This document shows positions 1-64,000 of a stretch of 64,000 nucleotides of DNA, piece after piece. Below the pieces are notes generated by a model, which worked only from the letters and a program-made list of their open reading frames with translations, had not been told where the DNA came from and ran no database searches. Numbering within the stretch: the stretch's first letter is position 1; each line of letters begins with the position of its first letter. The stretch is from [Flavobacterium] thermophilum (GTDB lineage Bacteria > Bacillota > Bacilli > Bacillales > Anoxybacillaceae): NCBI GenBank assembly GCA_900450595.1, contig UGGS01000001.1, positions 434,001-498,000 of the forward strand. The letters are read 5' to 3'. A program made the translations under genes and the position numbers.

Positions 1-291
1 CTGCCGGTGTTGGCGATCGGCGGCGCCGGCGTGGTTTCTGTTGCATCGCACATCATCGGCAACGAAATGCAACAAATGATTCGTGCGTTCCAGGCCGGCG
101 ACCATCAAGCCGCCGCCGCGTTGCACCGGAAATGGCTGCCGCTCATGAAAGGGCTGTTCGCTGCGCCGAGCCCGGTGCCGGTGAAAACCGCCCTGCAGTT
201 GCGCGGCTTGGATGTCGGCTCGGTGCGCCTTCCGCTCGTTCCGCTCACCGAGCAGGAGCGAAACGAGCTCAGCCGTCTGCTTGATGCTTGA
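1..291 (+). CDS. dapA: 4-hydroxy-tetrahydrodipicolinate synthase, C-terminal part
   Basis: The reading frame is open from the first base and ends at TGA 289-291, giving the last 96 residues of a gene that starts outside the window. The visible part holds the final beta-strand and helices of the TIM barrel (VLAIGGAGVVSVASHI) and the C-terminal helical domain (MKGLFAAPSPVPVKTALQL). DapA condenses pyruvate and aspartate semialdehyde in the cytoplasm, the first committed step to diaminopimelate, lysine and spore dipicolinate. The catalytic lysine lies upstream and cannot be checked. Its position before rnjB and tepA matches the B. subtilis order. A terminator follows within 30 bases. Confidence 0.93.
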   Translation: MPVLAIGGAGVVSVASHIIGNEMQQMIRAFQAGDHQAAAALHRKWLPLMKGLFAAPSPVPVKTALQLRGLDVGSVRLPLVPLTEQERNELSRLLDA

Positions 292-315
292 TGGCCATAT
301 CCGTGCAGCAAATGA

Positions 316-348
316 CCCCAGCGTCGGTTCGGACGTTGGGGCTTTTTT
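316..348 (+). terminator. Terminator after dapA
   Basis: CCCCAGCGTC (316-325) pairs with GACGTTGGGG (332-341) with one G-T pair, loop of six, then six T (343-348). Confidence 0.85.
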
Positions 349-388
349 GTCGAGACGGTGAAATGCGCCGGCTCGTTCATGAACCATC

Positions 389-418
389 TTGTGTTTTTTG
401 GCGTCAATTCGTTATAAT
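389..418 (+). promoter_or_regulatory. Probable sigma-A promoter of rnjB
   Basis: TATAAT at 413-418 with TTGTGT at 389-394, spacer 18. The -10 is perfect and the -35 is weak. It lies between the dapA terminator and the rnjB start. Confidence 0.55.
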
Positions 419-469
419 AAAGGCAAGTGACTTTGAGCGGGTTAGCATCACAATTGGGAGGACGCAGCC

Positions 470-2140
470 TTGAAATCCAAAATAAAGCCAGTAGAGAAAA
501 TACGCATTTTTGCCCTTGGGGGAGTCGGGGAAATCGGCAAAAACATGTATGTCGTCGAATTGGACGAGGACATTTTCGTCCTCGATGCCGGGGTGATGTT
601 CCCGGAAGATGAGATGTTTGGCATTGACAAAGTCATCCCGGACATTGCCTACTTAATTGAACGGCAGCACCGCATTCAGGCGATTTTTCTCACTCACGGG
701 CATGAGGAGCATATGGGAGCGATCGCCTACGTGCTCAAGCAGCTGTCTGTGCCAGTCTACGGGACGAAGCTGACGCTCGGGTTGGCGGAAGCGATTTTAA
801 AAGAGCAAGGCATTGCAAACGCCAAACTGAATGAAATTCATCCTGACGCTGAACTGCTGTTTGACAAAGCAAAAGTGACGTTTTTCCGCACGATCCACAG
901 CATCCCCGATTCGATCGGCATCAGCCTGCATACATCGCAAGGGGCGATCGTGTACACGAGCGATTTTAAATTTGACCAGACGCCGTATGGCAATAATCGC
1001 GCCGACTTGGGGAAAATGGCGCAAATCGGCGAACAAGGGGTGCTTTGTCTTTTGTCGGACAGCACGAATGCCGAGCGTCCGGGCTACAGCGGCTCTGATA
1101 CAGCCGTCGCCCATGAGATTGCAGATGTGATCGGCCACGCGAAAGGGCGCGTGTTTGTCGCCTGCTATGCCTCGAACATTACGCGCATCCAACAAGTGCT
1201 TTACGCCGCCAAGCAGTACGGGCGCAAGGTGGCGGTGATCGGCAAAACGCTGCATAAAATTATGGACATCGCCGTCCGCCTCGGTTATTTGCATCTGCCG
1301 GACAAGGTGACGATTTCTGCCTACGACTTGGACCGCTATGGGGATGATGAACTCGTCATTTTGACGACCGGGGGTCATGGCGAGCCGATGAGCGCGCTTT
1401 GGCGCATGGCGCGTCAAGCGAACAAACAAGCGAACATCAAAGAAGGGGATACCGTCATCGTCGCCGCTTCTGTCATGCCGGGCTATGAGCTTGGGTTTTC
1501 GAAAACGATCGACGCCTTGTATCGGGCCGGCGCCAACGTGATTTACCGCGACCGGCAAGTGCACGTATCTGGGCACGGTTGCCAAGAAGAATTAAAGTTG
1601 ATGCTCAATTTAATGAAGCCAAAATACTTTATTCCGGTGCATGGGGAATATCGGATGCAAAAAGCGCACGCCCGGTTGGCGAAGGCGGTCGGCATCTCGG
1701 AAGAGCGGACGTTTTTGCTTGACAAAGGTGAAGTGGTCGAATTTCGCGGCGGAGCCGCCCGCCCTGGCGGTAAAGTGCCGTACGGCAACATTTTAATCGA
1801 TGGCCTCGGCATCGGCGACGTCGGCAACATTGTGTTGCGCGACAGGCGTTTGTTGTCGCAGGACGGCATTTTGATCGCCGTGGTGACACTAAACAAAGAA
1901 GCGAAAACGATTGCTGCTGGACCGGAAATCATCTCGCGCGGATTCGTTTATATGCGCGAGGCGGAGACGCTGTTGGAAGAGGCTGAGCAAATGGTGGCGG
2001 AGATCATTAAGCGCTGTCTGGAATCATACATGCTGGAATGGTCATCGTTAAAGGCGAACATTCGCGAGGCGCTAAGCCAGTTTTTGTTTGAGAAAACGAA
2101 GCGAAAGCCGATGATTTTGCCGATTATTATGGAGGTATAA
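470..2140 (+). CDS. rnjB: Ribonuclease J2
   Basis: A protein of 556 residues, normal for the RNase J family: a metallo-beta-lactamase/beta-CASP nuclease that acts on RNA 5' ends and forms a heteromer with RNase J1. The N-terminal lactamase core includes THGHEEHMGA (residues about 75-84), then HTSQGAIVYTSDFKFD and LLSDSTNAERPGYSGS; the beta-CASP and C-terminal regions follow. The metal motif HxHxDH reads HGHEEH, with Glu replacing the usual Asp, which fits the less active J2 paralogue rather than J1. Translation starts at TTG 470 behind GGGAGG (456-461). It is followed by a terminator, so it is probably a single-gene unit. The gene order dapA-rnjB-tepA supports J2. Confidence 0.92.
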   Translation: MKSKIKPVEKIRIFALGGVGEIGKNMYVVELDEDIFVLDAGVMFPEDEMFGIDKVIPDIAYLIERQHRIQAIFLTHGHEEHMGAIAYVLKQLSVPVYGTKLTLGLAEAILKEQGIANAKLNEIHPDAELLFDKAKVTFFRTIHSIPDSIGISLHTSQGAIVYTSDFKFDQTPYGNNRADLGKMAQIGEQGVLCLLSDSTNAERPGYSGSDTAVAHEIADVIGHAKGRVFVACYASNITRIQQVLYAAKQYGRKVAVIGKTLHKIMDIAVRLGYLHLPDKVTISAYDLDRYGDDELVILTTGGHGEPMSALWRMARQANKQANIKEGDTVIVAASVMPGYELGFSKTIDALYRAGANVIYRDRQVHVSGHGCQEELKLMLNLMKPKYFIPVHGEYRMQKAHARLAKAVGISEERTFLLDKGEVVEFRGGAARPGGKVPYGNILIDGLGIGDVGNIVLRDRRLLSQDGILIAVVTLNKEAKTIAAGPEIISRGFVYMREAETLLEEAEQMVAEIIKRCLESYMLEWSSLKANIREALSQFLFEKTKRKPMILPIIMEV

Positions 2141-2165
2141 CGCAATCATGCTCAAAGTCCAAGGG

Positions 2166-2204
2166 AAATGCTGGAAACGGTGAACCGTTGCCGGCATTTT
2201 TCTT
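2166..2204 (+). terminator. Terminator after rnjB
   Basis: A stem of AAATGCTGG plus AACGG pairs with CCGTT and CCGGCATTT around a TGAA loop, followed by a T-rich tract. Confidence 0.8.
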
Positions 2205-2255
2205 TTTCTTTTCGGCCATACTAAACGTATGACCGATAGAAAGGAGAAGGAATCG

Positions 2256-2993
2256 ATGGACAAGGAGCGTTACCTTCAGGAAGAGACGGAAGAAAAACCG
2301 GAAACGAAAACGGAAGAGGCCACTGCTGCCATCACCCAGCTTGGGCAGACGAACGTCCCGCAAATGGAACCGGATACGAACATTCATTGTCTGACGATTG
2401 TCGGCCAAATTGAAGGTCATATTCAGCTGCCGCCGCAAAACAAGGCGACAAAATACGAACATGTGATCCCGCAAATCGTCGCCATTGAGCAAAATCCGAA
2501 AATCGAAGGGCTGCTCGTCATTTTAAATACGGTCGGCGGTGATGTGGAGGCCGGGCTTGCGATTGCGGAAATGCTCGCTTCGCTGTCAAAACCGACCGTT
2601 TCCATCGTGCTTGGCGGCGGCCATTCGATCGGCGTGCCGATCGCCGTTTCGTGCAACTATTCGTTCATCACTGAGACGGCGACGATGACGATTCATCCGA
2701 TCCGTTTGACGGGGCTTGTCATTGGCGTCCCGCAGACGTTTGAGTATTTGGATAAAATGCAGGAACGCGTCGTCCGCTTCGTAACGAAGCATTCCAACAT
2801 TAGCGAGGAGAAGTTTAAAGAGCTCATGTTTTCCAAAGGCAATTTGACGCGCGACATCGGCACGAACGTCGTCGGTCCCGATGCGGTCCGGTACGGCTTG
2901 ATCGATGAAGTGGGCGGCGTCTCACAGGCCATGGCGAAGCTGCGCCAGCTGATCGAAGCGAAAAAAGGCGGCGAAGGGAAGATGATCCAATGA
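2256..2993 (+). CDS. tepA: ClpP-fold serine protease TepA
   Basis: A ClpP/crotonase-fold protein of 245 residues. The nucleophile motif GGHSIGVP places Ser at residue 124, and His147 follows in [23 protein letters not shown] is the ClpP-like oxyanion region. B. subtilis TepA is linked to protein export and to degrading spore proteins during germination outgrowth. The N-terminal 35 residues are charged and low in complexity. ATG 2256 is chosen over the in-frame ATG at 2229 because AAGGAG (2241-2246) sits nine bases before it. The gene overlaps ylzJ by four bases, indicating translational coupling. Confidence 0.9.
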
Positions 2994-3214
2994 TTTTGTA
3001 CACGATCATGCCGGAACATTTGGTGTTCCCGGTCGATGCGGCCGCGTATGAAAAGCAAAAGCTAGTGCATTACGAAGGCATCCCGTTGCTCGTCCAAATG
3101 ACCGATACGGGCGAATATGAAATCGTGCAAAACTTAAGCACCAACCCCTATCATTTTTTAAACGCTAAGTATGCGCCAGGGGTGCGGTTTCCGGTTTCTG
3201 TCGCAACATCGTAA
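2990..3214 (+). CDS. ylzJ: YlzJ-like small protein
   Basis: A 74-residue soluble protein with no signal peptide or membrane segment. It begins [14 protein letters not shown] and contains [25 protein letters not shown], which is characteristic of the YlzJ family found after tepA and before spoIIIE in Bacillaceae. Its ATG overlaps the tepA stop (ATGA type), so the two are probably co-translated. The function is unknown; co-occurrence with tepA suggests the two act together, which is inference only. Confidence 0.85.
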
Positions 3215-3255
3215 TGAATTGTCAAGTTGTTCATGATATAATAATAGACAAACGG

Positions 3256-3285
3256 AAAAAAGCAGCCATTGTTGGCTGCTTTTTT
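3256..3285 (+). terminator. Terminator after ylzJ
   Basis: A perfect 12-base inverted repeat (six A plus GCAGCC, six-base loop, GGCTGC plus six T). The A/T symmetry would let it work on both strands. Confidence 0.88.
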
Positions 3286-3322
3286 CCGGCTTGCCAATTC
3301 ATTCATGCTGGAGTGAGCGATC

Positions 3323-5647
3323 ATGGCGAAACGAAAGCGACAAAAAAAAGGAAAACCGCCAAAGAAACAGTCATGGACGGAGACGATTCGCTTTGAATTG
3401 ATCGGTCTCGGGCTGCTGGCTGTTGCCGTTGTGGCGATGGCCCGCCTCGGGCTTGTCGGGGAAACATTCGTGCTTGTCGGCCGCTTTTTTTTCGGCGAAT
3501 GGTACATGCTGTTAATAGGGGGAGTGTTCATTTTATCGCTCATCCTCATTTGGAAACGATCGTGGCCGTCATGGGCGAGCCGTCCGTTTGTCGGCGTGTC
3601 AGTCATCACAGCGGCGCTTCTGCTTTTGAGCCATGACAAGCTGTTTGAACTCATGTCGCGGCGCGGTGAGCTTGATCCGAGCATCATTCGGACGACGTGG
3701 GGGCTGTTTTGGAACGAAGCAAGCGGCAAGGCGGCCGATGTGGATTTAGGGGGCGGAATGGTCGGCGCCCTGTTATTTGCCGCCAGCTATCAGCTGTTTG
3801 ATTCGCTCGGGACAAAATGGATTTGTTTTCTGCTGTTTGTAGTCGGCTTTGTCGTATTGACCGGGAAATCGCTGCGCGAAACGATCGGACAGATAGTTGT
3901 TGGGGCGGCCGCGCTTGTGCGGAAGGAATGGCTGGCGTTCGTCGCCGATGTGAAACAATGGCTCGCGGGGAGAAAACGGCGAGCGAGTGTAGAACGAGGC
4001 CGGCGTTCACGGCGGACGGCCGCCTATCCGGCCGAGGAATCGGCAGAAGCCAGGGCTGCTGAGGCGGACGACGAATTGCTTTCGCCGCCGCCGATCATAT
4101 CCGATTTTGCCGCCGTCCGGGCGACCGCCGAGCCGGAAGAAGAGAAACAGCTGCCTGCGGAAGATGACGACAGCGAAGGGGGGGCATCCCCGCCGTTGGC
4201 GTTTTCCGAGCATGAAAATGCCAATTACGATTTGCCGCCGCTTGAACTTCTCCGTCCGCCAAAGCCGGCTGGGCAATCGACCGACCATGCGAATATTTAT
4301 GCCAATGCGCGCAAGCTGGAAAAAACGTTCCAAAGCTTTGGCGTCAAGGCGAAAGTGACGCAGGTGCACCTTGGCCCGGCGGTGACAAAATATGAAGTGT
4401 ACCCGGACGTCGGGGTGAAAGTAAGCAAAATCGTCAGCTTAAGCGACGACTTGGCGCTCGCCTTGGCGGCGAAAGACATCCGCATTGAAGCGCCCATCCC
4501 CGGCAAGTCCGCAATCGGCATCGAAGTGCCGAACGAGGAGATCGCCACCGTCTCGCTGCGCGAAGTGCTGGAGGCGGTCGAGCACACAAGGTCCGAATCC
4601 AAGCTGTTGATCCCGCTCGGGCGCGACATTTCCGGGGAAGTCGTTGCCGCCGAGTTGAACAAAATGCCGCATTTGTTGATCGCCGGCGCTACCGGGAGCG
4701 GGAAAAGCGTCTGCATCAACGGCATTATCGTCAGCCTGCTCATGCGCACCAAGCCCCATGAAGTGAAGTTGATGATGATTGACCCGAAAATGGTCGAGCT
4801 AAGCGTCTACAATGGCATTCCGCATCTGTTGACGCCGGTCGTCACCGATGCGAAAAAAGCGGCTCAAGCGCTGAAAAAAGTCGTCCAAGAAATGGAACGG
4901 CGCTACGAGCTGTTTTCCCATACCGGCACGCGCAACATTGAAGGGTATAACGAGCATATCCGTCAGCAGAACGAAGCCGCGCTGGAGCAGCAGCCGCTTT
5001 TGCCATATATCGTCGTCATCATTGACGAACTGGCTGACTTGATGATGGTCGCTTCGTCAGATGTGGAAGAGGCGATCACTCGGTTGGCGCAAATGGCGCG
5101 CGCGGCCGGCATTCACTTGATCATCGCCACTCAACGCCCGTCGGTTGACGTTATCACGGGCGTCATTAAGGCCAACATTCCGTCACGCATCGCGTTCAGC
5201 GTCTCATCGCAAATTGACTCACGCACCATTCTCGATGTGGGCGGGGCGGAAAAACTTCTCGGCCGCGGCGACATGCTGTTTTTGCCCATGGGCGCGTCCA
5301 AACCGGTGCGCGTGCAAGGCGCATTTGTGTCCGATCAAGAAGTGGAAGACGTCGTCCAATTTGTCATCGGCCAGCAGCAGGCCCAATATTACGAGGAGAT
5401 GATCGTACCGGAAGAGGAGGCGAACGCATCGGCCTTCGAAGACGACTTGTATGAAGAGGCCGTCCGCCTTGTTGTGGAAATGCAAAGCGCTTCTGTGTCG
5501 ATGCTGCAGCGCCGCTTCCGCATTGGCTACAACCGCGCCGCCCGGCTGATCGACGCCATGGAGGAGCGAGGCGTCGTCGGTCCGTACGAAGGGAGCAAAC
5601 CGCGCGCGGTTCTTTGGTCGAAAGAAGATTTGAAAAAGACGTCGTAG
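3323..5647 (+). CDS. spoIIIE: DNA translocase SpoIIIE (FtsK family)
   Basis: A 774-residue membrane-anchored ATPase that pumps the chromosome across the division or sporulation septum. About four hydrophobic segments occupy residues 20-190, then a charged variable linker rich in Arg, Ala and Glu (about 210-320). The motor follows, with Walker A GATGSGKS at about 455-462, Walker [13 protein letters not shown] and [13 protein letters not shown]. The C-terminal winged-helix gamma domain ([27 protein letters not shown]) reads SRS-type orientation sequences in the family. ATG 3323 follows GGAG at a normal distance. It lies directly after the tepA-ylzJ terminator, as in B. subtilis. Confidence 0.96.
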
Positions 5648-5813
5648 CACTCGGCGGAAAATGGGCCTCAGAGCATTTTGTCAGAAAAGCGCTGGCGTCA
5701 CGAGGTTTTTCCATTGAACATGGGCTGAAATCAACAGTCTTTTGCGCTGCATCGCAAGCCCTGATCGCTAAGCAGGCAGGTCGATGCCACCTGCCTGCCA
5801 ATCGTATGTCGCA

Positions 5814-5828
5814 TTGGAAGCGCTTCCA
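5814..5828 (+). promoter_or_regulatory. Catabolite-responsive element (cre)
   Basis: TTGGAAGCGCTTCCA fits every fixed position of the consensus WTGNAANCGNWNNCW and contains a perfect 14-base palindrome. It is upstream of the probable promoter of the GntR-nup region, which suggests CcpA control. Confidence 0.6.
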
Positions 5829-5922
5829 TAAACATATCTTTTTTTTCGACAAAATTTGATAACCCTATTTATTTGGCCAGTAAAAAATGATATAGTAGTC
5901 TCAAAAAGGTTATATGTCTAAT

Positions 5923-5936
5923 GTCAGAGGTCTGAC
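5923..5936 (+). promoter_or_regulatory. Candidate operator of the adjacent GntR regulator
   Basis: GTCAGA-GG-TCTGAC is a perfect inverted repeat about 30 bases before the regulator's start codon and downstream of a possible -10. Its size and position suit an autoregulatory GntR-type site. Confidence 0.4.
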
Positions 5937-5966
5937 TCTTACAGGAGATCAGTGGAGGACGTTGTC

Positions 5967-6698
5967 ATGTCAATCAAATCAGACAACCGCCATCTGTACT
6001 TGCAAGTCATCGACCGTTTGAAACACGATATTGAAACTGGCGTGTACAAAGAAAAGCAAAAGCTGCCGTCTGAGTTTGAGCTTGCCAAACAGCTTGGCGT
6101 CAGCCGGGCGACGCTGCGGGAAGCGCTGCGGGTGCTGGAGGAGGAAAACATCATCATCCGCCGCCATGGCGTCGGAACGTTTGTCAACGCCCGGCCGCTG
6201 TTTACGTCCGGCATCGAGCAGCTGTCGAGCGTCACGGATATGATCCGCCAAGCCGGACGAAAACCGGGAACGATTTTTTTGTCTTCTTCCATCCAGCTGC
6301 CGACAGAAGACGATATGCGCCGTTTTCAATGCCGCCCGGACGACGAGATTTTGTTGATCGAGCGGGTGCGCACCGCCGACGGGGAGCCGGTCGTCTATTG
6401 CCTCGATAAAATTTTGTGCAAGTATTTGCCAAAAGGCATTTCGTACGAACACGAATCGTTGTTTGAAAACTTGCACAACCAAACGCACCGCGACATCGCC
6501 TATGCAGTTGCGCGCATCGAGCCGCTCGGCTATCATGAAAAAGTGTCGCCGATTTTGCAATGCGACCCGGAAACCGCCCTGCTCGTGCTCAAGCAAATGC
6601 ATTTCGACAAAAACGACGAGCCGATTTTTTACTCGACCAACTACTTCCGTTCCGACAAATTCAGCTTTCATGTCATGCGGAAACGGTTTGGTTTTTAA
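5967..6698 (+). CDS. ymfC: GntR/HutC-family transcriptional regulator YmfC
   Basis: 243 residues. The N-terminal winged helix (residues about 8-75) has the GntR signature [32 protein letters not shown] followed by RRHGVGTFV. The C-terminal part is a UTRA ligand-binding domain of the HutC subfamily ([43 protein letters not shown]). ATG 5967 is used, eight bases after GGAGG at 5954-5958, instead of an upstream GTG at 5952. The next four genes encode a nucleoside-type ABC importer, so control of nucleoside uptake is a fair inference. The ligand is not visible from sequence. Confidence 0.87.
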
Positions 6699-6781
6699 GG
6701 AGGTGAAAGGGGTACATAGAACGTGAACGGAAGTTTCATACTAATTTAGGAACAAACTTTTCAGCTTAGGGGGAATGGATG

Positions 6782-7873
6782 ATGAAAAAACGATTCGGAT
6801 GGGCGTTGTCCGTTCTGTTTGCCGCCGGCACGCTGCTTAGCGCCTGCGGACAAGCCGGCAACAATGCGGGAGGCAATAATAAGGAAGATACGTTTAGCGT
6901 CGCCATGGTCACCGACGTCGGCGGCGTTGATGACAAATCGTTTAACCAGTCCGCGTGGGAAGGGATTCAAAAGTTCGGCAAAGACAACGGGCTAGAAAAA
7001 GGACGCGGTGGGTACGACTATTTGCAGTCGACGAGCGACACCGATTATCCAACCAACTTAAACAAGCTCGTGCGCAGCGACTTTGACTTGATTTTCGGCA
7101 TCGGGTATTTGATGGGCGACGCGGTGAAAGAAGTCGCGAAGCAAAACCCGAAAAAACATTTCGCCATCGTCGACACGGTTGTTGATGAGCCAAACGTCGC
7201 CAGCATCACGTTCAAGGAGCATGAAGGCTCGTTCCTTGTCGGCGTTGTTGCCGGTTTGATGACGAAAACGAATAAAATCGGCTTTGTCGGTGGGATGGAA
7301 ATTCCGTTGATCGAAAAATTCGAAAGCGGATTCCGCGCCGGCGTGAAAGCGGTCAACCCGAAGGCGACCGTTCAAGTGCAATACGCAGGGGCGTTTAACC
7401 AAGCGGATAAAGGGAAAGCGATCGCTTCGAGCATGTACGCTTCCGGCGTCGACATCATCTACCATGCGGCCGGGGCGACTGGAAACGGTGTTTTCTCAGA
7501 GGCAAAAGACTTGAAGAAAAAAGATCCGAACCGTGAAATTTGGGTGATCGGCGTTGATAAAGACCAAGCACCGGAAGGGGAAGTGAAAGTCGGCGGCAAA
7601 ACGTACAACGTAACGCTCACTTCGATGGTGAAACGCGTCGACGTCGCTGTCTATGACACGGCGAAACGGGCGAAAGACGGCGACTTCCCGGGCGGCAAAA
7701 CGATTGAGTACGGGTTGCCGGAAAATGGGGTTGGCATTGCCCCGACGCAAGACAACATTCCGGAGAACGTGTTAAAAACAGTTGACGAATGGAAGCAAAA
7801 AATCATCAAAGGCGAAGTGAAAGTGCCGACGAATCGGAAAGAGTACGAGCAATTCGCTGCGACGATCAAGTGA
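6782..7873 (+). CDS. nupN: BMP-family nucleoside-binding lipoprotein
   Basis: A 363-residue extracytoplasmic substrate-binding lipoprotein. The signal peptide ends in lipobox LSAC with Cys22 as the lipid-modified residue. The BMP/Med/PnrA fold shows [19 protein letters not shown] (the nucleoside-base pocket signature), [32 protein letters not shown] and [12 protein letters not shown]. It resembles B. subtilis NupN (YufN), the guanosine receptor. A second ATG lies at 6779; 6782 gives better spacing from AGGGGG. It is first of four genes encoding a complete importer, and two strong hairpins separate it from the ATPase gene, which may favour excess lipoprotein. Confidence 0.9.
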
Positions 7874-7884
7874 CGAACAACGGC

Positions 7885-7972
7885 GAAGAAGGCTAGTGCG
7901 CGCCGCTAGCCTTCTTCAAAATCATAAAATGAAGGGCGGCTGTTTTGCTGCCGCCTCTCATTTTGTGATTTT
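7885..7972 (+). promoter_or_regulatory. Tandem hairpins between lipoprotein and ATPase genes
   Basis: The first hairpin is a perfect 12-base stem (7885-7896 with 7906-7917). The second is a long imperfect stem from 7918 to 7972 with GGGCGGC/GCCGCC at its tip and A/T-rich arms. There is no clean T run, so partial termination or 3'-end protection of the lipoprotein mRNA is likelier than full termination. Confidence 0.6.
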
Positions 7973-8000
7973 GACCCCGCTGCAGTAAGGAGTGAATCGC

Positions 8001-9527
8001 TTGGAATACGTGATTGAAATGCTCAATATCCGCAAAGTGTTTGGCACGTTTGTCGCCAATGACAACATTACGCTGCAAGTGAAAAAGGGGGAGATACACG
8101 CTCTGCTTGGCGAAAACGGGGCCGGCAAATCGACGCTCATGAACGTGCTGTTCGGTTTATACCAGCCAGACGGCGGCGAAATCCGCGTCAAAGGAAAGCC
8201 GGTGCGCATCACCGACCCGAACGTCGCCAACGATCTTGGCATCGGCATGGTGCATCAGCACTTTATGCTCGTCGATACGTTCACGGTGACGGAAAACATC
8301 ATTTTAGGCAGCGAACCGACGCGGGCGGGAACGATCGATATGAAGCGGGCCGAACAGGAGGTGCGCGAGCTGTCGGAACGGTATGGGCTGGCGGTCGATC
8401 CGACAGCGAAAATTGCCGACATTTCCGTCGGCATGCAGCAGCGCGTGGAAATTTTAAAAACGCTCTACCGCGGCGCGGATATTTTGATTTTTGACGAACC
8501 GACAGCGGTTTTGACGCCGCAGGAAATCCGCGAGCTCATCCAAATTATGCGCACGCTCGTCCGCGAAGGAAAATCGATCATTTTAATCACCCATAAGCTA
8601 AAAGAAATTATGGAAGTGTGCGACCGCGTCACCGTCATCCGCCGCGGCAAAGGGATCGCGACGCTTGAGGTCGCGGAAACGAACCCGAACGAGCTGGCGG
8701 CGCTCATGGTCGGCCGCGAGGTGCAGTTTACGACCGCTAAGAAACCGGCTGAACCGGGAAAATCGGTGTTGGAAATTAAAGACTTAGTCGTCAAGGACGC
8801 GCGCGGGATCAAAGCGGTCAACAGTTTGAACTTGACGGTGCGCGCCGGGGAGATCGTCGGCATCGCCGGGGTCGACGGCAACGGGCAAACCGAGCTGATC
8901 GAGGCGATTACCGGCCTTCTGAAAGCGGAATCCGGCACGGTGAAGCTGAACGGCCGCGATATTACGAACTTGCCGCCGCGCAAAATCATCGAAGCCGGCG
9001 TCGGCCATATTCCGCAAGACCGGCATAAGCACGGGCTTGTCCTCGATTTTCCGATCGGCGAAAACATGGTGCTGCAAACGTATTACAAGCCGCCGTATTC
9101 AAAGCGGGGCGTGCTGAACTTTAAAGCGATCTACGACAAAGCGCGTCAGCTCATCCGCGAATTTGACGTGCGCACGCCGGATGAATATACGAAGGCGCGG
9201 GCGCTGTCGGGCGGAAACCAGCAAAAAGCGATCATCGGCCGCGAAGTTGACCGCGACCCGGATTTGTTGATCGCCGCCCAGCCGACAAGGGGGCTTGACG
9301 TCGGCGCGATCGAGTTTATCCATAAGCGGCTCATCGAACAGCGCGACCGCGGCAAAGCGGTGCTGCTCGTCTCATTTGAGCTCGATGAAGTCATGAACGT
9401 CAGCGACCGGATCGCCGTTATTTATGAAGGGAAAATTGTCGCCATCGTCGATCCGAAAGAGACGACGGAACAAGAGCTCGGGCTGCTGATGGCCGGAAGC
9501 AAACGGAAGGAAGCAGGTGTGTCGTGA
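8001..9527 (+). CDS. nupO: Nucleoside ABC transporter, double ATPase subunit
   Basis: 508 residues with two nucleotide-binding domains. The first has Walker A GENGAGKST (residues 37-45), the signature ISVGMQQRVEILK and Walker B LIFDEPTAVL. In the second, Walker A is degenerate (GVDGNGQTE, Gln for Lys), with LSGGNQQKAIIGRE as signature and AQPTRGLDVGAI in the Walker B region; this asymmetry is normal for sugar/nucleoside importers of this class. TTG 8001 is selected, eight bases after AAGGAG (7987-7992); a GTG at 7992 overlaps that site. It ends overlapping the first permease by one base. Confidence 0.9.
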   Translation: MEYVIEMLNIRKVFGTFVANDNITLQVKKGEIHALLGENGAGKSTLMNVLFGLYQPDGGEIRVKGKPVRITDPNVANDLGIGMVHQHFMLVDTFTVTENIILGSEPTRAGTIDMKRAEQEVRELSERYGLAVDPTAKIADISVGMQQRVEILKTLYRGADILIFDEPTAVLTPQEIRELIQIMRTLVREGKSIILITHKLKEIMEVCDRVTVIRRGKGIATLEVAETNPNELAALMVGREVQFTTAKKPAEPGKSVLEIKDLVVKDARGIKAVNSLNLTVRAGEIVGIAGVDGNGQTELIEAITGLLKAESGTVKLNGRDITNLPPRKIIEAGVGHIPQDRHKHGLVLDFPIGENMVLQTYYKPPYSKRGVLNFKAIYDKARQLIREFDVRTPDEYTKARALSGGNQQKAIIGREVDRDPDLLIAAQPTRGLDVGAIEFIHKRLIEQRDRGKAVLLVSFELDEVMNVSDRIAVIYEGKIVAIVDPKETTEQELGLLMAGSKRKEAGVS

Positions 9528-10573
9528 TGAAGTCAAACCGTCTCCAGCAATTGTTGATTCCTGTATTGGCCGTCTTGCTCGGCATGGCTGCCGGATCCAT
9601 CGTCATGCTCGTGAGCGGCTACAACCCGATCGCTGGGTTTTACGCTCTCGTGTACGGGGCATTTGGCGATACGTACTATATCGGCGAAACGATCCGCCAG
9701 ACGACGCCGTACATTTTAACCGGGTTGGCGGTGGCGTTTGCTTTTCGCACCGGCTTGTTTAACATCGGGGTCGAAGGGCAGCTGATCGTCGGCTGGCTGG
9801 CGGCCGTCTGGGTCGGCGTGTCGTTCGACTTGCCGAAAATCATCCATTTGCCGCTCGCCATTTTGGCGGCCGCCCTCGCCGGAGCGCTTTGGGGGCTGAT
9901 CCCGGGCGTGCTAAAGGCGTATTTAAAAGTGCATGAAGTCATTATTACGATTATGATGAACTATATTGCTTTGCATGTAACGAACGCCATCATCCGTTCC
10001 GTTTTGTCCGATGAGGGATTTAAATCAAAGCCGGTGAAAGAAAGCGCATCGCTTCACTCCGACTTTTTTGATGCCATTACGTATCATTCCACCATGCATT
10101 ACGGCATTTTCATCGCTGTCGCCGCCGCATTTGTCATGTGGTTTTTGCTTGAGCGGACGACGAAAGGGTTTGAGCTGCGGGCGGTCGGGTTCAACCAGCA
10201 TGCCTCCCAGTATGCCGGCATGAACGTGCGCGCCAACATCATTTTAGCGATGGTCATCTCCGGCGCTTTTGCCGGCGTCGCCGGGGCGATGGAGGGGCTT
10301 GGCACATTTGGAAACATCTCGACGAAAGCCGGCTTTACCGGCCTCGGGTTTGACGGCATCGCCGTCGCCCTGATTGGCGGCAACAACGCGTTTGGCATTT
10401 TGCTCTCCGCCTTGTTGTTTGGCGCCTTAAAAGTCGGGGCGTTGGAAATGCCGTCAAGCGCCGGCGTGCCGACCGAACTCGTTGACATTATTATCGCGCT
10501 CATCATTTTCTTTGTGGCATCGAGCTATATGATTCGCTGGCTGTTATCTCGCTGGCAAAAGGGGGCGGAGTAA
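9527..10573 (+). CDS. nupP: Nucleoside ABC transporter permease 1
   Basis: 348 residues, integral membrane, about eight to ten hydrophobic segments. Family features include TGLAVAFAFRTGLFNIGVEGQ near the N-terminus and AVGFNQHASQYAGMNV in the coupling-loop region, as in BPD_transp_2 permeases. ATG 9527 overlaps the nupO stop (TGATG), so translation is coupled; a GTG at 9524 is possible. It pairs with the next gene to form the heterodimeric membrane channel. Confidence 0.88.
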   Translation: MKSNRLQQLLIPVLAVLLGMAAGSIVMLVSGYNPIAGFYALVYGAFGDTYYIGETIRQTTPYILTGLAVAFAFRTGLFNIGVEGQLIVGWLAAVWVGVSFDLPKIIHLPLAILAAALAGALWGLIPGVLKAYLKVHEVIITIMMNYIALHVTNAIIRSVLSDEGFKSKPVKESASLHSDFFDAITYHSTMHYGIFIAVAAAFVMWFLLERTTKGFELRAVGFNQHASQYAGMNVRANIILAMVISGAFAGVAGAMEGLGTFGNISTKAGFTGLGFDGIAVALIGGNNAFGILLSALLFGALKVGALEMPSSAGVPTELVDIIIALIIFFVASSYMIRWLLSRWQKGAE

Positions 10574-11533
10574 GTGAGCGTGTATGACGTGTTGCAGACG
10601 ATTATCCCGACAGCGATTTTCTTTGCGGCTCCCCTCATTTTCACGGCGCTTGGCGGCGTGTTCAGCGAACGGTCCGGCGTCGTCAACATCGGGCTTGAAG
10701 GATTGATGACCATCGGCGCGTTTGTCGGCATCGTCTTTAATTTGACGTTTGCCGATCGGTTTGGCGAATGGACGCCGTGGCTTGCCTTATTGGCTGCCAT
10801 GGTGGTCGGCGCTGTATTTTCCCTGCTGCACGCTGTCGCGTCGGTTACCTTTCGCGCCGACCAAGTCGTCAGCGGGGTGGCGATCAACTTTTTGGCGCTT
10901 GGCCTGTCGCTGTTTTTAGTCAAAAAAATGTACGGCAAAGGCCAGACCGACCAAATTCAAGTCGGGTTTGACAAAATCGATGTGCCGGTGTTGAGCGACA
11001 TCCCGGTCATCGGCCCGCTGTTGTTCTCCAATGCGTATGTGACGTCGTACATCGCCATTTTGTTGGCGTTTGTCTCTTGGTATGTGATTTATAAAACGCC
11101 GTTTGGCCTGCGGCTGCGTGCGGTCGGCGAACATCCGATGGCGGCGGATACGATGGGGATTCATGTCGCCAAAATGCGCTACATCGCCGTCATGATCAGC
11201 GGGGCGCTCGGCGGTTTGGGCGGTGCGGTATACGCGACGATCATTTCCCGCGATTTTAGCCATGCGACGATTTCTGGGCACGGATTTATGGCGCTCGCCG
11301 CCATGATTTTTGGCAAATGGCATCCGATCGGCGCGATGGGAGCGGCGCTCTTTTTCGGACTGGCGCAAAGCTTAAGCATTGTCGGGCAAACCATTCCGTT
11401 TTTGAAAAACGTTCCGACGGTTTACTTGCTCATCGCCCCGTACGTGCTCACCATTTTGGCGCTCGCCGGCTTCATCGGGCGGGCGGAGGCGCCGAAAGCG
11501 GCCGGCACGCCATATATCAAAGGAAAACGGTGA
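10574..11533 (+). CDS. nupQ: Nucleoside ABC transporter permease 2
   Basis: 319 residues, the second membrane subunit. It carries FFAAPLIFTALGGVFSERSGVVNIGLEGLM and LRAVGEHPMAADTMGIHV, the counterparts of motifs in the first permease. GTG 10574 immediately follows the nupP stop, behind GGGGGCGG. A strong terminator closes the operon 30 bases downstream. Confidence 0.88.
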   Translation: MSVYDVLQTIIPTAIFFAAPLIFTALGGVFSERSGVVNIGLEGLMTIGAFVGIVFNLTFADRFGEWTPWLALLAAMVVGAVFSLLHAVASVTFRADQVVSGVAINFLALGLSLFLVKKMYGKGQTDQIQVGFDKIDVPVLSDIPVIGPLLFSNAYVTSYIAILLAFVSWYVIYKTPFGLRLRAVGEHPMAADTMGIHVAKMRYIAVMISGALGGLGGAVYATIISRDFSHATISGHGFMALAAMIFGKWHPIGAMGAALFFGLAQSLSIVGQTIPFLKNVPTVYLLIAPYVLTILALAGFIGRAEAPKAAGTPYIKGKR

Positions 11534-11539
11534 TGAAAG

Positions 11540-11570
11540 CGGCTGTCCGAAAAACGGACGGCCGTTTTTT
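11540..11570 (+). terminator. Terminator of the nup operon
   Basis: GGCTGTCCG (11541-11549) pairs with CGGACGGCC (11555-11563), loop of five A, followed by GTTTTTT. Confidence 0.87.
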
Positions 11571-11687
11571 GCTGAATGGAATGATTTGCATTTTTCTATT
11601 GGCAAAAGGTATATTGTTGATAAGACGCTTTACAATAAATTAAAGATAGTGCATATCTGCAAAGAGAAAAAGTAAGGAGGAGTTGGA

Positions 11688-12983
11688 TTGGTCGACGAAA
11701 AAGTCACAGCGGTCGGACCGGTTCGCGTCCATACGATTTCGACCGATAAGTACAAAACGAACACGATCGTTTGGAAAATGAAAGCGCCGCTCGCCAAGGA
11801 AACGGTCACGCTGCGCGCGCTTTTGCCATACGTCTTGCAAAGCGGCACGGCCGACTATCCGAGCGTTAAGGCGCTGCGCACCTATTTGGATGAACTGTAC
11901 GGGGCGACGCTGAACGTCGATTTAACGAAAAAAGGCGAACATCATATCATGACGATTCGCATCGATGTCGCCAATGAACGATTTTTGCCGGAGCAAACGC
12001 CGTTGCTTTCGAAAGCGCTTCAGCTCTTGGCCGATCTTCTGTTCCGCCCGGCTCTTGATGGCGGGCGGTTTGTCACCGACATTGTCGAGCAGGAAAAGCG
12101 GGCACTCCGTCAACGCATTCAGGCGGTGTATGATGACAAAATGCGCTATGCGAACATGCGCCTTGTAGAAGAAATGTGCAAAGGCGAACCGTACGCGCTC
12201 TCGCCTAATGGCGAGCTCGAGGATGTCGACGCCATTACAGCGGAAGGACTGCACCGCTATTATGAGCGGGCGTTGGCTGAAGATGAGCTTGACTTGTATG
12301 TCATCGGCGATGTCGACGAAGAAGAGGTGCTCAACACCGTCCGTCAGCGCTTTTTGCTGCCCGACCGCGCAGAGCCGGCGCGTACGCCCCAAGCTCAGGC
12401 AAAAGCGCGTGGGGAAGTGAAGGAAGTGATCGAACGGCAAGACGTCAAGCAAGGGAAATTGAACATCGGCTACCGAACGAATGTCACATACGAGGATGAC
12501 GATTACTACGCCTTGCAGATGTTTAATGGCATTTTTGGTGGTTTTTCCCATTCGAAGTTGTTCATTAACGTCCGCGAGAAGGCGAGCCTTGCTTATTACG
12601 CCGCCTCAAGACTTGAAAGCCATAAAGGGCTTTTGATGGTCATGTCCGGCATTGAGCCGGACAATTACGAGAAGGCGCGGCGCATTATCGACGAGCAAAT
12701 GCAGGCGATGAAAAACGGCGATTTTACGGATGAAGAAATCGCGCAGACGAAAGCGGTCATCCGCAATCAGCTGCTTGAGACGCTCGACACGCCGCGCGGA
12801 CTTGTCGAGGTGTTGTACCATAACGTCGTCTCAACGCGAAAGCGCCCGATCGATGAATGGATGGCCGGCACCGATCAAGTGACACGCGAGGATGTGGTGC
12901 GCGTCGCTGACAAGGTGGAGTTGGATACGGTGTACTTTTTGACCGGAATGGAGGCGACGGAAGATGGAAAAACGGGTGTATGA
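11688..12983 (+). CDS. ymfF: M16-family peptidase-like protein, non-catalytic partner (YmfF)
   Basis: 431 residues with the insulinase/M16 fold, but the zinc motif HxxEH is absent: the equivalent stretch reads LLPYVLQSGTADYPSVKALRTYLDELYGA. The M16 C-terminal repeat is recognisable (LQMFNGIFGGFSHSKLFINVREKASLAYY). TTG 11688 follows AAGGAGG (11674-11680) by seven bases. It overlaps ymfH by 20 bases. In M16B pairs one subunit supplies the zinc site and the other supplies substrate-binding residues, so YmfF is probably the inactive half. The substrate is unknown. Confidence 0.87.
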   Translation: MVDEKVTAVGPVRVHTISTDKYKTNTIVWKMKAPLAKETVTLRALLPYVLQSGTADYPSVKALRTYLDELYGATLNVDLTKKGEHHIMTIRIDVANERFLPEQTPLLSKALQLLADLLFRPALDGGRFVTDIVEQEKRALRQRIQAVYDDKMRYANMRLVEEMCKGEPYALSPNGELEDVDAITAEGLHRYYERALAEDELDLYVIGDVDEEEVLNTVRQRFLLPDRAEPARTPQAQAKARGEVKEVIERQDVKQGKLNIGYRTNVTYEDDDYYALQMFNGIFGGFSHSKLFINVREKASLAYYAASRLESHKGLLMVMSGIEPDNYEKARRIIDEQMQAMKNGDFTDEEIAQTKAVIRNQLLETLDTPRGLVEVLYHNVVSTRKRPIDEWMAGTDQVTREDVVRVADKVELDTVYFLTGMEATEDGKTGV

Positions 12984-14253
12984 GACGCTGCAAGAAGAGC
13001 TGTTCTACGAAAAAATGGACAACGGTCTTGACGTGTACATTTTGCCGAAAAAGGGATTCAACAAAACGTACGCCGTGTTTACGACGAATTACGGTTCGGT
13101 GGACAACCAGTTTGTCCCGCTCGGCCAAACAGAGATGAAACGCGTCCCGGACGGCATCGCCCACTTTTTGGAACATAAGCTGTTTGAAAAAGAAGACGGC
13201 GACGTGTTTCAACAGTTCAGCAAACAAGGCGCCTCGGCGAACGCTTTTACGACGTTCACCCGCACGGCCTATTTGTTTTCCAGCACCGACAACGTCGAGA
13301 AAAACTTGGAAACGCTGATTGATTTTGTGCAAACGCCGTATTTTTCCGACAAGACGGTGGAAAAAGAAAAAGGCATTATCGGCCAGGAAATCCGCATGTA
13401 TGACGACAACCCGGACTGGCGCGTTTATTTTGGCGCCATCGAAAGCATGTACCACAACCATCCGGTCAAAATTGACATCGCCGGCACGGTCGAATCGATC
13501 GCCCAAATTACAAAAGAGCTGTTGTACGAATGCTACGAAACGTTCTACCACCCGAGCAACATGCTTTTGTTTGTCGTCGGCCCGGTCGATGAACAAAAAA
13601 TCATGCAGCAAATCCGCGACAATCAGGCGAAAAAATCGTTCCCGTCCGCTCCTGAAATAAAGCGGTTTACGTACGAAGAACCGAGCGGAGTTGCGGAAAC
13701 GAAAAAAGTCATCCCCATGCACGTGCAGGCGAATAAATGTTTTGTCGGCATCAAAGCGCCGTCCGTGCCGGAAACCGGCGGACCAAAACTTCGCCATGAG
13801 CTTGCCTTCCATGTTGCATTGGACTATTTGTTCGGCAAAAGCTCGCCCCATTACGAGCGGCTCTACCGCGAAGGGCTGATTGATGACACGTTTATGTATG
13901 ATTACACGGAAGAGCGCGAATTCGGCTTTGCCCTTGTCGGCGGCGATACAAGGGATGCCGAGCGGCTTGCGGCGGAAGTCAAAAACGTGTTGTTGTCATT
14001 TTCAGTTGAGGCAGTGAAAACGGAGGAATTTGAGCGGGTGAAAAAGAAAAAAATCGGCGCTTTTTTGCGCGCGCTCAACTCGCCGGAGTATATCGCCAAC
14101 CAGTTTACGCGCTACGCGTTTTACGGCGCGAGCTTGTTTGACATTTTGCCGGCGTTGTCATCGTTGACGCTTGACGACGTTGCAGCCATTGCCGATGCGT
14201 GTTTCCGCGATTCGCAAATCGCCGTTTGCGAGGTTGTGCCAAAAGGGCAATGA
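12964..14253 (+). CDS. ymfH: M16-family zinc metalloprotease, catalytic partner (YmfH)
   Basis: 429 residues. The inverted zinc motif is intact: DGIAHFLEHKLFEKEDGDVF gives HFLEH, with a downstream Glu in VEKEKGIIGQEIRMYDDN as the third ligand region. No signal peptide or membrane helix is visible, so it should act in the cytoplasm. It begins inside the 3' end of ymfF, consistent with an obligate pair. Its transcript runs into an unusually complex hairpin region at 14255-14416. Confidence 0.9.
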   Translation: MEKRVYETLQEELFYEKMDNGLDVYILPKKGFNKTYAVFTTNYGSVDNQFVPLGQTEMKRVPDGIAHFLEHKLFEKEDGDVFQQFSKQGASANAFTTFTRTAYLFSSTDNVEKNLETLIDFVQTPYFSDKTVEKEKGIIGQEIRMYDDNPDWRVYFGAIESMYHNHPVKIDIAGTVESIAQITKELLYECYETFYHPSNMLLFVVGPVDEQKIMQQIRDNQAKKSFPSAPEIKRFTYEEPSGVAETKKVIPMHVQANKCFVGIKAPSVPETGGPKLRHELAFHVALDYLFGKSSPHYERLYREGLIDDTFMYDYTEEREFGFALVGGDTRDAERLAAEVKNVLLSFSVEAVKTEEFERVKKKKIGAFLRALNSPEYIANQFTRYAFYGASLFDILPALSSLTLDDVAAIADACFRDSQIAVCEVVPKGQ

Positions 14254-14254
14254 C

Positions 14255-14416
14255 AGGGGCTGACCGAAAGAGCGGTAATGCCCCTATCTGGGGCAACATG
14301 GAAAACTAGACCACCCTGAAACCCCTGGTAAAACCAACGATTTCAGAGGTGGTCTCTTTCCCATGTTTTTCAGTTTCATTTCATCAAAAAGGGGCTTTTG
14401 CGTCAGCCCCTTTTTT
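14255..14416 (+). repeat. Hairpin-rich element inside the ymfH terminator
   Basis: AGGGGCTGAC (14255-14264) is the exact complement of GTCAGCCCCT (14402-14411), which is followed by T6. Between them lie a small hairpin (TGCCCC 14279-14284 with GGGGCA 14290-14295) and a large imperfect inverted repeat (14295-14321 with 14341-14367). A competing compact terminator also forms from AAAAAGGGGC (14386-14395) and GCCCCTTTTT (14406-14415). It looks like a mobile or repeated hairpin inserted in the loop of an older terminator. I recognise no named family. Confidence 0.55.
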
Positions 14417-14444
14417 GCGTCCAACAGAAGGAGGAGAACGTTCG

Positions 14445-15161
14445 ATGCGCTATGCGTTAATTACCGGAGCGTCAAGCGCGATCGGGCAAAGCATCGCCCG
14501 CGAGCTCGCGCAAGGCGGCTATGGGCTTTTTCTTCATTACTACCGGCGCCGCGCGCCCATTGAGGCGCTGCAAGCCGAACTAACCGGCGTGCACACCGTG
14601 CCGGTGGAAGCGGATTTGTCGATGCCGGGCGGGGTCGACCAACTGCTTTCCCGCCTCGACCGCCCGATCGATGCCATCATTTATAACAGCGGGGCCACGT
14701 ATTACGGGTTGCTTACCGACATGAATGACGAGCTGATCGAACGGATGGTGCGCCTCCATGTGACAAGCCCGGCGCAGCTTGTGAAAAAACTGCTGCCGCC
14801 GATGATTTCGAAAAAGCGCGGCCAAATTGTGTTCATTTCTTCGATTTGGGGGTTGTGCGGCGCCTCATGCGAAGCGGTGTATTCGATGACCAAGGGCGGG
14901 CAAAACGCGTTCGCCAAGGCGCTGGCGAAAGAGCTCGCCCCGAGCGGCATCCGCGTCAACGCCGTCGCGCCGGGAGCGATCGCCACAGATATGCTCCGGC
15001 CGTTCAGCGAAGAAGAATTGGCGGCGCTCGCCGATGAAATTCCGGCCGGCCGGCTCGGGACCCCTGAGGAAGTGGCGAAAACAGTGGCGTTTTTGTTGTC
15101 GGACGCCGCTTCTTACATCACCGGCCAAATCATCTCTGTCAACGGCGGCTGGTATTGTTGA
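14445..15161 (+). CDS. ymfI: Short-chain dehydrogenase YmfI (EF-P 5-aminopentanone reductase type)
   Basis: 238 residues, classical SDR with Rossmann motif TGASSAIGQ (residues 8-16), catalytic Ser in FISSIWG, and YSMTKGG supplying Tyr and Lys. The usual NNAG motif reads YNSGA. The C-terminal SDAASYITGQIISVNGGWYC is standard. In B. subtilis, YmfI completes the 5-aminopentanol modification of elongation factor P. ATG 14445 follows AAGGAGGAG at normal spacing; the longer open frame upstream lacks a ribosome binding site. Confidence 0.88.
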   Translation: MRYALITGASSAIGQSIARELAQGGYGLFLHYYRRRAPIEALQAELTGVHTVPVEADLSMPGGVDQLLSRLDRPIDAIIYNSGATYYGLLTDMNDELIERMVRLHVTSPAQLVKKLLPPMISKKRGQIVFISSIWGLCGASCEAVYSMTKGGQNAFAKALAKELAPSGIRVNAVAPGAIATDMLRPFSEEELAALADEIPAGRLGTPEEVAKTVAFLLSDAASYITGQIISVNGGWYC

Positions 15162-15224
15162 GCGTATATTTTTTTCGCCCGCAGGCAAACTATCCTTGAA
15201 ACGTTCATCAAGGAGGGAATGGAC

Positions 15225-15473
15225 ATGTCGGTACTGGATAACTTTGAACAATGGAAAGACTTTTTATCGGAACGTCTGCAGCAAGCGCAGCAACAAGGTT
15301 TGACCCAGCAAGTGATCTCGGATGTCGCCTATCAAATCGGGGACTATTTGGCGAAAAACGTGGATCCGAAAAACCCGGAAGAACGGGTGCTCGCCGACCT
15401 TTGGAGCGTTGCGGATGAAAAAGAACAGCATGCCCTTGCCAACATGATGGTGAAACTTGTCCAACAAAAATAA
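15225..15473 (+). CDS. ymfJ: DUF3243 protein YmfJ
   Basis: 82 residues, soluble, mostly helical, with no enzymatic motif. Recognisable family blocks are DNFEQWKDFLSERLQQAQQQG and VLADLWSVADEKEQHALANMM. ATG 15225 is chosen because AGGAGGG (15211-15217) leaves seven bases; the ATG at 15219 would leave only one. A terminator follows directly. The function is unknown. Confidence 0.88.
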   Translation: MSVLDNFEQWKDFLSERLQQAQQQGLTQQVISDVAYQIGDYLAKNVDPKNPEERVLADLWSVADEKEQHALANMMVKLVQQK

Positions 15474-15481
15474 CACCCGGT

Positions 15482-15510
15482 AAAGAGAGGGACTCCCTCT
15501 CTTTTTTCTT
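15482..15510 (+). terminator. Terminator after ymfJ
   Basis: AAAGAGAGGGA pairs with TCCCTCTCTTT, with a very short loop, followed by a T-rich tract. Confidence 0.85.
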
Positions 15511-15601
15511 TCCTCTTTTCGGTTGCTTTTCCGTTCGCGGTTATAGTAGTATGAACTTAGCATAAGGCGTTCGTGCGGACAGCGGCAAGGGAGGAGACGG
15601 G

Positions 15602-16393
15602 ATGGGCAAGCAGGAGTGGTATTTGGAGTATGAGATTCATGTCAACCGTCCAGGGTTGCTCGGCGATGTCGCCTCGTTGCTCGGCATGTTGTCGATCAAC
15701 ATCGTGACGATCAATGGCGTCCGGGATTCGCGCCGCGGCATGTTGCTTCTTTGCGACAGCAGCGAACAAATCGAGCGGCTGGCGACAATTTTGCGGACGA
15801 TGGACAACATTACGGTGACGAAACTGCGCCAGCCGAAGCTGCTTGATCGTTTGGCCGTCCGCCATGGCCGCTACATTCAGCGCGATGCCGACGACAAAAA
15901 GACGTTTCGCTTCGTTCGCGACGAGCTTGGGCTGTTGGTCGATTTTATGGCAGAAATTTTTAAAGAAAAAGGGCATAAGCTCATCGGCATTCGCGGGATG
16001 CCGCGCGTCGGCAAGACGGAGTCGATCGTTGCTGCGAGCGTATGCGCCAATAAGCGGTGGCTGTTTGTATCATCGACGCTGATCAAGCAGACCGTCCGCA
16101 CGCAGCTGATGGAAGACGAATATAGCGAGGACAACATTTTCATTGTCGACGGCATCGTTTCGACGCGCCGCGGCAATGAGCAGCACTGGCAGCTCATCCG
16201 CGAGCTGATGCGCCTCGAGGCGACGAAGGTCGTGGAACATCCGGACATGTTTGTCCGCCATACGGAATATACGCTTGATGATTTTGACTATATTATTGAG
16301 CTGCGCCATGAACCGGACGAAGACATTTCCTACGATGCGATCGAACGCCCGTCCTTGCTGGGCGGAGACGGATTTTCCGAATTTGGATTTTAA
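15602..16393 (+). CDS. ymfK: YmfK (DUF3388): ACT-like domain plus P-loop region
   Basis: 263 residues. Residues about 7-75 (YEIHVNRPGLLGDVASLLGMLSIN...) look like an ACT-type ligand-binding fold. Residues 132-139, GMPRVGKT, match a Walker A P-loop, followed by VAASVCANKRWLFVSSTLIKQ and IFIVDGIVSTRRG as a possible Walker B strand. This suggests an amino-acid or small-ligand-gated NTPase, but no function is established to my knowledge. ATG 15602 follows GGGAGGAG. The next gene, ymfM, begins 26 bases after its stop. Confidence 0.85.
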   Translation: MGKQEWYLEYEIHVNRPGLLGDVASLLGMLSINIVTINGVRDSRRGMLLLCDSSEQIERLATILRTMDNITVTKLRQPKLLDRLAVRHGRYIQRDADDKKTFRFVRDELGLLVDFMAEIFKEKGHKLIGIRGMPRVGKTESIVAASVCANKRWLFVSSTLIKQTVRTQLMEDEYSEDNIFIVDGIVSTRRGNEQHWQLIRELMRLEATKVVEHPDMFVRHTEYTLDDFDYIIELRHEPDEDISYDAIERPSLLGGDGFSEFGF

Positions 16394-16419
16394 TTTTAAC
16401 AAGTGGAAGGTGTTGGCCG

Positions 16420-17313
16420 TTGACGGAACTGGGAAAACGTTTGCGGGAAGCGCGGGAGGAAAAAAACATCAGCTTGGACGAGCTGCAAGAGATGACGAAG
16501 ATTCAGAAGCGGTATTTGATCGGCATTGAAGAAGGGAATTACGCCATTATGCCGGGCAATTTTTATGTGCGCGCCTTCATTAGACAATACGCCGAGGCGG
16601 TCGGCCTCGATCCGGATGAGCTGTTTGAACAATATAAGCAGGACATTCCGCAATCGTACCAAGATGATCTTCCGCAGCCGCTGTCGCGCGTGAAAACGCG
16701 CCAACAGCTTTCCGCCGAAGGGACGAAATGGCTCGACTGGCTGCCGAAAGCCTTGATCGCGGCGGCCGTCGTCGGGGCGGCCGTTCTTGTTTGGGTGCTG
16801 CTCCAGCGCGGCACGGCAAACGAGCCCCCGGCGAAAACGAGCCCGGAGACGGCGGAAGTGGAAAAGCCGAAACAGTCGCCGCTTGAACAGGCGAAACAAA
16901 AGCAGTCGGCGAAGGAAACGGACGAGAAGGCAACGAATGAAAACGGACAGCAAAATGAACAGCCAGCGCCGACTGGCGAAGAAGAACAGCCGGCTGCGGC
17001 GATGAATGTGACGGAAAAGCGCGGCAACACGGCGACGATTGAAGTCGCCAGCTCCGGCGCGTTTTCCATCGAGCTTTCATCCAAAGGAACGTCATGGGTC
17101 GAAGTATACAATACGAAAGGCCATACGTTTTACCGCGGCAACTTGACAAGCGGGCAGACGAAAACGTTCGATCTGTCGGCCGAAAGCGAAGTATGGGTGA
17201 AAATCGGGCGCACGCTCGATGTTGAGATGAAGGTGAACGGCCAACCGTTTGCCTACCCGTTTGCACCGAAGGACGAGGTGTACCAAAAGCTGCGTTTCAT
17301 CTTGAAAAAATGA
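16420..17313 (+). CDS. ymfM: RodZ-like helix-turn-helix membrane protein YmfM
   Basis: 297 residues. The cytoplasmic N-terminus is a Cro/Xre-like HTH (LGKRLREAREEKNISLDELQE, residues about 4-70), one membrane helix spans about 109-128, then a Pro/Gln/Lys/Glu-rich linker (about 130-195) leads to a C-terminal DUF4115 beta domain (KGTSWVEVYNTKGHTFYRGNL). RodZ proteins link MreB to the membrane in cell-shape control. Start TTG 16420 follows GGAAGG. It precedes pgsA as in B. subtilis. Confidence 0.88.
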   Translation: MTELGKRLREAREEKNISLDELQEMTKIQKRYLIGIEEGNYAIMPGNFYVRAFIRQYAEAVGLDPDELFEQYKQDIPQSYQDDLPQPLSRVKTRQQLSAEGTKWLDWLPKALIAAAVVGAAVLVWVLLQRGTANEPPAKTSPETAEVEKPKQSPLEQAKQKQSAKETDEKATNENGQQNEQPAPTGEEEQPAAAMNVTEKRGNTATIEVASSGAFSIELSSKGTSWVEVYNTKGHTFYRGNLTSGQTKTFDLSAESEVWVKIGRTLDVEMKVNGQPFAYPFAPKDEVYQKLRFILKK

Positions 17314-17392
17314 CGGCGGGGAGCAGCTTTCAGACGGAAGAAGCGCCGCTCCCTTGCTCGCAACAGATGTTGAACTAGCGGAGGTATTCGTT

Positions 17393-17971
17393 GTGAATTT
17401 GCCGAATAAAATTACGGTAGCGCGCATTATGCTCATCCCATTTTTCTTGATCGTCATGCTCGTCCCGTTCGGGTGGGGAAGCGTCCGTATTGCTGGGGCG
17501 GAGCTTCCGGCCGCTCATCTTGTCGGGGCTCTCATTTTTATTATCGCTTCAACGACGGACTGGATTGACGGCCATTACGCTCGCAAGTACGGACTCGTCA
17601 CCAACTTGGGCAAGTTTTTGGATCCGCTTGCCGATAAACTGCTTGTGTCAGCAGCGCTCATCGTGCTCGTTGAACTCGGCGCCGCTCCGGCTTGGATGGT
17701 GATCGTCATCATCAGCCGCGAATTTGCCGTTACCGGCCTGCGGCTCGTGCTCGCCGGGGAAGGGGAAGTCGTCGCCGCCAACATGCTTGGCAAAATCAAG
17801 ACATGGACGCAAATTGTGGCGATTTCCGCTTTATTGTTACATAACTTCCCATTCTCGCTCATTTCGTTTCCGTTCGCTGAATTGGCGCTGTGGGTGGCGG
17901 TCATTTTTACGATTTGGTCTGGCTGGGATTATTTTGCGAAAAACAGACATGCGTTTTCCCATTCGAAATAG
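17393..17971 (+). CDS. pgsA: CDP-diacylglycerol-glycerol-3-phosphate 3-phosphatidyltransferase
   Basis: 192 residues with several membrane helices. The CDP-alcohol phosphotransferase motif is complete: TDWIDGHYARKYG continuing to GKFLDPLADK, with the four conserved Asp. It makes phosphatidylglycerolphosphate, the committed step to phosphatidylglycerol and cardiolipin. GTG 17393 lies eight bases after GGAGG (17380-17384); an upstream in-frame TTG at 17354 has no comparable site. Confidence 0.93.
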   Translation: MNLPNKITVARIMLIPFFLIVMLVPFGWGSVRIAGAELPAAHLVGALIFIIASTTDWIDGHYARKYGLVTNLGKFLDPLADKLLVSAALIVLVELGAAPAWMVIVIISREFAVTGLRLVLAGEGEVVAANMLGKIKTWTQIVAISALLLHNFPFSLISFPFAELALWVAVIFTIWSGWDYFAKNRHAFSHSK

Positions 17972-17998
17972 CCGGCCACAAAGGGGGAGAAAAGTCTG

Positions 17999-19243
17999 TT
18001 GAACGCGGAGATCATTGCCGTTGGCTCTGAGCTGTTGCTTGGGCAAATCGCCAATACGAACGCCCAGTTTTTGTCGCAGCAGCTGGCGATGCTTGGCATT
18101 AACGTCTATTTCCATACCGTCGTCGGCGACAACGCCGGCCGCCTCGAACAGGCGGTGAAAATTGCGCAAACGCGGGCGGACTTGGTCATTTTTACCGGAG
18201 GACTCGGCCCGACGAAAGATGACCTGACGAAAGAAACGATCGCCCGTTTGCTTGGCCGCCGGCTCGTGATCGACGAGGAAGCGCTCCGAGCGATTGAGGT
18301 GTATTTTGCCCGCACAAACCGGCCGATGACAGAAAACAATAAAAAGCAGGCGCTCGTCTTGGAAGGATCGACGGTGCTGAAAAACGAGCACGGCATGGCG
18401 CCAGGGATGGCGCTGACGGTCGATGGGATTACATACATGTTGCTGCCCGGACCGCCGAAGGAAATGCAGCCGATGTTTACGAAATACGGCGCAGCGTTTT
18501 TGCGCGGCGCTTTTTCGCTTTCCGAGCGCATCGAATCGCGCGTCCTCCGCTTTTTCGGCATCGGCGAGTCGGCGCTCGAGACGGCGATCGCCGACTTGAT
18601 CGACGCCCAGTCGAACCCGACGATCGCGCCGCTGGCCGGCGACGGTGAAGTGACGCTTCGTCTGACAGCGAAGCATCAGGATGAGGCGGAGGCGAAGCGG
18701 CTTCTTGATGAAGTGGAATCGGCCATTTTGGCGCGTGTCGGCCGTTATTGTTACGGGTATAATGATGAAACGCTGTTTACAAAGACATTGGCACGGTTAA
18801 AAGAAAGAGGATGGACGATCGCGTCGGCCGAAAGTTTGACCGGCGGCCTTTTCCTCGAACAGCTCACCGCCCTCCCCGGCGCGTCGCAAGTCGTGCAGGG
18901 CGGTGTCGTCTGCTACACAAACGGCGTCAAAGAACAGGTGCTTGGCATACCGCGCCCGCTGCTTGAGGCAGAAGGGGCGGTGAGCGAGCCGTGCGCCCGT
19001 TTGCTTGCTGAAAACGTCCGCGCGATGTGCGATGCGGATATCGGCATCAGCTTCACCGGCGTCGCCGGACCCGATCCGCTTGAGGGCCACCCGCCCGGCA
19101 CCGTGTATGTCGGCATCGCCGTCCGCGGGCGCGATGCGACTGTCCACCGTCTGATGCTGTCCGGCACGCGTGATGCCATTCGCATCCGCACCGCCAAATA
19201 CGGCTGTTTTTTTCTGCTTGAGATGCTCGCGGCCGACTGCTGA
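17999..19243 (+). CDS. cinA: CinA, competence/damage-inducible protein
   Basis: 414 residues. The N-terminal MoCF-like domain ([37 protein letters not shown]) is joined to a C-terminal nicotinamide-nucleotide amidase-type domain ([45 protein letters not shown]). TTG 17999 follows AGGGGGAGA. Its place directly before recA is conserved in Firmicutes. An inverted repeat at 19331-19356 can terminate it. Confidence 0.93.
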
Positions 19244-19330
19244 TCGGCCGCCCCCTTCCTTCTCCATTCTCCACCGCACATCGTTTTTTCCACCGCATGA
19301 GTATGGCGATTGTTGCTAGTTTCTCCACCG

Positions 19331-19356
19331 AAAAAACGAATGGACGTTCGTTTTTT
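19331..19356 (+). terminator. Terminator after cinA, overlapping a LexA box
   Basis: AAAAAACGAA (19331-19340) pairs with TTCGTTTTTT (19347-19356), loop of six. The same bases include the LexA site of recA. Confidence 0.7.
19337..19350 (+). promoter_or_regulatory. LexA (SOS) box of recA
   Basis: CGAATGGACGTTCG is one base from the Bacillus SOS consensus CGAAC-N4-GTTCG. It ends nine bases before the recA -35. Confidence 0.75.
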
Positions 19357-19358
19357 GC

Positions 19359-19387
19359 TTGGCAATGGCCGCAAAACGCGGTATAGT
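19359..19387 (+). promoter_or_regulatory. recA promoter (sigma-A)
   Basis: TTGGCA (19359-19364), 17-base spacer, TATAGT (19382-19387), followed 34 bases later by the recA start codon. Confidence 0.8.
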
Positions 19388-19420
19388 ATAAGTAGTCCTA
19401 GAATAAGGAGGAGTAGGTTA

Positions 19421-19709
19421 GTGAACCAAGATCGTCAAGCTGCATTGGAGCAGGCATTAAAACAAATTGAACGACAGTTTGGCAAGGGGGCCATCATGAA
19501 GCTCGGCGAGCAAGTCGACCGCAAAGTGTCGGTCGTGCCGAGCGGTTCGCTGGCGCTTGACATCGCGTTAGGCGTCGGCGGCTATCCGCGTGGGCGGATT
19601 GTGGAAATTTACGGCCCGGAATCGTCCGGGAAAACGACCGTTGCCCTTCACGCGATCGCGGAAGTGCAAAAGCGGGGCGGGCAAGCAGCTTTCATCGACG
19701 CAGAGCACG
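19421..19709 (+). CDS. recA: RecA recombinase, exon 1
   Basis: Codons 1-96 plus the first base of codon 97. Translation starts at GTG 19421 behind AAGGAGGAG. This exon carries the N-terminal helix ([20 protein letters not shown]), Walker A GPESSGKT and the strand ending FIDAEH. At 19710 the frame enters an intron and would stop at TGA 19724 after GATCC. Joined to 20734-21488 it gives 347 residues with an unbroken AEHALDP motif, the normal length for a Bacillus RecA. RecA drives homologous recombination and LexA cleavage, so correct splicing should be needed for DNA repair. Confidence 0.95.
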
Positions 19710-20733
19710 GTGCGACCTGTTGCTGACTGAAGTATGGCGGAAACGCCGTGCGAAAAGTCAGCGGGACTGAGCATGAGTAGGTCCTAACTGCATCACCGAG
19801 AGCTCGGTGAAAATCCGAGACGGGAATGAAGGTTGGCATTCCCGCCCTAATACCCCGACGTGCGGTCATGGTGCGCAACATGGCTGTACGAAGCTCGGAG
19901 AGGACGGCGAAAAGCAGACCTGAGAAGCGGTTAGCGAAGTAGCCGGGGGTCCATAAAGCTCCTATGGCTAGAGAACGCATAGCGTTGGAACGAACCACCG
20001 GAAGTACGGCTCGTAAGGCGTGGGGCGCCGAAAAAAGAAGGCGCTCACCTCCTAAGTGAGGTTCAGCCCTGGATGAGGTATTCGTGTTTGCCGAGTCTGG
20101 ATTGATCCCGTAGAGGATCTTTGCCTTGAGCCCTCCAACCATGGGCAGAAAGGCGGCTGACGGGTCAGAGGTGGAGCCTAAGGGAGCATGCAAGGATAGG
20201 TGATGCGGTACAGGTGAACCACCCCAGCGGATGCCAAGGGATGCGCATCCCGATGCCGCTAAGCAGGAGGAAATGACTGCTGAAGGGGTGGGGCAGCAGC
20301 CCGTAGTAGTGATGAAGCAGGGTAACTCCTGCGGAGCGAAGGGGCATAGTCGAGTACCCTAGGTTACTAACCCAGACAATGATTAGGAAGCCGTGAGGAA
20401 ATCCGTAAGGGTTTCGGTGAGCAAAACTGACTAAAAACGTGTATGGTACAAATCCGCTAGAAAGGATTTGATACTATCAACCAAACGTTTCAAGAACTAA
20501 TCATTCCTAGGTCGGAGCAGGAATTCCGCGACCTACAAGACAAGATGTACGCCATTACACAATAAGTAAACTCGAGGAATACAGAAAGTGCGTACACTAG
20601 TAAAGTCTAGAGCGGATTAGTAACCGGGGTACTCGATGGAACGCCGTGTGCGGGGAAACTCGCACGCACGGTGTGAAGCGGGGGAAAATAGCCCCTCCGG
20701 GTAATGCCGAGGGTGACTATTACCTATCGCTAT
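19710..20733 (+). mobile_element. Group II intron without maturase ORF, inserted in recA
   Basis: About 1,024 bases. The 5' end GTGCGACC fits the GUGYG rule. Domain V is clear at 20642-20673: stem CGCCGTG with CACGGTG, a two-base bulge (20665-20666), upper stem TGCGGG with CTCGCA, and a GAAA loop (20655-20658). A domain VI-like stem follows (GGTAAT with ATTACC, 20701-20724) with A20716 as a possible branch point. No reverse transcriptase or maturase reading frame exists inside, unlike full-length elements of about 2-2.5 kb, so splicing probably uses a maturase encoded elsewhere. The 3' end is set by RecA conservation; an in-frame alternative at 20727 exists. I recall published work on a recA group II intron in G. 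kaustophilus. Confidence 0.92.
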
Positions 20734-21488
20734 CGCTCGACCCCATCTATGCACAAAAATTAGGGGTCAATATCGATGAATTGCTGCTTTCCCAGCCTGA
20801 CACGGGCGAGCAGGCGCTCGAAATCGCGGAAGCGCTCGTGCGAAGCGGCGCGGTCGATATTATCGTCATCGACTCGGTGGCGGCGCTTGTGCCGAAAGCG
20901 GAAATTGAAGGGGAGATGGGCGACGCCCATGTCGGCTTGCAAGCGCGGCTTATGTCCCAGGCGCTTCGCAAGCTGTCCGGCGCCATTAACAAATCGAAAA
21001 CGATCGCCATCTTCATCAACCAAATTCGCGAAAAAGTCGGCGTCATGTTCGGCAATCCCGAGACAACGCCGGGCGGGCGGGCGCTCAAGTTTTACGCTTC
21101 CGTCCGCCTAGAGGTTCGTCGCGCCGAGCAAATCAAGCAAGGCAATGATATGGTCGGCAACAAGACGAAAATCAAAGTCGTCAAAAACAAAGTCGCGCCG
21201 CCGTTTAAAACGGCTGACGTCGACATTATGTACGGCGAGGGCATTTCCCGCGAAGGGGAAATCATCGATATGGCGTCTGAACTTGACATTGTGCAAAAAA
21301 GCGGCTCATGGTATTCGTACAAAGACGAACGGCTCGGCCAAGGGCGGGAGAATGCAAAACAATTTTTGAAAGAAAACCCGCATATCGCCGAAGAAATCGC
21401 CCGCGCCATCCGCAAACATTACGGCATCGATGATGGCGAAGCAGGCGGCGAACCGATGCAAGACGAATTTGGGCTGCTTGAGGAATAA
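20734..21488 (+). CDS. recA: RecA recombinase, exon 2
   Basis: Completes codon 97 (G plus CG gives Ala) and continues [26 protein letters not shown]. It holds Walker [22 protein letters not shown], loop L1/L2 residues ([42 protein letters not shown]) and the acidic C-terminus. On its own it has no start codon with a ribosome binding site, so it is expressed only from spliced mRNA. The 755 bases plus exon 1 make 348 codons including the stop. Confidence 0.95.
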
Positions 21489-21493
21489 CAGAC

Positions 21494-21528
21494 GGAAGGC
21501 GTCCTGGCATGGCTGGGGCGCCTTTTTC
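21494..21528 (+). terminator. Terminator after recA
   Basis: An imperfect stem AAGGCGTCC with GGGCGCCTT followed by TTTTT, just past the recA stop. Confidence 0.65.
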
Positions 21529-21694
21529 CTAGCTGCCGAAACGGAACGGCCATTCACGTCCCTTTGCAGGATATGCCGGAGGACGCCCGACTAACTTGCA
21601 GGCGGTTCTGTTTCTTTTGGCATTTTGCCAAAAAGAAGAGGCAGAGCAGAACGCTCTGTGTGCCGCGGCTTAAGAAGGGCTCCTGTGTAATATC

Positions 21695-21723
21695 TTGACA
21701 ATTCCTACCGCCGCCTTTACAAT
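21695..21723 (+). promoter_or_regulatory. rny promoter (sigma-A)
   Basis: TTGACA (21695-21700), spacer 17, TACAAT (21718-21723): close to consensus. It is about 200 bases ahead of the rny start. Confidence 0.82.
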
Positions 21724-21920
21724 GAACATGTATATTTGTCCATGTACACGGCAGGGTCGCGTGCCCGCCCGCAGTGGCGTACTGCTTGGATGCGGGGGCG
21801 CGTGGAAATGGCCAGGGAAACGACCAAGCCAATGGGTTGAAAACGGGAATGTCCATCTGCGTCGGACGATGGCGCGAAGAAGGCGCAAGGGAAAACGAAA
21901 CAGCAAGAGGAGGTGAAACG

Positions 21921-23477
21921 ATGGGTTCGATCATCATCTCCGCTTTGCTTGCCTTAGTCATTGGTGCCGTTGTTGGCTTTTTTGTTCGCAAATCGATTGC
22001 CGAAGCGAAAATCGGTGGCGCGAAAGCAGCTGCCGAGCAGCTGATTGAAGAGGCGAGACGCGAGGCGGACGCCTTGAAAAAAGAGGCGCTTCTCGAAGCG
22101 AAAGACGAGATTCATAAATTGCGGACGGAAGCGGAGCGCGACATCCGCGACCGGAGAAGCGAGCTCCAAAAACAAGAAAACCGCTTGATGCAAAAAGAGG
22201 AAAACCTCGATCGCAAAGATGAAGCGCTCAACAAACGCGAGGCGCTGCTTGAAGCGAAGGAAGAAGCGTTAAACGAAAGACAACAGCATATTGAACAAAT
22301 GGAAAGCAAAGTGGAAGCGCTCGTGAAGCAGCAACAAACCGAACTCGAACGCATTTCCGGCCTGACGCGCGACGATGCGCGCCAGCTCATTTTGGAACGC
22401 GTTGAAAAAGAACTGTCCCATGAGATTGCCATGATGATCAAAGAGGCGGAAACGCGGGCGAAAGAGGAAGCGGACAAGCGGGCGAAAGCGATTTTGTCGC
22501 TGGCCATCCAGCGCTGTGCCGCCGACCATGTCGCCGAAACGACGGTGTCCGTCGTCAACTTGCCAAACGATGAAATGAAAGGGCGGATCATCGGGCGCGA
22601 AGGGCGGAACATTCGCACGCTTGAGACGCTGACTGGCATCGATTTAATTATCGATGATACGCCGGAAGCGGTGATTTTGTCCGGGTTTGATCCGATTCGC
22701 CGCGAAACGGCGCGCATCGCGTTAGACAAGCTTGTGCAAGACGGACGCATCCACCCGGCGCGCATTGAAGAAATGGTGGAAAAGGCGCGCCGCGAAGTCG
22801 ATGAGCACATTCGCGAAGTCGGCGAGCAGACGACGTTTGAAGTCGGCGTCCATGGCTTGCATCCAGATTTGATCAAAATTTTAGGGCGGCTGAAGTTCCG
22901 GACGAGCTACGGACAAAACGTCTTGAAACATTCGGTGGAAGTGGCGTTTTTAGCCGGACTGATGGCGGCCGAACTCGGAGAAGACGAAATGTTGGCGCGC
23001 CGGGCCGGCTTGCTTCATGATATCGGCAAGGCGATCGACCATGAGGTTGAAGGCAGCCACGTGGAGATCGGCGTCGAGCTGGCGACGAAGTACAAAGAAC
23101 ATCCCGTCGTCATCAACAGCATCGCCTCCCACCATGGCGACACCGAGCCGACATCGGTCATCGCGGTGCTTGTGGCGGCGGCGGATGCGCTCTCCGCAGC
23201 GCGGCCGGGAGCGCGCAGCGAGACGCTGGAAAACTATATTCGCCGCTTAGAGAAACTGGAGGAAATCGCGGAATCGTACGAAGGCGTGGAAAAATCGTAC
23301 GCCATCCAGGCCGGCCGCGAAGTGCGCATCATGGTCAAGCCGGATATGATCGACGATTTGGAAGCGCACCGGTTGGCGCGTGACATCCGCAAACGGATTG
23401 AAGAAGAGCTCGACTACCCGGGCCATATTAAAGTGACCGTCATCCGTGAAACGCGCGCGGTCGAATATGCGAAATAA
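21921..23477 (+). CDS. rny: Ribonuclease Y
   Basis: 518 residues. An N-terminal membrane anchor ([19 protein letters not shown], about 4-22) is followed by a long coiled coil (about 30-200), a KH domain with [13 protein letters not shown], and an HD phosphodiesterase domain with [12 protein letters not shown]. RNase Y is the main endoribonuclease starting mRNA decay in Firmicutes. ATG 21921 after GAGGAGGTG is used; a longer frame upstream to 21774 lies in the leader and lacks a proper initiation site. YmcA, a subunit of a complex that steers RNase Y, is also in the window. Confidence 0.95.
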
Positions 23478-23507
23478 AGTGGCATCCTATTGCCACTTTA
23501 TTTTTTT
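23476..23507 (+). terminator. Terminator after rny
   Basis: AAAGTGGCA (23476-23484) pairs with TGCCACTTT (23491-23499), followed by A and seven T. Confidence 0.88.
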
Positions 23508-23590
23508 GTGCGTAAAATGAGAAAGTACAATGGATTCGCGCCACCTTTGAAGCGAAGCGCCATATTTTTTTGATTAGAAAGGGATCGATC

Positions 23591-24385
23591 ATGAGAATCT
23601 TATTTATCGGCGATGTCGTCGGTTCGCCGGGGCAAAAAATGGTCGAGCATTATTTGCCGAAATTAAAAGAAAAACACCGTCCCGATATCGTCATCATCAA
23701 CGGTGAAAACGCCGCCGGCGGGAAAGGGATCACCGAGCCGATTTACCGGGCGTTTTTGGCCCAAGGCGCCCATGTTGTGACATTAGGCAACCATGCGTGG
23801 GACAAGCGTGATATTTTTGAATTCATCGATCAGGCGAAGGCGCTCATCCGCCCGGCGAACTATCCGCCCGGCACACCGGGAAAAGGCATCGTCTACGTGC
23901 CGACCGAGCAAGGGGAGGCGGCGGTCATCAACTTGCAAGGGCGGACGTTTTTGCCGGCGATTGACTGTCCGTTTCAAAAAGCGGATGAATTGATTGCCGC
24001 TGCCTCGACGCGCACGCCGGTCATCATTGTTGATTTTCACGCTGAGGCGACAAGCGAAAAACAGGCGATGGGCTGGCACTTGGATGGGCGCGTGTCGGCC
24101 GTCATCGGCACGCATACGCACGTTCAGACGGCGGACAATCGCATTTTGCCGAAGGGTACGGCGTACATTACCGATGTCGGCATGACCGGCCCGTATGACG
24201 GCATTTTAGGGGTTGACCGCGACGCGGTGCTGCGCAAATTTTTAACCGGACTGCCGGTCCGGTTCGGCGTCAAGGAAGGACGAAGCCAGCTGAACGCGGT
24301 GCTTGTCGATGTTGATGGAAAAAGCGGGCGTGCGCTTGGCATTGAACGGTTGATCATTAATGACGACCACCCATATTTTGAATAA
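23591..24385 (+). CDS. ymdB: YmdB-type metallophosphoesterase
   Basis: 264 residues of the calcineurin-like family. Metal-site motifs in order: FIGDVVGSPG (residues 5-14), NGENAAGG, LGNHAWDKRD, DFHAEATSEK and GTHTHVQTAD. B. subtilis YmdB hydrolyses 2',3'-cyclic nucleotides and influences biofilm and motility fate. ATG 23591 is preferred over the upstream TTG at 23570; AAAGGGAT precedes it. It sits between rny and spoVS as in B. subtilis. Confidence 0.92.
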   Translation: MRILFIGDVVGSPGQKMVEHYLPKLKEKHRPDIVIINGENAAGGKGITEPIYRAFLAQGAHVVTLGNHAWDKRDIFEFIDQAKALIRPANYPPGTPGKGIVYVPTEQGEAAVINLQGRTFLPAIDCPFQKADELIAAASTRTPVIIVDFHAEATSEKQAMGWHLDGRVSAVIGTHTHVQTADNRILPKGTAYITDVGMTGPYDGILGVDRDAVLRKFLTGLPVRFGVKEGRSQLNAVLVDVDGKSGRALGIERLIINDDHPYFE

Positions 24386-24424
24386 TCGTTTTTTAAAAAA
24401 ATTTTAAAAACAAGCTTCTCCTCA

Positions 24425-24451
24425 GCAGGAATAGTTGTCGAAACAGTGAAT
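24425..24451 (+). promoter_or_regulatory. Sigma-H promoter of spoVS
   Basis: GCAGGAATA (24425-24433), 11-base spacer, AGTGAAT (24445-24451): full agreement with RnAGGAwWW-n11/12-RnnGAAT. B. subtilis spoVS is also sigma-H dependent. Confidence 0.8.
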
Positions 24452-24514
24452 ATAGTTACAGTGAAGACATTTTACCGTAATCCATTTTTCAAGGGGACGA
24501 GGGAGGAGCTAGAA

Positions 24515-24775
24515 ATGGAAATATTAAAAGTTTCAGCAAAGTCGAATCCGAACTCTGTAGCCGGTGCACTTGCCGGGGTGCTGCGCGAGCGCGGCGCGGC
24601 GGAAATTCAGGCGATCGGTGCAGGTGCATTGAACCAAGCCGTTAAGGCAGTAGCGATCGCACGAGGGTTTGTGGCACCAAGCGGCATGGACTTGATTTGC
24701 ATTCCGGCGTTTACCGATATTATTATTGACGGAGAAGAGCGGACCGCCATTAAATTAATCGTCGAACCTCGTTAA
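24515..24775 (+). CDS. spoVS: Stage V sporulation protein S
   Basis: 86 residues, an Alba-like fold, highly conserved: MEILKVSAKSNPNSVAGALA at the start and FTDIIIDGEERTAIKLIVEPR at the end. SpoVS affects septation, coat assembly and sporulation progress. ATG 24515 follows GGGAGGAG (24501-24508); the 23 extra residues of the longer open frame are not part of the family and lie in the leader. Confidence 0.96.
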   Translation: MEILKVSAKSNPNSVAGALAGVLRERGAAEIQAIGAGALNQAVKAVAIARGFVAPSGMDLICIPAFTDIIIDGEERTAIKLIVEPR

Positions 24776-24798
24776 CTCGATGATGAGTCAATGGTAAA

Positions 24799-24855
24799 AT
24801 ATAACCTGTTGGCGCCTTCGCTGTAGAAGGCAGGCAGGTTATTTTTGCTTTTTTA
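24799..24855 (+). terminator. Terminator after spoVS
   Basis: An extended stem AACCTG...CAGGTT enclosing GCCTTC/GAAGGC, then a T-rich run. Confidence 0.82.
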
Positions 24856-24868
24856 AGGGGGAAAATGA

Positions 24869-25792
24869 ATGATTTTCGATGCCCACTGTGATGCGCTCAT
24901 GAAGCTATGGCAAGACCGGTCGTTGTCGTTTCACGATGGGGCGCCGCTTCATGTCACCTTTTCTGGCATGGCGGAAGCGGGAATAAAAGTGCAATGTTTT
25001 GCCATTTACGTGCCGGAAACCGTGCCGGAAGAAGCCCGGTTCACAGCGGCGTTGGAGATGGTGGACATTTTCTTTGCCCGCATCGTCGAGGCGTTCCCGT
25101 CCGTCAAGTTTGTGCGGACGAAGCAGGATATCGCCGCACTGAAAGAAGGGGAAATTGGCGCGATGTTGACGCTCGAAGGATGCGACGCCATCGGTGCCAA
25201 CCTTGTCAAGTTAAAGACGCTTCTTCGCCTTGGCGTCGCTTCTGTCGGCCTGACGTGGAACTTTCCAAACGCCGTCGCCGACGGGGCGTGGGAGAAGCGC
25301 GGCGCCGGCTTGACCGCGTTTGGCCGGCAAGTCGTCGAGCTGCTCAATGAAACAAAGCGGTGGGTCGATGTGTCCCATTTGTCGGAAAGAGCGTTTTGGG
25401 ATGTGATCGAAACAGCCTGTTTTCCGATCGCTTCTCATTCGAACGCCTATCGCCTCTGCCCGCATCCGCGCAATCTGACGGACGAGCAGCTGAAAGCGCT
25501 GATTGAAAAAGACGGGATGATTGGCATCAATTTTGTCCCGTACTTTTTAACGAAGGACAAACGGAGAGCAACGATCGCCGATGTGCTTCGCCATCTTGAC
25601 CATGTATGTGCGCTCGGAGGGGAAAACAACGTCGGGTTCGGCTCCGACTTTGACGGCATTACGGAAACGGTTTCCGGCCTTGAAACGGTGAAGCAATACG
25701 ACCAGCTCGTCAATGAGTTGTACAAGCATTACTCCGCCGAACAAGCATCCCGCTTTTTATTCGGCAACTTCTACGCCCATTTACCGGAGTGA
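24869..25792 (+). CDS. M19-family dipeptidase (renal dipeptidase type)
   Basis: 307 residues. Binuclear zinc motifs: FDAHCDALMKLW (HxD, residues 3-14), the bridging Glu in LTLEGCDAIG, and His residues in VDVSHLSERAFWDV and IASHSNAYRLCPHPRNLTD; GFGSDFDGI lies near the C-terminus. It hydrolyses dipeptides, possibly including D-amino acids. There is no signal peptide, so it acts in the cytoplasm. ATG 24869 follows AAGGGGG. It stands between the spoVS terminator and the 2-oxoacid oxidoreductase genes, probably as its own unit. Confidence 0.88.
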   Translation: MIFDAHCDALMKLWQDRSLSFHDGAPLHVTFSGMAEAGIKVQCFAIYVPETVPEEARFTAALEMVDIFFARIVEAFPSVKFVRTKQDIAALKEGEIGAMLTLEGCDAIGANLVKLKTLLRLGVASVGLTWNFPNAVADGAWEKRGAGLTAFGRQVVELLNETKRWVDVSHLSERAFWDVIETACFPIASHSNAYRLCPHPRNLTDEQLKALIEKDGMIGINFVPYFLTKDKRRATIADVLRHLDHVCALGGENNVGFGSDFDGITETVSGLETVKQYDQLVNELYKHYSAEQASRFLFGNFYAHLPE

Positions 25793-25898
25793 CGAATATC
25801 ACGGAGTATCGGCTCTGCGTATCCTAAAATAGAAGACAGGGCATCCGCGGTGCCGGCTGAAAAAGGCGTTCAAAACGATAGTTTCCTTGTCAGAAAAG

Positions 25899-25907
25899 TG
25901 GTACAAT
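25899..25907 (+). promoter_or_regulatory. Extended -10 promoter of the oxidoreductase genes
   Basis: TGG followed by TACAAT (25902-25907), an extended -10. A possible weak -35, TAGTTT, lies at 25879-25884. Confidence 0.4.
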
Positions 25908-25947
25908 AGTAGCGAAAGGCTGGAGTGAATATAAAGGGGTGTAATGC

Positions 25948-27720
25948 ATGATCGAACAGCTGTCATGGAAGGTGGGCGGCCAGCAAGGGGAAGGAATTGA
26001 AAGTACAGGAGAAATTTTTTCCACAGCGCTGAACCGCCTCGGATATTACTTATATGGATACCGTCATTTTTCTTCACGCATCAAAGGGGGTCATACGAAC
26101 AACAAAATCCGCGTCAGCACGAAACCGGTGCGGGCGGTCGCAGACGATTTGGACATCTTGGTGGCGTTTGACCAAGAGACGATTGACTTCAACTTTCACG
26201 AGCTGCACAGCGGCGGCATCGTCATGGCGGACGCCAAGTTCAATCCGGTCATTCCGGAGCGGGAAGGGGTCGTCCTTTATGCCGTTCCGTTTACTGATAT
26301 CGCCACAAGCCTTGGCAACTCGCTCATGAAAAACATGGTTGCCATCGGCGCGACGAGTGCAGTGCTCGGATTGGATCCGGCCGTGTTCGAAAGCGTTGTC
26401 GCCGACACGTTTGGCCGCAAAGGGGCGCAAGTCGTCGAGAAAAACATGGAAGCGATCCGCGCCGGAGCCGAATATATGAAAGAGCAGTTGGGCGGGCGCG
26501 CCGAACCTATGAAACTGGCAAAAGCGGACGGCAAACAGCGGATGTTCATGATCGGCAACGACGCGATCGCCTTGGGCGCCTTGGCCGGCGGGGCGCGCTT
26601 TATGGCGGCGTATCCGATCACCCCCGCCTCGGAAATTATGGAGTATTTAATTAAAAAGCTTCCGGATCTCGGCGGCACGGTCATCCAAACAGAAGACGAA
26701 ATCGCCGCCTGCACGATGGCGATCGGCGCCAACTACGCCGGCGCCCGGGCGTTCACCGCTTCCGCTGGTCCGGGTCTGTCGCTCATGGCTGAAGCGATCG
26801 GCTTAGCCGGAATGACAGAAACGCCGCTTGTTGTGGTTGACACGCAGCGCGGCGGCCCGAGCACCGGCTTGCCGACGAAGCAAGAACAATCGGACTTGCT
26901 TGCGATGATTTACGGCACGCACGGGGAAATCCCGAAAATCGTCATGGCGCCAAGCACGGTTGAAGAAGCGTTTTATGACATGGCAGAAGCGTTCAACTTG
27001 GCTGAAGAATATCAGTGTCCGGTCATTTTCTTGTCGGATTTGCAGCTGTCGCTCGGCAAACAAACGGTCGAGCCGCTCGATTACGACCGGATCGAGATTC
27101 GCCGCGGCAAACTCGTCAGCGAGGAATTGCCGCCGCTTCCGGGCAAAGACAACTTCAAACGATATGAGGTGACGCCGGACGGCATTTCGCCGCGGGTGCT
27201 GCCGGGAACGAAACACGGCATCCACCACGTCACCGGGGTCGAGCATGCCGAAACGGGTCGCCCGTCGGAAACGGCAGCGAACCGCCGGACGCAAATGGAA
27301 AAGCGGCTGCGCAAACTCGAGCACATCCAGTTTCCGACTCCGGTCCACCAACGAGTCCGCCACGAAGAGCCGGATTTGTTGATCGTCGGCTTTTTATCGA
27401 CGCGCGGAGCGATTGAGGAAGCGATCGAACGCCTCGAGCAGGACGGCGTTAAAGTCAACCATGCGCACATCCGCCTGCTTCACCCGTTCCCAACCGATGA
27501 AATGCGGCCGCTTGTCGAAAAAGCGAAGCGGGTCGTCGTCGTTGAGCAAAACGCGACCGGTCAATTGGCAAGCTTGTTGAAAATGCATGTCGGGCATGCG
27601 GACAAAATCGCCAGCGTCTTGAAATTTGACGGCAATCCGTTTTTGCCGGGCGATGTCTATACTAAATGCAAGGAGTTGTTAGCACAATGGCCACCTTTAA
27701 AGATTTCCGCAATGATGTGA
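25948..27720 (+). CDS. korA: 2-oxoacid:acceptor oxidoreductase, fused gamma-alpha subunit
   Basis: 590 residues. Residues 1-190 are the gamma domain (WKVGGQQGEGIESTGEIFSTAL, FSSRIKGGHTNNKIRV). Residues about 200-590 are the alpha pyrimidine-binding domain (AAYPITPASEIMEYL, TEDEIAACTMAIGANYAGARAFTASAGPGLSLM). With KorB it would oxidise a 2-oxoacid (2-oxoglutarate or pyruvate) to the acyl-CoA, passing electrons to ferredoxin. No ferredoxin-type delta subunit is encoded nearby. It overlaps korB by 34 bases. Confidence 0.9.
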   Translation: MIEQLSWKVGGQQGEGIESTGEIFSTALNRLGYYLYGYRHFSSRIKGGHTNNKIRVSTKPVRAVADDLDILVAFDQETIDFNFHELHSGGIVMADAKFNPVIPEREGVVLYAVPFTDIATSLGNSLMKNMVAIGATSAVLGLDPAVFESVVADTFGRKGAQVVEKNMEAIRAGAEYMKEQLGGRAEPMKLAKADGKQRMFMIGNDAIALGALAGGARFMAAYPITPASEIMEYLIKKLPDLGGTVIQTEDEIAACTMAIGANYAGARAFTASAGPGLSLMAEAIGLAGMTETPLVVVDTQRGGPSTGLPTKQEQSDLLAMIYGTHGEIPKIVMAPSTVEEAFYDMAEAFNLAEEYQCPVIFLSDLQLSLGKQTVEPLDYDRIEIRRGKLVSEELPPLPGKDNFKRYEVTPDGISPRVLPGTKHGIHHVTGVEHAETGRPSETAANRRTQMEKRLRKLEHIQFPTPVHQRVRHEEPDLLIVGFLSTRGAIEEAIERLEQDGVKVNHAHIRLLHPFPTDEMRPLVEKAKRVVVVEQNATGQLASLLKMHVGHADKIASVLKFDGNPFLPGDVYTKCKELLAQWPPLKISAMM

Positions 27721-28553
27721 AGCCAAACTGGTGTCCGGGCTGCGGCGACTTTTCCGTTCAGGCCGCCATTCAGCGCGCCGCCGCCAACCTCGGTTTGGAG
27801 CCGCACGAACTCGCGGTCATTTCCGGGATCGGCTGCTCCGGCCGCATTTCCGGCTACATTCATTCCTATGGGTTTCACGGCACGCACGGCCGCGCCTTGC
27901 CGCTCGCCCAAGGGGTGAAAATGGCGAACCGCAACTTGACGGTCATCGCCGCCGGCGGCGACGGCGATGGGTTTGCGATCGGCATGGGGCATACGGTTCA
28001 TGCCATTCGCCGCAACATTGACATCACGTATATCGTCATGGACAACCAAATTTACGGGCTGACAAAAGGGCAAACATCGCCTCGCAGCGCCGCCGGGTTT
28101 CAAACGAAAAGCACGCCGCAAGGGTCGATCGAGCCGGCGTTGTCGCCGCTTGAAATCGCGTTAAGCGCCGGAGCGACGTTTGTGGCGCAAAGCTTTTCAA
28201 GCGACCTAAAAGAGTTGACAAGCTTAATTGAAGAAGGCATCAAACATAAAGGATTTTCCCTCATTAACGTCTTCAGCCCGTGCGTCACGTACAATAAAGT
28301 CAACACGTACGAATGGTTTAAAGAGCGGCTGGTGAAAGTGAGCGACATTGAAGGGTACGACCCGTCCGACCGGGCGATGGCGATGCAGACGGTGATGAAA
28401 TACGACGGGCTTGTCACCGGGCTCATTTACCAAAATAAAGAGCAAAAATCATACCAAGAACTCGTCCCGGGCTACCGTGATACACCGCTTGCTGAAGCCG
28501 ATTTGAAATTGAGCAAAGAAAAGTTTGCCGAGCTTGTAGCAGAGTTTATGTAA
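27687..28553 (+). CDS. korB: 2-oxoacid:acceptor oxidoreductase, beta subunit
   Basis: 288 residues, thiamine diphosphate and Fe-S binding. WCPGCGDFSV (residues about 15-24) holds the N-terminal cysteine pair and GIGCSGRISGY a further Cys; the TPP motif runs AGGDGDGFAIGMGH to MDNQIYGLTKGQ. ATG 27687 is used with AAGGAG at 27670-27675; an upstream ATG at 27666 overlaps that site. Translation is likely coupled to korA. A terminator follows at 28582. Confidence 0.9.
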   Translation: MATFKDFRNDVKPNWCPGCGDFSVQAAIQRAAANLGLEPHELAVISGIGCSGRISGYIHSYGFHGTHGRALPLAQGVKMANRNLTVIAAGGDGDGFAIGMGHTVHAIRRNIDITYIVMDNQIYGLTKGQTSPRSAAGFQTKSTPQGSIEPALSPLEIALSAGATFVAQSFSSDLKELTSLIEEGIKHKGFSLINVFSPCVTYNKVNTYEWFKERLVKVSDIEGYDPSDRAMAMQTVMKYDGLVTGLIYQNKEQKSYQELVPGYRDTPLAEADLKLSKEKFAELVAEFM

Positions 28554-28581
28554 CATATAGAAAGATTGGAAGTGATTCACA

Positions 28582-28614
28582 CCCGATGGGGGGCTTGCCT
28601 CATCGGGCGTTTTT
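28582..28614 (+). terminator. Terminator after korB
   Basis: CCCGATG (28582-28588) pairs with CATCGGG (28601-28607), followed by CG and five T. Confidence 0.8.
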
Positions 28615-28654
28615 GGTTATCATAGCGTGTTCCGGACATCCGGAATAAATCCCA

Positions 28655-28684
28655 TTGTGTTTCATGACGGTTGACGCTATACTA
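28655..28684 (+). promoter_or_regulatory. Probable miaB promoter
   Basis: TTGTGT (28655-28660), spacer 18, TATACT (28679-28684). A perfect inverted repeat TTCCGG-ACAT-CCGGAA lies just upstream at 28630-28645 and could be a regulator site. Confidence 0.4.
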
Positions 28685-28778
28685 TGGTAGTGTGTGATGG
28701 AAGAAATTTGCGAGGAAGGCGGGCGGCCAACAAAGCGCCTGCGATCTACATTATTACGAATGAGGAAAGGAGATTGCG

Positions 28779-30374
28779 ATGAACGAAAAACAACGGTTGG
28801 AACAAACAGCGCAAATTGAGACGGCAAGCCATCCAGCGGACAGAAAATCCGCCTTGGACCGGCTGAAGGAAAAAACGACGAAAGACTACGAGAAATATTT
28901 CACGAAAGTGTTTTTGCCGCCGAATTTGAAAGAAGCGAAAAAGCGCGGCAAAGAGGAAGTTCAATATGTAAAAGACTTTGCGATTCCGGACGAGTTCCGC
29001 GGCATGGGGCGCGGGCGGAAGTTTTACATCCGCACATACGGCTGCCAGATGAACGAACATGATACGGAAGTGATGGCCGGCATTTTCATGGCGCTCGGCT
29101 ATGAGCCGACCGACCGTCCGGAAGAGGCAAACGTCATTTTGCTCAACACGTGCGCGATCCGTGAAAACGCGGAAAACAAAGTGTTCGGCGAGCTTGGCTA
29201 CTTAAAGCCGCTCAAAACGACCAATCCGGACTTGCTTCTTGGCGTGTGCGGCTGTATGTCGCAAGAAGAAGCGGTCGTCAACAAAATTTTAAAGCAATAC
29301 CAATATGTTGATATGATTTTCGGCACGCACAACATCCATCGACTTCCTTACATTTTGCATGAAGCATATATGTCAAAAGAAATGGTTGTCGAGGTGTGGT
29401 CGAAAGAAGGCGACGTTGTCGAAAACTTGCCGAAAGCGCGAAAAGGCCGCATTAAAGCATGGGTCAATATTATGTACGGCTGTGACAAGTTTTGCACGTA
29501 TTGCATCGTTCCGTATACGCGCGGCAAGGAGCGAAGCCGCCGTCCGGAAGACATCATCCAAGAAGTGCGCCAGCTCGCCGCCCAAGGCTATAAAGAAATC
29601 ACCCTGCTTGGGCAAAACGTCAACGCTTACGGGAAAGACTTCACCGACATCAAGTACGGCCTCGGCGATTTAATGGATGAGCTGCGCAAAATCGACCTTG
29701 CCCGCATCCGCTTCACAACGAGCCATCCGCGCGACTTTGACGACCGGCTCATCGAAGTGCTCGCCAAACGCGGCAACTTGGTTGAGCATATCCATCTGCC
29801 GGTGCAATCGGGCAGCACAGAAATTTTAAAAATGATGGGCCGCAAATATACGCGCGAGGAGTACTTGGAGCTCGTCCGCAAAATTAAAGCCGCCATTCCG
29901 GACGTCGCGTTGACGACGGACATCATCGTCGGCTTCCCGAACGAGACGGACGAGCAGTTTGAAGAAACGCTGTCGCTTTACCGCGAAGTGGAGTTTGATT
30001 CAGCGTATACGTTCATTTACTCGCCGCGCGAAGGCACGCCGGCGGCGAACATGAAGGACAACGTGCCGATGGAAGTGAAAAAAGAGCGGCTCAAGCGGCT
30101 CAACGACCTTGTTCAAGAAATCGCGGCCAAGAAAATGAAGCAATACGAAGGCCAAGTCGTCGAAGTGCTCGTCGAAGGCGAAAGCAAAACGAACCCGGAC
30201 GTGCTGGCCGGCTACACACGCAAAAACAAGCTCGTCCACTTTACGGGTCCGAAGTCGCTCATTGGCCAATTGGTCAACGTGCGCATTACGCAGGCAAAGA
30301 CGTGGACGCTGACGGGCGAGCTAGTCAATGAAGCGATCGAGGTGAACGAACATGGCAAAATATACGCGGGATGA
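28779..30374 (+). CDS. miaB: tRNA-2-methylthio-N6-dimethylallyladenosine synthase
   Basis: 531 residues: a variable N-terminal extension (about 1-65), the UPF0004 domain ([39 protein letters not shown] with three Cys), a radical SAM domain with [20 protein letters not shown], and a C-terminal TRAM domain. Both 4Fe-4S clusters are supported. It adds the methylthio group to i6A37 of tRNA; MiaA, which makes i6A37, is at 40.5 kb. ATG 28779 follows GGAAAGGAG. Its 3' end overlaps ymcA by 23 bases. Confidence 0.95.
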
Positions 30375-30783
30375 AGTGCTGGCGCAGGCGAAGCAGTTGG
30401 CGAAAATGATCGCCGAAACCGAGGAAGTCGACTTTTTCAAACGAGCGGAGGAAAAAATCCACCAAAATGAAAAAGTGCGCACATTGATCAACGAACTAAA
30501 ATCGCTGCAAAAACAAGCTGTCAACTTGCAACACTACGGCAAACATGAGGCGCTCAAGCAGGTCGAGGCCAAAATTGACGCCATTTACGAGCAGCTCGAA
30601 CAAATTCCGATCGTGGGCGAGTTCCAGCAGTCGCAAGCTGAGGTGAACGACTTGCTTCAGCTCGTAGCCTCGACGATTTCGAATACGGTGACCGATGAAA
30701 TTCTCGCTTCGACGGGCGGCGATGTGCTGCGCGGCGAAACAGGTGCTGCCCTTCGCTACAACAAGCACGGCGGCTGCCATTAA
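30352..30783 (+). CDS. ymcA: YmcA (RicA), RNase Y-complex subunit
   Basis: 143 residues, entirely helical YlbF/YmcA family protein ([30 protein letters not shown]). In B. subtilis, YmcA, YlbF and YaaT form a complex that guides RNase Y maturation of operon mRNAs and affects Spo0A activation; a C-terminal Cys is a cluster-ligand candidate (KHGGCH). It starts within miaB behind GAGGTG, giving a coupled two-gene operon. Confidence 0.9.
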
Positions 30784-30818
30784 GGCGCCGTTTGGACGCA
30801 TGGAGCAATGGCAAACGG

Positions 30819-30847
30819 GGGTCCCAAACGAACGGGGCCCTTTTTTT
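30819..30847 (+). terminator. Terminator after ymcA
   Basis: GGGTCCC (30819-30825) with GGGGCCC (30834-30840), one G-T pair, followed by seven T. Confidence 0.8.
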
Positions 30848-31083
30848 ATGGCCGCTTTGGCCTATCGATGATCACCATGATGCGGCGGAGAGGCGAAGGG
30901 AGGCGCGCGGCTTGCCCGACGGCAGCTGCACAAATCAAACGGCCGCGCTGATGGACGAAAACGGAAGCCGCCAGCCGGTCTTTTCTTTTTTTGATAATAC
31001 CGGCAGGGTTTTTTCATTTTCGGGTATGCGCCTGACAAGCGGAGCGTCTCCCCGGCGTTTGGCAGCCGGGCGGAGAAAAAGCA

Positions 31084-31113
31084 GGCACATTGAACGGAAC
31101 GCTTGCATACAAT
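31084..31113 (+). promoter_or_regulatory. Candidate sigma-E promoter of cotE
   Basis: CATACAAT (31106-31113) fits the sigma-E -10. GGCACATT (31084-31091) resembles its -35, with a 14-base spacer. B. subtilis cotE has a sigma-E promoter. Confidence 0.55.
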
Positions 31114-31146
31114 GAACTATACGGAATAATGATTCATTTGCTGTGC

Positions 31147-31173
31147 ACATTAGCGGAGATGGCGCATAGGATG
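31147..31173 (+). promoter_or_regulatory. Candidate sigma-K promoter of cotE
   Basis: ACA (31147-31149) and CATAGGATG (31165-31173) partly match sigma-K -35 and -10 elements. It is weaker than the sigma-E candidate upstream. Confidence 0.3.
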
Positions 31174-31206
31174 AAATGAAGATTCATTTGAGGAGGGTTC
31201 CGTTCG

Positions 31207-31758
31207 ATGTCTGAATACAGAGAAATTATTACGAAAGCCATTGTCGGCAAAGGCCGCAAGTTTACACAATCGACCCATACGGTGACGGCGCCGAACCGCC
31301 CGTCAAGCATTCTCGGCTGCTGGATCATCAACCACCGCTATGAGGCGAAAAAATGCGATAAAACGGTCGAAATTCACGGCCACTATGACATTAACGTCTG
31401 GTATTCATACAATAACAATACGAGAACGGAAGTCGTCACCGAAACGGTCTCGTATACCGACGTGGTCAAACTAAAATATCGCGATAAAGACAATTTGATT
31501 AGCGACGACACCGATGTGATCGTCCGCGTCATCCAGCAGCCGAACTGCTTGGAATGCACCATTTCGCCGAACGGCAACAAAATCGTCGTCGAAGTGGAAC
31601 GGGAGTTTGTCGCTGAAGTGATTGGCGAGACGAAAGTGTGCGTTGTCATCAATCCAGAAGGATGCGGCGGGGACGACGATGACTTTTGCGATGATGAGGA
31701 CTTGGATGAAGAATTAGAAGATTTAAGCCCGGATTTGCTGCTTGGCGAAGAAGAGTAA
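31207..31758 (+). CDS. cotE: Outer spore coat morphogenetic protein CotE
   Basis: 183 residues. The N-terminal segment [21 protein letters not shown] and the central beta-rich block ([37 protein letters not shown]) are typical of CotE. The C-terminus is strongly acidic (many Asp/Glu after residue 155), a region that in B. subtilis recruits other coat proteins. CotE organises the outer coat on the developing spore. ATG 31207 follows GAGGAGGG. It lies between ymcA and mutS, as in B. subtilis. Confidence 0.94.
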
Positions 31759-31786
31759 AACTAGGAAATTTCTTTCCTAGTTTTTT
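31757..31786 (+). terminator. Terminator after cotE
   Basis: AAAACTAGGAAA pairs with TTTCCTAGTTTT and ends in six T; its first bases overlap the cotE stop. Confidence 0.85.
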
Positions 31787-31797
31787 CTTTTGCCGCT

Positions 31798-31806
31798 TGT
31801 TATAAT
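31798..31806 (+). promoter_or_regulatory. mutSL promoter, extended -10
   Basis: TGT followed by TATAAT (31801-31806): a perfect extended -10 with no good -35 at 17 bases. Confidence 0.55.
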
Positions 31807-31854
31807 AGTAGCGCAATCAACGGCCGGCGGGGCCGAAAAGGTTGGGGAGAAACG

Positions 31855-34566
31855 ATGCCATCGTACACACCGATGATCCAGCAATATTTGCATATTAAAG
31901 CGCAATACCCAGATGCGTTTTTATTTTTCCGGCTCGGTGATTTTTACGAAATGTTTTTTGATGACGCCATCAAGGCGTCCCAAGAGCTGGAAATTACCTT
32001 AACGAGCCGTGACGGGGGCGGCGACGAGCGGGTGCCGATGTGCGGCGTGCCGTACCATTCAGCGCAAGGGTATATTGAACAGCTTGTCGAAAAAGGGTAT
32101 AAAGTGGCCATTTGCGAACAAGTCGAAGACCCGAAAACGGCCAAAGGCGTCGTGCGCCGCGAAGTCGTTCAGCTCATCACCCCTGGGACGCTCATGGAAG
32201 GCAAAGGGCTGGCCGAGAACGAAAACCATTATTTGGCGGCCTTGACTCCGTTTGCCGACGGTACATACGGGCTGGCTTACGCCGATTTGTCGACCGGCGA
32301 AGTTCGGCTCACACTTCTTTCTTCATGGGAAGAGACGGCCAACGAGCTGCACGCCATCGGGGCGCGGGAAGTCGTCATTGGCTCAGACAGCGCGGACGAA
32401 TGGGTGCACGAGCTGAAGGAGCGGTACGGCCCGGCGGTTTCGTATGAAGACGAAACGTCGATGCGGGAAGAGTGGGGCGCTGTAGCCGGCCATATAGCGC
32501 AGGAAAAGCTGCGGATGACGGTGGCCCGCCTGCTTCATTACCTTGTCCGCACGCAGAAGCGGCAGCTTGATCATTTGCAGCCGGCTGAGTTGTACCAAGT
32601 CGACCAATATATGAAAATGGACCGATATTCGAAATTGCACTTGGAGCTGGTCGAAACAGTGCGCTCCAAAGGGCGGAAAGGCTCGCTCTTATGGCTGCTC
32701 GATGAAACGGTGACGGCGATGGGCGGCCGCCTTTTGAAACAATGGCTTGACCGGCCGCTTATTAACCGGAATGAAATTGAACGGCGCCTCGATTTTGTGG
32801 AGACGCTGAAAACGTCCTACTTTGAACGGCAAGAATTGCGCGACCGGCTGCGCAGCGTCTATGACATCGAGCGCCTTGTCGGCCGTGTTTCGTACGGCAA
32901 CGCCAACGCCCGCGATCTTGTGCAGTTGAAAAAATCGCTTCTGCAAGTGCCGGCGCTTCGCGAGACGGTGAGCGGCTTGCCTCTCGCCGAAGCGGACAAG
33001 CTGTGCGAACGCCTCGACCCGTGCGCAGAACTGGCTGATTTGCTCGAGCGCGCCATCCAAGAACAGCCGCCGCTTTCCGTTAAAGAGGGAAACATCATTA
33101 AGGATGGATACGACGAACGGCTCGATCGCTACCGCGATGCGAGCCGCAACGGCAAGGCGTGGATTGCCGAACTGGAGGCGAAAGAGCGGGAGGCGACCGG
33201 CATCAAATCGCTTAAAGTCGGCTACAACCGCGTGTTTGGCTATTACATTGAGGTGACCAAGCCCAATCTTCCGCTCATTCCGGAAGGGCGCTATGAACGG
33301 AAACAGACGCTCGCCAACGCCGAGCGCTTCATTACCGCTGAACTGAAAGAAAAAGAGGCGCTCATTCTTGAGGCTGAAGAAAAAAGCATGGAGTTAGAAT
33401 ATGAACTGTTTGTCGCCATTCGCGAACAAGTGAAGCAATACATTCCGCGCCTGCAGAGGCTCGCCAAAGCGATCGCCGAGCTTGATGCGCTTCAGTCGAT
33501 GGCGACGGTGAGCGATGAGCGGCGCTACGTGCGTCCGCAATTTTCCGCCGAGCGCGTCTTGGCCATCGAAGGCGGCCGCCATCCGGTTGTCGAAAAGGTG
33601 CTCGGCGCGCAAACGTACGTGCCGAACGACTGCTATATGAACCGCGAGCGGGAAATATTGCTCATCACTGGGCCGAACATGGCCGGGAAAAGCACATACA
33701 TGCGGCAAGTGGCGCTCACCGCCATCATGGCGCAAATCGGCTGCTTCGTCCCGGCCGAGCGGGCGGTGCTGCCGATTTTTGATCAAGTGTTCACCCGAAT
33801 CGGCGCCGCTGACGACCTGTCGGCAGGGCAAAGCACGTTTATGGTCGAGATGCTCGAAGCGCGCCGCGCCATCGCTCATGCGACGCAAAACAGCCTCATT
33901 TTATTTGATGAAATCGGGCGCGGCACATCGACATACGACGGCATGGCGCTCGCCCAAGCGATCATTGAGTATATTCATGACCATATCGGTGCGAAAACGC
34001 TGTTTAGTACGCACTATCACGAATTGACAGCCTTGGAACAGTCGCTTGGGCGGCTGTGCAACGTCCATGCCCGCGCCGTTGAGGAGAATGGCAAAGTCGT
34101 CTTTTTGCATCAAATCGCCGACGGGCCGGCTGATAAAAGCTACGGCATTCATGTCGCCGAGCTGGCCGGGCTGCCGGCTTCGCTCATTGAACGCGCGCGG
34201 GCCATTTTAGCGGAACTGGAGAAAGAGGCGGGAAAACAGGAAGCCGCCGCAGGCAGGATGGACGATGGCGCTTTGGCGGAAGCGGGTTTGGCTGTTCAGG
34301 GGAACGAAGCGTTAGACGTCGGCAGCAAGGTTGAGCACGAGAAGGCCTCCCGTCCGTCAGCCGGCGCGGCGCGGGAGGGTGTTTTGACGGAAGCGGCGTT
34401 TGAGCAGCTGAGCATGTTTCCTGACCTTGCTCCGGCGCCTGTGGAGCCGCCTCTTTCAAGCAAAGAGAAAAAGGCGCTCGCGGCGCTGAAAGAGATCAAT
34501 TTGCTCGAGATGACGCCGCTTGAGGCGTTAAACAAACTGTACGAGCTGCAAAAGCTTGTCAAGTAA
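31855..34566 (+). CDS. mutS: DNA mismatch repair protein MutS
   Basis: 903 residues, longer than the roughly 860 of B. subtilis. The mismatch-recognition domain has [15 protein letters not shown] with the Phe-x-Glu wedge; the ATPase has [29 protein letters not shown] and FSTHYHEL. The extra length is an Ala/Glu-rich linker at about residues 785-865 before the C-terminal segment, where MutL/beta-clamp contacts occur in relatives. ATG 31855 follows GGGGAG. mutL begins 15 bases later, so the two form one operon. Confidence 0.96.
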
Positions 34567-34581
34567 CGTGGAGGTGGGGGC

Positions 34582-36510
34582 ATGGGACGCATCCGCAAGC
34601 TCGATGATCAGCTGGCAAACAAAATTGCCGCCGGCGAAGTCGTTGAGCGGCCCGCTTCCGTGGTGAAAGAGCTGGTCGAAAACGCCATCGACGCCCACAG
34701 CACGGCGATTGACATCGACCTTGAAGAAGCGGGGCTGGCGAAAATCCGCATCATCGACAACGGCGACGGCATGGAAGAAGACGATTGCCTTCTTGCGTTT
34801 GAGCGGCATGCGACAAGCAAAATCCGCGACGAACATGACTTGTTTCGCATTCGCACGCTCGGATTTCGCGGCGAGGCGCTGCCAAGCATCGCGTCCGTGT
34901 CGGAAGTCGAGCTGACGACCGGCACAGGCCGCGGACCGGGGACGAAGCTCGTGTTAAAAGGAGGCGCGCTCGTCTCCCGCGAGCGGGCGGCCGGACGCAA
35001 AGGAACGGAGATTACGGTGTCCAACTTATTTTTCAACACCCCGGCGCGGCTCAAGTATATGAAAACGATCCATACCGAGCTCGGCCACGCAGCCGATGTC
35101 GTCAACCGGCTGGCGCTGGCCCATCCGGACGTGTCATTCCGGCTTCGCCATCACGGCAAGACGCTGCTGGCGACAAACGGCAGCGGCGACGTTCGGCACG
35201 TGCTCGCCGCCATTTACGGCATGGAGACGGCGAAATCGCTGATTCCTATCGAAGCGGAATCGCTTGACTTCTCCATCCGCGGCTACATTTCGCCGCCGGA
35301 AGTGACGCGCGCCTCGCGCAATTACATCTCGCTCATCGTCAACGGCCGCTATGTGCGCAACATGCCGCTTGTGAAGGCGATTGAGGCGGGCTATCATACG
35401 CTGTTGCCGATTGGCCGCTACCCGATTGTATTTCTCGCGATTGACATGGACCCGGTGCTCGTGGATGTCAACGTCCATCCAGCGAAGCTTGAGGTTCGTT
35501 TCAGCAAAGAGGCCGAGTTGAATGACGTGGTCACCGCCGCGGTTCGCCAAGCATTCCGCGAACGGACGCTCATTCCGTCCGTATCGGCCGACAGCAAAAC
35601 GGTCAAAGCGAAAGCGGAGCAAGCGGCCTGGACGTTTGCCCATCGCGTTCATGAACCGACCGCCCTGCCCGACGGGGAGGCAAGGGATGTGACTACAGCG
35701 ACCCCTCTAGCCAGCGAAGGAGCGCTTGCCCCGGCGTCTGCAGCGGCTCAGGCTGATGCGCACGCTGTCTTGAAAGAAGCGGAGGTTGGGATGGTTTCGA
35801 GCAAAAAATCGGCCGCTGCCAACGATGCTCCTGCTGCGGAGCCGAAGCTGGCTGATGAGGATGAGGAAAAACGAGCGATGACGCGCCTGCCGGATGCTGG
35901 GCGAGCCGAGAAAAAACAGGCGGTTGACCGCCTTCCGCCGCTTTATCCGATCGGCCAGCTCCATGGCACTTATATTTTGGCTGAGAATGAACATGGGCTG
36001 TACATGATCGATCAGCATGCGGCGCAAGAGCGGATCAATTATGAATATTTCCGGGAAAGACTCGGGAACGTGACGAACGAAGTGCAAGAATTGCTTGTTC
36101 CGCTGACGTTCGAATACCCGGCCGATGAATATGAGCGAATCGCCGCCTGCCGCGACGAGCTCGCCCGCTGCGGCGTGTTTCTTGAGCCGTTCGGCCCGCG
36201 GGCGTTTCTCGTCCGCTCTCACCCGACATGGTTTCCGAAAGGCGAAGAAAAGGCGATCATTGAGGAAATGATCGAACAAGTGCTGGCAATGAAACAAGTC
36301 GATATAAAGCAGCTTCGAGAAAAGGCGGCCATTTTAATGAGCTGCAAACGCGCCGTTAAAGCCAATCAACATTTGCGCACCGACGAACTCTTTGCCTTGC
36401 TGGAAACGCTGCGGAAAACGGCCGATCCGTTTACATGCCCGCACGGTCGGCCGATCATCGTTCATTTTTCGACATATGAGATTGAAAAACTATTTAAACG
36501 GGTGATGTAG
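34582..36510 (+). CDS. mutL: DNA mismatch repair protein MutL
   Basis: 642 residues. The GHKL ATPase is N-terminal ([35 protein letters not shown]). A poorly conserved linker spans about 345-445. The C-terminal domain has the endonuclease motif [12 protein letters not shown] and the accessory metal-site blocks [11 protein letters not shown] and CPHGRPI, so this MutL should nick DNA. ATG 34582 follows GGAGGTGGGG. Confidence 0.95.
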
Positions 36511-36515
36511 ACAGC

Positions 36516-36546
36516 GCTCCCTTTGTGTAACAAAGGGAGCTTTTTT
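36516..36546 (+). terminator. Terminator of mutSL
   Basis: GCTCCCTTTG (36516-36525) is the exact complement of CAAAGGGAGC (36531-36540), then six T. Confidence 0.93.
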
Positions 36547-36562
36547 GTAATCGTTTTGTAAT
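36546..36562 (+). promoter_or_regulatory. WalR-type direct repeat
   Basis: TGTAAT-N5-TGTAAT, an exact fit to the WalR (YycF) consensus TGTWAH-N5-TGTWAH. It sits about 45 bases upstream of TATAAT (36607-36612), the likely -10 of the wall hydrolase gene, a position suited to activation. Confidence 0.65.
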
Positions 36563-36712
36563 GTACTTTTATTCTTTTTGTTACAGACGACTTGTTTGTA
36601 TTTTACTATAATGGCTCATGTACAGGAATACATGGTGAATTTTGTAGAACAATAGCGAAATTTACCCAAACAAATAGAAAAATGTCAAATTGACGTCATA
36701 GGGGGATGCAAC

Positions 36713-37738
36713 ATGAAAAAAACATTTCTGTTTACTGGGACGTTGGTCGGATCGTTATTAGCCGGCCACGCGGCTTCAGCTGCAAGCTATACGGTGCAAA
36801 AAGGCGATACGCTTTGGGAGATTGCCCGGCAATCCGGCACGACGGTCGCCGCGTTAAAGCAAGAAAACGGTTTGTCTTCGGATTTGATTTTTCCCGGACA
36901 AGTATTGCGCGTCAATGAACCAAATAAATCGAACGAAACTTCTTCGAATACATATATGGTCGAGCCTGGTGATACGCTAAGCGGAATCGCCCGCAAGTTT
37001 AGCACGACTGTGGATGCGTTGCTCAAGCTTAATCCAAGCATTACGAACCCAGACTTCATTCGCGCCGGGCAGAAGTTGCAAGTAACAGGGGGACAGGAAC
37101 GTTCCAATACATACAATGTGCAGCCGGCAGCCGTGCCGACAAGCGGCCGGTATATCGTGCAGGCGGGGGATACGCTGCTTGGGATTGCGAACAAGTTTCA
37201 AACGACGGTCGACCGTCTATTGGCACTGAATCCACAAATTACAAACCCGAACATTATTCGCATTGGCCAAGCCATTAAAGTGGCGGGCGGAACGGCTGAT
37301 GTCCGGGAGGCCAAGCAGCAGGTGTCGGCCGCCAACTCGGCTGCCGCTGAGTCCTCCGCATCGCTTGCCGACCGGATCATCGATATTGCGGAAAAATATT
37401 TAGGGGCGCGCTATTTGTATGGAGCAAGCCCGTCGCGCACCGATGTGTTTGACTGCTCATCGTTTACGATGCGCGTTTTTGGCGAAGCCGGTATTTCGCT
37501 GCCGCGCACATCCATCGCTCAGGCGCAAGCGGGAAGAACGGTGTCGTTTGGCCAGTTGCAAAAAGGCGATCTCGTCTTTTTTGATACCGATTCGAACGGC
37601 ACAATCAACCACGTCGGCATTTATGCTGGCAACGGGCAAATGATCAACGCCACCGTTTCGCTCGGTGTCACGTATTCGTCGCTGACGTCATCCTATTGGA
37701 AAACGCGGTATGTAAAAGCGGTTCGGGTCATCAACTAA
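36713..37738 (+). CDS. LysM-NlpC/P60 peptidoglycan endopeptidase
   Basis: 341 residues, secreted. The signal peptide ends near AASA (residue 23). Three LysM modules (about 24-68, 78-122, 142-187; YTVQKGDTLWEIARQSG, YMVEPGDTLSGIARKFS, YIVQAGDTLLGIANKFQ) bind the wall. The C-terminal NlpC/P60 domain has nucleophile Cys248 in FDCSSF and His300 in INHVGIY, cutting D-glutamyl-meso-diaminopimelate bonds in the family. The architecture matches B. subtilis LytE. ATG 36713 follows AGGGGG. Upstream WalR repeats suggest control by cell-wall growth. Confidence 0.92.
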   Translation: MKKTFLFTGTLVGSLLAGHAASAASYTVQKGDTLWEIARQSGTTVAALKQENGLSSDLIFPGQVLRVNEPNKSNETSSNTYMVEPGDTLSGIARKFSTTVDALLKLNPSITNPDFIRAGQKLQVTGGQERSNTYNVQPAAVPTSGRYIVQAGDTLLGIANKFQTTVDRLLALNPQITNPNIIRIGQAIKVAGGTADVREAKQQVSAANSAAAESSASLADRIIDIAEKYLGARYLYGASPSRTDVFDCSSFTMRVFGEAGISLPRTSIAQAQAGRTVSFGQLQKGDLVFFDTDSNGTINHVGIYAGNGQMINATVSLGVTYSSLTSSYWKTRYVKAVRVIN

Positions 37739-37757
37739 ATGAAAGACGATTAACGCA

Positions 37758-37801
37758 GCTGTTCGTACGAAGCCTTAGGCGCTTCGGTGAACAGCTTTTT
37801 T
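37758..37801 (+). terminator. Terminator after the wall hydrolase gene
   Basis: AGCTGTTC (37758-37765) with GAACAGCT (37789-37796), inner CGAAG/CTTCG pairing, then a T run. Confidence 0.82.
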
Positions 37802-38243
37802 GTTGCTCGTGCGAGTGAAAGCCGAATCCAAAAAAGATGCAGGATGATGCCGCGGAAAACGGGTTAGCGGTTTTGAGGCTTTCTGCTTTTAAGGCAACAA
37901 AAAACAGCAACAAGTACAAATATATAAGTTGCAATAAAGATTTTCCGATTGTTCGATTCTGTTTTCCCTTCATACAAGTCGACTTTGATAGAATGCGGCG
38001 GGCGCTCTGCCGGATGTAAAACAAAGTTTCAACTTATATATAGACTCCCATGACAAAAAAATTTCGTCACCATCGGAAGGATGAAAAGACCTCAGTCGAA
38101 AATGGACAAACCGCTTTTCCGTCAAGGATATGTTAAACTTCTTCGTTGCATCTATATAGTCCGGCTTTCTGGCGCGTATCATTTGGTGCCATGATGATTC
38201 ATCATGTAAAATAAGATATTCATAGGTGATTAAAAAGGAGGCT

Positions 38244-38274
38244 CATTGAGAAAATCCAGTTGATTTTCTCAATG
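38244..38274 (+). repeat. 13-base perfect hairpin upstream of the chemoreceptor
   Basis: CATTGAGAAAATC (38244-38256), loop CAGTT, GATTTTCTCAATG (38262-38274). There is no T run, so it is not a standard terminator. Confidence 0.6.
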
Positions 38275-38319
38275 AAGCAGGCCTTTTCATCAAAGATGGC
38301 AAAAGAGCCAAAAAAACCC

Positions 38320-38346
38320 TAAACATTGTCTGTGATCATCCGATAA
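38320..38346 (+). promoter_or_regulatory. Sigma-D (motility) promoter
   Basis: TAAA (38320-38323), exactly 15 bases, then TCCGATAA (38339-38346), six of eight matches to GCCGATAT. Confidence 0.65.
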
Positions 38347-38389
38347 TTAGATAGAACAACATACTGATTCACAGAAGGAGGATTTGCCA

Positions 38390-40087
38390 ATGAACATGAA
38401 AATGACCGTGCGCAGAAAACTGCTGGCTGGGTTTGGCCTTGTCTGCGTATTGATTGTATGTCTAGTCGGCTATTCTTATTACGAAATTTCCAAACTGAAC
38501 GGTACATATACCGATGTCATTGACAAACGGGTGCCGAATCTCGTCAACGTCAAGGAACTGGATGTGCTCATTCGCCGCCAAGTCGGCAGCATGCGCGGCT
38601 ACTTGCTGACCGGAGATGAGACGTCGAAAGAAAATTTTGAGAAAGCACATGGGCAGTATAAGCAAACGAGTGAACAGCTCATGGCGACGTTGACGCGGGA
38701 GGAAACGAAACAGCTGCTGGCCGAATTGGACTTGCTTGAGCAACAGCTTTACGAGCTTGGGCAAAAAACGTTTGAATTGAAGGCGCAAAGCAAACCGGAG
38801 CAATATACCGCGCTCGTCATGACAACCGGGCGCGACATAACGAGCCAATTTGATCAAAAAATTAACGAGTTCGTTGCTTTGCAGCAACGGGAAGTAGATC
38901 AAGCGAGCCATGACGCGAGCGCATCAGCCGCTGCCGTTCGCCGGCTGATCATCATCGTCGGGGTGTTGGCGGTGGCGGCTGGAGCGACCTTCGGCTATTA
39001 CATCAGCCGCTCGCTTTCCCGCCCGCTGCTCGCCTTGACGGAAGCGGCGAAGCGGATCGCCGCCGGCGATTTGACGGAGGCGAAAACCGGCGTCCGCAAC
39101 CGCGACGAAATCGGCGAGCTGGCCGCTTCGTTTGAACAAATGGCGAAAAACTTGCGCAGCGTGCTGCAGGAAGTGGCGCAAAGTGCGGAGCAGGTGGCCG
39201 CTTCCTCAGAAGAGCTGGCGGCGAGCGCCGAGCAGACAAGCAAAGCGACCGAGCAGATCGCGATGACGATTCAAGACGTTGCTTCCGGTGTGGACAAGCA
39301 AATGCAAAGCGTGGAAGAAACGTCCGCCGCCGTCGATTCGATGTCTGAGAGAATCGAGCAAATTTCCGGACGGGCGCAAAGCGTGTCCGCCATCGCTGCT
39401 GAGGCGTCAAGACAAGCGGCTGAGGGCGGGCAAACGATCGAGGCGGGCGTCGCGCAAATGAACAAAGTGAACGATACGGTCGAGCGGCTGGCTGACCTCA
39501 TTAAAGGGCTTGGCCACCGTTCCGAGCAAATCGGCTCGATCATCGAAGCAATCCGCAGCATCGCGGCGCAGACGAACTTGCTCGCCTTAAACGCCGCGAT
39601 TGAGGCGGCGCGCGCCGGCGAGCACGGGCGCGGCTTTGCCGTCGTCGCCGATGAGGTGCGCAAACTCGCCGAGCAGTCGGCGGAATCGGCGCAGCAAATC
39701 GCCGAGCTGATCGCCGCTATTCAAGACGAAACGGCTCGTGCCGTCCAATCGATGGAGTCGGTCGTCCATGAGGTGGTGAGCGGAACGGGGGTCATTCGCG
39801 CTTCCGGGGAAACATTTGCCCGCATTCGCGCTGCCGTCGATGAAGTCGCTGTGCAAATTCGCGACGTATCGTCGGCGGTCAGCGAGATGGCCGCTTCTTC
39901 CGAGCAAATCGCCCGCTCTGTCCGGCTTGTCGCTGATGTGGCCGAATCGACGTCCGCCGGCGCCCAGGAAGTGTCGGCGGCGACCGAAGAACAGTTGGCG
40001 TCGATGGAGGAAATTTCGGCTTCGGCCGCGTCGTTGTCGAAAATGGCAGACGATTTGCAGTCGATTGTCAGCAAGTTTTCGTTGTGA
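38390..40087 (+). CDS. Methyl-accepting chemotaxis protein
   Basis: 565 residues. TM1 lies at about 8-30; the extracellular four-helix-type sensor at about 31-185 includes [24 protein letters not shown]2 is at about 186-206, followed by HAMP ([22 protein letters not shown]). The signalling domain has the invariant tip [34 protein letters not shown]. The ligand cannot be told. ATG 38390 follows AGAAGGAGG; an in-frame TTG at 38384 overlaps the spacing. The sigma-D promoter fits the motility regulon. Confidence 0.92.
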
Positions 40088-40478
40088 TGGCCATGGAGAC
40101 GGCTGCTGCGGCAGCCGGCCCGTTTTGTGGCGGAAAAGGCGCCGATATAACACGATCATCACCATCCCAGCCTTAACAGCCCTCGGTATTGTTTATGCGC
40201 GGTCTCATTTGTGCGGAATAAACGACACGTTAAAAGAGTCAGCGCCAAGAAAAAGGGCGGAAAAGCAAAAGAGGCCTAGCGGACGGTGAAAGCCTTTTGC
40301 GGCGTTCACTTTTTTGGCGTTCGGCGCGGCAACGGAAAGAACGGCAATTTTTCGTGCTGTGATGTATAAAACGGCAGACAGATGGCGAAAACGTAGGAAA
40401 GAAATTGTTTCATGCGTTGCCGTTTTTATGTATAATGGTGGTTGATATGAGTTCAGCAATAGAAAGCAGTGGCGCACC
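40088..40478 (+). other. Intergenic region between the chemoreceptor and miaA
   Basis: 391 bases without a recognisable gene. CGGCTGC (40100-40106) with GCAGCCG (40111-40117) may terminate the chemoreceptor gene despite a weak T run. A second weak hairpin lies near 40286-40316. TATAAT (40431-40436) is the likely miaA -10. Confidence 0.55.
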
Positions 40479-41426
40479 ATGGCAGAAAAAGTCGTTGTCA
40501 TTGTCGGGCCGACGGCGGTCGGCAAAACGAGGCTCGGCATCGCCTTGGCGAAAAAGTTGGGCGGGGAGATCATCAGCGGCGATTCGATGCAAATTTACAA
40601 AGGAATGGACATCGGCACCGCGAAAGTAAAGCCGGATGAAATGGACGGGATTCCGCACCATTTGCTTGACATTAAAGAGCCGTGTGAACCGTTTTCCGTC
40701 GTTGAATTTCAGCGGCTTTGCCGCGCCCTCATCGCCGACATTTCCGCGCGCGGCCGGTTGCCGATCATCGTCGGCGGCACCGGGCTGTACATTCAGGCGG
40801 CCATTTACGACTACCAGTTTTCCGACGCTCCTTCCGACGAAGCGTACCGGCGGGCTCTTCGGCAGCTGGCGGCTGAACAAGGGGGCGAAGCGCTCCATCG
40901 GCAGCTTGAGGCGGTTGATCCGGAAAGTGCGGCGCGCATTCACCCGCGTAACGTCCGCCGCGTCATCCGCGCCTTGGAGGTGTATCACTCGACCGGAAAA
41001 CCGTTCAGCGAATGGCAGCGAGGCCAACAAAAACAGCTGTTGTATGAAGCGGCCATCATTGGGCTGACGGCGGAGCGGAGCGTGCTTTACCGGCGGATCA
41101 ACGAGCGGGTCGATCAAATGATTGCCGAAGGGTTGGTGGACGAGGCGAGAGCGCTTTACGACCGCGGCTTTCGCGATTGCCAGGCGGTGCAGGCGATTGG
41201 CTACAAAGAGCTGTACGATTATTTTGACGGCCGCGTCTCCCTGGAGGAAGCGGTCGAGCAGCTGAAGCAAAATTCACGCCGTTATGCGAAGCGACAGCTG
41301 ACATGGTTTCGCAACCAAATGCCGGTCGAATGGTTTGACATGACGGACGCCAAGATGTTCGCCGCTAGAGTGGAGGAAATTTTTCGCTACATAGCAGGAA
41401 AGCTTCGACTCGAAGCGAATATATAA
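40479..41426 (+). CDS. miaA: tRNA dimethylallyltransferase
   Basis: 315 residues. P-loop [11 protein letters not shown] (residues 9-19), substrate motifs [16 protein letters not shown] and [10 protein letters not shown], and GGTGLYIQA. It transfers the dimethylallyl group to A37 of tRNAs reading UNN codons, the substrate MiaB then thiomethylates. The ribosome binding site before ATG 40479 is poor, suggesting modest expression. hfq follows after 34 bases, so the two are likely cotranscribed, as in many bacteria. Confidence 0.95.
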
Positions 41427-41460
41427 CCATATCTTTAGAGAGAAAAGAGGAGGACGTTCC

Positions 41461-41691
41461 ATGAAAACGACGATCAACATTCAAGACCAGTTTTTAAACC
41501 AGCTGCGCAAAGAAAGCATCCAAGTGACGGTTTTCTTATTGAACGGCTTCCAGCTGCGCGGGTATATTAAAGGATTTGACAATTTCACCGTGCTTTTGGA
41601 AGTGCAAGGAAAACAACAGCTCATCTACAAACACGCCATTTCAACGTTTGCGCCGGAGCGGAACATCCAGTTTGAAACCGAGCACCAGTAA
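41461..41691 (+). CDS. hfq: RNA chaperone Hfq
   Basis: 76 residues with both Sm motifs: Sm1 in [25 protein letters not shown] and Sm2 YKHAISTF. The N-terminal helix has [10 protein letters not shown] (Gln for proximal-face RNA binding). The C-terminal tail is short, as in other Gram-positive Hfq. ATG follows AGAGGAGGA. Confidence 0.96.
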
Positions 41692-42009
41692 TGCCGACGG
41701 TACATACGCCGCCGAGAGAAGACGCCTTTCCTAATGGGGGGCGTCTTTTTCGATGCCCGTCGGTCTGCACCTTGTTCCCGTTCCGCTGTTCCGTTGATCT
41801 GAGCGGCTTTTTCAATTTGAATGCGTAAACGGCTGTTTTTTTGAATAAAAATATACAAACTTTTCCCGCTGCGACCGGCCGGTTGTTCGCTTGGGCGATT
41901 GTCACGGATCGGCGGCGGCGTACGTATACTAATAGCAAAAGCGCGAGGCGCCGGCAGCGAATGCGGAACGTGTGCGGATGGCAGAAAACGGGAAGCGAGG
42001 TGACGCCCT
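41692..42009 (+). other. Intergenic region between hfq and spoVK
   Basis: 318 bases. Beyond the hfq terminator it holds a T-rich segment around 41805-41845 and, at 41901-41908 (GTCACGGA) with 41923-41930 (CGTATACT), a weak sigma-E-like promoter for spoVK. I see no gene. Confidence 0.5.
41719..41750 (+). terminator. Terminator after hfq
   Basis: AAGACGCC (41719-41726) with GGCGTCTT (41740-41747), then T run. Confidence 0.85.
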
Positions 42010-42942
42010 TTGTCGGAATTGACGATGAACAAGGCGAAAGGGCAAATTAATATTGTGCTCAATTCGAAAACGGTCAACCATTTAGTAAAAGACGAGCGGA
42101 ACGATTGGCTCGACGGCGAAGAGCATCAGGCGCTTCGCAACATCCAGAAAGAACTTGACCAATTGATCGGGCTCGATCATGTTAAAAAAATTGTCAAGGA
42201 AATTTACGCCTGGCTGTACATTAACCGGATGCGCAAAGAAAACGGCTTAAAAGCGAACCGCCAGGCGCTCCATATGATTTTTAAAGGCAATCCCGGCACG
42301 GGAAAAACGACGGTGGCGCGCCTGCTCGGCAAACTGTTTTTTGAGATGAACGTCCTGTCGAAAGGACACTTTATTGAGGCTGAGCGGGCCGATTTGGTGG
42401 GGGAATATATCGGGCATACGGCGAGCAAAACGCGCGATTTGATCAAAAAAGCGCGCGGCGGCATTTTGTTTATCGATGAGGCGTATTCGCTCGCCCGCGG
42501 CGGGGAAAAAGACTTTGGCAAGGAAGCGATCGATACGCTTGTGAAAGGAATGGAAGACTATTGCGACGATTTGGTCGTCATTTTAGCCGGCTATCCGAAA
42601 GAAATGGACTATTTTTTATCGTTGAACCCAGGGTTGCCGTCGCGCTTTCCGCTGACGATCGAGTTTCCGGACTATACCGTCGAAGAGCTCGTGCAAATCG
42701 CCAAACAAATGCTGCGTGAGCGCGAATACGACATGACGCCGGAAGCCGAGCGGAAACTGTACGTCCACCTCGAGGGGACGCTTGAGACCGCCGGACGCCT
42801 CAAATTCAGCAACGGCCGCTATGTGCGCAATTTGATCGAAAAAGCGATCCGCAAGCAGGCGGTCCGTCTTCTGCACGAAGGGCGCTATGACAAAAAAGAG
42901 CTGATGACGATCCGCGACCGCGATTTCGTCTTCCATGCGTAA
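42010..42942 (+). CDS. spoVK: Stage V sporulation protein K (AAA+ ATPase)
   Basis: 310 residues of the CbxX/CfqX AAA+ family. Walker A GNPGTGKTTVAR, Walker B GILFIDEAYSLARGG, and arginine-containing PGLPSRFPLTIEFPDY. It is needed for spore maturation in B. subtilis. TTG 42010 follows GCGAGGTGA at suitable spacing; ATG 42025 in the same frame is an alternative. A hairpin with a 16-T run ends the transcript. Confidence 0.92.
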   Translation: MSELTMNKAKGQINIVLNSKTVNHLVKDERNDWLDGEEHQALRNIQKELDQLIGLDHVKKIVKEIYAWLYINRMRKENGLKANRQALHMIFKGNPGTGKTTVARLLGKLFFEMNVLSKGHFIEAERADLVGEYIGHTASKTRDLIKKARGGILFIDEAYSLARGGEKDFGKEAIDTLVKGMEDYCDDLVVILAGYPKEMDYFLSLNPGLPSRFPLTIEFPDYTVEELVQIAKQMLREREYDMTPEAERKLYVHLEGTLETAGRLKFSNGRYVRNLIEKAIRKQAVRLLHEGRYDKKELMTIRDRDFVFHA

Positions 42943-42980
42943 AACGAAAGGGGTCTCCTTTTCGTTTTTTTTTTTTTTTT
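42942..42980 (+). terminator. Terminator after spoVK with a 16-T tract
   Basis: ACGAAAGGGG pairs with CCTTTTCGT, then T 42965-42980 uninterrupted. Confidence 0.85.
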
Positions 42981-43116
42981 GTGCCGTAAAAAGAGGAATG
43001 CCGGCCAAAAGAGCGAATACATAAACAACGGGGGCATATGCACTAAATTATTTGAATTGTCTGTCTATGGGATCCGCCCGCCCTCTGTCGAGACACGAAA
43101 AAGGGGGAGAAGGCGT

Positions 43117-44691
43117 TTGTACGTGACGATTGGAGAGATGTTTTCCCAAACAGTGCGAAAGTTTCCGGACCGGGAAGCGGTTGTCGAAGTGGCGACCGGG
43201 CGCCGCTATACGTACGCCGAATGGGAGCGGGAGGTCAACCGGTGGGCGAATGCGTTTCAGGAAGCCGGCGTGCGCAAAGGCGACCGCGTCTCCACCGTTT
43301 TGTACAACACGCTTGAATTGGCCACCGCGCTGTTTGCCTGCGCCAAAATCGGCGCCGTGTTCAATCCGATCAACTTCCGGTTGAAAGCGGAAGAAATCGC
43401 CTATATTTTGACGGACGCCGAGCCGAAAATCGTCGTGTTTGAACGGGCGGTTGAGCGGGAGCTGGCCGCGATTCATGATCGTTTTCCGCACATCGCCTTT
43501 TGGTCGATCGATCGCGATCCGCCGCCGTTTGCCAAAAGCGCCCATGAACAGGCGGAGCGGGCCCGGGAGGAAGCGCCGTCCGTTCGGGTGGAAGAGGGTG
43601 ATTTGTACGCCATTATGTATACAAGCGGCACAACGGGACGTCCGAAAGGAGTGATGCACCGTCACCGCGACATGATCGAGCAAAGCGTCATTTGCCACGG
43701 CGTCATGCGCATCCGCGAGACGGACCGCGGACTGGCGGCAGCGCCGCTGTTCCATTGCGCCGAGCTGCATTGCTGCTTGCTGCCGCGCGTGCACGCCGGA
43801 GCGGCGAGCGTCATTTTGCACCATTTTGACGCCAGGCTCGTGCTCGAAACGATTGAGCGGGAGCGGATTACGGTTTTATTCGGCGCCCCGACGATGTGGA
43901 ACATGATCTTGCAGGAGAATGTAAGCGGTTACGATTTATCTTCGCTTCGCCTCGGCCTATACGGCGCCGCTCCGATGGCTCCAGCGCTTGTCAGACAATG
44001 CCAAGAGCGGCTTGGCATTGGGCTCGTGCAAGCGTACGGCATGACGGAAATGGGACCGGCGGTGACGTTTTTGCTTGAAGATGAGCAGCTCAAGAAACCG
44101 GGTTCCGCTGGGCGCGCCTGCCTGAACCATGAGATCCGCGTCGTCCGTGCGCGTGAGGACGGGCCGTCCGACCCAGACGATGTGCTGCCGCCATATGAAG
44201 TCGGCGAAATTGTGATGCGCGGGCCGTGCATGATGGCCGGCTACTACAAGCGCGAGGAAGCGACGGAAAAAGCGCTGTACAAAGGCTGGTATCATTCGGG
44301 TGATCTCGGCTACCTTGATGAAGACGGCTACTTGTATGTCGCCGACCGTGTCGATGACATGGTGATCAGCGGCGGGGAAAACGTCTATCCGCGCGAAGTC
44401 GAGGACGTGTTGTACGAACATCCGAAAGTGCTTGATGCCGCCGTGCTCGGCGAGCCGGACGAGCTGTGGGGCGAAAAGGTCGTTGCGTTTGTCGTCAAAA
44501 AGGACATCAGCCTCACCGCCGATGAGCTCGAGCAGTTTTGCAAGACGAGCGACCGCCTCGCTCCCTATAAGCGGCCGCGCGCCTACTATTTCGTTGACGC
44601 CTTGCCGCGCAACGCGAGCGGCAAAATTCAAAAGTTTTTGCTGCGCGAACAGCTGAAAAAACAGGCGGCGGGCGGAACGGAGAAACCATGA
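43117..44691 (+). CDS. Fatty acid-CoA ligase (AMP-forming)
   Basis: 524 residues of the ANL superfamily: AMP motif YTSGTTGRPKG, YGMTEMGP, SGDLGYLDEDGYLYVADRVDDMVISGGENVYP, and the C-terminal catalytic Lys in RNASGKIQKF. It activates a carboxylic acid, probably medium or long chain, to its CoA ester. TTG 43117 follows GGGGGAGA; GTG 43123 is nearly as good. It is first of a cluster with an acyl-CoA dehydrogenase, CoA transferase, second ligase and thiolase. A cre-like site lies within the gene (43919-43933). Confidence 0.88.
   Translation: MYVTIGEMFSQTVRKFPDREAVVEVATGRRYTYAEWEREVNRWANAFQEAGVRKGDRVSTVLYNTLELATALFACAKIGAVFNPINFRLKAEEIAYILTDAEPKIVVFERAVERELAAIHDRFPHIAFWSIDRDPPPFAKSAHEQAERAREEAPSVRVEEGDLYAIMYTSGTTGRPKGVMHRHRDMIEQSVICHGVMRIRETDRGLAAAPLFHCAELHCCLLPRVHAGAASVILHHFDARLVLETIERERITVLFGAPTMWNMILQENVSGYDLSSLRLGLYGAAPMAPALVRQCQERLGIGLVQAYGMTEMGPAVTFLLEDEQLKKPGSAGRACLNHEIRVVRAREDGPSDPDDVLPPYEVGEIVMRGPCMMAGYYKREEATEKALYKGWYHSGDLGYLDEDGYLYVADRVDDMVISGGENVYPREVEDVLYEHPKVLDAAVLGEPDELWGEKVVAFVVKKDISLTADELEQFCKTSDRLAPYKRPRAYYFVDALPRNASGKIQKFLLREQLKKQAAGGTEKP
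43919..43933 (+). promoter_or_regulatory. Intragenic cre-like site in the CoA ligase gene
   Basis: ATGTAAGCGGTTACG matches WTGNAANCGNWNNCW except for the last base and is nearly palindromic. A roadblock-type CcpA site is possible. Confidence 0.35.
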
Positions 44692-44715
44692 TCGAACAGA
44701 AAAGAGGGATGAACG

Positions 44716-45861
44716 GTGGCAGCCCGCTATTTGCGCGAGGAGCACCATATATTCCGCGACGCATTCCGCAAGTTTTTGGAGAAAGAAGCGTATCCGTACT
44801 ATGACGAATGGGAGCGGCGCGGCATCATTCCGCGGTCGTTTTGGGCAAAGATGGGCGAGAACGGCTTTCTTTGCCCATGGGTCGATGAAGCGTATGGGGG
44901 GCTAAACGCCGATTTTGCCTATTCGGTTGTCATCAATGAAGAACTGGAAAAAGTTGGATCGAGCCTCGTCGGCATCGGCTTGCACAACGACATTGTCACG
45001 CCGTATATCGCATCGTACGGAACGGAGGAGCAAAAACAAAAATGGCTGCCGAAATGCGTCAGCGGCGAGCTCATTACGGCGATCGCCATGACTGAGCCGG
45101 GCGCCGGTTCGGATTTGGCGAACATTTCAACGACGGCCATTAAAGAGGGCGATTATTACATCGTCAACGGGCAAAAAACGTTTATCACGAACGGCATTCA
45201 TGCCGACTTGATCGTTGTCGCCTGCAAAACCGACCCGCACGCGAAACCGCCGCACCGCGGCATCAGCTTACTTGTCGTCGAGCGCGACACACCGGGGTTT
45301 ACGCGCGGCCGGAAACTTGAAAAAGTCGGGCTGCACGCTCAAGATACCGCCGAGCTGTTTTTCCAGGATGCGAAAGTGCCGGCACATAACTTGCTTGGCG
45401 AGGAAGGAAAAGGATTTTACTACTTGATGGAAAAGCTCCAGCAAGAGCGGTTGGTCGTCGCCATCGCCGCCCAAACGGCAGCAGAAGTGATGTTCTCCTT
45501 GACCAAACAATACGTGAAACAGCGGTCCGCATTCGGCAGGCGGGTGAGCGAGTTTCAAACCGTTCAGTTCCGCCTTGCCGAAATGGCGACCGAAATCGCC
45601 CTCGGGCGCACGTTTGTCGACCGTGTCATCGAGGAGCATATAGCGGGAAAACAGATCGTCACGGAAGTGTCGATGGCGAAATGGTGGATCACCGAGATGG
45701 CGAAACGCGTCGCCGCCGAGGCGATGCAGCTGCACGGCGGCTACGGCTATATGGAGGAGTACGAGATCGCCCGGCGCTATCGCGATATTCCGGTCAGCGC
45801 CATCTACGCCGGGACGAACGAGATGATGAAAACGATCATCGCCCGGCAATTAGACTTGTAG
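44716..45861 (+). CDS. Acyl-CoA dehydrogenase, long-chain type
   Basis: 381 residues, FAD-dependent, first oxidation step of beta-oxidation. FAD/substrate motifs: ITAIAMTEPGAGSDLANIST, KTFITNGIHADLIVVA and QRSAFGRRVSEFQTVQ. The usual catalytic Glu of the YEGT motif is replaced (IYAGTNEMMKT), while Glu244 in KLQQERLVV sits where LCAD and isovaleryl-CoA dehydrogenases place their base. This indicates an LCAD/IVD-type enzyme. GTG 44716 starts 24 bases after the ligase stop, so it is in the same operon. Confidence 0.9.
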   Translation: MAARYLREEHHIFRDAFRKFLEKEAYPYYDEWERRGIIPRSFWAKMGENGFLCPWVDEAYGGLNADFAYSVVINEELEKVGSSLVGIGLHNDIVTPYIASYGTEEQKQKWLPKCVSGELITAIAMTEPGAGSDLANISTTAIKEGDYYIVNGQKTFITNGIHADLIVVACKTDPHAKPPHRGISLLVVERDTPGFTRGRKLEKVGLHAQDTAELFFQDAKVPAHNLLGEEGKGFYYLMEKLQQERLVVAIAAQTAAEVMFSLTKQYVKQRSAFGRRVSEFQTVQFRLAEMATEIALGRTFVDRVIEEHIAGKQIVTEVSMAKWWITEMAKRVAAEAMQLHGGYGYMEEYEIARRYRDIPVSAIYAGTNEMMKTIIARQLDL

Positions 45862-45876
45862 AAAGAGGGGGTCGCG

Positions 45877-46950
45877 GTGCTGGACGGCATTGTTGTACTT
45901 GATTTTTCCCATTACTTGCCCGGGCCGTTTGCGAGCTGGCGCCTTGCGCAGCTCGGGGCGGACGTTATCAAAATCGAGCCGCCGTCCGGCGACCGGCTGC
46001 GCCCGTTCGCCGGGGGCCGGCTGTTTGCCGCCTACAACGCCGGCAAAAAAAGCGTTGCGTTAAATTTAAAGACGGAAGAAGGACGAGACCAAGCCCGGCG
46101 GCTCGCCGCCCGCGCCGACGTGTTGATCGAAAGCTTCCGGCCCGGGGTGATGGCGCGGCTTGGGCTCGGCTACGACGACGTGCGCCGCGACAACGAACGG
46201 ATCATTTACTGCTCGATCAGCGGCTTTGGCCAACAGAGCGGGCGCTCGCTGCTCGGAAGCCATGATTTAAACTATATGGCGCTCTCCGGCTTGTTGGCGC
46301 AGCTCGCCGATGAACGCGGCCGCCCGGTTCATCCGAAGATCACGCTTGCCGATTTTATCGGCGGCATGGCGGCGGCCGAACGCATTTTGGCTGCCCTCTT
46401 TGCACGCGAGCGAACCGGCAAAGGCGCCCATCTTGATGTTTCGCTTGTCGATGGCTTGGCAGCGATGATGGCTGGCCATTTTGCCATTGAACACGGCGGT
46501 GGGCCGAAGACCGGTCTTTCCGAGTTGTCTGGGGAGGTGGTGTGCTACCAGCTGTATGAGACAAAAGACGGCCGTTATATGAGTTTAGCGGCGCTCGAGC
46601 CGCACTTTTGGCAGCGGTTTTGCGAGGCGGTCGGCCATCCGGAATGGACGGAGGCGCAATGGGCGCCGGCGCGGCCGGGAGAAGCGGTATATGATGGGCT
46701 TGTCGCCTTGTTCCGTGAAAAGACATTGGATGAGTGGAGCGCGTTCGCCGAAGCGGTCGACGTCTGCCTTGCCCCGGTGCTGGAGACGGGTGAGGCGAAG
46801 GCGCTGTTTGCTGACGGCCGGCTCCGCCATCTCGTTCGGCTGCAGCCGGGCGGCGCATGGACGGCCGCACATGGGCCGGACGGCCAATGGGGCGGCGGGG
46901 AGCCGCCTAAAGTCAATGAACATGCGCATTTGGTAAAGGGGGAGGAATGA
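45877..46950 (+). CDS. CaiB/BaiF-type (family III) CoA transferase
   Basis: 357 residues. The N-terminal hallmark LDGIVVLDFSHYLPGPFASWRLAQLGADVIKIEPP, then YNAGKKSVALNLKTEEGRD and SISGFGQ. The catalytic Asp is expected in GSHDLNYMALSGLL. Such enzymes move CoA between acyl-CoA and a free acid. GTG 45877 follows GAGGGGG, 15 bases after the dehydrogenase stop. The presence beside two CoA ligases gives several ways to activate acids; the true substrate is not evident. Confidence 0.88.
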   Translation: MLDGIVVLDFSHYLPGPFASWRLAQLGADVIKIEPPSGDRLRPFAGGRLFAAYNAGKKSVALNLKTEEGRDQARRLAARADVLIESFRPGVMARLGLGYDDVRRDNERIIYCSISGFGQQSGRSLLGSHDLNYMALSGLLAQLADERGRPVHPKITLADFIGGMAAAERILAALFARERTGKGAHLDVSLVDGLAAMMAGHFAIEHGGGPKTGLSELSGEVVCYQLYETKDGRYMSLAALEPHFWQRFCEAVGHPEWTEAQWAPARPGEAVYDGLVALFREKTLDEWSAFAEAVDVCLAPVLETGEAKALFADGRLRHLVRLQPGGAWTAAHGPDGQWGGGEPPKVNEHAHLVKGEE

Positions 46951-46953
46951 CCG

Positions 46954-48573
46954 ATGATGAAAACACCGTTAAACATTTCCATGATGCTTGAGCGGGCGGA
47001 GTTGTTTTTCCCAAAAAAGCAAGTCGTTTCGCGCATGAAAGGAGGCGTCGTCCGCCATACATACAAGGAGATCGGCGAGCGGACGCGCAGGCTGTCAAGC
47101 GTGTTGAAGCGGCTCGGGGTGGAAGTCGGCGACCGCGTCGGCACGTTCGCGTGGAACCATCACCGCCATTTGGAAGCGTATTTTGCCATTCCCGGCATTG
47201 GAGCGGTGCTCCATACGATCAATATCCGCCTCTCGCCGCAGCATATCGCGTACATCATCAATCATGCCGATGACCGCGTCCTGCTGATTGATGACGATTT
47301 GCTGCCGGCGATTGAAGCGGTGAAAGACGAGATCCCGAACGTGCGCGCTTTCATTATTATGACTGATAAGGATGAGCTGCCGGACACGACGCTGTCGCCG
47401 GTGTACCATTACGAGAAGCTGCTCGCCGACGGCGATCCAACATTCCCGTTTTTAAAAGACCTCGATGAATACCAACCGGCTGGTATGTGTTATACGTCGG
47501 CGACAACGGGAAATCCAAAAGGAGTTGTGTATACCCACCGCAGCACCGTCTTGCACGCGATGGTGTTAGGGCTGGCTGATACGCAAGGGCTGTGCGAGCG
47601 CGATGTCGTCATGCCGGTCGTACCGATGTTCCATGTCAACGCGTGGGGGCTGCCGTTTGCCGCCACTTGGTTCGGTTCGACGATCGTCATGCCGGGACCG
47701 GCGTTTACGCCGAAAGTGCTTGCCGAGCTCATTGACTCCGAACGGGTGACGATCACCGCCGGCGTGCCGACGATTTGGCTCGGGCTGTTGCAAGAGTTGG
47801 AGAAAGGAAACTATGACGTCAGCAGCCTGACGCGTGTCATTTGCGGCGGTTCAGCCGCGCCGAAAGGGATCATCCGCGCGTTTGAAGAAAAATACGGCAT
47901 TCCGTTCATTCACGCGTACGGCATGACGGAAACGAGCCCGCTTGTGCTCGTCTCGCGCCCGAAAAGTTATCAAGACGGGCTGTCGTACGAGGAGAAACTG
48001 GACATTCGCGCCAAGCAAGGGCTGCTTGCTCCAGGGCTTGAGATGAAAGTGATCGGCCAAAACGGCCCGATCCGTTGGGACGGCCAGGAAATGGGCGAGC
48101 TTTGCTTGCGCGGTCCGTGGATTGCCGCCGAATACTACAACGATGAGCGCACGAAAGACTCGTTCCGCGACGGCTGGCTCCATACCGGCGATGTCGTCAC
48201 CGTGGACGAAGAAGGGTTTGTGAAAATTGTCGACCGGACGAAGGATGTCATTAAAAGCGGCGGCGAATGGATTTCATCGGTTGATTTGGAGAATGCGCTC
48301 ATGGCCCATGAGGCGGTGTTCGAAGCGGCGGTCGTCGCTGTGCCGCATCCGAAATGGCAAGAGCGCCCGATTGCCTGCGTCGTGCTGAAAGAAGGAAAAC
48401 GCGTCACGAAAGAAGAGCTGTACGACTTTTTGCGCCCGCAATTTACAAAATGGTGGCTGCCGGATGACATTGTGTTTCTCGATGAAATTCCGAAAACGAG
48501 CGTCGGCAAGTTTTTGAAGCGGAAACTGCGCGATGAGATGGCAGCGCGCTATGCCGATGCGGCGAAGGAGTAA
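46954..48573 (+). CDS. Medium/long-chain acyl-CoA ligase, second copy
   Basis: 539 residues, ANL superfamily. The AMP motif is YTSATTGNPKG (Ala where the first ligase has Gly), with YGMTETSP, HTGDVVTVDEEGFVKIVDRTKDVIKSGGE and the catalytic Lys in KTSVGKFLKRKL. N-terminal WNHHRHLEAYFAIPGIGAVLHTINIRL resembles AlkK-type ligases for medium-chain acids. ATG 46954 follows GGGAGG. It is distinct from the first ligase, so this is not a recent duplication. Confidence 0.9.
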   Translation: MMKTPLNISMMLERAELFFPKKQVVSRMKGGVVRHTYKEIGERTRRLSSVLKRLGVEVGDRVGTFAWNHHRHLEAYFAIPGIGAVLHTINIRLSPQHIAYIINHADDRVLLIDDDLLPAIEAVKDEIPNVRAFIIMTDKDELPDTTLSPVYHYEKLLADGDPTFPFLKDLDEYQPAGMCYTSATTGNPKGVVYTHRSTVLHAMVLGLADTQGLCERDVVMPVVPMFHVNAWGLPFAATWFGSTIVMPGPAFTPKVLAELIDSERVTITAGVPTIWLGLLQELEKGNYDVSSLTRVICGGSAAPKGIIRAFEEKYGIPFIHAYGMTETSPLVLVSRPKSYQDGLSYEEKLDIRAKQGLLAPGLEMKVIGQNGPIRWDGQEMGELCLRGPWIAAEYYNDERTKDSFRDGWLHTGDVVTVDEEGFVKIVDRTKDVIKSGGEWISSVDLENALMAHEAVFEAAVVAVPHPKWQERPIACVVLKEGKRVTKEELYDFLRPQFTKWWLPDDIVFLDEIPKTSVGKFLKRKLRDEMAARYADAAKE

Positions 48574-48587
48574 AGGAGGCGGACACC

Positions 48588-48682
48588 GTGGCAGAAACGA
48601 TTGCGGTCATCGGCGCCGGGGTGATGGGAAGCGGCATCGCGCAAACGGCGGCGATGGCGGGAAAAACAACAAGGGGGAGAAA
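48588..48682 (+). pseudogene. Remnant of a 3-hydroxyacyl-CoA dehydrogenase
   Basis: GTG 48588 follows a good AAGGAGG. The first 25 codons encode ETIAVIGAGVMGSGIAQTAA, the NAD-binding Rossmann start (GxGxxGSG) of 3-hydroxyacyl-CoA dehydrogenases. After AMAG the similarity stops and the frame runs out of phase into the thiolase gene. About 90% of the gene is missing, best explained by an internal deletion that joined its 5' end to the thiolase ribosome binding site. The operon therefore lacks its own dehydrogenase. Confidence 0.82.
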
Positions 48683-49834
48683 ATGGTGCGTGAAGCGGTC
48701 ATTGTCGAAGCGGTCAGGACGCCGGTCGGCAAGCGCAACGGCGTTTTCCGCGATGTTCATCCGGTGCATCTCGCTGCAGCTGTGCTCGATGAAGTCGTGC
48801 GCCGAGCCGGCATGGACAAAGGGGCGGTGGAAGACATCGTCATGGGCTGCGTGACGCCGATCGCCGAACAAGGATACAACATCGTCCGGCTCGCGGCGCT
48901 TGAGGCCGGATTTCCGGTCGAAGTGCCGGCCGTGCAAATCAACCGGATGTGCGGCTCGGGGCAGCAGGCGATTCATTTCGCCGCCCAGGAAATCCGCTCC
49001 GGCGATATGGATGTTACGATCGCCGCCGGAGTCGAAAGCATGACGAAAGTGCCGATTTTAAGCGATGGCAACGAGCGGACGATTCCGCCGTCGCTTCATG
49101 AAAAATACGAATTCATCCACCAAGGCGTCTCGGCTGAGCGGATCGCCAAAAAATACGGCCTGACGCGCGCGGAGCTCGACGCCTACACGTACGAAAGCCA
49201 TCAACGCGCCTTGGCGGCGTTGCGCGAAGGGAAGTTTCGCGCCGAAATCGTCCCGGTGAAAGGGCTTGACCGCGACGGCCGCGAGATTCTCGTCGCCGAT
49301 GACGAAGGGCCGCGGGCCGATACGTCGCTGGAAGCGCTCGCCGCGCTCAAGCCGGTGTTTCAAGAAGACGGTCTCATCACCGCTGGCAATGCGAGCCAAA
49401 TGAGCGACGGGGCGGCCGCTGTGCTTTTGATGGAACGGGAGGCGGCGAGGCGGTTCGGACTGAAGCCGAAAGCGCGCATTGTCGCGCAGACGGTCGTCGG
49501 CTCCGACCCGACGTATATGCTCGATGGCGTCATTCCGGCGACGAGGCAAGTATTGAAAAAAGCCGGCCTCTCGATCGATGACATCGACCTCATTGAAATC
49601 AACGAAGCGTTCGCCCCGGTCGTGCTCGCCTGGCAAAAAGAAATCGGCGCTCCGCTTGAGAAGGTGAATGTCAACGGCGGCGCCATTGCGCTTGGCCATC
49701 CGCTCGGCGCCACCGGTGCGAAGCTCATGACGTCGCTTGTTCATGAACTTGAACGGCGCGGCGGCCGCTATGGGCTATTGACGATTTGCATCGGCCACGG
49801 GATGGCGACGGCCACGATCATCGAGCGGGAGTAA
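48683..49834 (+). CDS. Acetyl-CoA C-acyltransferase (thiolase)
   Basis: 383 residues. Catalytic Cys90 in NRMCGSGQQAIHFAA; NEAFAP; His in GGAIALGHPLGATGAKL; and the second Cys in TICIGHGMATA. It cleaves 3-ketoacyl-CoA to acetyl-CoA at the end of beta-oxidation (or works in reverse). ATG 48683 follows AAGGGGGAG. An open frame continues upstream to 48533 but belongs to other genes. A clean terminator ends the operon at 49874. Confidence 0.92.
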   Translation: MVREAVIVEAVRTPVGKRNGVFRDVHPVHLAAAVLDEVVRRAGMDKGAVEDIVMGCVTPIAEQGYNIVRLAALEAGFPVEVPAVQINRMCGSGQQAIHFAAQEIRSGDMDVTIAAGVESMTKVPILSDGNERTIPPSLHEKYEFIHQGVSAERIAKKYGLTRAELDAYTYESHQRALAALREGKFRAEIVPVKGLDRDGREILVADDEGPRADTSLEALAALKPVFQEDGLITAGNASQMSDGAAAVLLMEREAARRFGLKPKARIVAQTVVGSDPTYMLDGVIPATRQVLKKAGLSIDDIDLIEINEAFAPVVLAWQKEIGAPLEKVNVNGGAIALGHPLGATGAKLMTSLVHELERRGGRYGLLTICIGHGMATATIIERE

Positions 49835-49873
49835 GGGCAACGCGCGGAAAAACATTTGTGTGACACACGCTCG

Positions 49874-49898
49874 ACAGCGGGGGCGCCCGCTGTTTTTT
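49874..49898 (+). terminator. Terminator of the acyl-CoA operon
   Basis: ACAGCGGG (49874-49881) with CCCGCTGT (49886-49893), then six T. Confidence 0.9.
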
Positions 49899-49983
49899 CT
49901 TTCGTGACGGGAACATAAAAGTATGGGACGGAGCCAGTGCCGTGTGATAAGATGAAAGAAAAGAAAGTGAAAGGGGAAGCGCA

Positions 49984-50553
49984 GTGCAGAAGGAGAAGCC
50001 GTTTTACACGTATCGCGACATTGAACATTGGGAAGGAAATTGGGAACTGATCGATGGCGTTCCCTATTTATTGGCGTCTCCGTCGTTTGAGCACCAGTAT
50101 GTGGTCGGACAACTGCACCTTGCATTGGCTTCGTATTTTCAGGCGCGCGGCTGTCATGTTATTCTTGCCCCGTTTAATGTTCAGCTTGATCCTGAAGAGC
50201 CGGAACGGATGGCGAAAACGGTTGTTCAGCCGGATTTATCAGTCGTTTGTCGGGTTGAGCAAATCGGGAATCGGCGAATGAAAGGGGCTCCCGATCTCGT
50301 TGTGGAAGTGCTGTCACCAAGCACCGCCCTGCGCGATCGAAACCAGAAATACTATTTATACGAAAAATATGGGGTGCATGAATATTGGATGGTAGACCCC
50401 AGCAATCGAACGATCGAAGTGCTCAGCTGGCAAGATGGACGATTCGAGCAGCGAGCGGTTTTCGGGCCAAGCGATGAGCTGGTTTCGTTTTGGCAACCGG
50501 ATTTGACGGTTCCACTCGCCCCTGTGTTTCCTCCGGAAGAAAGCGATGTGTAG
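49984..50553 (+). CDS. Uma2-family putative endonuclease
   Basis: 189 residues, DUF820/Uma2, a PD-(D/E)xK nuclease fold. Core: VVQPDLSVVC, then GAPDLVVEVLSPSTALRDRNQKYYLYEKYGV with the Asp and Glu-x-Leu of the active site, and YWMVDPSNRTIEVL. Biological function is unknown; these genes are abundant in cyanobacteria and patchy in Firmicutes, which suggests horizontal spread. GTG 49984 follows AAAGGGG. No partner gene is evident. Confidence 0.85.
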   Translation: MQKEKPFYTYRDIEHWEGNWELIDGVPYLLASPSFEHQYVVGQLHLALASYFQARGCHVILAPFNVQLDPEEPERMAKTVVQPDLSVVCRVEQIGNRRMKGAPDLVVEVLSPSTALRDRNQKYYLYEKYGVHEYWMVDPSNRTIEVLSWQDGRFEQRAVFGPSDELVSFWQPDLTVPLAPVFPPEESDV

Positions 50554-50651
50554 CTGATGGAGAACAACCTTGTTTGGCTGCCATCTCTGGAAATAACGGC
50601 TTCGCTTTTGGTGTCAGCAGCAGAAAGAAGAACGCAAAGGGGATCGATGTC

Positions 50652-51530
50652 ATGAAGCAAGCCTTTCTCGCTTCCTTCTATTTATCCCTTGCCGCTGGCA
50701 TTTGGGGCGGGATGTACGTCGTGAGCAAATACGTGTTGGACTACATTCCGCCGTTTACGCTCGTCTGGCTGCGCTACGCCGTCGCCTTGATTGTGCTTGG
50801 TGCCATCGCCGCGGCGAAACGGGAGCGCCCGCCAAAGAGCGGGCGCGACTGGGGGATGGTCATCGCAATCGGAATCATCGGCTATGTCGTTTCCATTTCG
50901 TTGCAGTTTGTCGGCACAAAATGGTCGAACGCCCATACCGCTTCCCTCATCACCGCCTCGACCCCGGCGTTTGTCGTTTTGTTTGCCCGCTGGCTGCTTG
51001 GTGAGGCGCTCACATGGCGGAAAATGGCTGCGCTGCTACTGGCGACAGCGGGTGTCATCGTCATCGTCGGCCTCGGGGGCAGCGAGGAGTCGACGTTCGC
51101 CGGAAATATAGCGTTAGTCGGCGCGGCAGTGACATGGGCGCTGTTGTCGGTGCTGGTGAAAATGGCGTCGGCCCGCTTGTCCGTGTTTTCGGTCACTACG
51201 TATGCCATTTTTGTGGCATTCATTGGCATGACCCCGATGATGCTTGCCGAAGGGCCGGGGCTTGCTGCGAGCCATTGGAGCGTTCCCGTCGCCCTTGGGG
51301 TGTTGTATCTTGGCGTTGTATCGACAGCGGGAGCATTTTTTCTTTGGAACAAAGGGATGGAAATGATTGACGCCGGCGTCGGCTCGCTCTTTTTCTTTTT
51401 CCAGCCGCTCGTCGGCTCGCTCTTTGGCTGGCTGTTTTTACAAGAGCAACTTGATGTCTCGTTTTGGCTCGGCGGGGCGCTCATTGTTGCCGGAGTGGCA
51501 GTGGCGGTGCGAAGCGAGCAAAGTGCGTAA
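50652..51530 (+). CDS. EamA-family (DMT) transporter
   Basis: 292 residues with about ten hydrophobic helices in two EamA repeats: ASFYLSLAAGIWGGMYVVSKYVLDYIPP begins the first and GNIALVGAAVTWALLSVLVKMAS the second. The C-terminal helix pair FFFQPLVGSLFGWLFLQEQL is typical of drug/metabolite exporters. The substrate is unknown. ATG 50652 follows AAAGGGGATC; the longer frame upstream overlaps the Uma2 gene end. Confidence 0.87.
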   Translation: MKQAFLASFYLSLAAGIWGGMYVVSKYVLDYIPPFTLVWLRYAVALIVLGAIAAAKRERPPKSGRDWGMVIAIGIIGYVVSISLQFVGTKWSNAHTASLITASTPAFVVLFARWLLGEALTWRKMAALLLATAGVIVIVGLGGSEESTFAGNIALVGAAVTWALLSVLVKMASARLSVFSVTTYAIFVAFIGMTPMMLAEGPGLAASHWSVPVALGVLYLGVVSTAGAFFLWNKGMEMIDAGVGSLFFFFQPLVGSLFGWLFLQEQLDVSFWLGGALIVAGVAVAVRSEQSA

Positions 51531-51649
51531 GGAATGCAGCGGCAAATGAAATGACCGGTAAAAAAGAAAAATGGTAAAGCTTTGAATTGCATCTATTATC
51601 AAAGCGAGGAGCCGTCTCTCTTTTCGTACGAATCAATTTTGCCGTTTGA

Positions 51650-52267
51650 TCATGGCTCGCCCGCTGTTTCCCCAACCGCCCGGCGCGGCAGCTTCCAACC
51701 GTATGTGTAGGACAAAATGCGCAAAGCGGCGACGACAATCAACAACACATACAGCTCCATGGGCGATTCGGCCCATTTCAGCCCAACAGCGAGGCCGGCG
51801 AGAATGGCCCAGGCGGCATAAATTTCTGCGCGCAACACGAGCGGCTTTCTTCCCGCCAACACGTCACGGATAATGCCGCCGCCGCTGCCGGTCAACACCG
51901 CGGCGACGATGACCGCACTTAACGGATGCCCCATTTTCGCCGCATACAGCGCTCCTTGAATGGCGAACGCCGACAGCCCGAGGGCGTCAAAAAAGTTGCC
52001 CCACCGCTTCCACGGCGGAAGCATTTGCTTTGGGAACAAATACACAACTGTCATGGCCGCCAAAGCGACAAGAAAGAGCGGCTCTTGTTCCCATAACGCC
52101 GACACGGGAACCCCGATCAGCAAATTGCGCACCGCCCCGCCGCCAAAGGCGGTGACGATTCCCAAAATGTACACCCCAAGCAAATCGTACTCCTCTTCCA
52201 TCGCGACGATCGCCCCGCTAATGGCAAAGGCGATCGTGCCGATGATGCTCAATACTTCCCACGTCAT
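51650..52267 (-). CDS. TRIC-type cation channel family protein (UPF0126)
   Basis: 205 residues, about six or seven membrane helices in two repeats: VLSIIGTIAFAISGAIVAMEEEYDLLGVYILGIVTAFGGGAVRNLL and FDALGLSAFAIQGALYAAKMGHPLSAVIVAAVLTGSGGGIIRDVLAGRKPLVL. The GGGAVRN and GGGIIRD kinks are the hallmark of prokaryotic TRIC channels, which conduct monovalent cations. The start codon complement is at 52265-52267 with a GGAAAGGAA site before it. It is transcribed away from hflX. Confidence 0.88.
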   Translation of the reverse strand: MTWEVLSIIGTIAFAISGAIVAMEEEYDLLGVYILGIVTAFGGGAVRNLLIGVPVSALWEQEPLFLVALAAMTVVYLFPKQMLPPWKRWGNFFDALGLSAFAIQGALYAAKMGHPLSAVIVAAVLTGSGGGIIRDVLAGRKPLVLRAEIYAAWAILAGLAVGLKWAESPMELYVLLIVVAALRILSYTYGWKLPRRAVGETAGEP

Positions 52268-52302
52268 TCTTGCTGTTCCTTTCCGTGCGTTGTTCTTGTA
52301 TC

Positions 52303-52332
52303 ATTGTAGAGGCAAAAGCGGCGGAAAATCAA
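52303..52332 (-). promoter_or_regulatory. Promoter of the TRIC-type gene
   Basis: On the - strand: TTGATT (52332-52327), 18-base spacer, TACAAT (52308-52303). Confidence 0.5.
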
Positions 52333-52426
52333 TCATTTTTTTGGAACGAACTAGCAGAACGATGATGGGATTTGGTATCATGAACGTAGAGAACATGTTC
52401 GCCGCGAGGAAAGGAAGGGGGATGCC

Positions 52427-53674
52427 ATGACCCGTGAACAAGCCATTATCGTCGGCTGTCAGCTGGCTGGTGTAGACGACGGACGGTTCCGCTATTCGAT
52501 GGAAGAGCTCGCGTCGCTCGTGGCGACGGCAAACGGCGAAGTGATTGCCGAACTGGCGCAAAAACGCGAAGCGCCGCATCCGGCGACGTATATCGGCAAA
52601 GGAAAAACGGAAGAGCTCGCCGCCCTTGTCAAGGAGCTCGAACCGGATCTTGTCGTTTTCAACAGCGAGCTTTCCCCAAGCCAGGCGCGCAATTTGACAA
52701 ACCTGCTTGGCGAGGTGAAAGTCCTTGACCGGACGCAGCTCATTTTAGACATTTTTGCCCAGCGCGCCCGCTCAAAAGAAGGAAAGCTGCAAGTCGAGCT
52801 CGCCCAGCTCGAATATATGCTGCCGCGCCTTAGCGGCCAAGGGGAGGCGCTGTCTCGCTTGGGCGGCGGCATCGGCACGCGCGGGCCGGGGGAGACGAAG
52901 CTTGAGACCGACCGCCGCCATATTCGCCGCCGCATTGACGACATTAAAGCGGAACTGCGGCGCGTCGCCGAGCACCGCGGGCGGTACCGCGAGCGCCGGC
53001 AAAAAAACCGAGCCTTTCAAGTGGCGCTCGTCGGCTATACGAACGCCGGCAAGTCGACGATTTTCAACCGGCTGACCGCCGCCGATTCGTTCGAGGAAAA
53101 CTTGCTGTTTGCCACGCTTGATCCGCTGACGCGCAAATGCGTCTTGCCATGCGGCTATACGGTGCTTGTCACCGATACGGTCGGGTTCATTCAAGACTTG
53201 CCGACGACGCTTATCGCCGCATTCCGCTCGACGCTCGAGGAAGTGACGGAAGCCGATTTGTTGCTTCACGTCGTCGATTCGTCTCATCCGGATTACGTTG
53301 CGCACGAGCGAACGGTGTTGCGGCTGCTCACTGAATTAGGGGCTTCTTCCATTCCGATGGCCACGGTGTACAATAAAAGCGATCAAAAAGCGTCGGAATT
53401 CATTCCGACAACGACTGCTTCCATCATGATCAGCGCGCTTTCCGCCGCTGACATTGACCGGCTTCGTTATTTTCTTGAAGAAGCGGTGAAACAGCAGATG
53501 GTTCATTATGACGTATCGATCCCGAGCGGGGAAGGAAAACTGCTCGCCCAGCTAAAATCGGACACCATTTTGCACGAATGGCATTATAATGAACAGGGGG
53601 GCACGTACGACTGTCAAGGGTACGTGCTGCCAGCGCACCCCTTGTATGGGGAATTGCAATCATTCCAACGGTAG
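52427..53674 (+). CDS. hflX: GTPase HflX
   Basis: 415 residues. N-terminal HflX domain with [40 protein letters not shown] and [20 protein letters not shown] loop ([19 protein letters not shown]). G motifs: G1 [10 protein letters not shown]3 [11 protein letters not shown]4 NKSD. HflX binds 50S subunits and rescues or splits stalled ribosomes under stress. ATG 52427 follows GGGGGATG. ynbB begins 13 bases after its stop, so they form an operon, as in B. subtilis. Confidence 0.94.
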
Positions 53675-53687
53675 AAAGGGTTCATCG

Positions 53688-54959
53688 ATGTTTTGGACAC
53701 AATGGAAACATGGGGAAATGATCGCTGCACTCGTTGAGGAAGTCGAACGGCAAATTGCGCCGATCCATCGGCGCATCGACCGGATTGTCGATGCGAACCA
53801 ATATCGCGTGCTCGACAGTTTCCGCCGCCACCAAGTGAGCGACGGGCATTTCATTCCGTCGACCGGGTATGGCTATGACGATATCGGTCGCGATACGCTT
53901 GACCGCATTTACGCCGACGTATTCGGGGCGGAAGCGGGGCTTGTGCGCCCGCAAATCATCTCCGGCACGCACGCGATTGCCATCGCTTTGTTCGGCGTTT
54001 TGCGCCCGGGCGATGAACTGCTTTACATCACCGGCGCTCCGTACGATACGCTTGAGGAAATCGTTGGCATCCGCGGCCGCGGCGTCGGCTCGCTGAAAGA
54101 GTTCGGCATCCGCTACCGGAGCGTGCCGCTGGCGGAGGACGGTTCCGTTGACTTTCAAGCCGTTCGCGGCGCGCTCCACGAGCGGACGAAAATGATCGGC
54201 ATTCAGCGCTCGCGCGGTTATGCGACACGTCCGTCGTTTACGGTGGATGAAATCGCGGAAATGATCGCTTTTGTCAAAGCGATTAAACCCGACGTCGTCG
54301 TGTTTGTCGACAACTGCTACGGCGAGTTTGTGGAGGAGAAAGAGCCGTGCCATGTCGGCGCCGACTTGATGGCTGGCTCGCTCATTAAAAACCCGGGCGG
54401 GGGCTTGGCGAAAACGGGCGGCTATATTGTCGGAAAGCAAAAATACGTCGAAGCATGCGCTTACCGGATGACCTCGCCGGGCATCGGAGCGGAAGTCGGT
54501 CCGTCACTGTATGCGTTGCCGGAGATGTACCAAGGGTTTTTCCTCGCCCCTCACATTGTCGGCCAGGCGCTCAAAGGAGCGGTGTTTACGGCGGCGATGC
54601 TCGAGCGCATCGGGCTTTCGACATCGCCGTCGTGGAAGGAGAAGCGCACGGACCTTGTGCAATCGGTCCGCTTTGACGATCCAGAACAAATGGTTGCTTT
54701 TTGTCAAGCCATCCAAGCCGCTTCTCCAGTCAACGCCCATTTTACCCCGCACCCAAGCGAGATGCCGGGCTATGAAGACAAAGTCATCATGGCGGCCGGC
54801 ACGTTCGTGCAGGGCGCGAGCATCGAGCTGACGGCAGACGGGCCGCTGCGGCCCCCATATGTCGCCTACGTGCAAGGCGGGCTGACGTATTCACACGTCA
54901 AAATCGCCATTTGTTCAGCCGTCCACCGTCTGCTTGAGCAACAGCTCATTTGTTTGTGA
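53688..54959 (+). CDS. ynbB: PLP-dependent protein YnbB (methionine gamma-lyase related)
   Basis: 423 residues of the family long annotated as aluminium-resistance protein. Signature blocks: HFIPSTGYGYDDIGRDTLDRIYADVFGAE, ISGTHAIAIALFGVLRPGD, VFVDNCYGEFVEEKEP and the PLP lysine in MAGSLIKNPGGGLAKTGGYI. The reaction in vivo is not established. ATG 53688 follows AAAGGG. It lies between hflX and glnR, conserved in Bacilli. Confidence 0.87.
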   Translation: MFWTQWKHGEMIAALVEEVERQIAPIHRRIDRIVDANQYRVLDSFRRHQVSDGHFIPSTGYGYDDIGRDTLDRIYADVFGAEAGLVRPQIISGTHAIAIALFGVLRPGDELLYITGAPYDTLEEIVGIRGRGVGSLKEFGIRYRSVPLAEDGSVDFQAVRGALHERTKMIGIQRSRGYATRPSFTVDEIAEMIAFVKAIKPDVVVFVDNCYGEFVEEKEPCHVGADLMAGSLIKNPGGGLAKTGGYIVGKQKYVEACAYRMTSPGIGAEVGPSLYALPEMYQGFFLAPHIVGQALKGAVFTAAMLERIGLSTSPSWKEKRTDLVQSVRFDDPEQMVAFCQAIQAASPVNAHFTPHPSEMPGYEDKVIMAAGTFVQGASIELTADGPLRPPYVAYVQGGLTYSHVKIAICSAVHRLLEQQLICL

Positions 54960-54976
54960 GAAAATATGACGCATCA

Positions 54977-55006
54977 TTGACTGTTTTCTTGACATTATGG
55001 TAAAAT
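54977..55006 (+). promoter_or_regulatory. glnRA promoter with GlnR-like site
   Basis: TTGACT (54977-54982), spacer 18, extended -10 TGG-TAAAAT (54998-55006). Positions 54978-54994 read TGACTGTTTTCTTGACA: the right half of TGTNA-N7-TNACA is perfect and the left half is weak, so GlnR autorepression is plausible. Confidence 0.5.
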
Positions 55007-55035
55007 GAAGGTATCAAAAGCGAGGAGGAATTGGC

Positions 55036-55437
55036 ATGAGCAGTCATATTCGTCGTTCCATGCCATTGTTTCCGATTGGGATCGTGATGCAGCTGACTGA
55101 CTTATCCGCCCGCCAAATCCGCTATTACGAAGAGCACGGCCTCGTCACGCCGGCGCGCACGGAAGGCAACCGGCGGCTGTTTTCACTCAACGACATCGAC
55201 CGTTTGCTCGAGATTAAAGACTTGATTGACCAAGGCGTAAACCTCGCCGGCATCAAGCAAATTTTCGCCGCCCGGCAAGAAGGGCGCCATGAGCAGCCGG
55301 AAAAGGTCGAAAAAGTGGGGAAACCGAAGCTGTCCGACGAGGAGTTGCGCGAGATTTTGCGGACGGAGCTGCTGCAGGCCGGACGGTTTCAGCGCGCATC
55401 GCTTCGCCAAGGAGATCTCGCTCGCTTCTTTCACTAA
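55036..55437 (+). CDS. glnR: GlnR, MerR-family nitrogen regulator
   Basis: 133 residues. The MerR HTH ([35 protein letters not shown], about 17-55) precedes a C-terminal segment ([20 protein letters not shown]) that in B. subtilis senses feedback-inhibited glutamine synthetase. It represses glnRA under nitrogen excess. ATG 55036 follows GAGGAGG. glnA starts 42 bases after its stop, giving the usual operon. Confidence 0.94.
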
Positions 55438-55479
55438 GGATTGAGAAATGATTTCGGAGCCGGGGGAGGAGTTTCAATC

Positions 55480-56814
55480 ATGGCAAAATATACGCGCGAA
55501 GACATTATGCGCATCGTCAAAGAAGAAAACGTCAAGTACATTCGCCTGCAATTCACCGATATTTTGGGGACGATCAAAAACGTCGAAATCCCGATCAGCC
55601 AACTTGAGAAAGCGCTCAATAATAAAATGATGTTTGACGGGTCTTCGATCGAGGGGTTTGTCCGCATCGAAGAATCGGACATGTATTTGTATCCGGATTT
55701 GGACACGTTTGTCATCTTCCCGTGGACATCGGAAAAAGGAAAAGTCGCCCGCTTTATTTGCGACATTTACAATGCGGACGGCACGCCGTTTGAAGGCTGC
55801 CCGCGCTACAATTTAAAGCGCGTGTTGAAAGAGATGGAAGCGCTCGGCTTTACGGCGTTCAACTTGGGAGCGGAACCGGAGTTTTTCCTCTTTAAGCTCG
55901 ATGAAAATGGCCGTCCGACGATGGAACTGAACGACCGCGGCGGCTACTTCGACTTGGCGCCGACCGACTTAGGGGAAAACTGCCGGCGCGATATCGTGCT
56001 TGAGCTTGAGGAGATGGGCTTTGAAATTGAAGCGTCGCACCATGAAGTTGCCCCGGGCCAGCACGAGATCGATTTTAAATACGCCCATGCCATCAAAGCG
56101 TGCGACGACATTCAAACGTTTAAACTCGTTGTCAAAACGATCGCCCGCAAACATGGGCTGCATGCGACGTTTATGCCGAAGCCGATTTTTGGGATTAACG
56201 GTTCGGGAATGCACTGCAACTTGTCGCTGTTTCGCAACAACGAAAACGCCTTTTTTGATCCGAACGGCGATTTGCAGTTGAGCGATACGGCCCGGCAGTT
56301 TATTGCCGGCGTGTTGAAGCATGCGCCGAACTTTACAGCTGTCACCAACCCGACGGTCAACTCGTACAAGCGGCTTGTTCCGGGGTACGAGGCGCCATGT
56401 TATGTCGCCTGGTCGGCGCGCAACCGCAGCCCGCTCATCCGCATTCCGGCTTCGCGCGGCATGAGCACGCGCATTGAAGTGCGCAGCGTCGATCCGGCGG
56501 CGAACCCGTACTTGGCGATGGCCGTGCTGTTGGCGGCCGGGCTTGACGGCATTCGCAACAAGCTCACTCCTCCGGCGCCGGTTGACCGAAACATTTACGT
56601 CATGACGAAAGAAGAGCGGCTTGAAGAAGGCATTGTCGATTTGCCGGCCACGCTCATCGAAGCGCTCGACAATTTAAAATCGGACGAGGTGATCGTTCAA
56701 GCGCTCGGCAAACATTTGTTTGAGCACTTCGTCGAGGCGAAAGAAATCGAGTGGGATATGTACCGGACGACGGTTCATCAATGGGAATTGGATCAATATA
56801 TGGAACTGTATTAA
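55480..56814 (+). CDS. glnA: Glutamine synthetase, type I-alpha
   Basis: 444 residues, typical of Gram-positive GSI-alpha (no adenylylation insert). Motifs: [20 protein letters not shown] (beta-grasp to catalytic domain), [28 protein letters not shown] and the NRSPLIRIP phosphate loop. It makes glutamine from glutamate and ammonia and also controls GlnR/TnrA. ATG 55480 follows GGGGGAGG; the 13-residue upstream extension is not part of the family. Confidence 0.96.
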
Positions 56815-56819
56815 ACATG

Positions 56820-56852
56820 AAAAAAGCTGTCCAAGTGGGGACAGCTTTTTTT
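56820..56852 (+). terminator. Bidirectional terminator between glnA and lexA
   Basis: AAAAAAGCTGTCC with GGACAGCTTTTTTT around AAGTG. The A-rich left arm lets it serve lexA from the other strand, whose stop is near 56913. Confidence 0.9.
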
Positions 56853-56912
56853 GTCGTTATGATGGCCGGCTGGGCTGCAGCGTGAGAGCGACAGCGCAGC
56901 CCCTTCTGCCGG

Positions 56913-57536
56913 TCAGTCGAACAGGCGATACACGCCGATCACTTTGCCAAGAATGGTGCAGTCGCGAACGATGATCGGCTCAAGGTGGGCGTTTTCCGGC
57001 TGCAGGCGGATATGGTCCTTTTCTTTGAAAAACCGCTTCACCGTCGCCTCATTCTCTTCCGTCATGGCGACAACGATGTCGCCGTTATCGGCGGAAGACT
57101 GCTGGCGGACGATGACGTAGTCGCCGTCTAAAATGCCGGCTTCGATCATGCTGTCGCCCATCACTTCAAGCATAAACAGCTGCTCCTCCCCGGCGGCGAG
57201 CCGCTTCGGCAGCGGAAAATAATCCTCGATGTTTTCGACCGCGGTGATCGGCTGGCCGGCTGTCACTTTGCCGATGATCGGCACGGAAATGATCTCCTCT
57301 TTTTTCCCCGCTGTTTCCGCATCGCTGTCCAAAATTTCAATGGCGCGCGGCTTGGTTGGGTCGCGGCGAATGTATCCTTTGCTCTCCAGGCGCGCAAGGT
57401 GGCCGTGAACAGTGGAGCTCGACGCCAGACCGACCGCTTCCCCAATCTCCCGGACGGATGGGGGGTAGCCTTTCGTTTTCACTTCGTGCTTAATAAACTC
57501 TAAAATTTGCTGCTGCCGTTTGGACAGTTTTGTCAT
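56913..57536 (-). CDS. lexA: SOS repressor LexA
   Basis: 207 residues. The N-terminal winged helix includes [24 protein letters not shown]. The self-cleavage site is Ala93-Gly94 in KVTAGQPI, with catalytic Ser129 (GDSM) and Lys167 (ATVKRFF), all present. LexA represses DNA-repair genes until RecA filaments trigger cleavage. It is divergent from yneA, with three LexA boxes in the shared region. Confidence 0.96.
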
Positions 57537-57571
57537 CCTTTTTCACACCTCTTGCCACATCATTTGTTTTT

Positions 57572-57600
57572 ATTATAGCACGGAGCAGATGAAAAAACAA
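57572..57600 (-). promoter_or_regulatory. lexA promoter
   Basis: On the - strand: TTGTTT (57600-57595), spacer 17, TATAAT (57577-57572). A LexA box overlaps the -35. Confidence 0.7.
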
Positions 57601-57611
57601 ACATAAGTTCG
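57598..57611 (-). promoter_or_regulatory. LexA box 1 (lexA side)
   Basis: On the - strand CGAACTTATGTTTG, two mismatches to CGAACRNRYGTTYC. It covers the lexA -35. Confidence 0.6.
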
Positions 57612-57621
57612 AGTTTTTTTG

Positions 57622-57651
57622 TTGACACAAACAAGTGTTCCTGATTATAAT
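57622..57651 (+). promoter_or_regulatory. yneA promoter
   Basis: TTGACA (57622-57627), spacer 18, TATAAT (57646-57651): both hexamers perfect. Confidence 0.82.
57628..57641 (+). promoter_or_regulatory. LexA box 2, in the yneA promoter spacer
   Basis: CAAACAAGTGTTCC, 13 of 14 matches to CGAACRNRYGTTYC, directly between the -35 and -10. Confidence 0.8.
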
Positions 57652-57662
57652 TAAAGAAAAAG

Positions 57663-57676
57663 CGAACAAACATTCT
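57663..57676 (+). promoter_or_regulatory. LexA box 3, downstream of the yneA -10
   Basis: CGAACAAACATTCT, 12 of 14 matches, in the transcribed leader of yneA. Confidence 0.6.
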
Positions 57677-57692
57677 AGGTGGGGTGGAGAAT

Positions 57693-58671
<979 letters not shown>

Positions 58672-58684
58672 CCATATGATGCGT

Positions 58685-58706
58685 CCGTCCGTCGAGCGAC
58701 GGACGG
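58685..58706 (+). terminator. Hairpin after yneB
   Basis: CCGTCCGTCG with CGACGGACGG, loop AG, a perfect 10-base stem. There is no T run, so termination is uncertain. Confidence 0.5.
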
Positions 58707-58802
58707 CAAACGAAGGCGGGCGAGCGCCATCGTTGCCATCTTCCCGTTTCATCGGATAAGATAAAACAAAACGATACCATGGCAGATAGGGGAAGATGAC
58801 TC

Positions 58803-59033
58803 ATGCTTGCCAAACATAAATTGGCCCGCATTAATGAACTGGCGAAAAAAGCGAAAACGGCCGGCTTGTCGGCCGAGGAGACGCTGGAACAGGCGAAGCT
58901 GCGCCGGGAATACATTCAAGCGTTTCGCAAGGCGATGACCGATATGCTTCATACGGTGACGGTCATCGACCCAAACGGCCACGACGTGACGCCGCAAAAA
59001 TTGAAGGAAAGTCAGCGGCGGCGCCTCCATTAA
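58803..59033 (+). CDS. ynzC: DUF896 protein YnzC
   Basis: 76 residues, a helical hairpin (LARINELAKKAKTAGLSAEETLEQAKLRREYIQAFR) and a basic tail (PQKLKESQRRRLH). SOS-linked in B. subtilis by its position after yneA-yneB; the molecular function is unknown. ATG 58803 has only a weak GGGGAAG site. Confidence 0.9.
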   Translation: MLAKHKLARINELAKKAKTAGLSAEETLEQAKLRREYIQAFRKAMTDMLHTVTVIDPNGHDVTPQKLKESQRRRLH

Positions 59034-59063
59034 ACGGTCGGAAGAGGGGCCCGGAAAATAACG

Positions 59064-59093
59064 TTGTACAAGCCGTTCGATTTTCTATATGAT
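59064..59093 (+). promoter_or_regulatory. tkt promoter
   Basis: TTGTAC (59064-59069), spacer 18, TATGAT (59088-59093). Confidence 0.5.
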
Positions 59094-59130
59094 AGTAGAT
59101 GACACCATGTTGATGAAAGGGAGGAAAACA

Positions 59131-61137
59131 ATGGCGCATTCGATCGAAGAATTAGCGATTACCACCATTCGAACGCTGTCGATTGACGCGATCGAAAAAG
59201 CGAAATCCGGGCACCCGGGCATGCCGATGGGCGCGGCCCCGATGGCGTATACGCTCTGGACGAAATTTATGAACCATAATCCAGCGAATCCCAACTGGTT
59301 TAACCGCGACCGGTTTGTTTTGTCCGCTGGGCACGGGTCGATGCTGCTTTACAGCCTGCTTCATCTAAGCGGCTACGATGTCACGATGGACGACTTGAAA
59401 CAGTTCCGCCAATGGGGGAGCAAAACGCCGGGGCATCCGGAATACGGCCATACGCCAGGGGTGGAGGCAACGACCGGCCCGCTCGGCCAAGGGATCGCGA
59501 TGGCGGTCGGCATGGCGATGGCGGAACGGCATTTGGCTGCTACATACAACCGCGACGGGTTTGAGATCATCAATCATTATACGTACGCCATTTGCGGCGA
59601 CGGCGATTTGATGGAAGGAGTGGCGAGCGAAGCGGCGTCACTCGCCGGCCACTTGAAGCTCGGCCGCTTGATCGTTCTGTATGATTCGAACGACATTTCC
59701 CTTGACGGGGAGCTCAACCTGTCGTTCTCGGAAAACGTCGCCCAACGTTTCCAAGCGTACGGCTGGCAATATTTGCGCGTTGAGGACGGCAACAATATTG
59801 AAGAAATCGCCAAAGCGCTCGAGGAGGCGCGGGCGGACCTTGACCGGCCGACGCTCATCGAAGTGAAAACGACGATTGGCTACGGCGCGCCAAATAAAGC
59901 GGGCACGTCCGGCGTCCACGGCGCTCCGCTCGGCGCCCAAGAGGCGAAGCTGACGAAGGAAGCGTACCGCTGGACGTTTGCTGAAGATTTTTATGTACCG
60001 GAAGAAGTATATGCCCATTTCCGAGAAACGGTGCAAGAAGCCGGAGCGAGAAAAGAAGCGGAGTGGAATGAGCGCTTCGCTGCTTACGAGCGGGCGCATC
60101 CGGAATTGGCCGCCCAGCTGAAGCAGGCGATCGAAGGCAAGCTTCCGGACGGCTGGGAAACATCGCTGCCGGTGTATGAAGCGGGCAAAAGCTTGGCGAC
60201 CCGCTCGTCATCCGGGGAAGTGATCAACGCCATTGCCAAAGCGGTGCCGCAGCTGTTCGGCGGTTCGGCTGACCTAGCAAGCTCGAACAAAACGCTTATC
60301 AAAGGCGGCGGCAACTTCTTGCCGGACAGCTATGAAGGGCGCAACATTTGGTTTGGCGTGCGCGAGTTTGCCATGGGCGCGGCGTTAAACGGCATGGCGC
60401 TTCATGGCGGGTTGAAAGTGTTCGGAGGCACGTTCTTCGTGTTCTCTGACTATTTGCGTCCGGCGATTCGGCTGGCGGCGCTCATGGGCTTGCCGGTCAT
60501 CTACGTCTTGACGCACGACAGCATCGCCGTCGGCGAAGACGGGCCGACGCACGAGCCGATCGAACATCTCGCTTCACTTCGGGCGATGCCGAACTTGTCA
60601 GTCATCCGGCCGGCTGACGCAAACGAAACGGCGGCCGCCTGGCGGCTGGCGCTCGAGTCGACGGACAAGCCGACCGCACTCGTCTTGACGCGTCAAGATG
60701 TGCCGACATTGCCGACAACCGCTCAGTTGGCGTATGAAGGCGTGAAAAAAGGCGCGTACGTCGTCTCTCCAGCGAAAAACGGCGCTCCGGAGGCGCTGTT
60801 GTTGGCGACTGGCTCGGAAGTTGGTTTAGCCGTCAAAGCGCAAGAAGCGCTCGCCGCCGATGGCATCCATGTCTCCGTCATCAGCATGCCATCGTGGGAC
60901 CGCTTCGAAGCGCAGCCCAAATCGTACCGCGATGAAGTGCTTCCGCCGGCCGTGACGAAGCGGCTTGCCATTGAAATGGGCGCCTCGCTCGGCTGGGAGC
61001 GCTACGTCGGCGCGGATGGCGACATTTTGGCCATCGACCGGTTCGGCGCTTCTGCTCCAGGAGAGAAAATTATGGCGGAATATGGATTTACCGTTGACAA
61101 CGTCGTCCGCCGCGTGAAAGCATTGCTCGGCAAGTAA
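59131..61137 (+). CDS. tkt: Transketolase
   Basis: 668 residues. Thiamine diphosphate motif [20 protein letters not shown]-terminal [38 protein letters not shown], and the pyrimidine-domain motif [20 protein letters not shown]. It moves two-carbon units in the pentose phosphate pathway. ATG 59131 follows AAAGGGAGG; the longer frame from 59089 begins inside the promoter. Confidence 0.96.
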
Positions 61138-61143
61138 TCGGGA

Positions 61144-61181
61144 AAGCTGCCCTTGCGTTGTTGCAGGGGCAGCTTGTTTTT
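61144..61181 (+). terminator. Terminator after tkt
   Basis: AAGCTGCCC (61144-61152) with GGGCAGCTT (61167-61175), then G and five T. Confidence 0.85.
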
Positions 61182-61290
61182 GGGAAAGATGGCTGCACCT
61201 TGGTCACGTATTTTCGGGGGGAATCGAGAATCAAAGGCTTGCTCGTGACGTGTCGGCCTGTTTGCGGCCGCATGGCCACCGCAAACAAAA

Positions 61291-61298
61291 ATCGACAA
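61291..61298 (-). promoter_or_regulatory. Candidate Spo0A box upstream of sirA
   Basis: On the - strand TTGTCGAT, one base from TTGTCGAA. It is about 55 bases ahead of TATAAT (61351-61356), the probable -10. Confidence 0.35.
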
Positions 61299-61389
61299 TG
61301 TTAGTGAAAAAACTTGCCGTTAATAGACATATTTTTCCCCTTTCCTTTTCTATAATAGAAAATAGATGAACAGAAATGGGGGATGAGGC

Positions 61390-61827
61390 ATGGTCCGCTA
61401 TTGGATTTATTTGTTAAATGACGATGTGGCGTCGCATTACCGCCATCGGGCAGAAAAAATTGTCGAACTGCTTCGTGAGCATCAATACGCGAAAGCGCCG
61501 CTGAAGGCGATTTGCCGCAAGCAAGTCGAATTTATCACCGAACGGCTGTCATTTTCGCGCCTGGAACTTGGCTTAAAGCAATATTTTGCCGGCCGCGTCG
61601 GCAAAAATTTGGAGCGCAATATGTTTGTTTTGCAAAACGACGCCGGCGAGGAAGCGTTGCTTGTCGTGCAAAAGCGCCGCTTGCTTCTTGTCGCTGACAG
61701 CGCGCCGCTTGCCGCGGACATCGGGCGGGCGCTCGCTCGGCTTTCGCCGACGTTTTTGGCGGTCGACGCCGATTTTGTCGATTACTACTGGCTGTCTGCG
61801 CCTCGGCAAGGAAGAAAATTTGCGTAA
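61390..61827 (+). CDS. sirA: Sporulation inhibitor of replication SirA
   Basis: 145 residues. The start RYWIYLLNDDVASHYRHRAEKIVELL and the C-terminal FLAVDADFVDYYWLSAPRQGRKF resemble SirA (YneE). In B. subtilis, SirA binds DnaA domain I and blocks replication initiation when sporulation begins. Placement between tkt and yneF is the same as in B. subtilis. The central part is diverged, so the call rests on both ends and on synteny. Confidence 0.82.
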   Translation: MVRYWIYLLNDDVASHYRHRAEKIVELLREHQYAKAPLKAICRKQVEFITERLSFSRLELGLKQYFAGRVGKNLERNMFVLQNDAGEEALLVVQKRRLLLVADSAPLAADIGRALARLSPTFLAVDADFVDYYWLSAPRQGRKFA

Positions 61828-61916
61828 GACGAAGATTTTTGCTGTGGAATATTGTCTAATGGCGCATCGTTTAGTACACTGTTAGGGAGACAACAAGAAG
61901 GAGGAAAATCGCTGTT

Positions 61917-62129
61917 ATGTGGGGTACGATTCTCGTTGGCGTGCTGGCGCTCATCGCCGGGGTGGCGATCGGGTTTTTCATCGCCCGCAAAACGATGATC
62001 AATTATTTAAAGAAAAATCCGCCGATCAATGAGCAGATGATCCGGATGATGATGATGCAAATGGGCATGACCCCGTCGCAAAAGAAAATCAATCAAATGA
62101 TGAAAATGATGAACAATCAACTGAAATAA
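61917..62129 (+). CDS. yneF: UPF0154 membrane protein YneF
   Basis: 70 residues: one N-terminal membrane helix ([20 protein letters not shown], 4-23) and a Met-rich cytoplasmic tail ([26 protein letters not shown]). Conserved in Bacilli, function unknown. ATG 61917 follows AAGGAGGAAAA. Confidence 0.93.
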
Positions 62130-62136
62130 GCAAAAC

Positions 62137-62163
62137 AGACACTCGATCGAGAGTGTCTTTTTA
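62137..62163 (+). terminator. Terminator after yneF
   Basis: AGACACTC (62137-62144) with GAGTGTCT (62151-62158), then T run. Confidence 0.88.
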
Positions 62164-62179
62164 TTTTGCCAAAATGTTC

Positions 62180-62208
62180 TTTCAAAATTTTTCTAGTTTT
62201 GTTACAAT
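62180..62208 (+). promoter_or_regulatory. Promoter of the ABC exporter gene
   Basis: TTTCAA (62180-62185), spacer 17, extended -10 TGT-TACAAT (62200-62208). Confidence 0.5.
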
Positions 62209-62253
62209 AATATGGCGATTGTTCGTCAGCCAAATGAAAGGAGGGCGGGCCTT

Positions 62254-63993
62254 ATGCGCGTGTTTCGCGATTTGTTTTGGTTTTTCCGTCAAGAAAAGAA
62301 GGCGTATATCACCGGCATTTTCGTGCTTGTCATCGTGGCGTTTTTGGAGACAGTCCCGCCGAAAGTGATCGGCTTGTTGGTCGATCATATGAAAAACGGC
62401 ACGATGACAAAAGAAGTGCTCATCCGCTGGATCGCCGTCCTCGCCGCCGTTGCGGCGGCGCTTTACGGGCTCCGCTACGCTTGGCGCATTTTCATTTTCG
62501 GTTCGGCGGTCAAGCTTGCCCGCCAGCTGCGCAACGAGCTGTATCAGCATTTTACGAACATGTCGCCTTCGTTTTACCAACGGAAGCGGATCGGGGATTT
62601 AATGGCCCATGCGACCAACGATTTGCAGGCGATTCAACAAACGGCCGGAAGCGGCATTTTGACGCTCGTCGACTCGGTGACGCTCGGCGGGTTTGTCCTG
62701 GCGACGATGGCGATATCGATCAGCTGGAAGCTGACGTTGATCAGCCTGCTGCCGCTGCCGGTGATGGCATGGGCGACAAGCCGGTATGGGGCGATGCTGC
62801 ATGAACGGTTTTTAACGGCGCAAGCGGCGTTTTCGTCGCTGAACGACAAGGTGCAGGAAAGCGTCAACGGCATCCGCGTCATCAAGGCGTTCGGCTATGA
62901 GGAACACGATGTCGAGGCGTTTCGCCGTCAATCGGAAGACGTCGTGGCGAAAAACGTTGCCGTCGCCAAAATTGACGCCTTGTTTGATCCGACGATCGGG
63001 CTGCTTGTTGGGCTGTCATTTTTTCTCGCTGTGGCGTTTGGCAGCCAAATGGTTTTGGCGGGCGAATTGACGATCGGCGAGCTTGTGTCGTTTACGACCT
63101 ACCTTGGCCTGCTTATTTGGCCGATGTTGGCGTTCGGCTGGCTGTTTAACATTGTTGAGCGAGGGCGTGCTTCGTACGACCGGGTGCGGGCGCTGTTGGC
63201 TGAACAAGATGAAATCAACGAACGTCCGGATGCCCTTCACATCGCTCCGCAAGGCGACATTGAGTATGATGTTCGTCAATTTGCCTATCCGGGGGAGGCG
63301 AAGCCGGCGCTTCGGGGCATTCGTTTTCAGCTCAAGCGTGGGGCGACGCTTGGCGTCGTCGGCAAAACGGGGGCGGGAAAAACGACGTTGCTTCGCCTGC
63401 TGCTGCGCGAGTTTGACGGCTATGACGGCGAGATTCGCTTCGGCGGCCGCGACATCCGCGATTATACGCTTTTCGCGCTCCGTTCGGCGATCGGCTACGT
63501 GCCGCAAGACCATTTCTTGTTTTCTGCCTCCATCCGCGACAACATCGCCTTTGCCAAGCCGGAAGCCAGAGAGGACGAGGTCGTCCGGGCGGCGCGGCTG
63601 GCCGACATCCATGAGGACATTTTGCAGTTTCCCGACGGGTATGAGACAGTCATCGGCGAGCGCGGCGTTTCCCTATCCGGCGGGCAAAAACAGCGGCTGT
63701 CCATCGCCCGGGCGCTTCTCATTGACCCAGAAGTGCTCATTTTTGATGACGCGTTGTCGGCTGTGGATGCGAAGACCGAGGCGCGGATTTTAGCGGCGCT
63801 CAAACAGGAGCGGCGCGGAAAAACGACGATCATCGCCGCTCATCGTTTAAGCGCGGTTGAGCATGCCGATTGGATTCTCGTCCTTGACGGGGGGCGAATT
63901 GTGCAGGCCGGAACGCACGAGCAGCTGATGACAGAAGACGGCTGGTATCGTGACATGCACCGACGCCAGCAGCTTGAGGCGCTTGCGGAGTAA
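62254..63993 (+). CDS. ABC exporter half-transporter (MdlA/YheI type)
   Basis: 579 residues. The six-helix exporter domain (about 1-310) has family block FYQRKRIGDLMAHATNDL; the nucleotide-binding domain has Walker A GKTGAGKTT, signature VSLSGGQKQRLSIARAL and Walker B LIFDDALSAVD. Such proteins usually pair with a second half-transporter, which may start just past the window end since only seven bases remain. ATG 62254 follows AAAGGAGGG. The substrate is unknown; multidrug or lipid export is typical. Confidence 0.9.
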   Translation: MRVFRDLFWFFRQEKKAYITGIFVLVIVAFLETVPPKVIGLLVDHMKNGTMTKEVLIRWIAVLAAVAAALYGLRYAWRIFIFGSAVKLARQLRNELYQHFTNMSPSFYQRKRIGDLMAHATNDLQAIQQTAGSGILTLVDSVTLGGFVLATMAISISWKLTLISLLPLPVMAWATSRYGAMLHERFLTAQAAFSSLNDKVQESVNGIRVIKAFGYEEHDVEAFRRQSEDVVAKNVAVAKIDALFDPTIGLLVGLSFFLAVAFGSQMVLAGELTIGELVSFTTYLGLLIWPMLAFGWLFNIVERGRASYDRVRALLAEQDEINERPDALHIAPQGDIEYDVRQFAYPGEAKPALRGIRFQLKRGATLGVVGKTGAGKTTLLRLLLREFDGYDGEIRFGGRDIRDYTLFALRSAIGYVPQDHFLFSASIRDNIAFAKPEAREDEVVRAARLADIHEDILQFPDGYETVIGERGVSLSGGQKQRLSIARALLIDPEVLIFDDALSAVDAKTEARILAALKQERRGKTTIIAAHRLSAVEHADWILVLDGGRIVQAGTHEQLMTEDGWYRDMHRRQQLEALAE

Positions 63994-64000
63994 CAACAGG

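Follow-up and report, generated by a model that had tools for sequence, protein, structure and literature searches.

A group II intron in the recA gene of Geobacillus kaustophilus was described in 2005 (Chee & Takami, Gene 363:211, as cited in PMC4424553 and PMC3522654) and is reported to be active (PMC3522654). The preliminary description of the DNA considered here had pointed to this precedent, and the citing papers bear it out. According to PMC3919590, most group II introns of bacteria need their own IEP in vivo; in a survey of representative bacterial genomes, 281 of 2,381 such introns had none (PMC8919778). In Clostridium tetani, the intron C.te.I1 is described as being spliced in vivo, with no IEP-related sequence in the sequenced genome (PMC3919590). 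A 2015 review knows no other ORF-less bacterial intron whose genome is without a related IEP, and places the 5' splice site of C.te.I1 upstream of the usual GUGYG (PMC4424553).

The intron analysed in this work lies within a 64-kb window (the whole stretch of DNA that was examined). Like the G. kaustophilus intron, as described in those papers, it is a group II intron inside a Geobacillus recA. It lacks an IEP, and searches of its genome gave no maturase. Like C.te.I1, as that intron is characterized in the sources above, it is ORF-less, and no IEP-related gene was found elsewhere in the assembled genome. However, C.te.I1 is located among surface-layer genes, undergoes alternative splicing, and has several DV/DVI motifs (PMC3919590), whereas the window intron is in recA and begins at GTGCG. 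Plant organelles, too, have ORF-less group II introns that are splicing-only and lie in housekeeping genes. The closest relatives are full-length introns at the same recA site in four other genomes of the genus (G026, G024, G023, and G028). These carry an RT/maturase in domain IV, of which the window copy retains two stumps only. A literature search by title and start of abstract, with subscription papers mostly outside it, gave nothing further on maturase-less recA introns. What is added to the 2005 recA intron, as cited, is the missing maturase and the recurrence of that state. A second case beside C.te.I1, located in a Geobacillus gene central to DNA repair and with near-identical IEP-bearing relatives as matched controls, would open to direct test the long-standing question of what a bacterium needs for group II splicing once the maturase is gone. 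We consider it probable that the intron is an intact ribozyme whose IEP has been deleted and that it splices to give full-length RecA, most likely by RNA alone and with general helpers at most.

A group II intron within recA

The preliminary description had recA broken after codon 96 by an intron, and the borders it gave are correct to the base (Table 1). The insertion point, at 19709/19710, falls inside the AEHA motif of RecA. The intron runs from GTGCGACC at the 5' end to CGCTAT at the 3' end, and thus bears the group II end signature of 5' GTGCG (GUGYG) and 3' AT (AY). Both exons are open. When they are joined, the junction reads ...GAGCACG/CGCTCGACC... (the slash marks the join), and the 348 codons, including the stop, encode an ordinary RecA in which ...FIDAEHALDP... 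spans the junction.

Table 1. Features of the interrupted recA gene, in window coordinates
Feature	Coordinates	Strand	Details
recA exon 1	19421..19709	+	289 nt = 96 codons + 1 nt; GTG start at 19421; PF00154 positions 2-92
IBS1 (AGCACG)	19704..19709	+	last six exon bases; exon side of 5' splice site
ORF-less group II intron	19710..20733	+	1024 nt; 100% identical in G029
Domains I-III	19710..20349	+	RF02004; covariation in 12 introns; 3' limit approximate
EBS1 (CGTGTT)	20083..20088	+	domain I terminal loop; intron position 374
Domain IV, IEP gene deleted	20350..20634	+	alignment with full-length relatives; limits approximate
IEP N-terminus stump	20461..20562	+	34 codons, then TAA; 33/34 residues as in G026 frame start
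IEP C-terminus stump	20559..20597	+	last 13 residues, different frame; 11/13 identical to residues 620-632, tblastn E 0.008
Domain V	20641..20674	+	RF00029, fold; GAAA loop, 2-nt bulge, CGC triad 20642-20644
Domain VI	20677..20731	+	fold, RF00029; predicted branch-point A20726
recA exon 2	20734..21488	+	PF00154 positions 91-262

A second intact recA, whose presence beside an unused copy here the preliminary description had taken as grounds for abandoning its reading, was sought in the genome with the RecA profile PF00154 and not found; recA is single, and a third, weak RecA match falls under the family cut-off. That the intron belongs to a multi-copy family here was likewise rejected, since RF00029 matched once genome-wide and no further copies of the intron DNA were found.

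Structure of the intron RNA

The covariance-model search that the preliminary description had suggested was run, and two Rfam models matched above their gathering scores: RF02004 (D1-D4) at 19807-19957, with 57.7 bits (E 1.1e-9, gathering score 34.5), and RF00029 (DV/DVI) at 20639-20733, with 56.7 bits (E 1.7e-8, gathering score 40). At gathering score the window has no other Rfam match. The RF00029 match and the predicted fold recover both the domain V with a two-base bulge and GAAA loop and the domain VI-like stem that had been noted earlier. The domain V triad, read by eye, is CGC, which is given as a usual one (PMC12350094). In the domain VI fold A20726, the eighth base from the 3' end of the intron, is unpaired. 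As to subclass (IIB, with an IEP of class B), this bulged A and the RF02004 match are hints only.

Pairing between intron and exon is also preserved. The scan for partners of IBS1 took in those starting at intron positions 201-480, and the only one with 6 bp is CGTGTT. Of the 17 introns found at this recA site (see below), 16 were tested (G169 was left out), and all 16 have a full 6-bp pairing of IBS1 with a CGTGYT hexamer in the EBS1 region; in 4 of these 16, other 6-bp partners are present in the scanned stretch as well. Another candidate for EBS1, the CGTGCG near intron position 150, was dropped, since it is part of a conserved helix.

A consensus fold of D1-D3 was derived from 12 of the 17 site introns, without G169 and the near copies G022, G024, G026, and G029. 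It contains 160 pairs, with 97.5% of cells paired and both sides changed in 79 of the 160. Neither the 97.5% pairing nor the 79 double-sided pairs was reached by any of 500 shuffles (0/500 for each). Sliding the partners lowers pairing to 35-42%, a comparison that favours the original structure, which comes from the same alignment, and that involves 12 related introns. The number of further pair types is less distinctive, being equalled in 16 of 500 shuffles. By these measures the intron RNA is conserved rather than decayed, and the predicted group II ribozyme core is structurally intact. The intron had earlier been called a degenerate element; this holds for the protein part, where the IEP has been deleted, but not for the RNA, which matches that of the IEP-bearing G026 and G024 base for base in D1-D3 (0/640 differences) and in DV-DVI (0/99).

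Deletion of the IEP

An intron is present at the same recA site in 8 of 14 genomes of the genus. In four of them (G023, G024, G026, and G028) the intron is complete, with an IEP of 632-640 aa in domain IV that gives an RVT_1 match above the family cut-off; the G026 IEP scores 319.5 bits with TIGR04416. Each of the four genomes has one copy of this cognate IEP, at the recA intron. The preliminary description had envisaged a full-length relative with the same domain V and an encoded maturase. Such relatives, with the same or near-same domain V, exist in these four genomes, which belong to other species, though not in the window's own.

Over two aligned pieces, the window intron is 86-100% identical to the four full-length introns, and it equals that of G026 over 850 nt at its start and 166 nt at its end. 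Of the RT/maturase IEP that marks a mobile group II intron, only the stumps of 34 and 13 codons remain. They are in different frames, and a stop codon lies just past the deletion joint. As the earlier reading had it, no RT frame is present within the 1,024 nt, whether sought among open frames, with RVT_1, or with an IEP. Because the relatives carry the full intron with its IEP, the window allele is taken to have arisen by IEP deletion; this comparison shows that a recA-homing intron lost its IEP through a deletion within domain IV.

The same deletion junction occurs in three genomes of different species: the window's genome (G000), G022, and G029 (G. zalihae). The intron of G029 has 0/1024 differences from that of G000, and the intron of G022 differs at 3/1024. 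In addition, G022 has a 331-nt insertion (L070), which contains palindromes, inside domain IV of its ORF-less intron; it is perhaps a small transposable element. In G020 the IEP has been lost with endpoints other than those of G000.

Loss of the IEP at the same site in other genomes

Introns at the codon-97 site were also sought outside the genus. The genome_contigs collection (84,980 species, each with one genome) was scanned for an exact pattern; the scan, which may omit records close to the window's genome, gave 14 loci. Ten of these hold RecA, two of them being Geobacillus genomes already counted; L025, L027, L033, and L038 were dropped because they lack a RecA match. The order was searched in a selection of 397 genomes from a larger group, with one best RecA E-value for each among the matches listed. 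Seventeen of the genomes with an interrupted recA were re-examined, and regions were taken from 8 genomes, 7 of them among those 17.

Together, the genus genomes, the pattern loci, and G169 from the order search give 17 introns at this site. An IEP frame with RT is present in 10 (G023, G024, G026, G028, L026, L030, L031, L035, L037, and G169); in L031 the RT match extends past the 577-aa frame, and the C-terminal part is out of frame. The other 7 have no intact IEP. They are those of G000, G029, G022, and G020; a 909-nt intron in a Thermoactinomycetaceae MAG (L032); an 810-nt intron in Streptohalobacillus salinus (L036); and an intron with a fragmented IEP in Cytobacillus sp. (L029). The 7 of 17 found here may be set beside the 281 of 2,381 in the survey cited above, a difference that carries no statistic since the 17 are not independent. 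The 7 IEP-less introns have five kinds of deletion endpoint, with L032 and L036 less sure because the IEP trace is weak or gone, and these are read as at least five separate losses of the IEP.

The searches gave no RT or maturase in G000 and G022, but the other 5 genomes of the 7 hold at least one. The genomes of G029, G020, L032, and L029 have RVT_1 matches, and Streptohalobacillus has a maturase with a degenerate RT domain. G029 encodes an RT of 424 aa and, in its second recA intron, an IEP of 667 aa. G020 encodes two 424-aa RTs together with a lone maturase-domain frame, a 194-aa frame (L098:707-1288, + strand) with a PF08388 match (E 5.6e-15) and no RT domain in the Pfam scan.

Conservation of recA and age of the allele

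Between G000 and G022, the joined recA genes have 18 synonymous and no amino-acid differences over 348 codons; between G000 and G029, there are 20 synonymous differences and one amino-acid change over 346 codons. The conserved joined RecA argues for a working protein, and a RecA that apparently works would point in turn to splicing.

The age of the ORF-less allele is a separate matter. The intron and the flanking exon are near-identical across otherwise diverged species, which suggests that the allele may be young and that it, or its IEP-bearing parent, spread recently by homing or recombination; recA conservation may in part be older than the loss of the IEP. It is quite possible, if somewhat short of probable, that the ORF-less allele is very recent and transient, that it was spread by homologous recombination or homing, and that it splices just well enough. 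This is consistent with the intron differences of 0/1024 and 3/1024 for G029 and G022, set against their 20 and 18 synonymous recA differences, and with the exon block at cds 172-533, in which G000 is identical to G026 and G024 (0/362) and to G029 (0/360 aligned) and the intronless G027 differs at 13/362. However, G022, which has the common deletion, differs from G000 at 6/362 in this block, one deletion junction is common to three genomes of different species, and deletions with other endpoints recur in G020, the Thermoactinomycetaceae MAG, Streptohalobacillus, and Cytobacillus. A transient allele would say little about stable life without a maturase, and it is compatible with the explanation that we prefer, an intact ribozyme that yields full-length RecA.

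Search for a substitute maturase

RecA had been proposed to depend on a maturase supplied in trans, a proposal that found no support in the window's genome (3.73 Mb in 5 contigs, stated to be 100% complete and 1.73% contaminated). The RVT_1 profile (PF00078) has zero matches in it, and the 632-aa IEP of G026 used as query found only the stump and an HNH region. Because PF00078 missed the RT-degenerate maturase of Streptohalobacillus, it was rejected as sole proof that no maturase is present, and the search was repeated with a profile of 13 diverse IEPs that includes a maturase with a degenerate RT domain. In the window's genome this profile matched the stump and two further proteins only. A related IEP elsewhere in the genome, as an intron served in trans would have, was thus not found in the five-contig assembly of G000. 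In G022 (2 contigs) the same searches gave the stump and an HNH protein only, and no maturase.

The two weak maturase-like matches in G000 were set aside, since Pfam assigns one to RRXRR+HNH and the other to HNH. The window's genome encodes a 424-aa RRXRR+HNH protein at L097:404-1675 (+ strand), which looks IscB-like.

An assembly of DNA in five contigs may miss sequence at the breaks, where the gaps themselves are unseen. The 3-kb contig ends (both ends of C1 and C2 and the start of C3) gave no Rfam match in any of the five stretches, and the end of C1 and the start of C2 have a 98.8% repeat in common.

It is unlikely, in our estimate, that a trans-acting maturase does exist and was missed because it lies in an assembly gap, was on a lost plasmid, or is too diverged for these searches. 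Maturases usually bind sequence around the IEP start in domain IV, and domain IV here retains about 285 nt including that sequence. The failure of PF00078 with the Streptohalobacillus maturase and the RTs of two relatives with IEP-less introns (G029 and G020) also fit a missed maturase. On the other hand, the 13-member profile and the cognate IEP find none in either G000 or G022, which are separate assemblies (5 and 2 contigs), and in each of the four IEP-bearing relatives the cognate IEP is single-copy, at the recA intron.

Proposed route to RecA

The intron with its IEP deleted but its RNA core kept thus remains our preferred reading. A recA-homing ancestor underwent a deletion in domain IV that took away the RT/maturase and left the RNA core. 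As its anatomy suggests, excision from the recA pre-mRNA would be guided by IBS1-EBS1 pairing. Attack by the predicted branch-point A20726, followed by exon ligation, would then give full-length RecA, as the conserved joined frame also leads one to expect. Since the assembled genome yielded no maturase, the RNA would most likely suffice for splicing, aided at most by general host factors, for example RNA helicases or chaperones. Counting against RNA-only splicing are the stated need of most bacterial group II introns for an IEP in vivo and the presence of some RT or maturase in the 5 of 7 genomes with IEP-less introns.

That the intron is not usefully spliced, so that the strain is a recA mutant or uses split RecA halves, is very improbable: both exons are open, the core helices are kept, and the changes between G000 and G022 are 18 synonymous and 0 amino-acid. 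Moreover, exon 1 stops after the first base of codon 97, and ribosomes on the unspliced RNA would read on into the intron.

A broader and rather doubtful extension of the preferred reading is that Bacillales recA repeatedly turns homing introns into splicing-only ones and that, in an RT-free Geobacillus lineage, RecA is made through protein-independent splicing or with generic helpers. If this were true, free-living bacteria would have a counterpart of the splicing-only introns of organelles, and the rate of splicing, through temperature and Mg2+, could set the supply of RecA.

Other interruptions of recA

Further insertions were seen in recA. A second group II intron site lies after residue 123, in L075 (G029) and L076 (G019). 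The recA of G. zalihae (G029) therefore consists of three exons and two group II introns, and the residue-123 intron is the one that keeps the 667-aa IEP. G019 has only the residue-123 site, occupied by a 1.4-kb intron that has lost the middle of its IEP.

In the recA of Streptohalobacillus salinus (the L036 record), Rfam recognizes group II domains at two places where they enclose no IEP, one of them the codon-97 site. Near residue 205 of this RecA an intron encodes a 567-aa IEP (L092:1410-3110, - strand). This protein has no RVT_1 match, and YKER, read by eye, replaces the YxDD motif; it has a maturase domain (PF01348, E 6.6e-10) and scores 130 bits with TIGR04416, which is below the cut-off. 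It is apparently a MatK-like, RT-dead bacterial maturase.

Many Bacillales recA genes have short inserts near RecA profile positions 60 and 199; those scanned (L090, L093, L094, and L095) gave no Rfam match at gathering score. Group I introns are known in Bacillus recA. In G079, G359, and G418, both RecA pieces have the same open-frame length, as if they were one frame.
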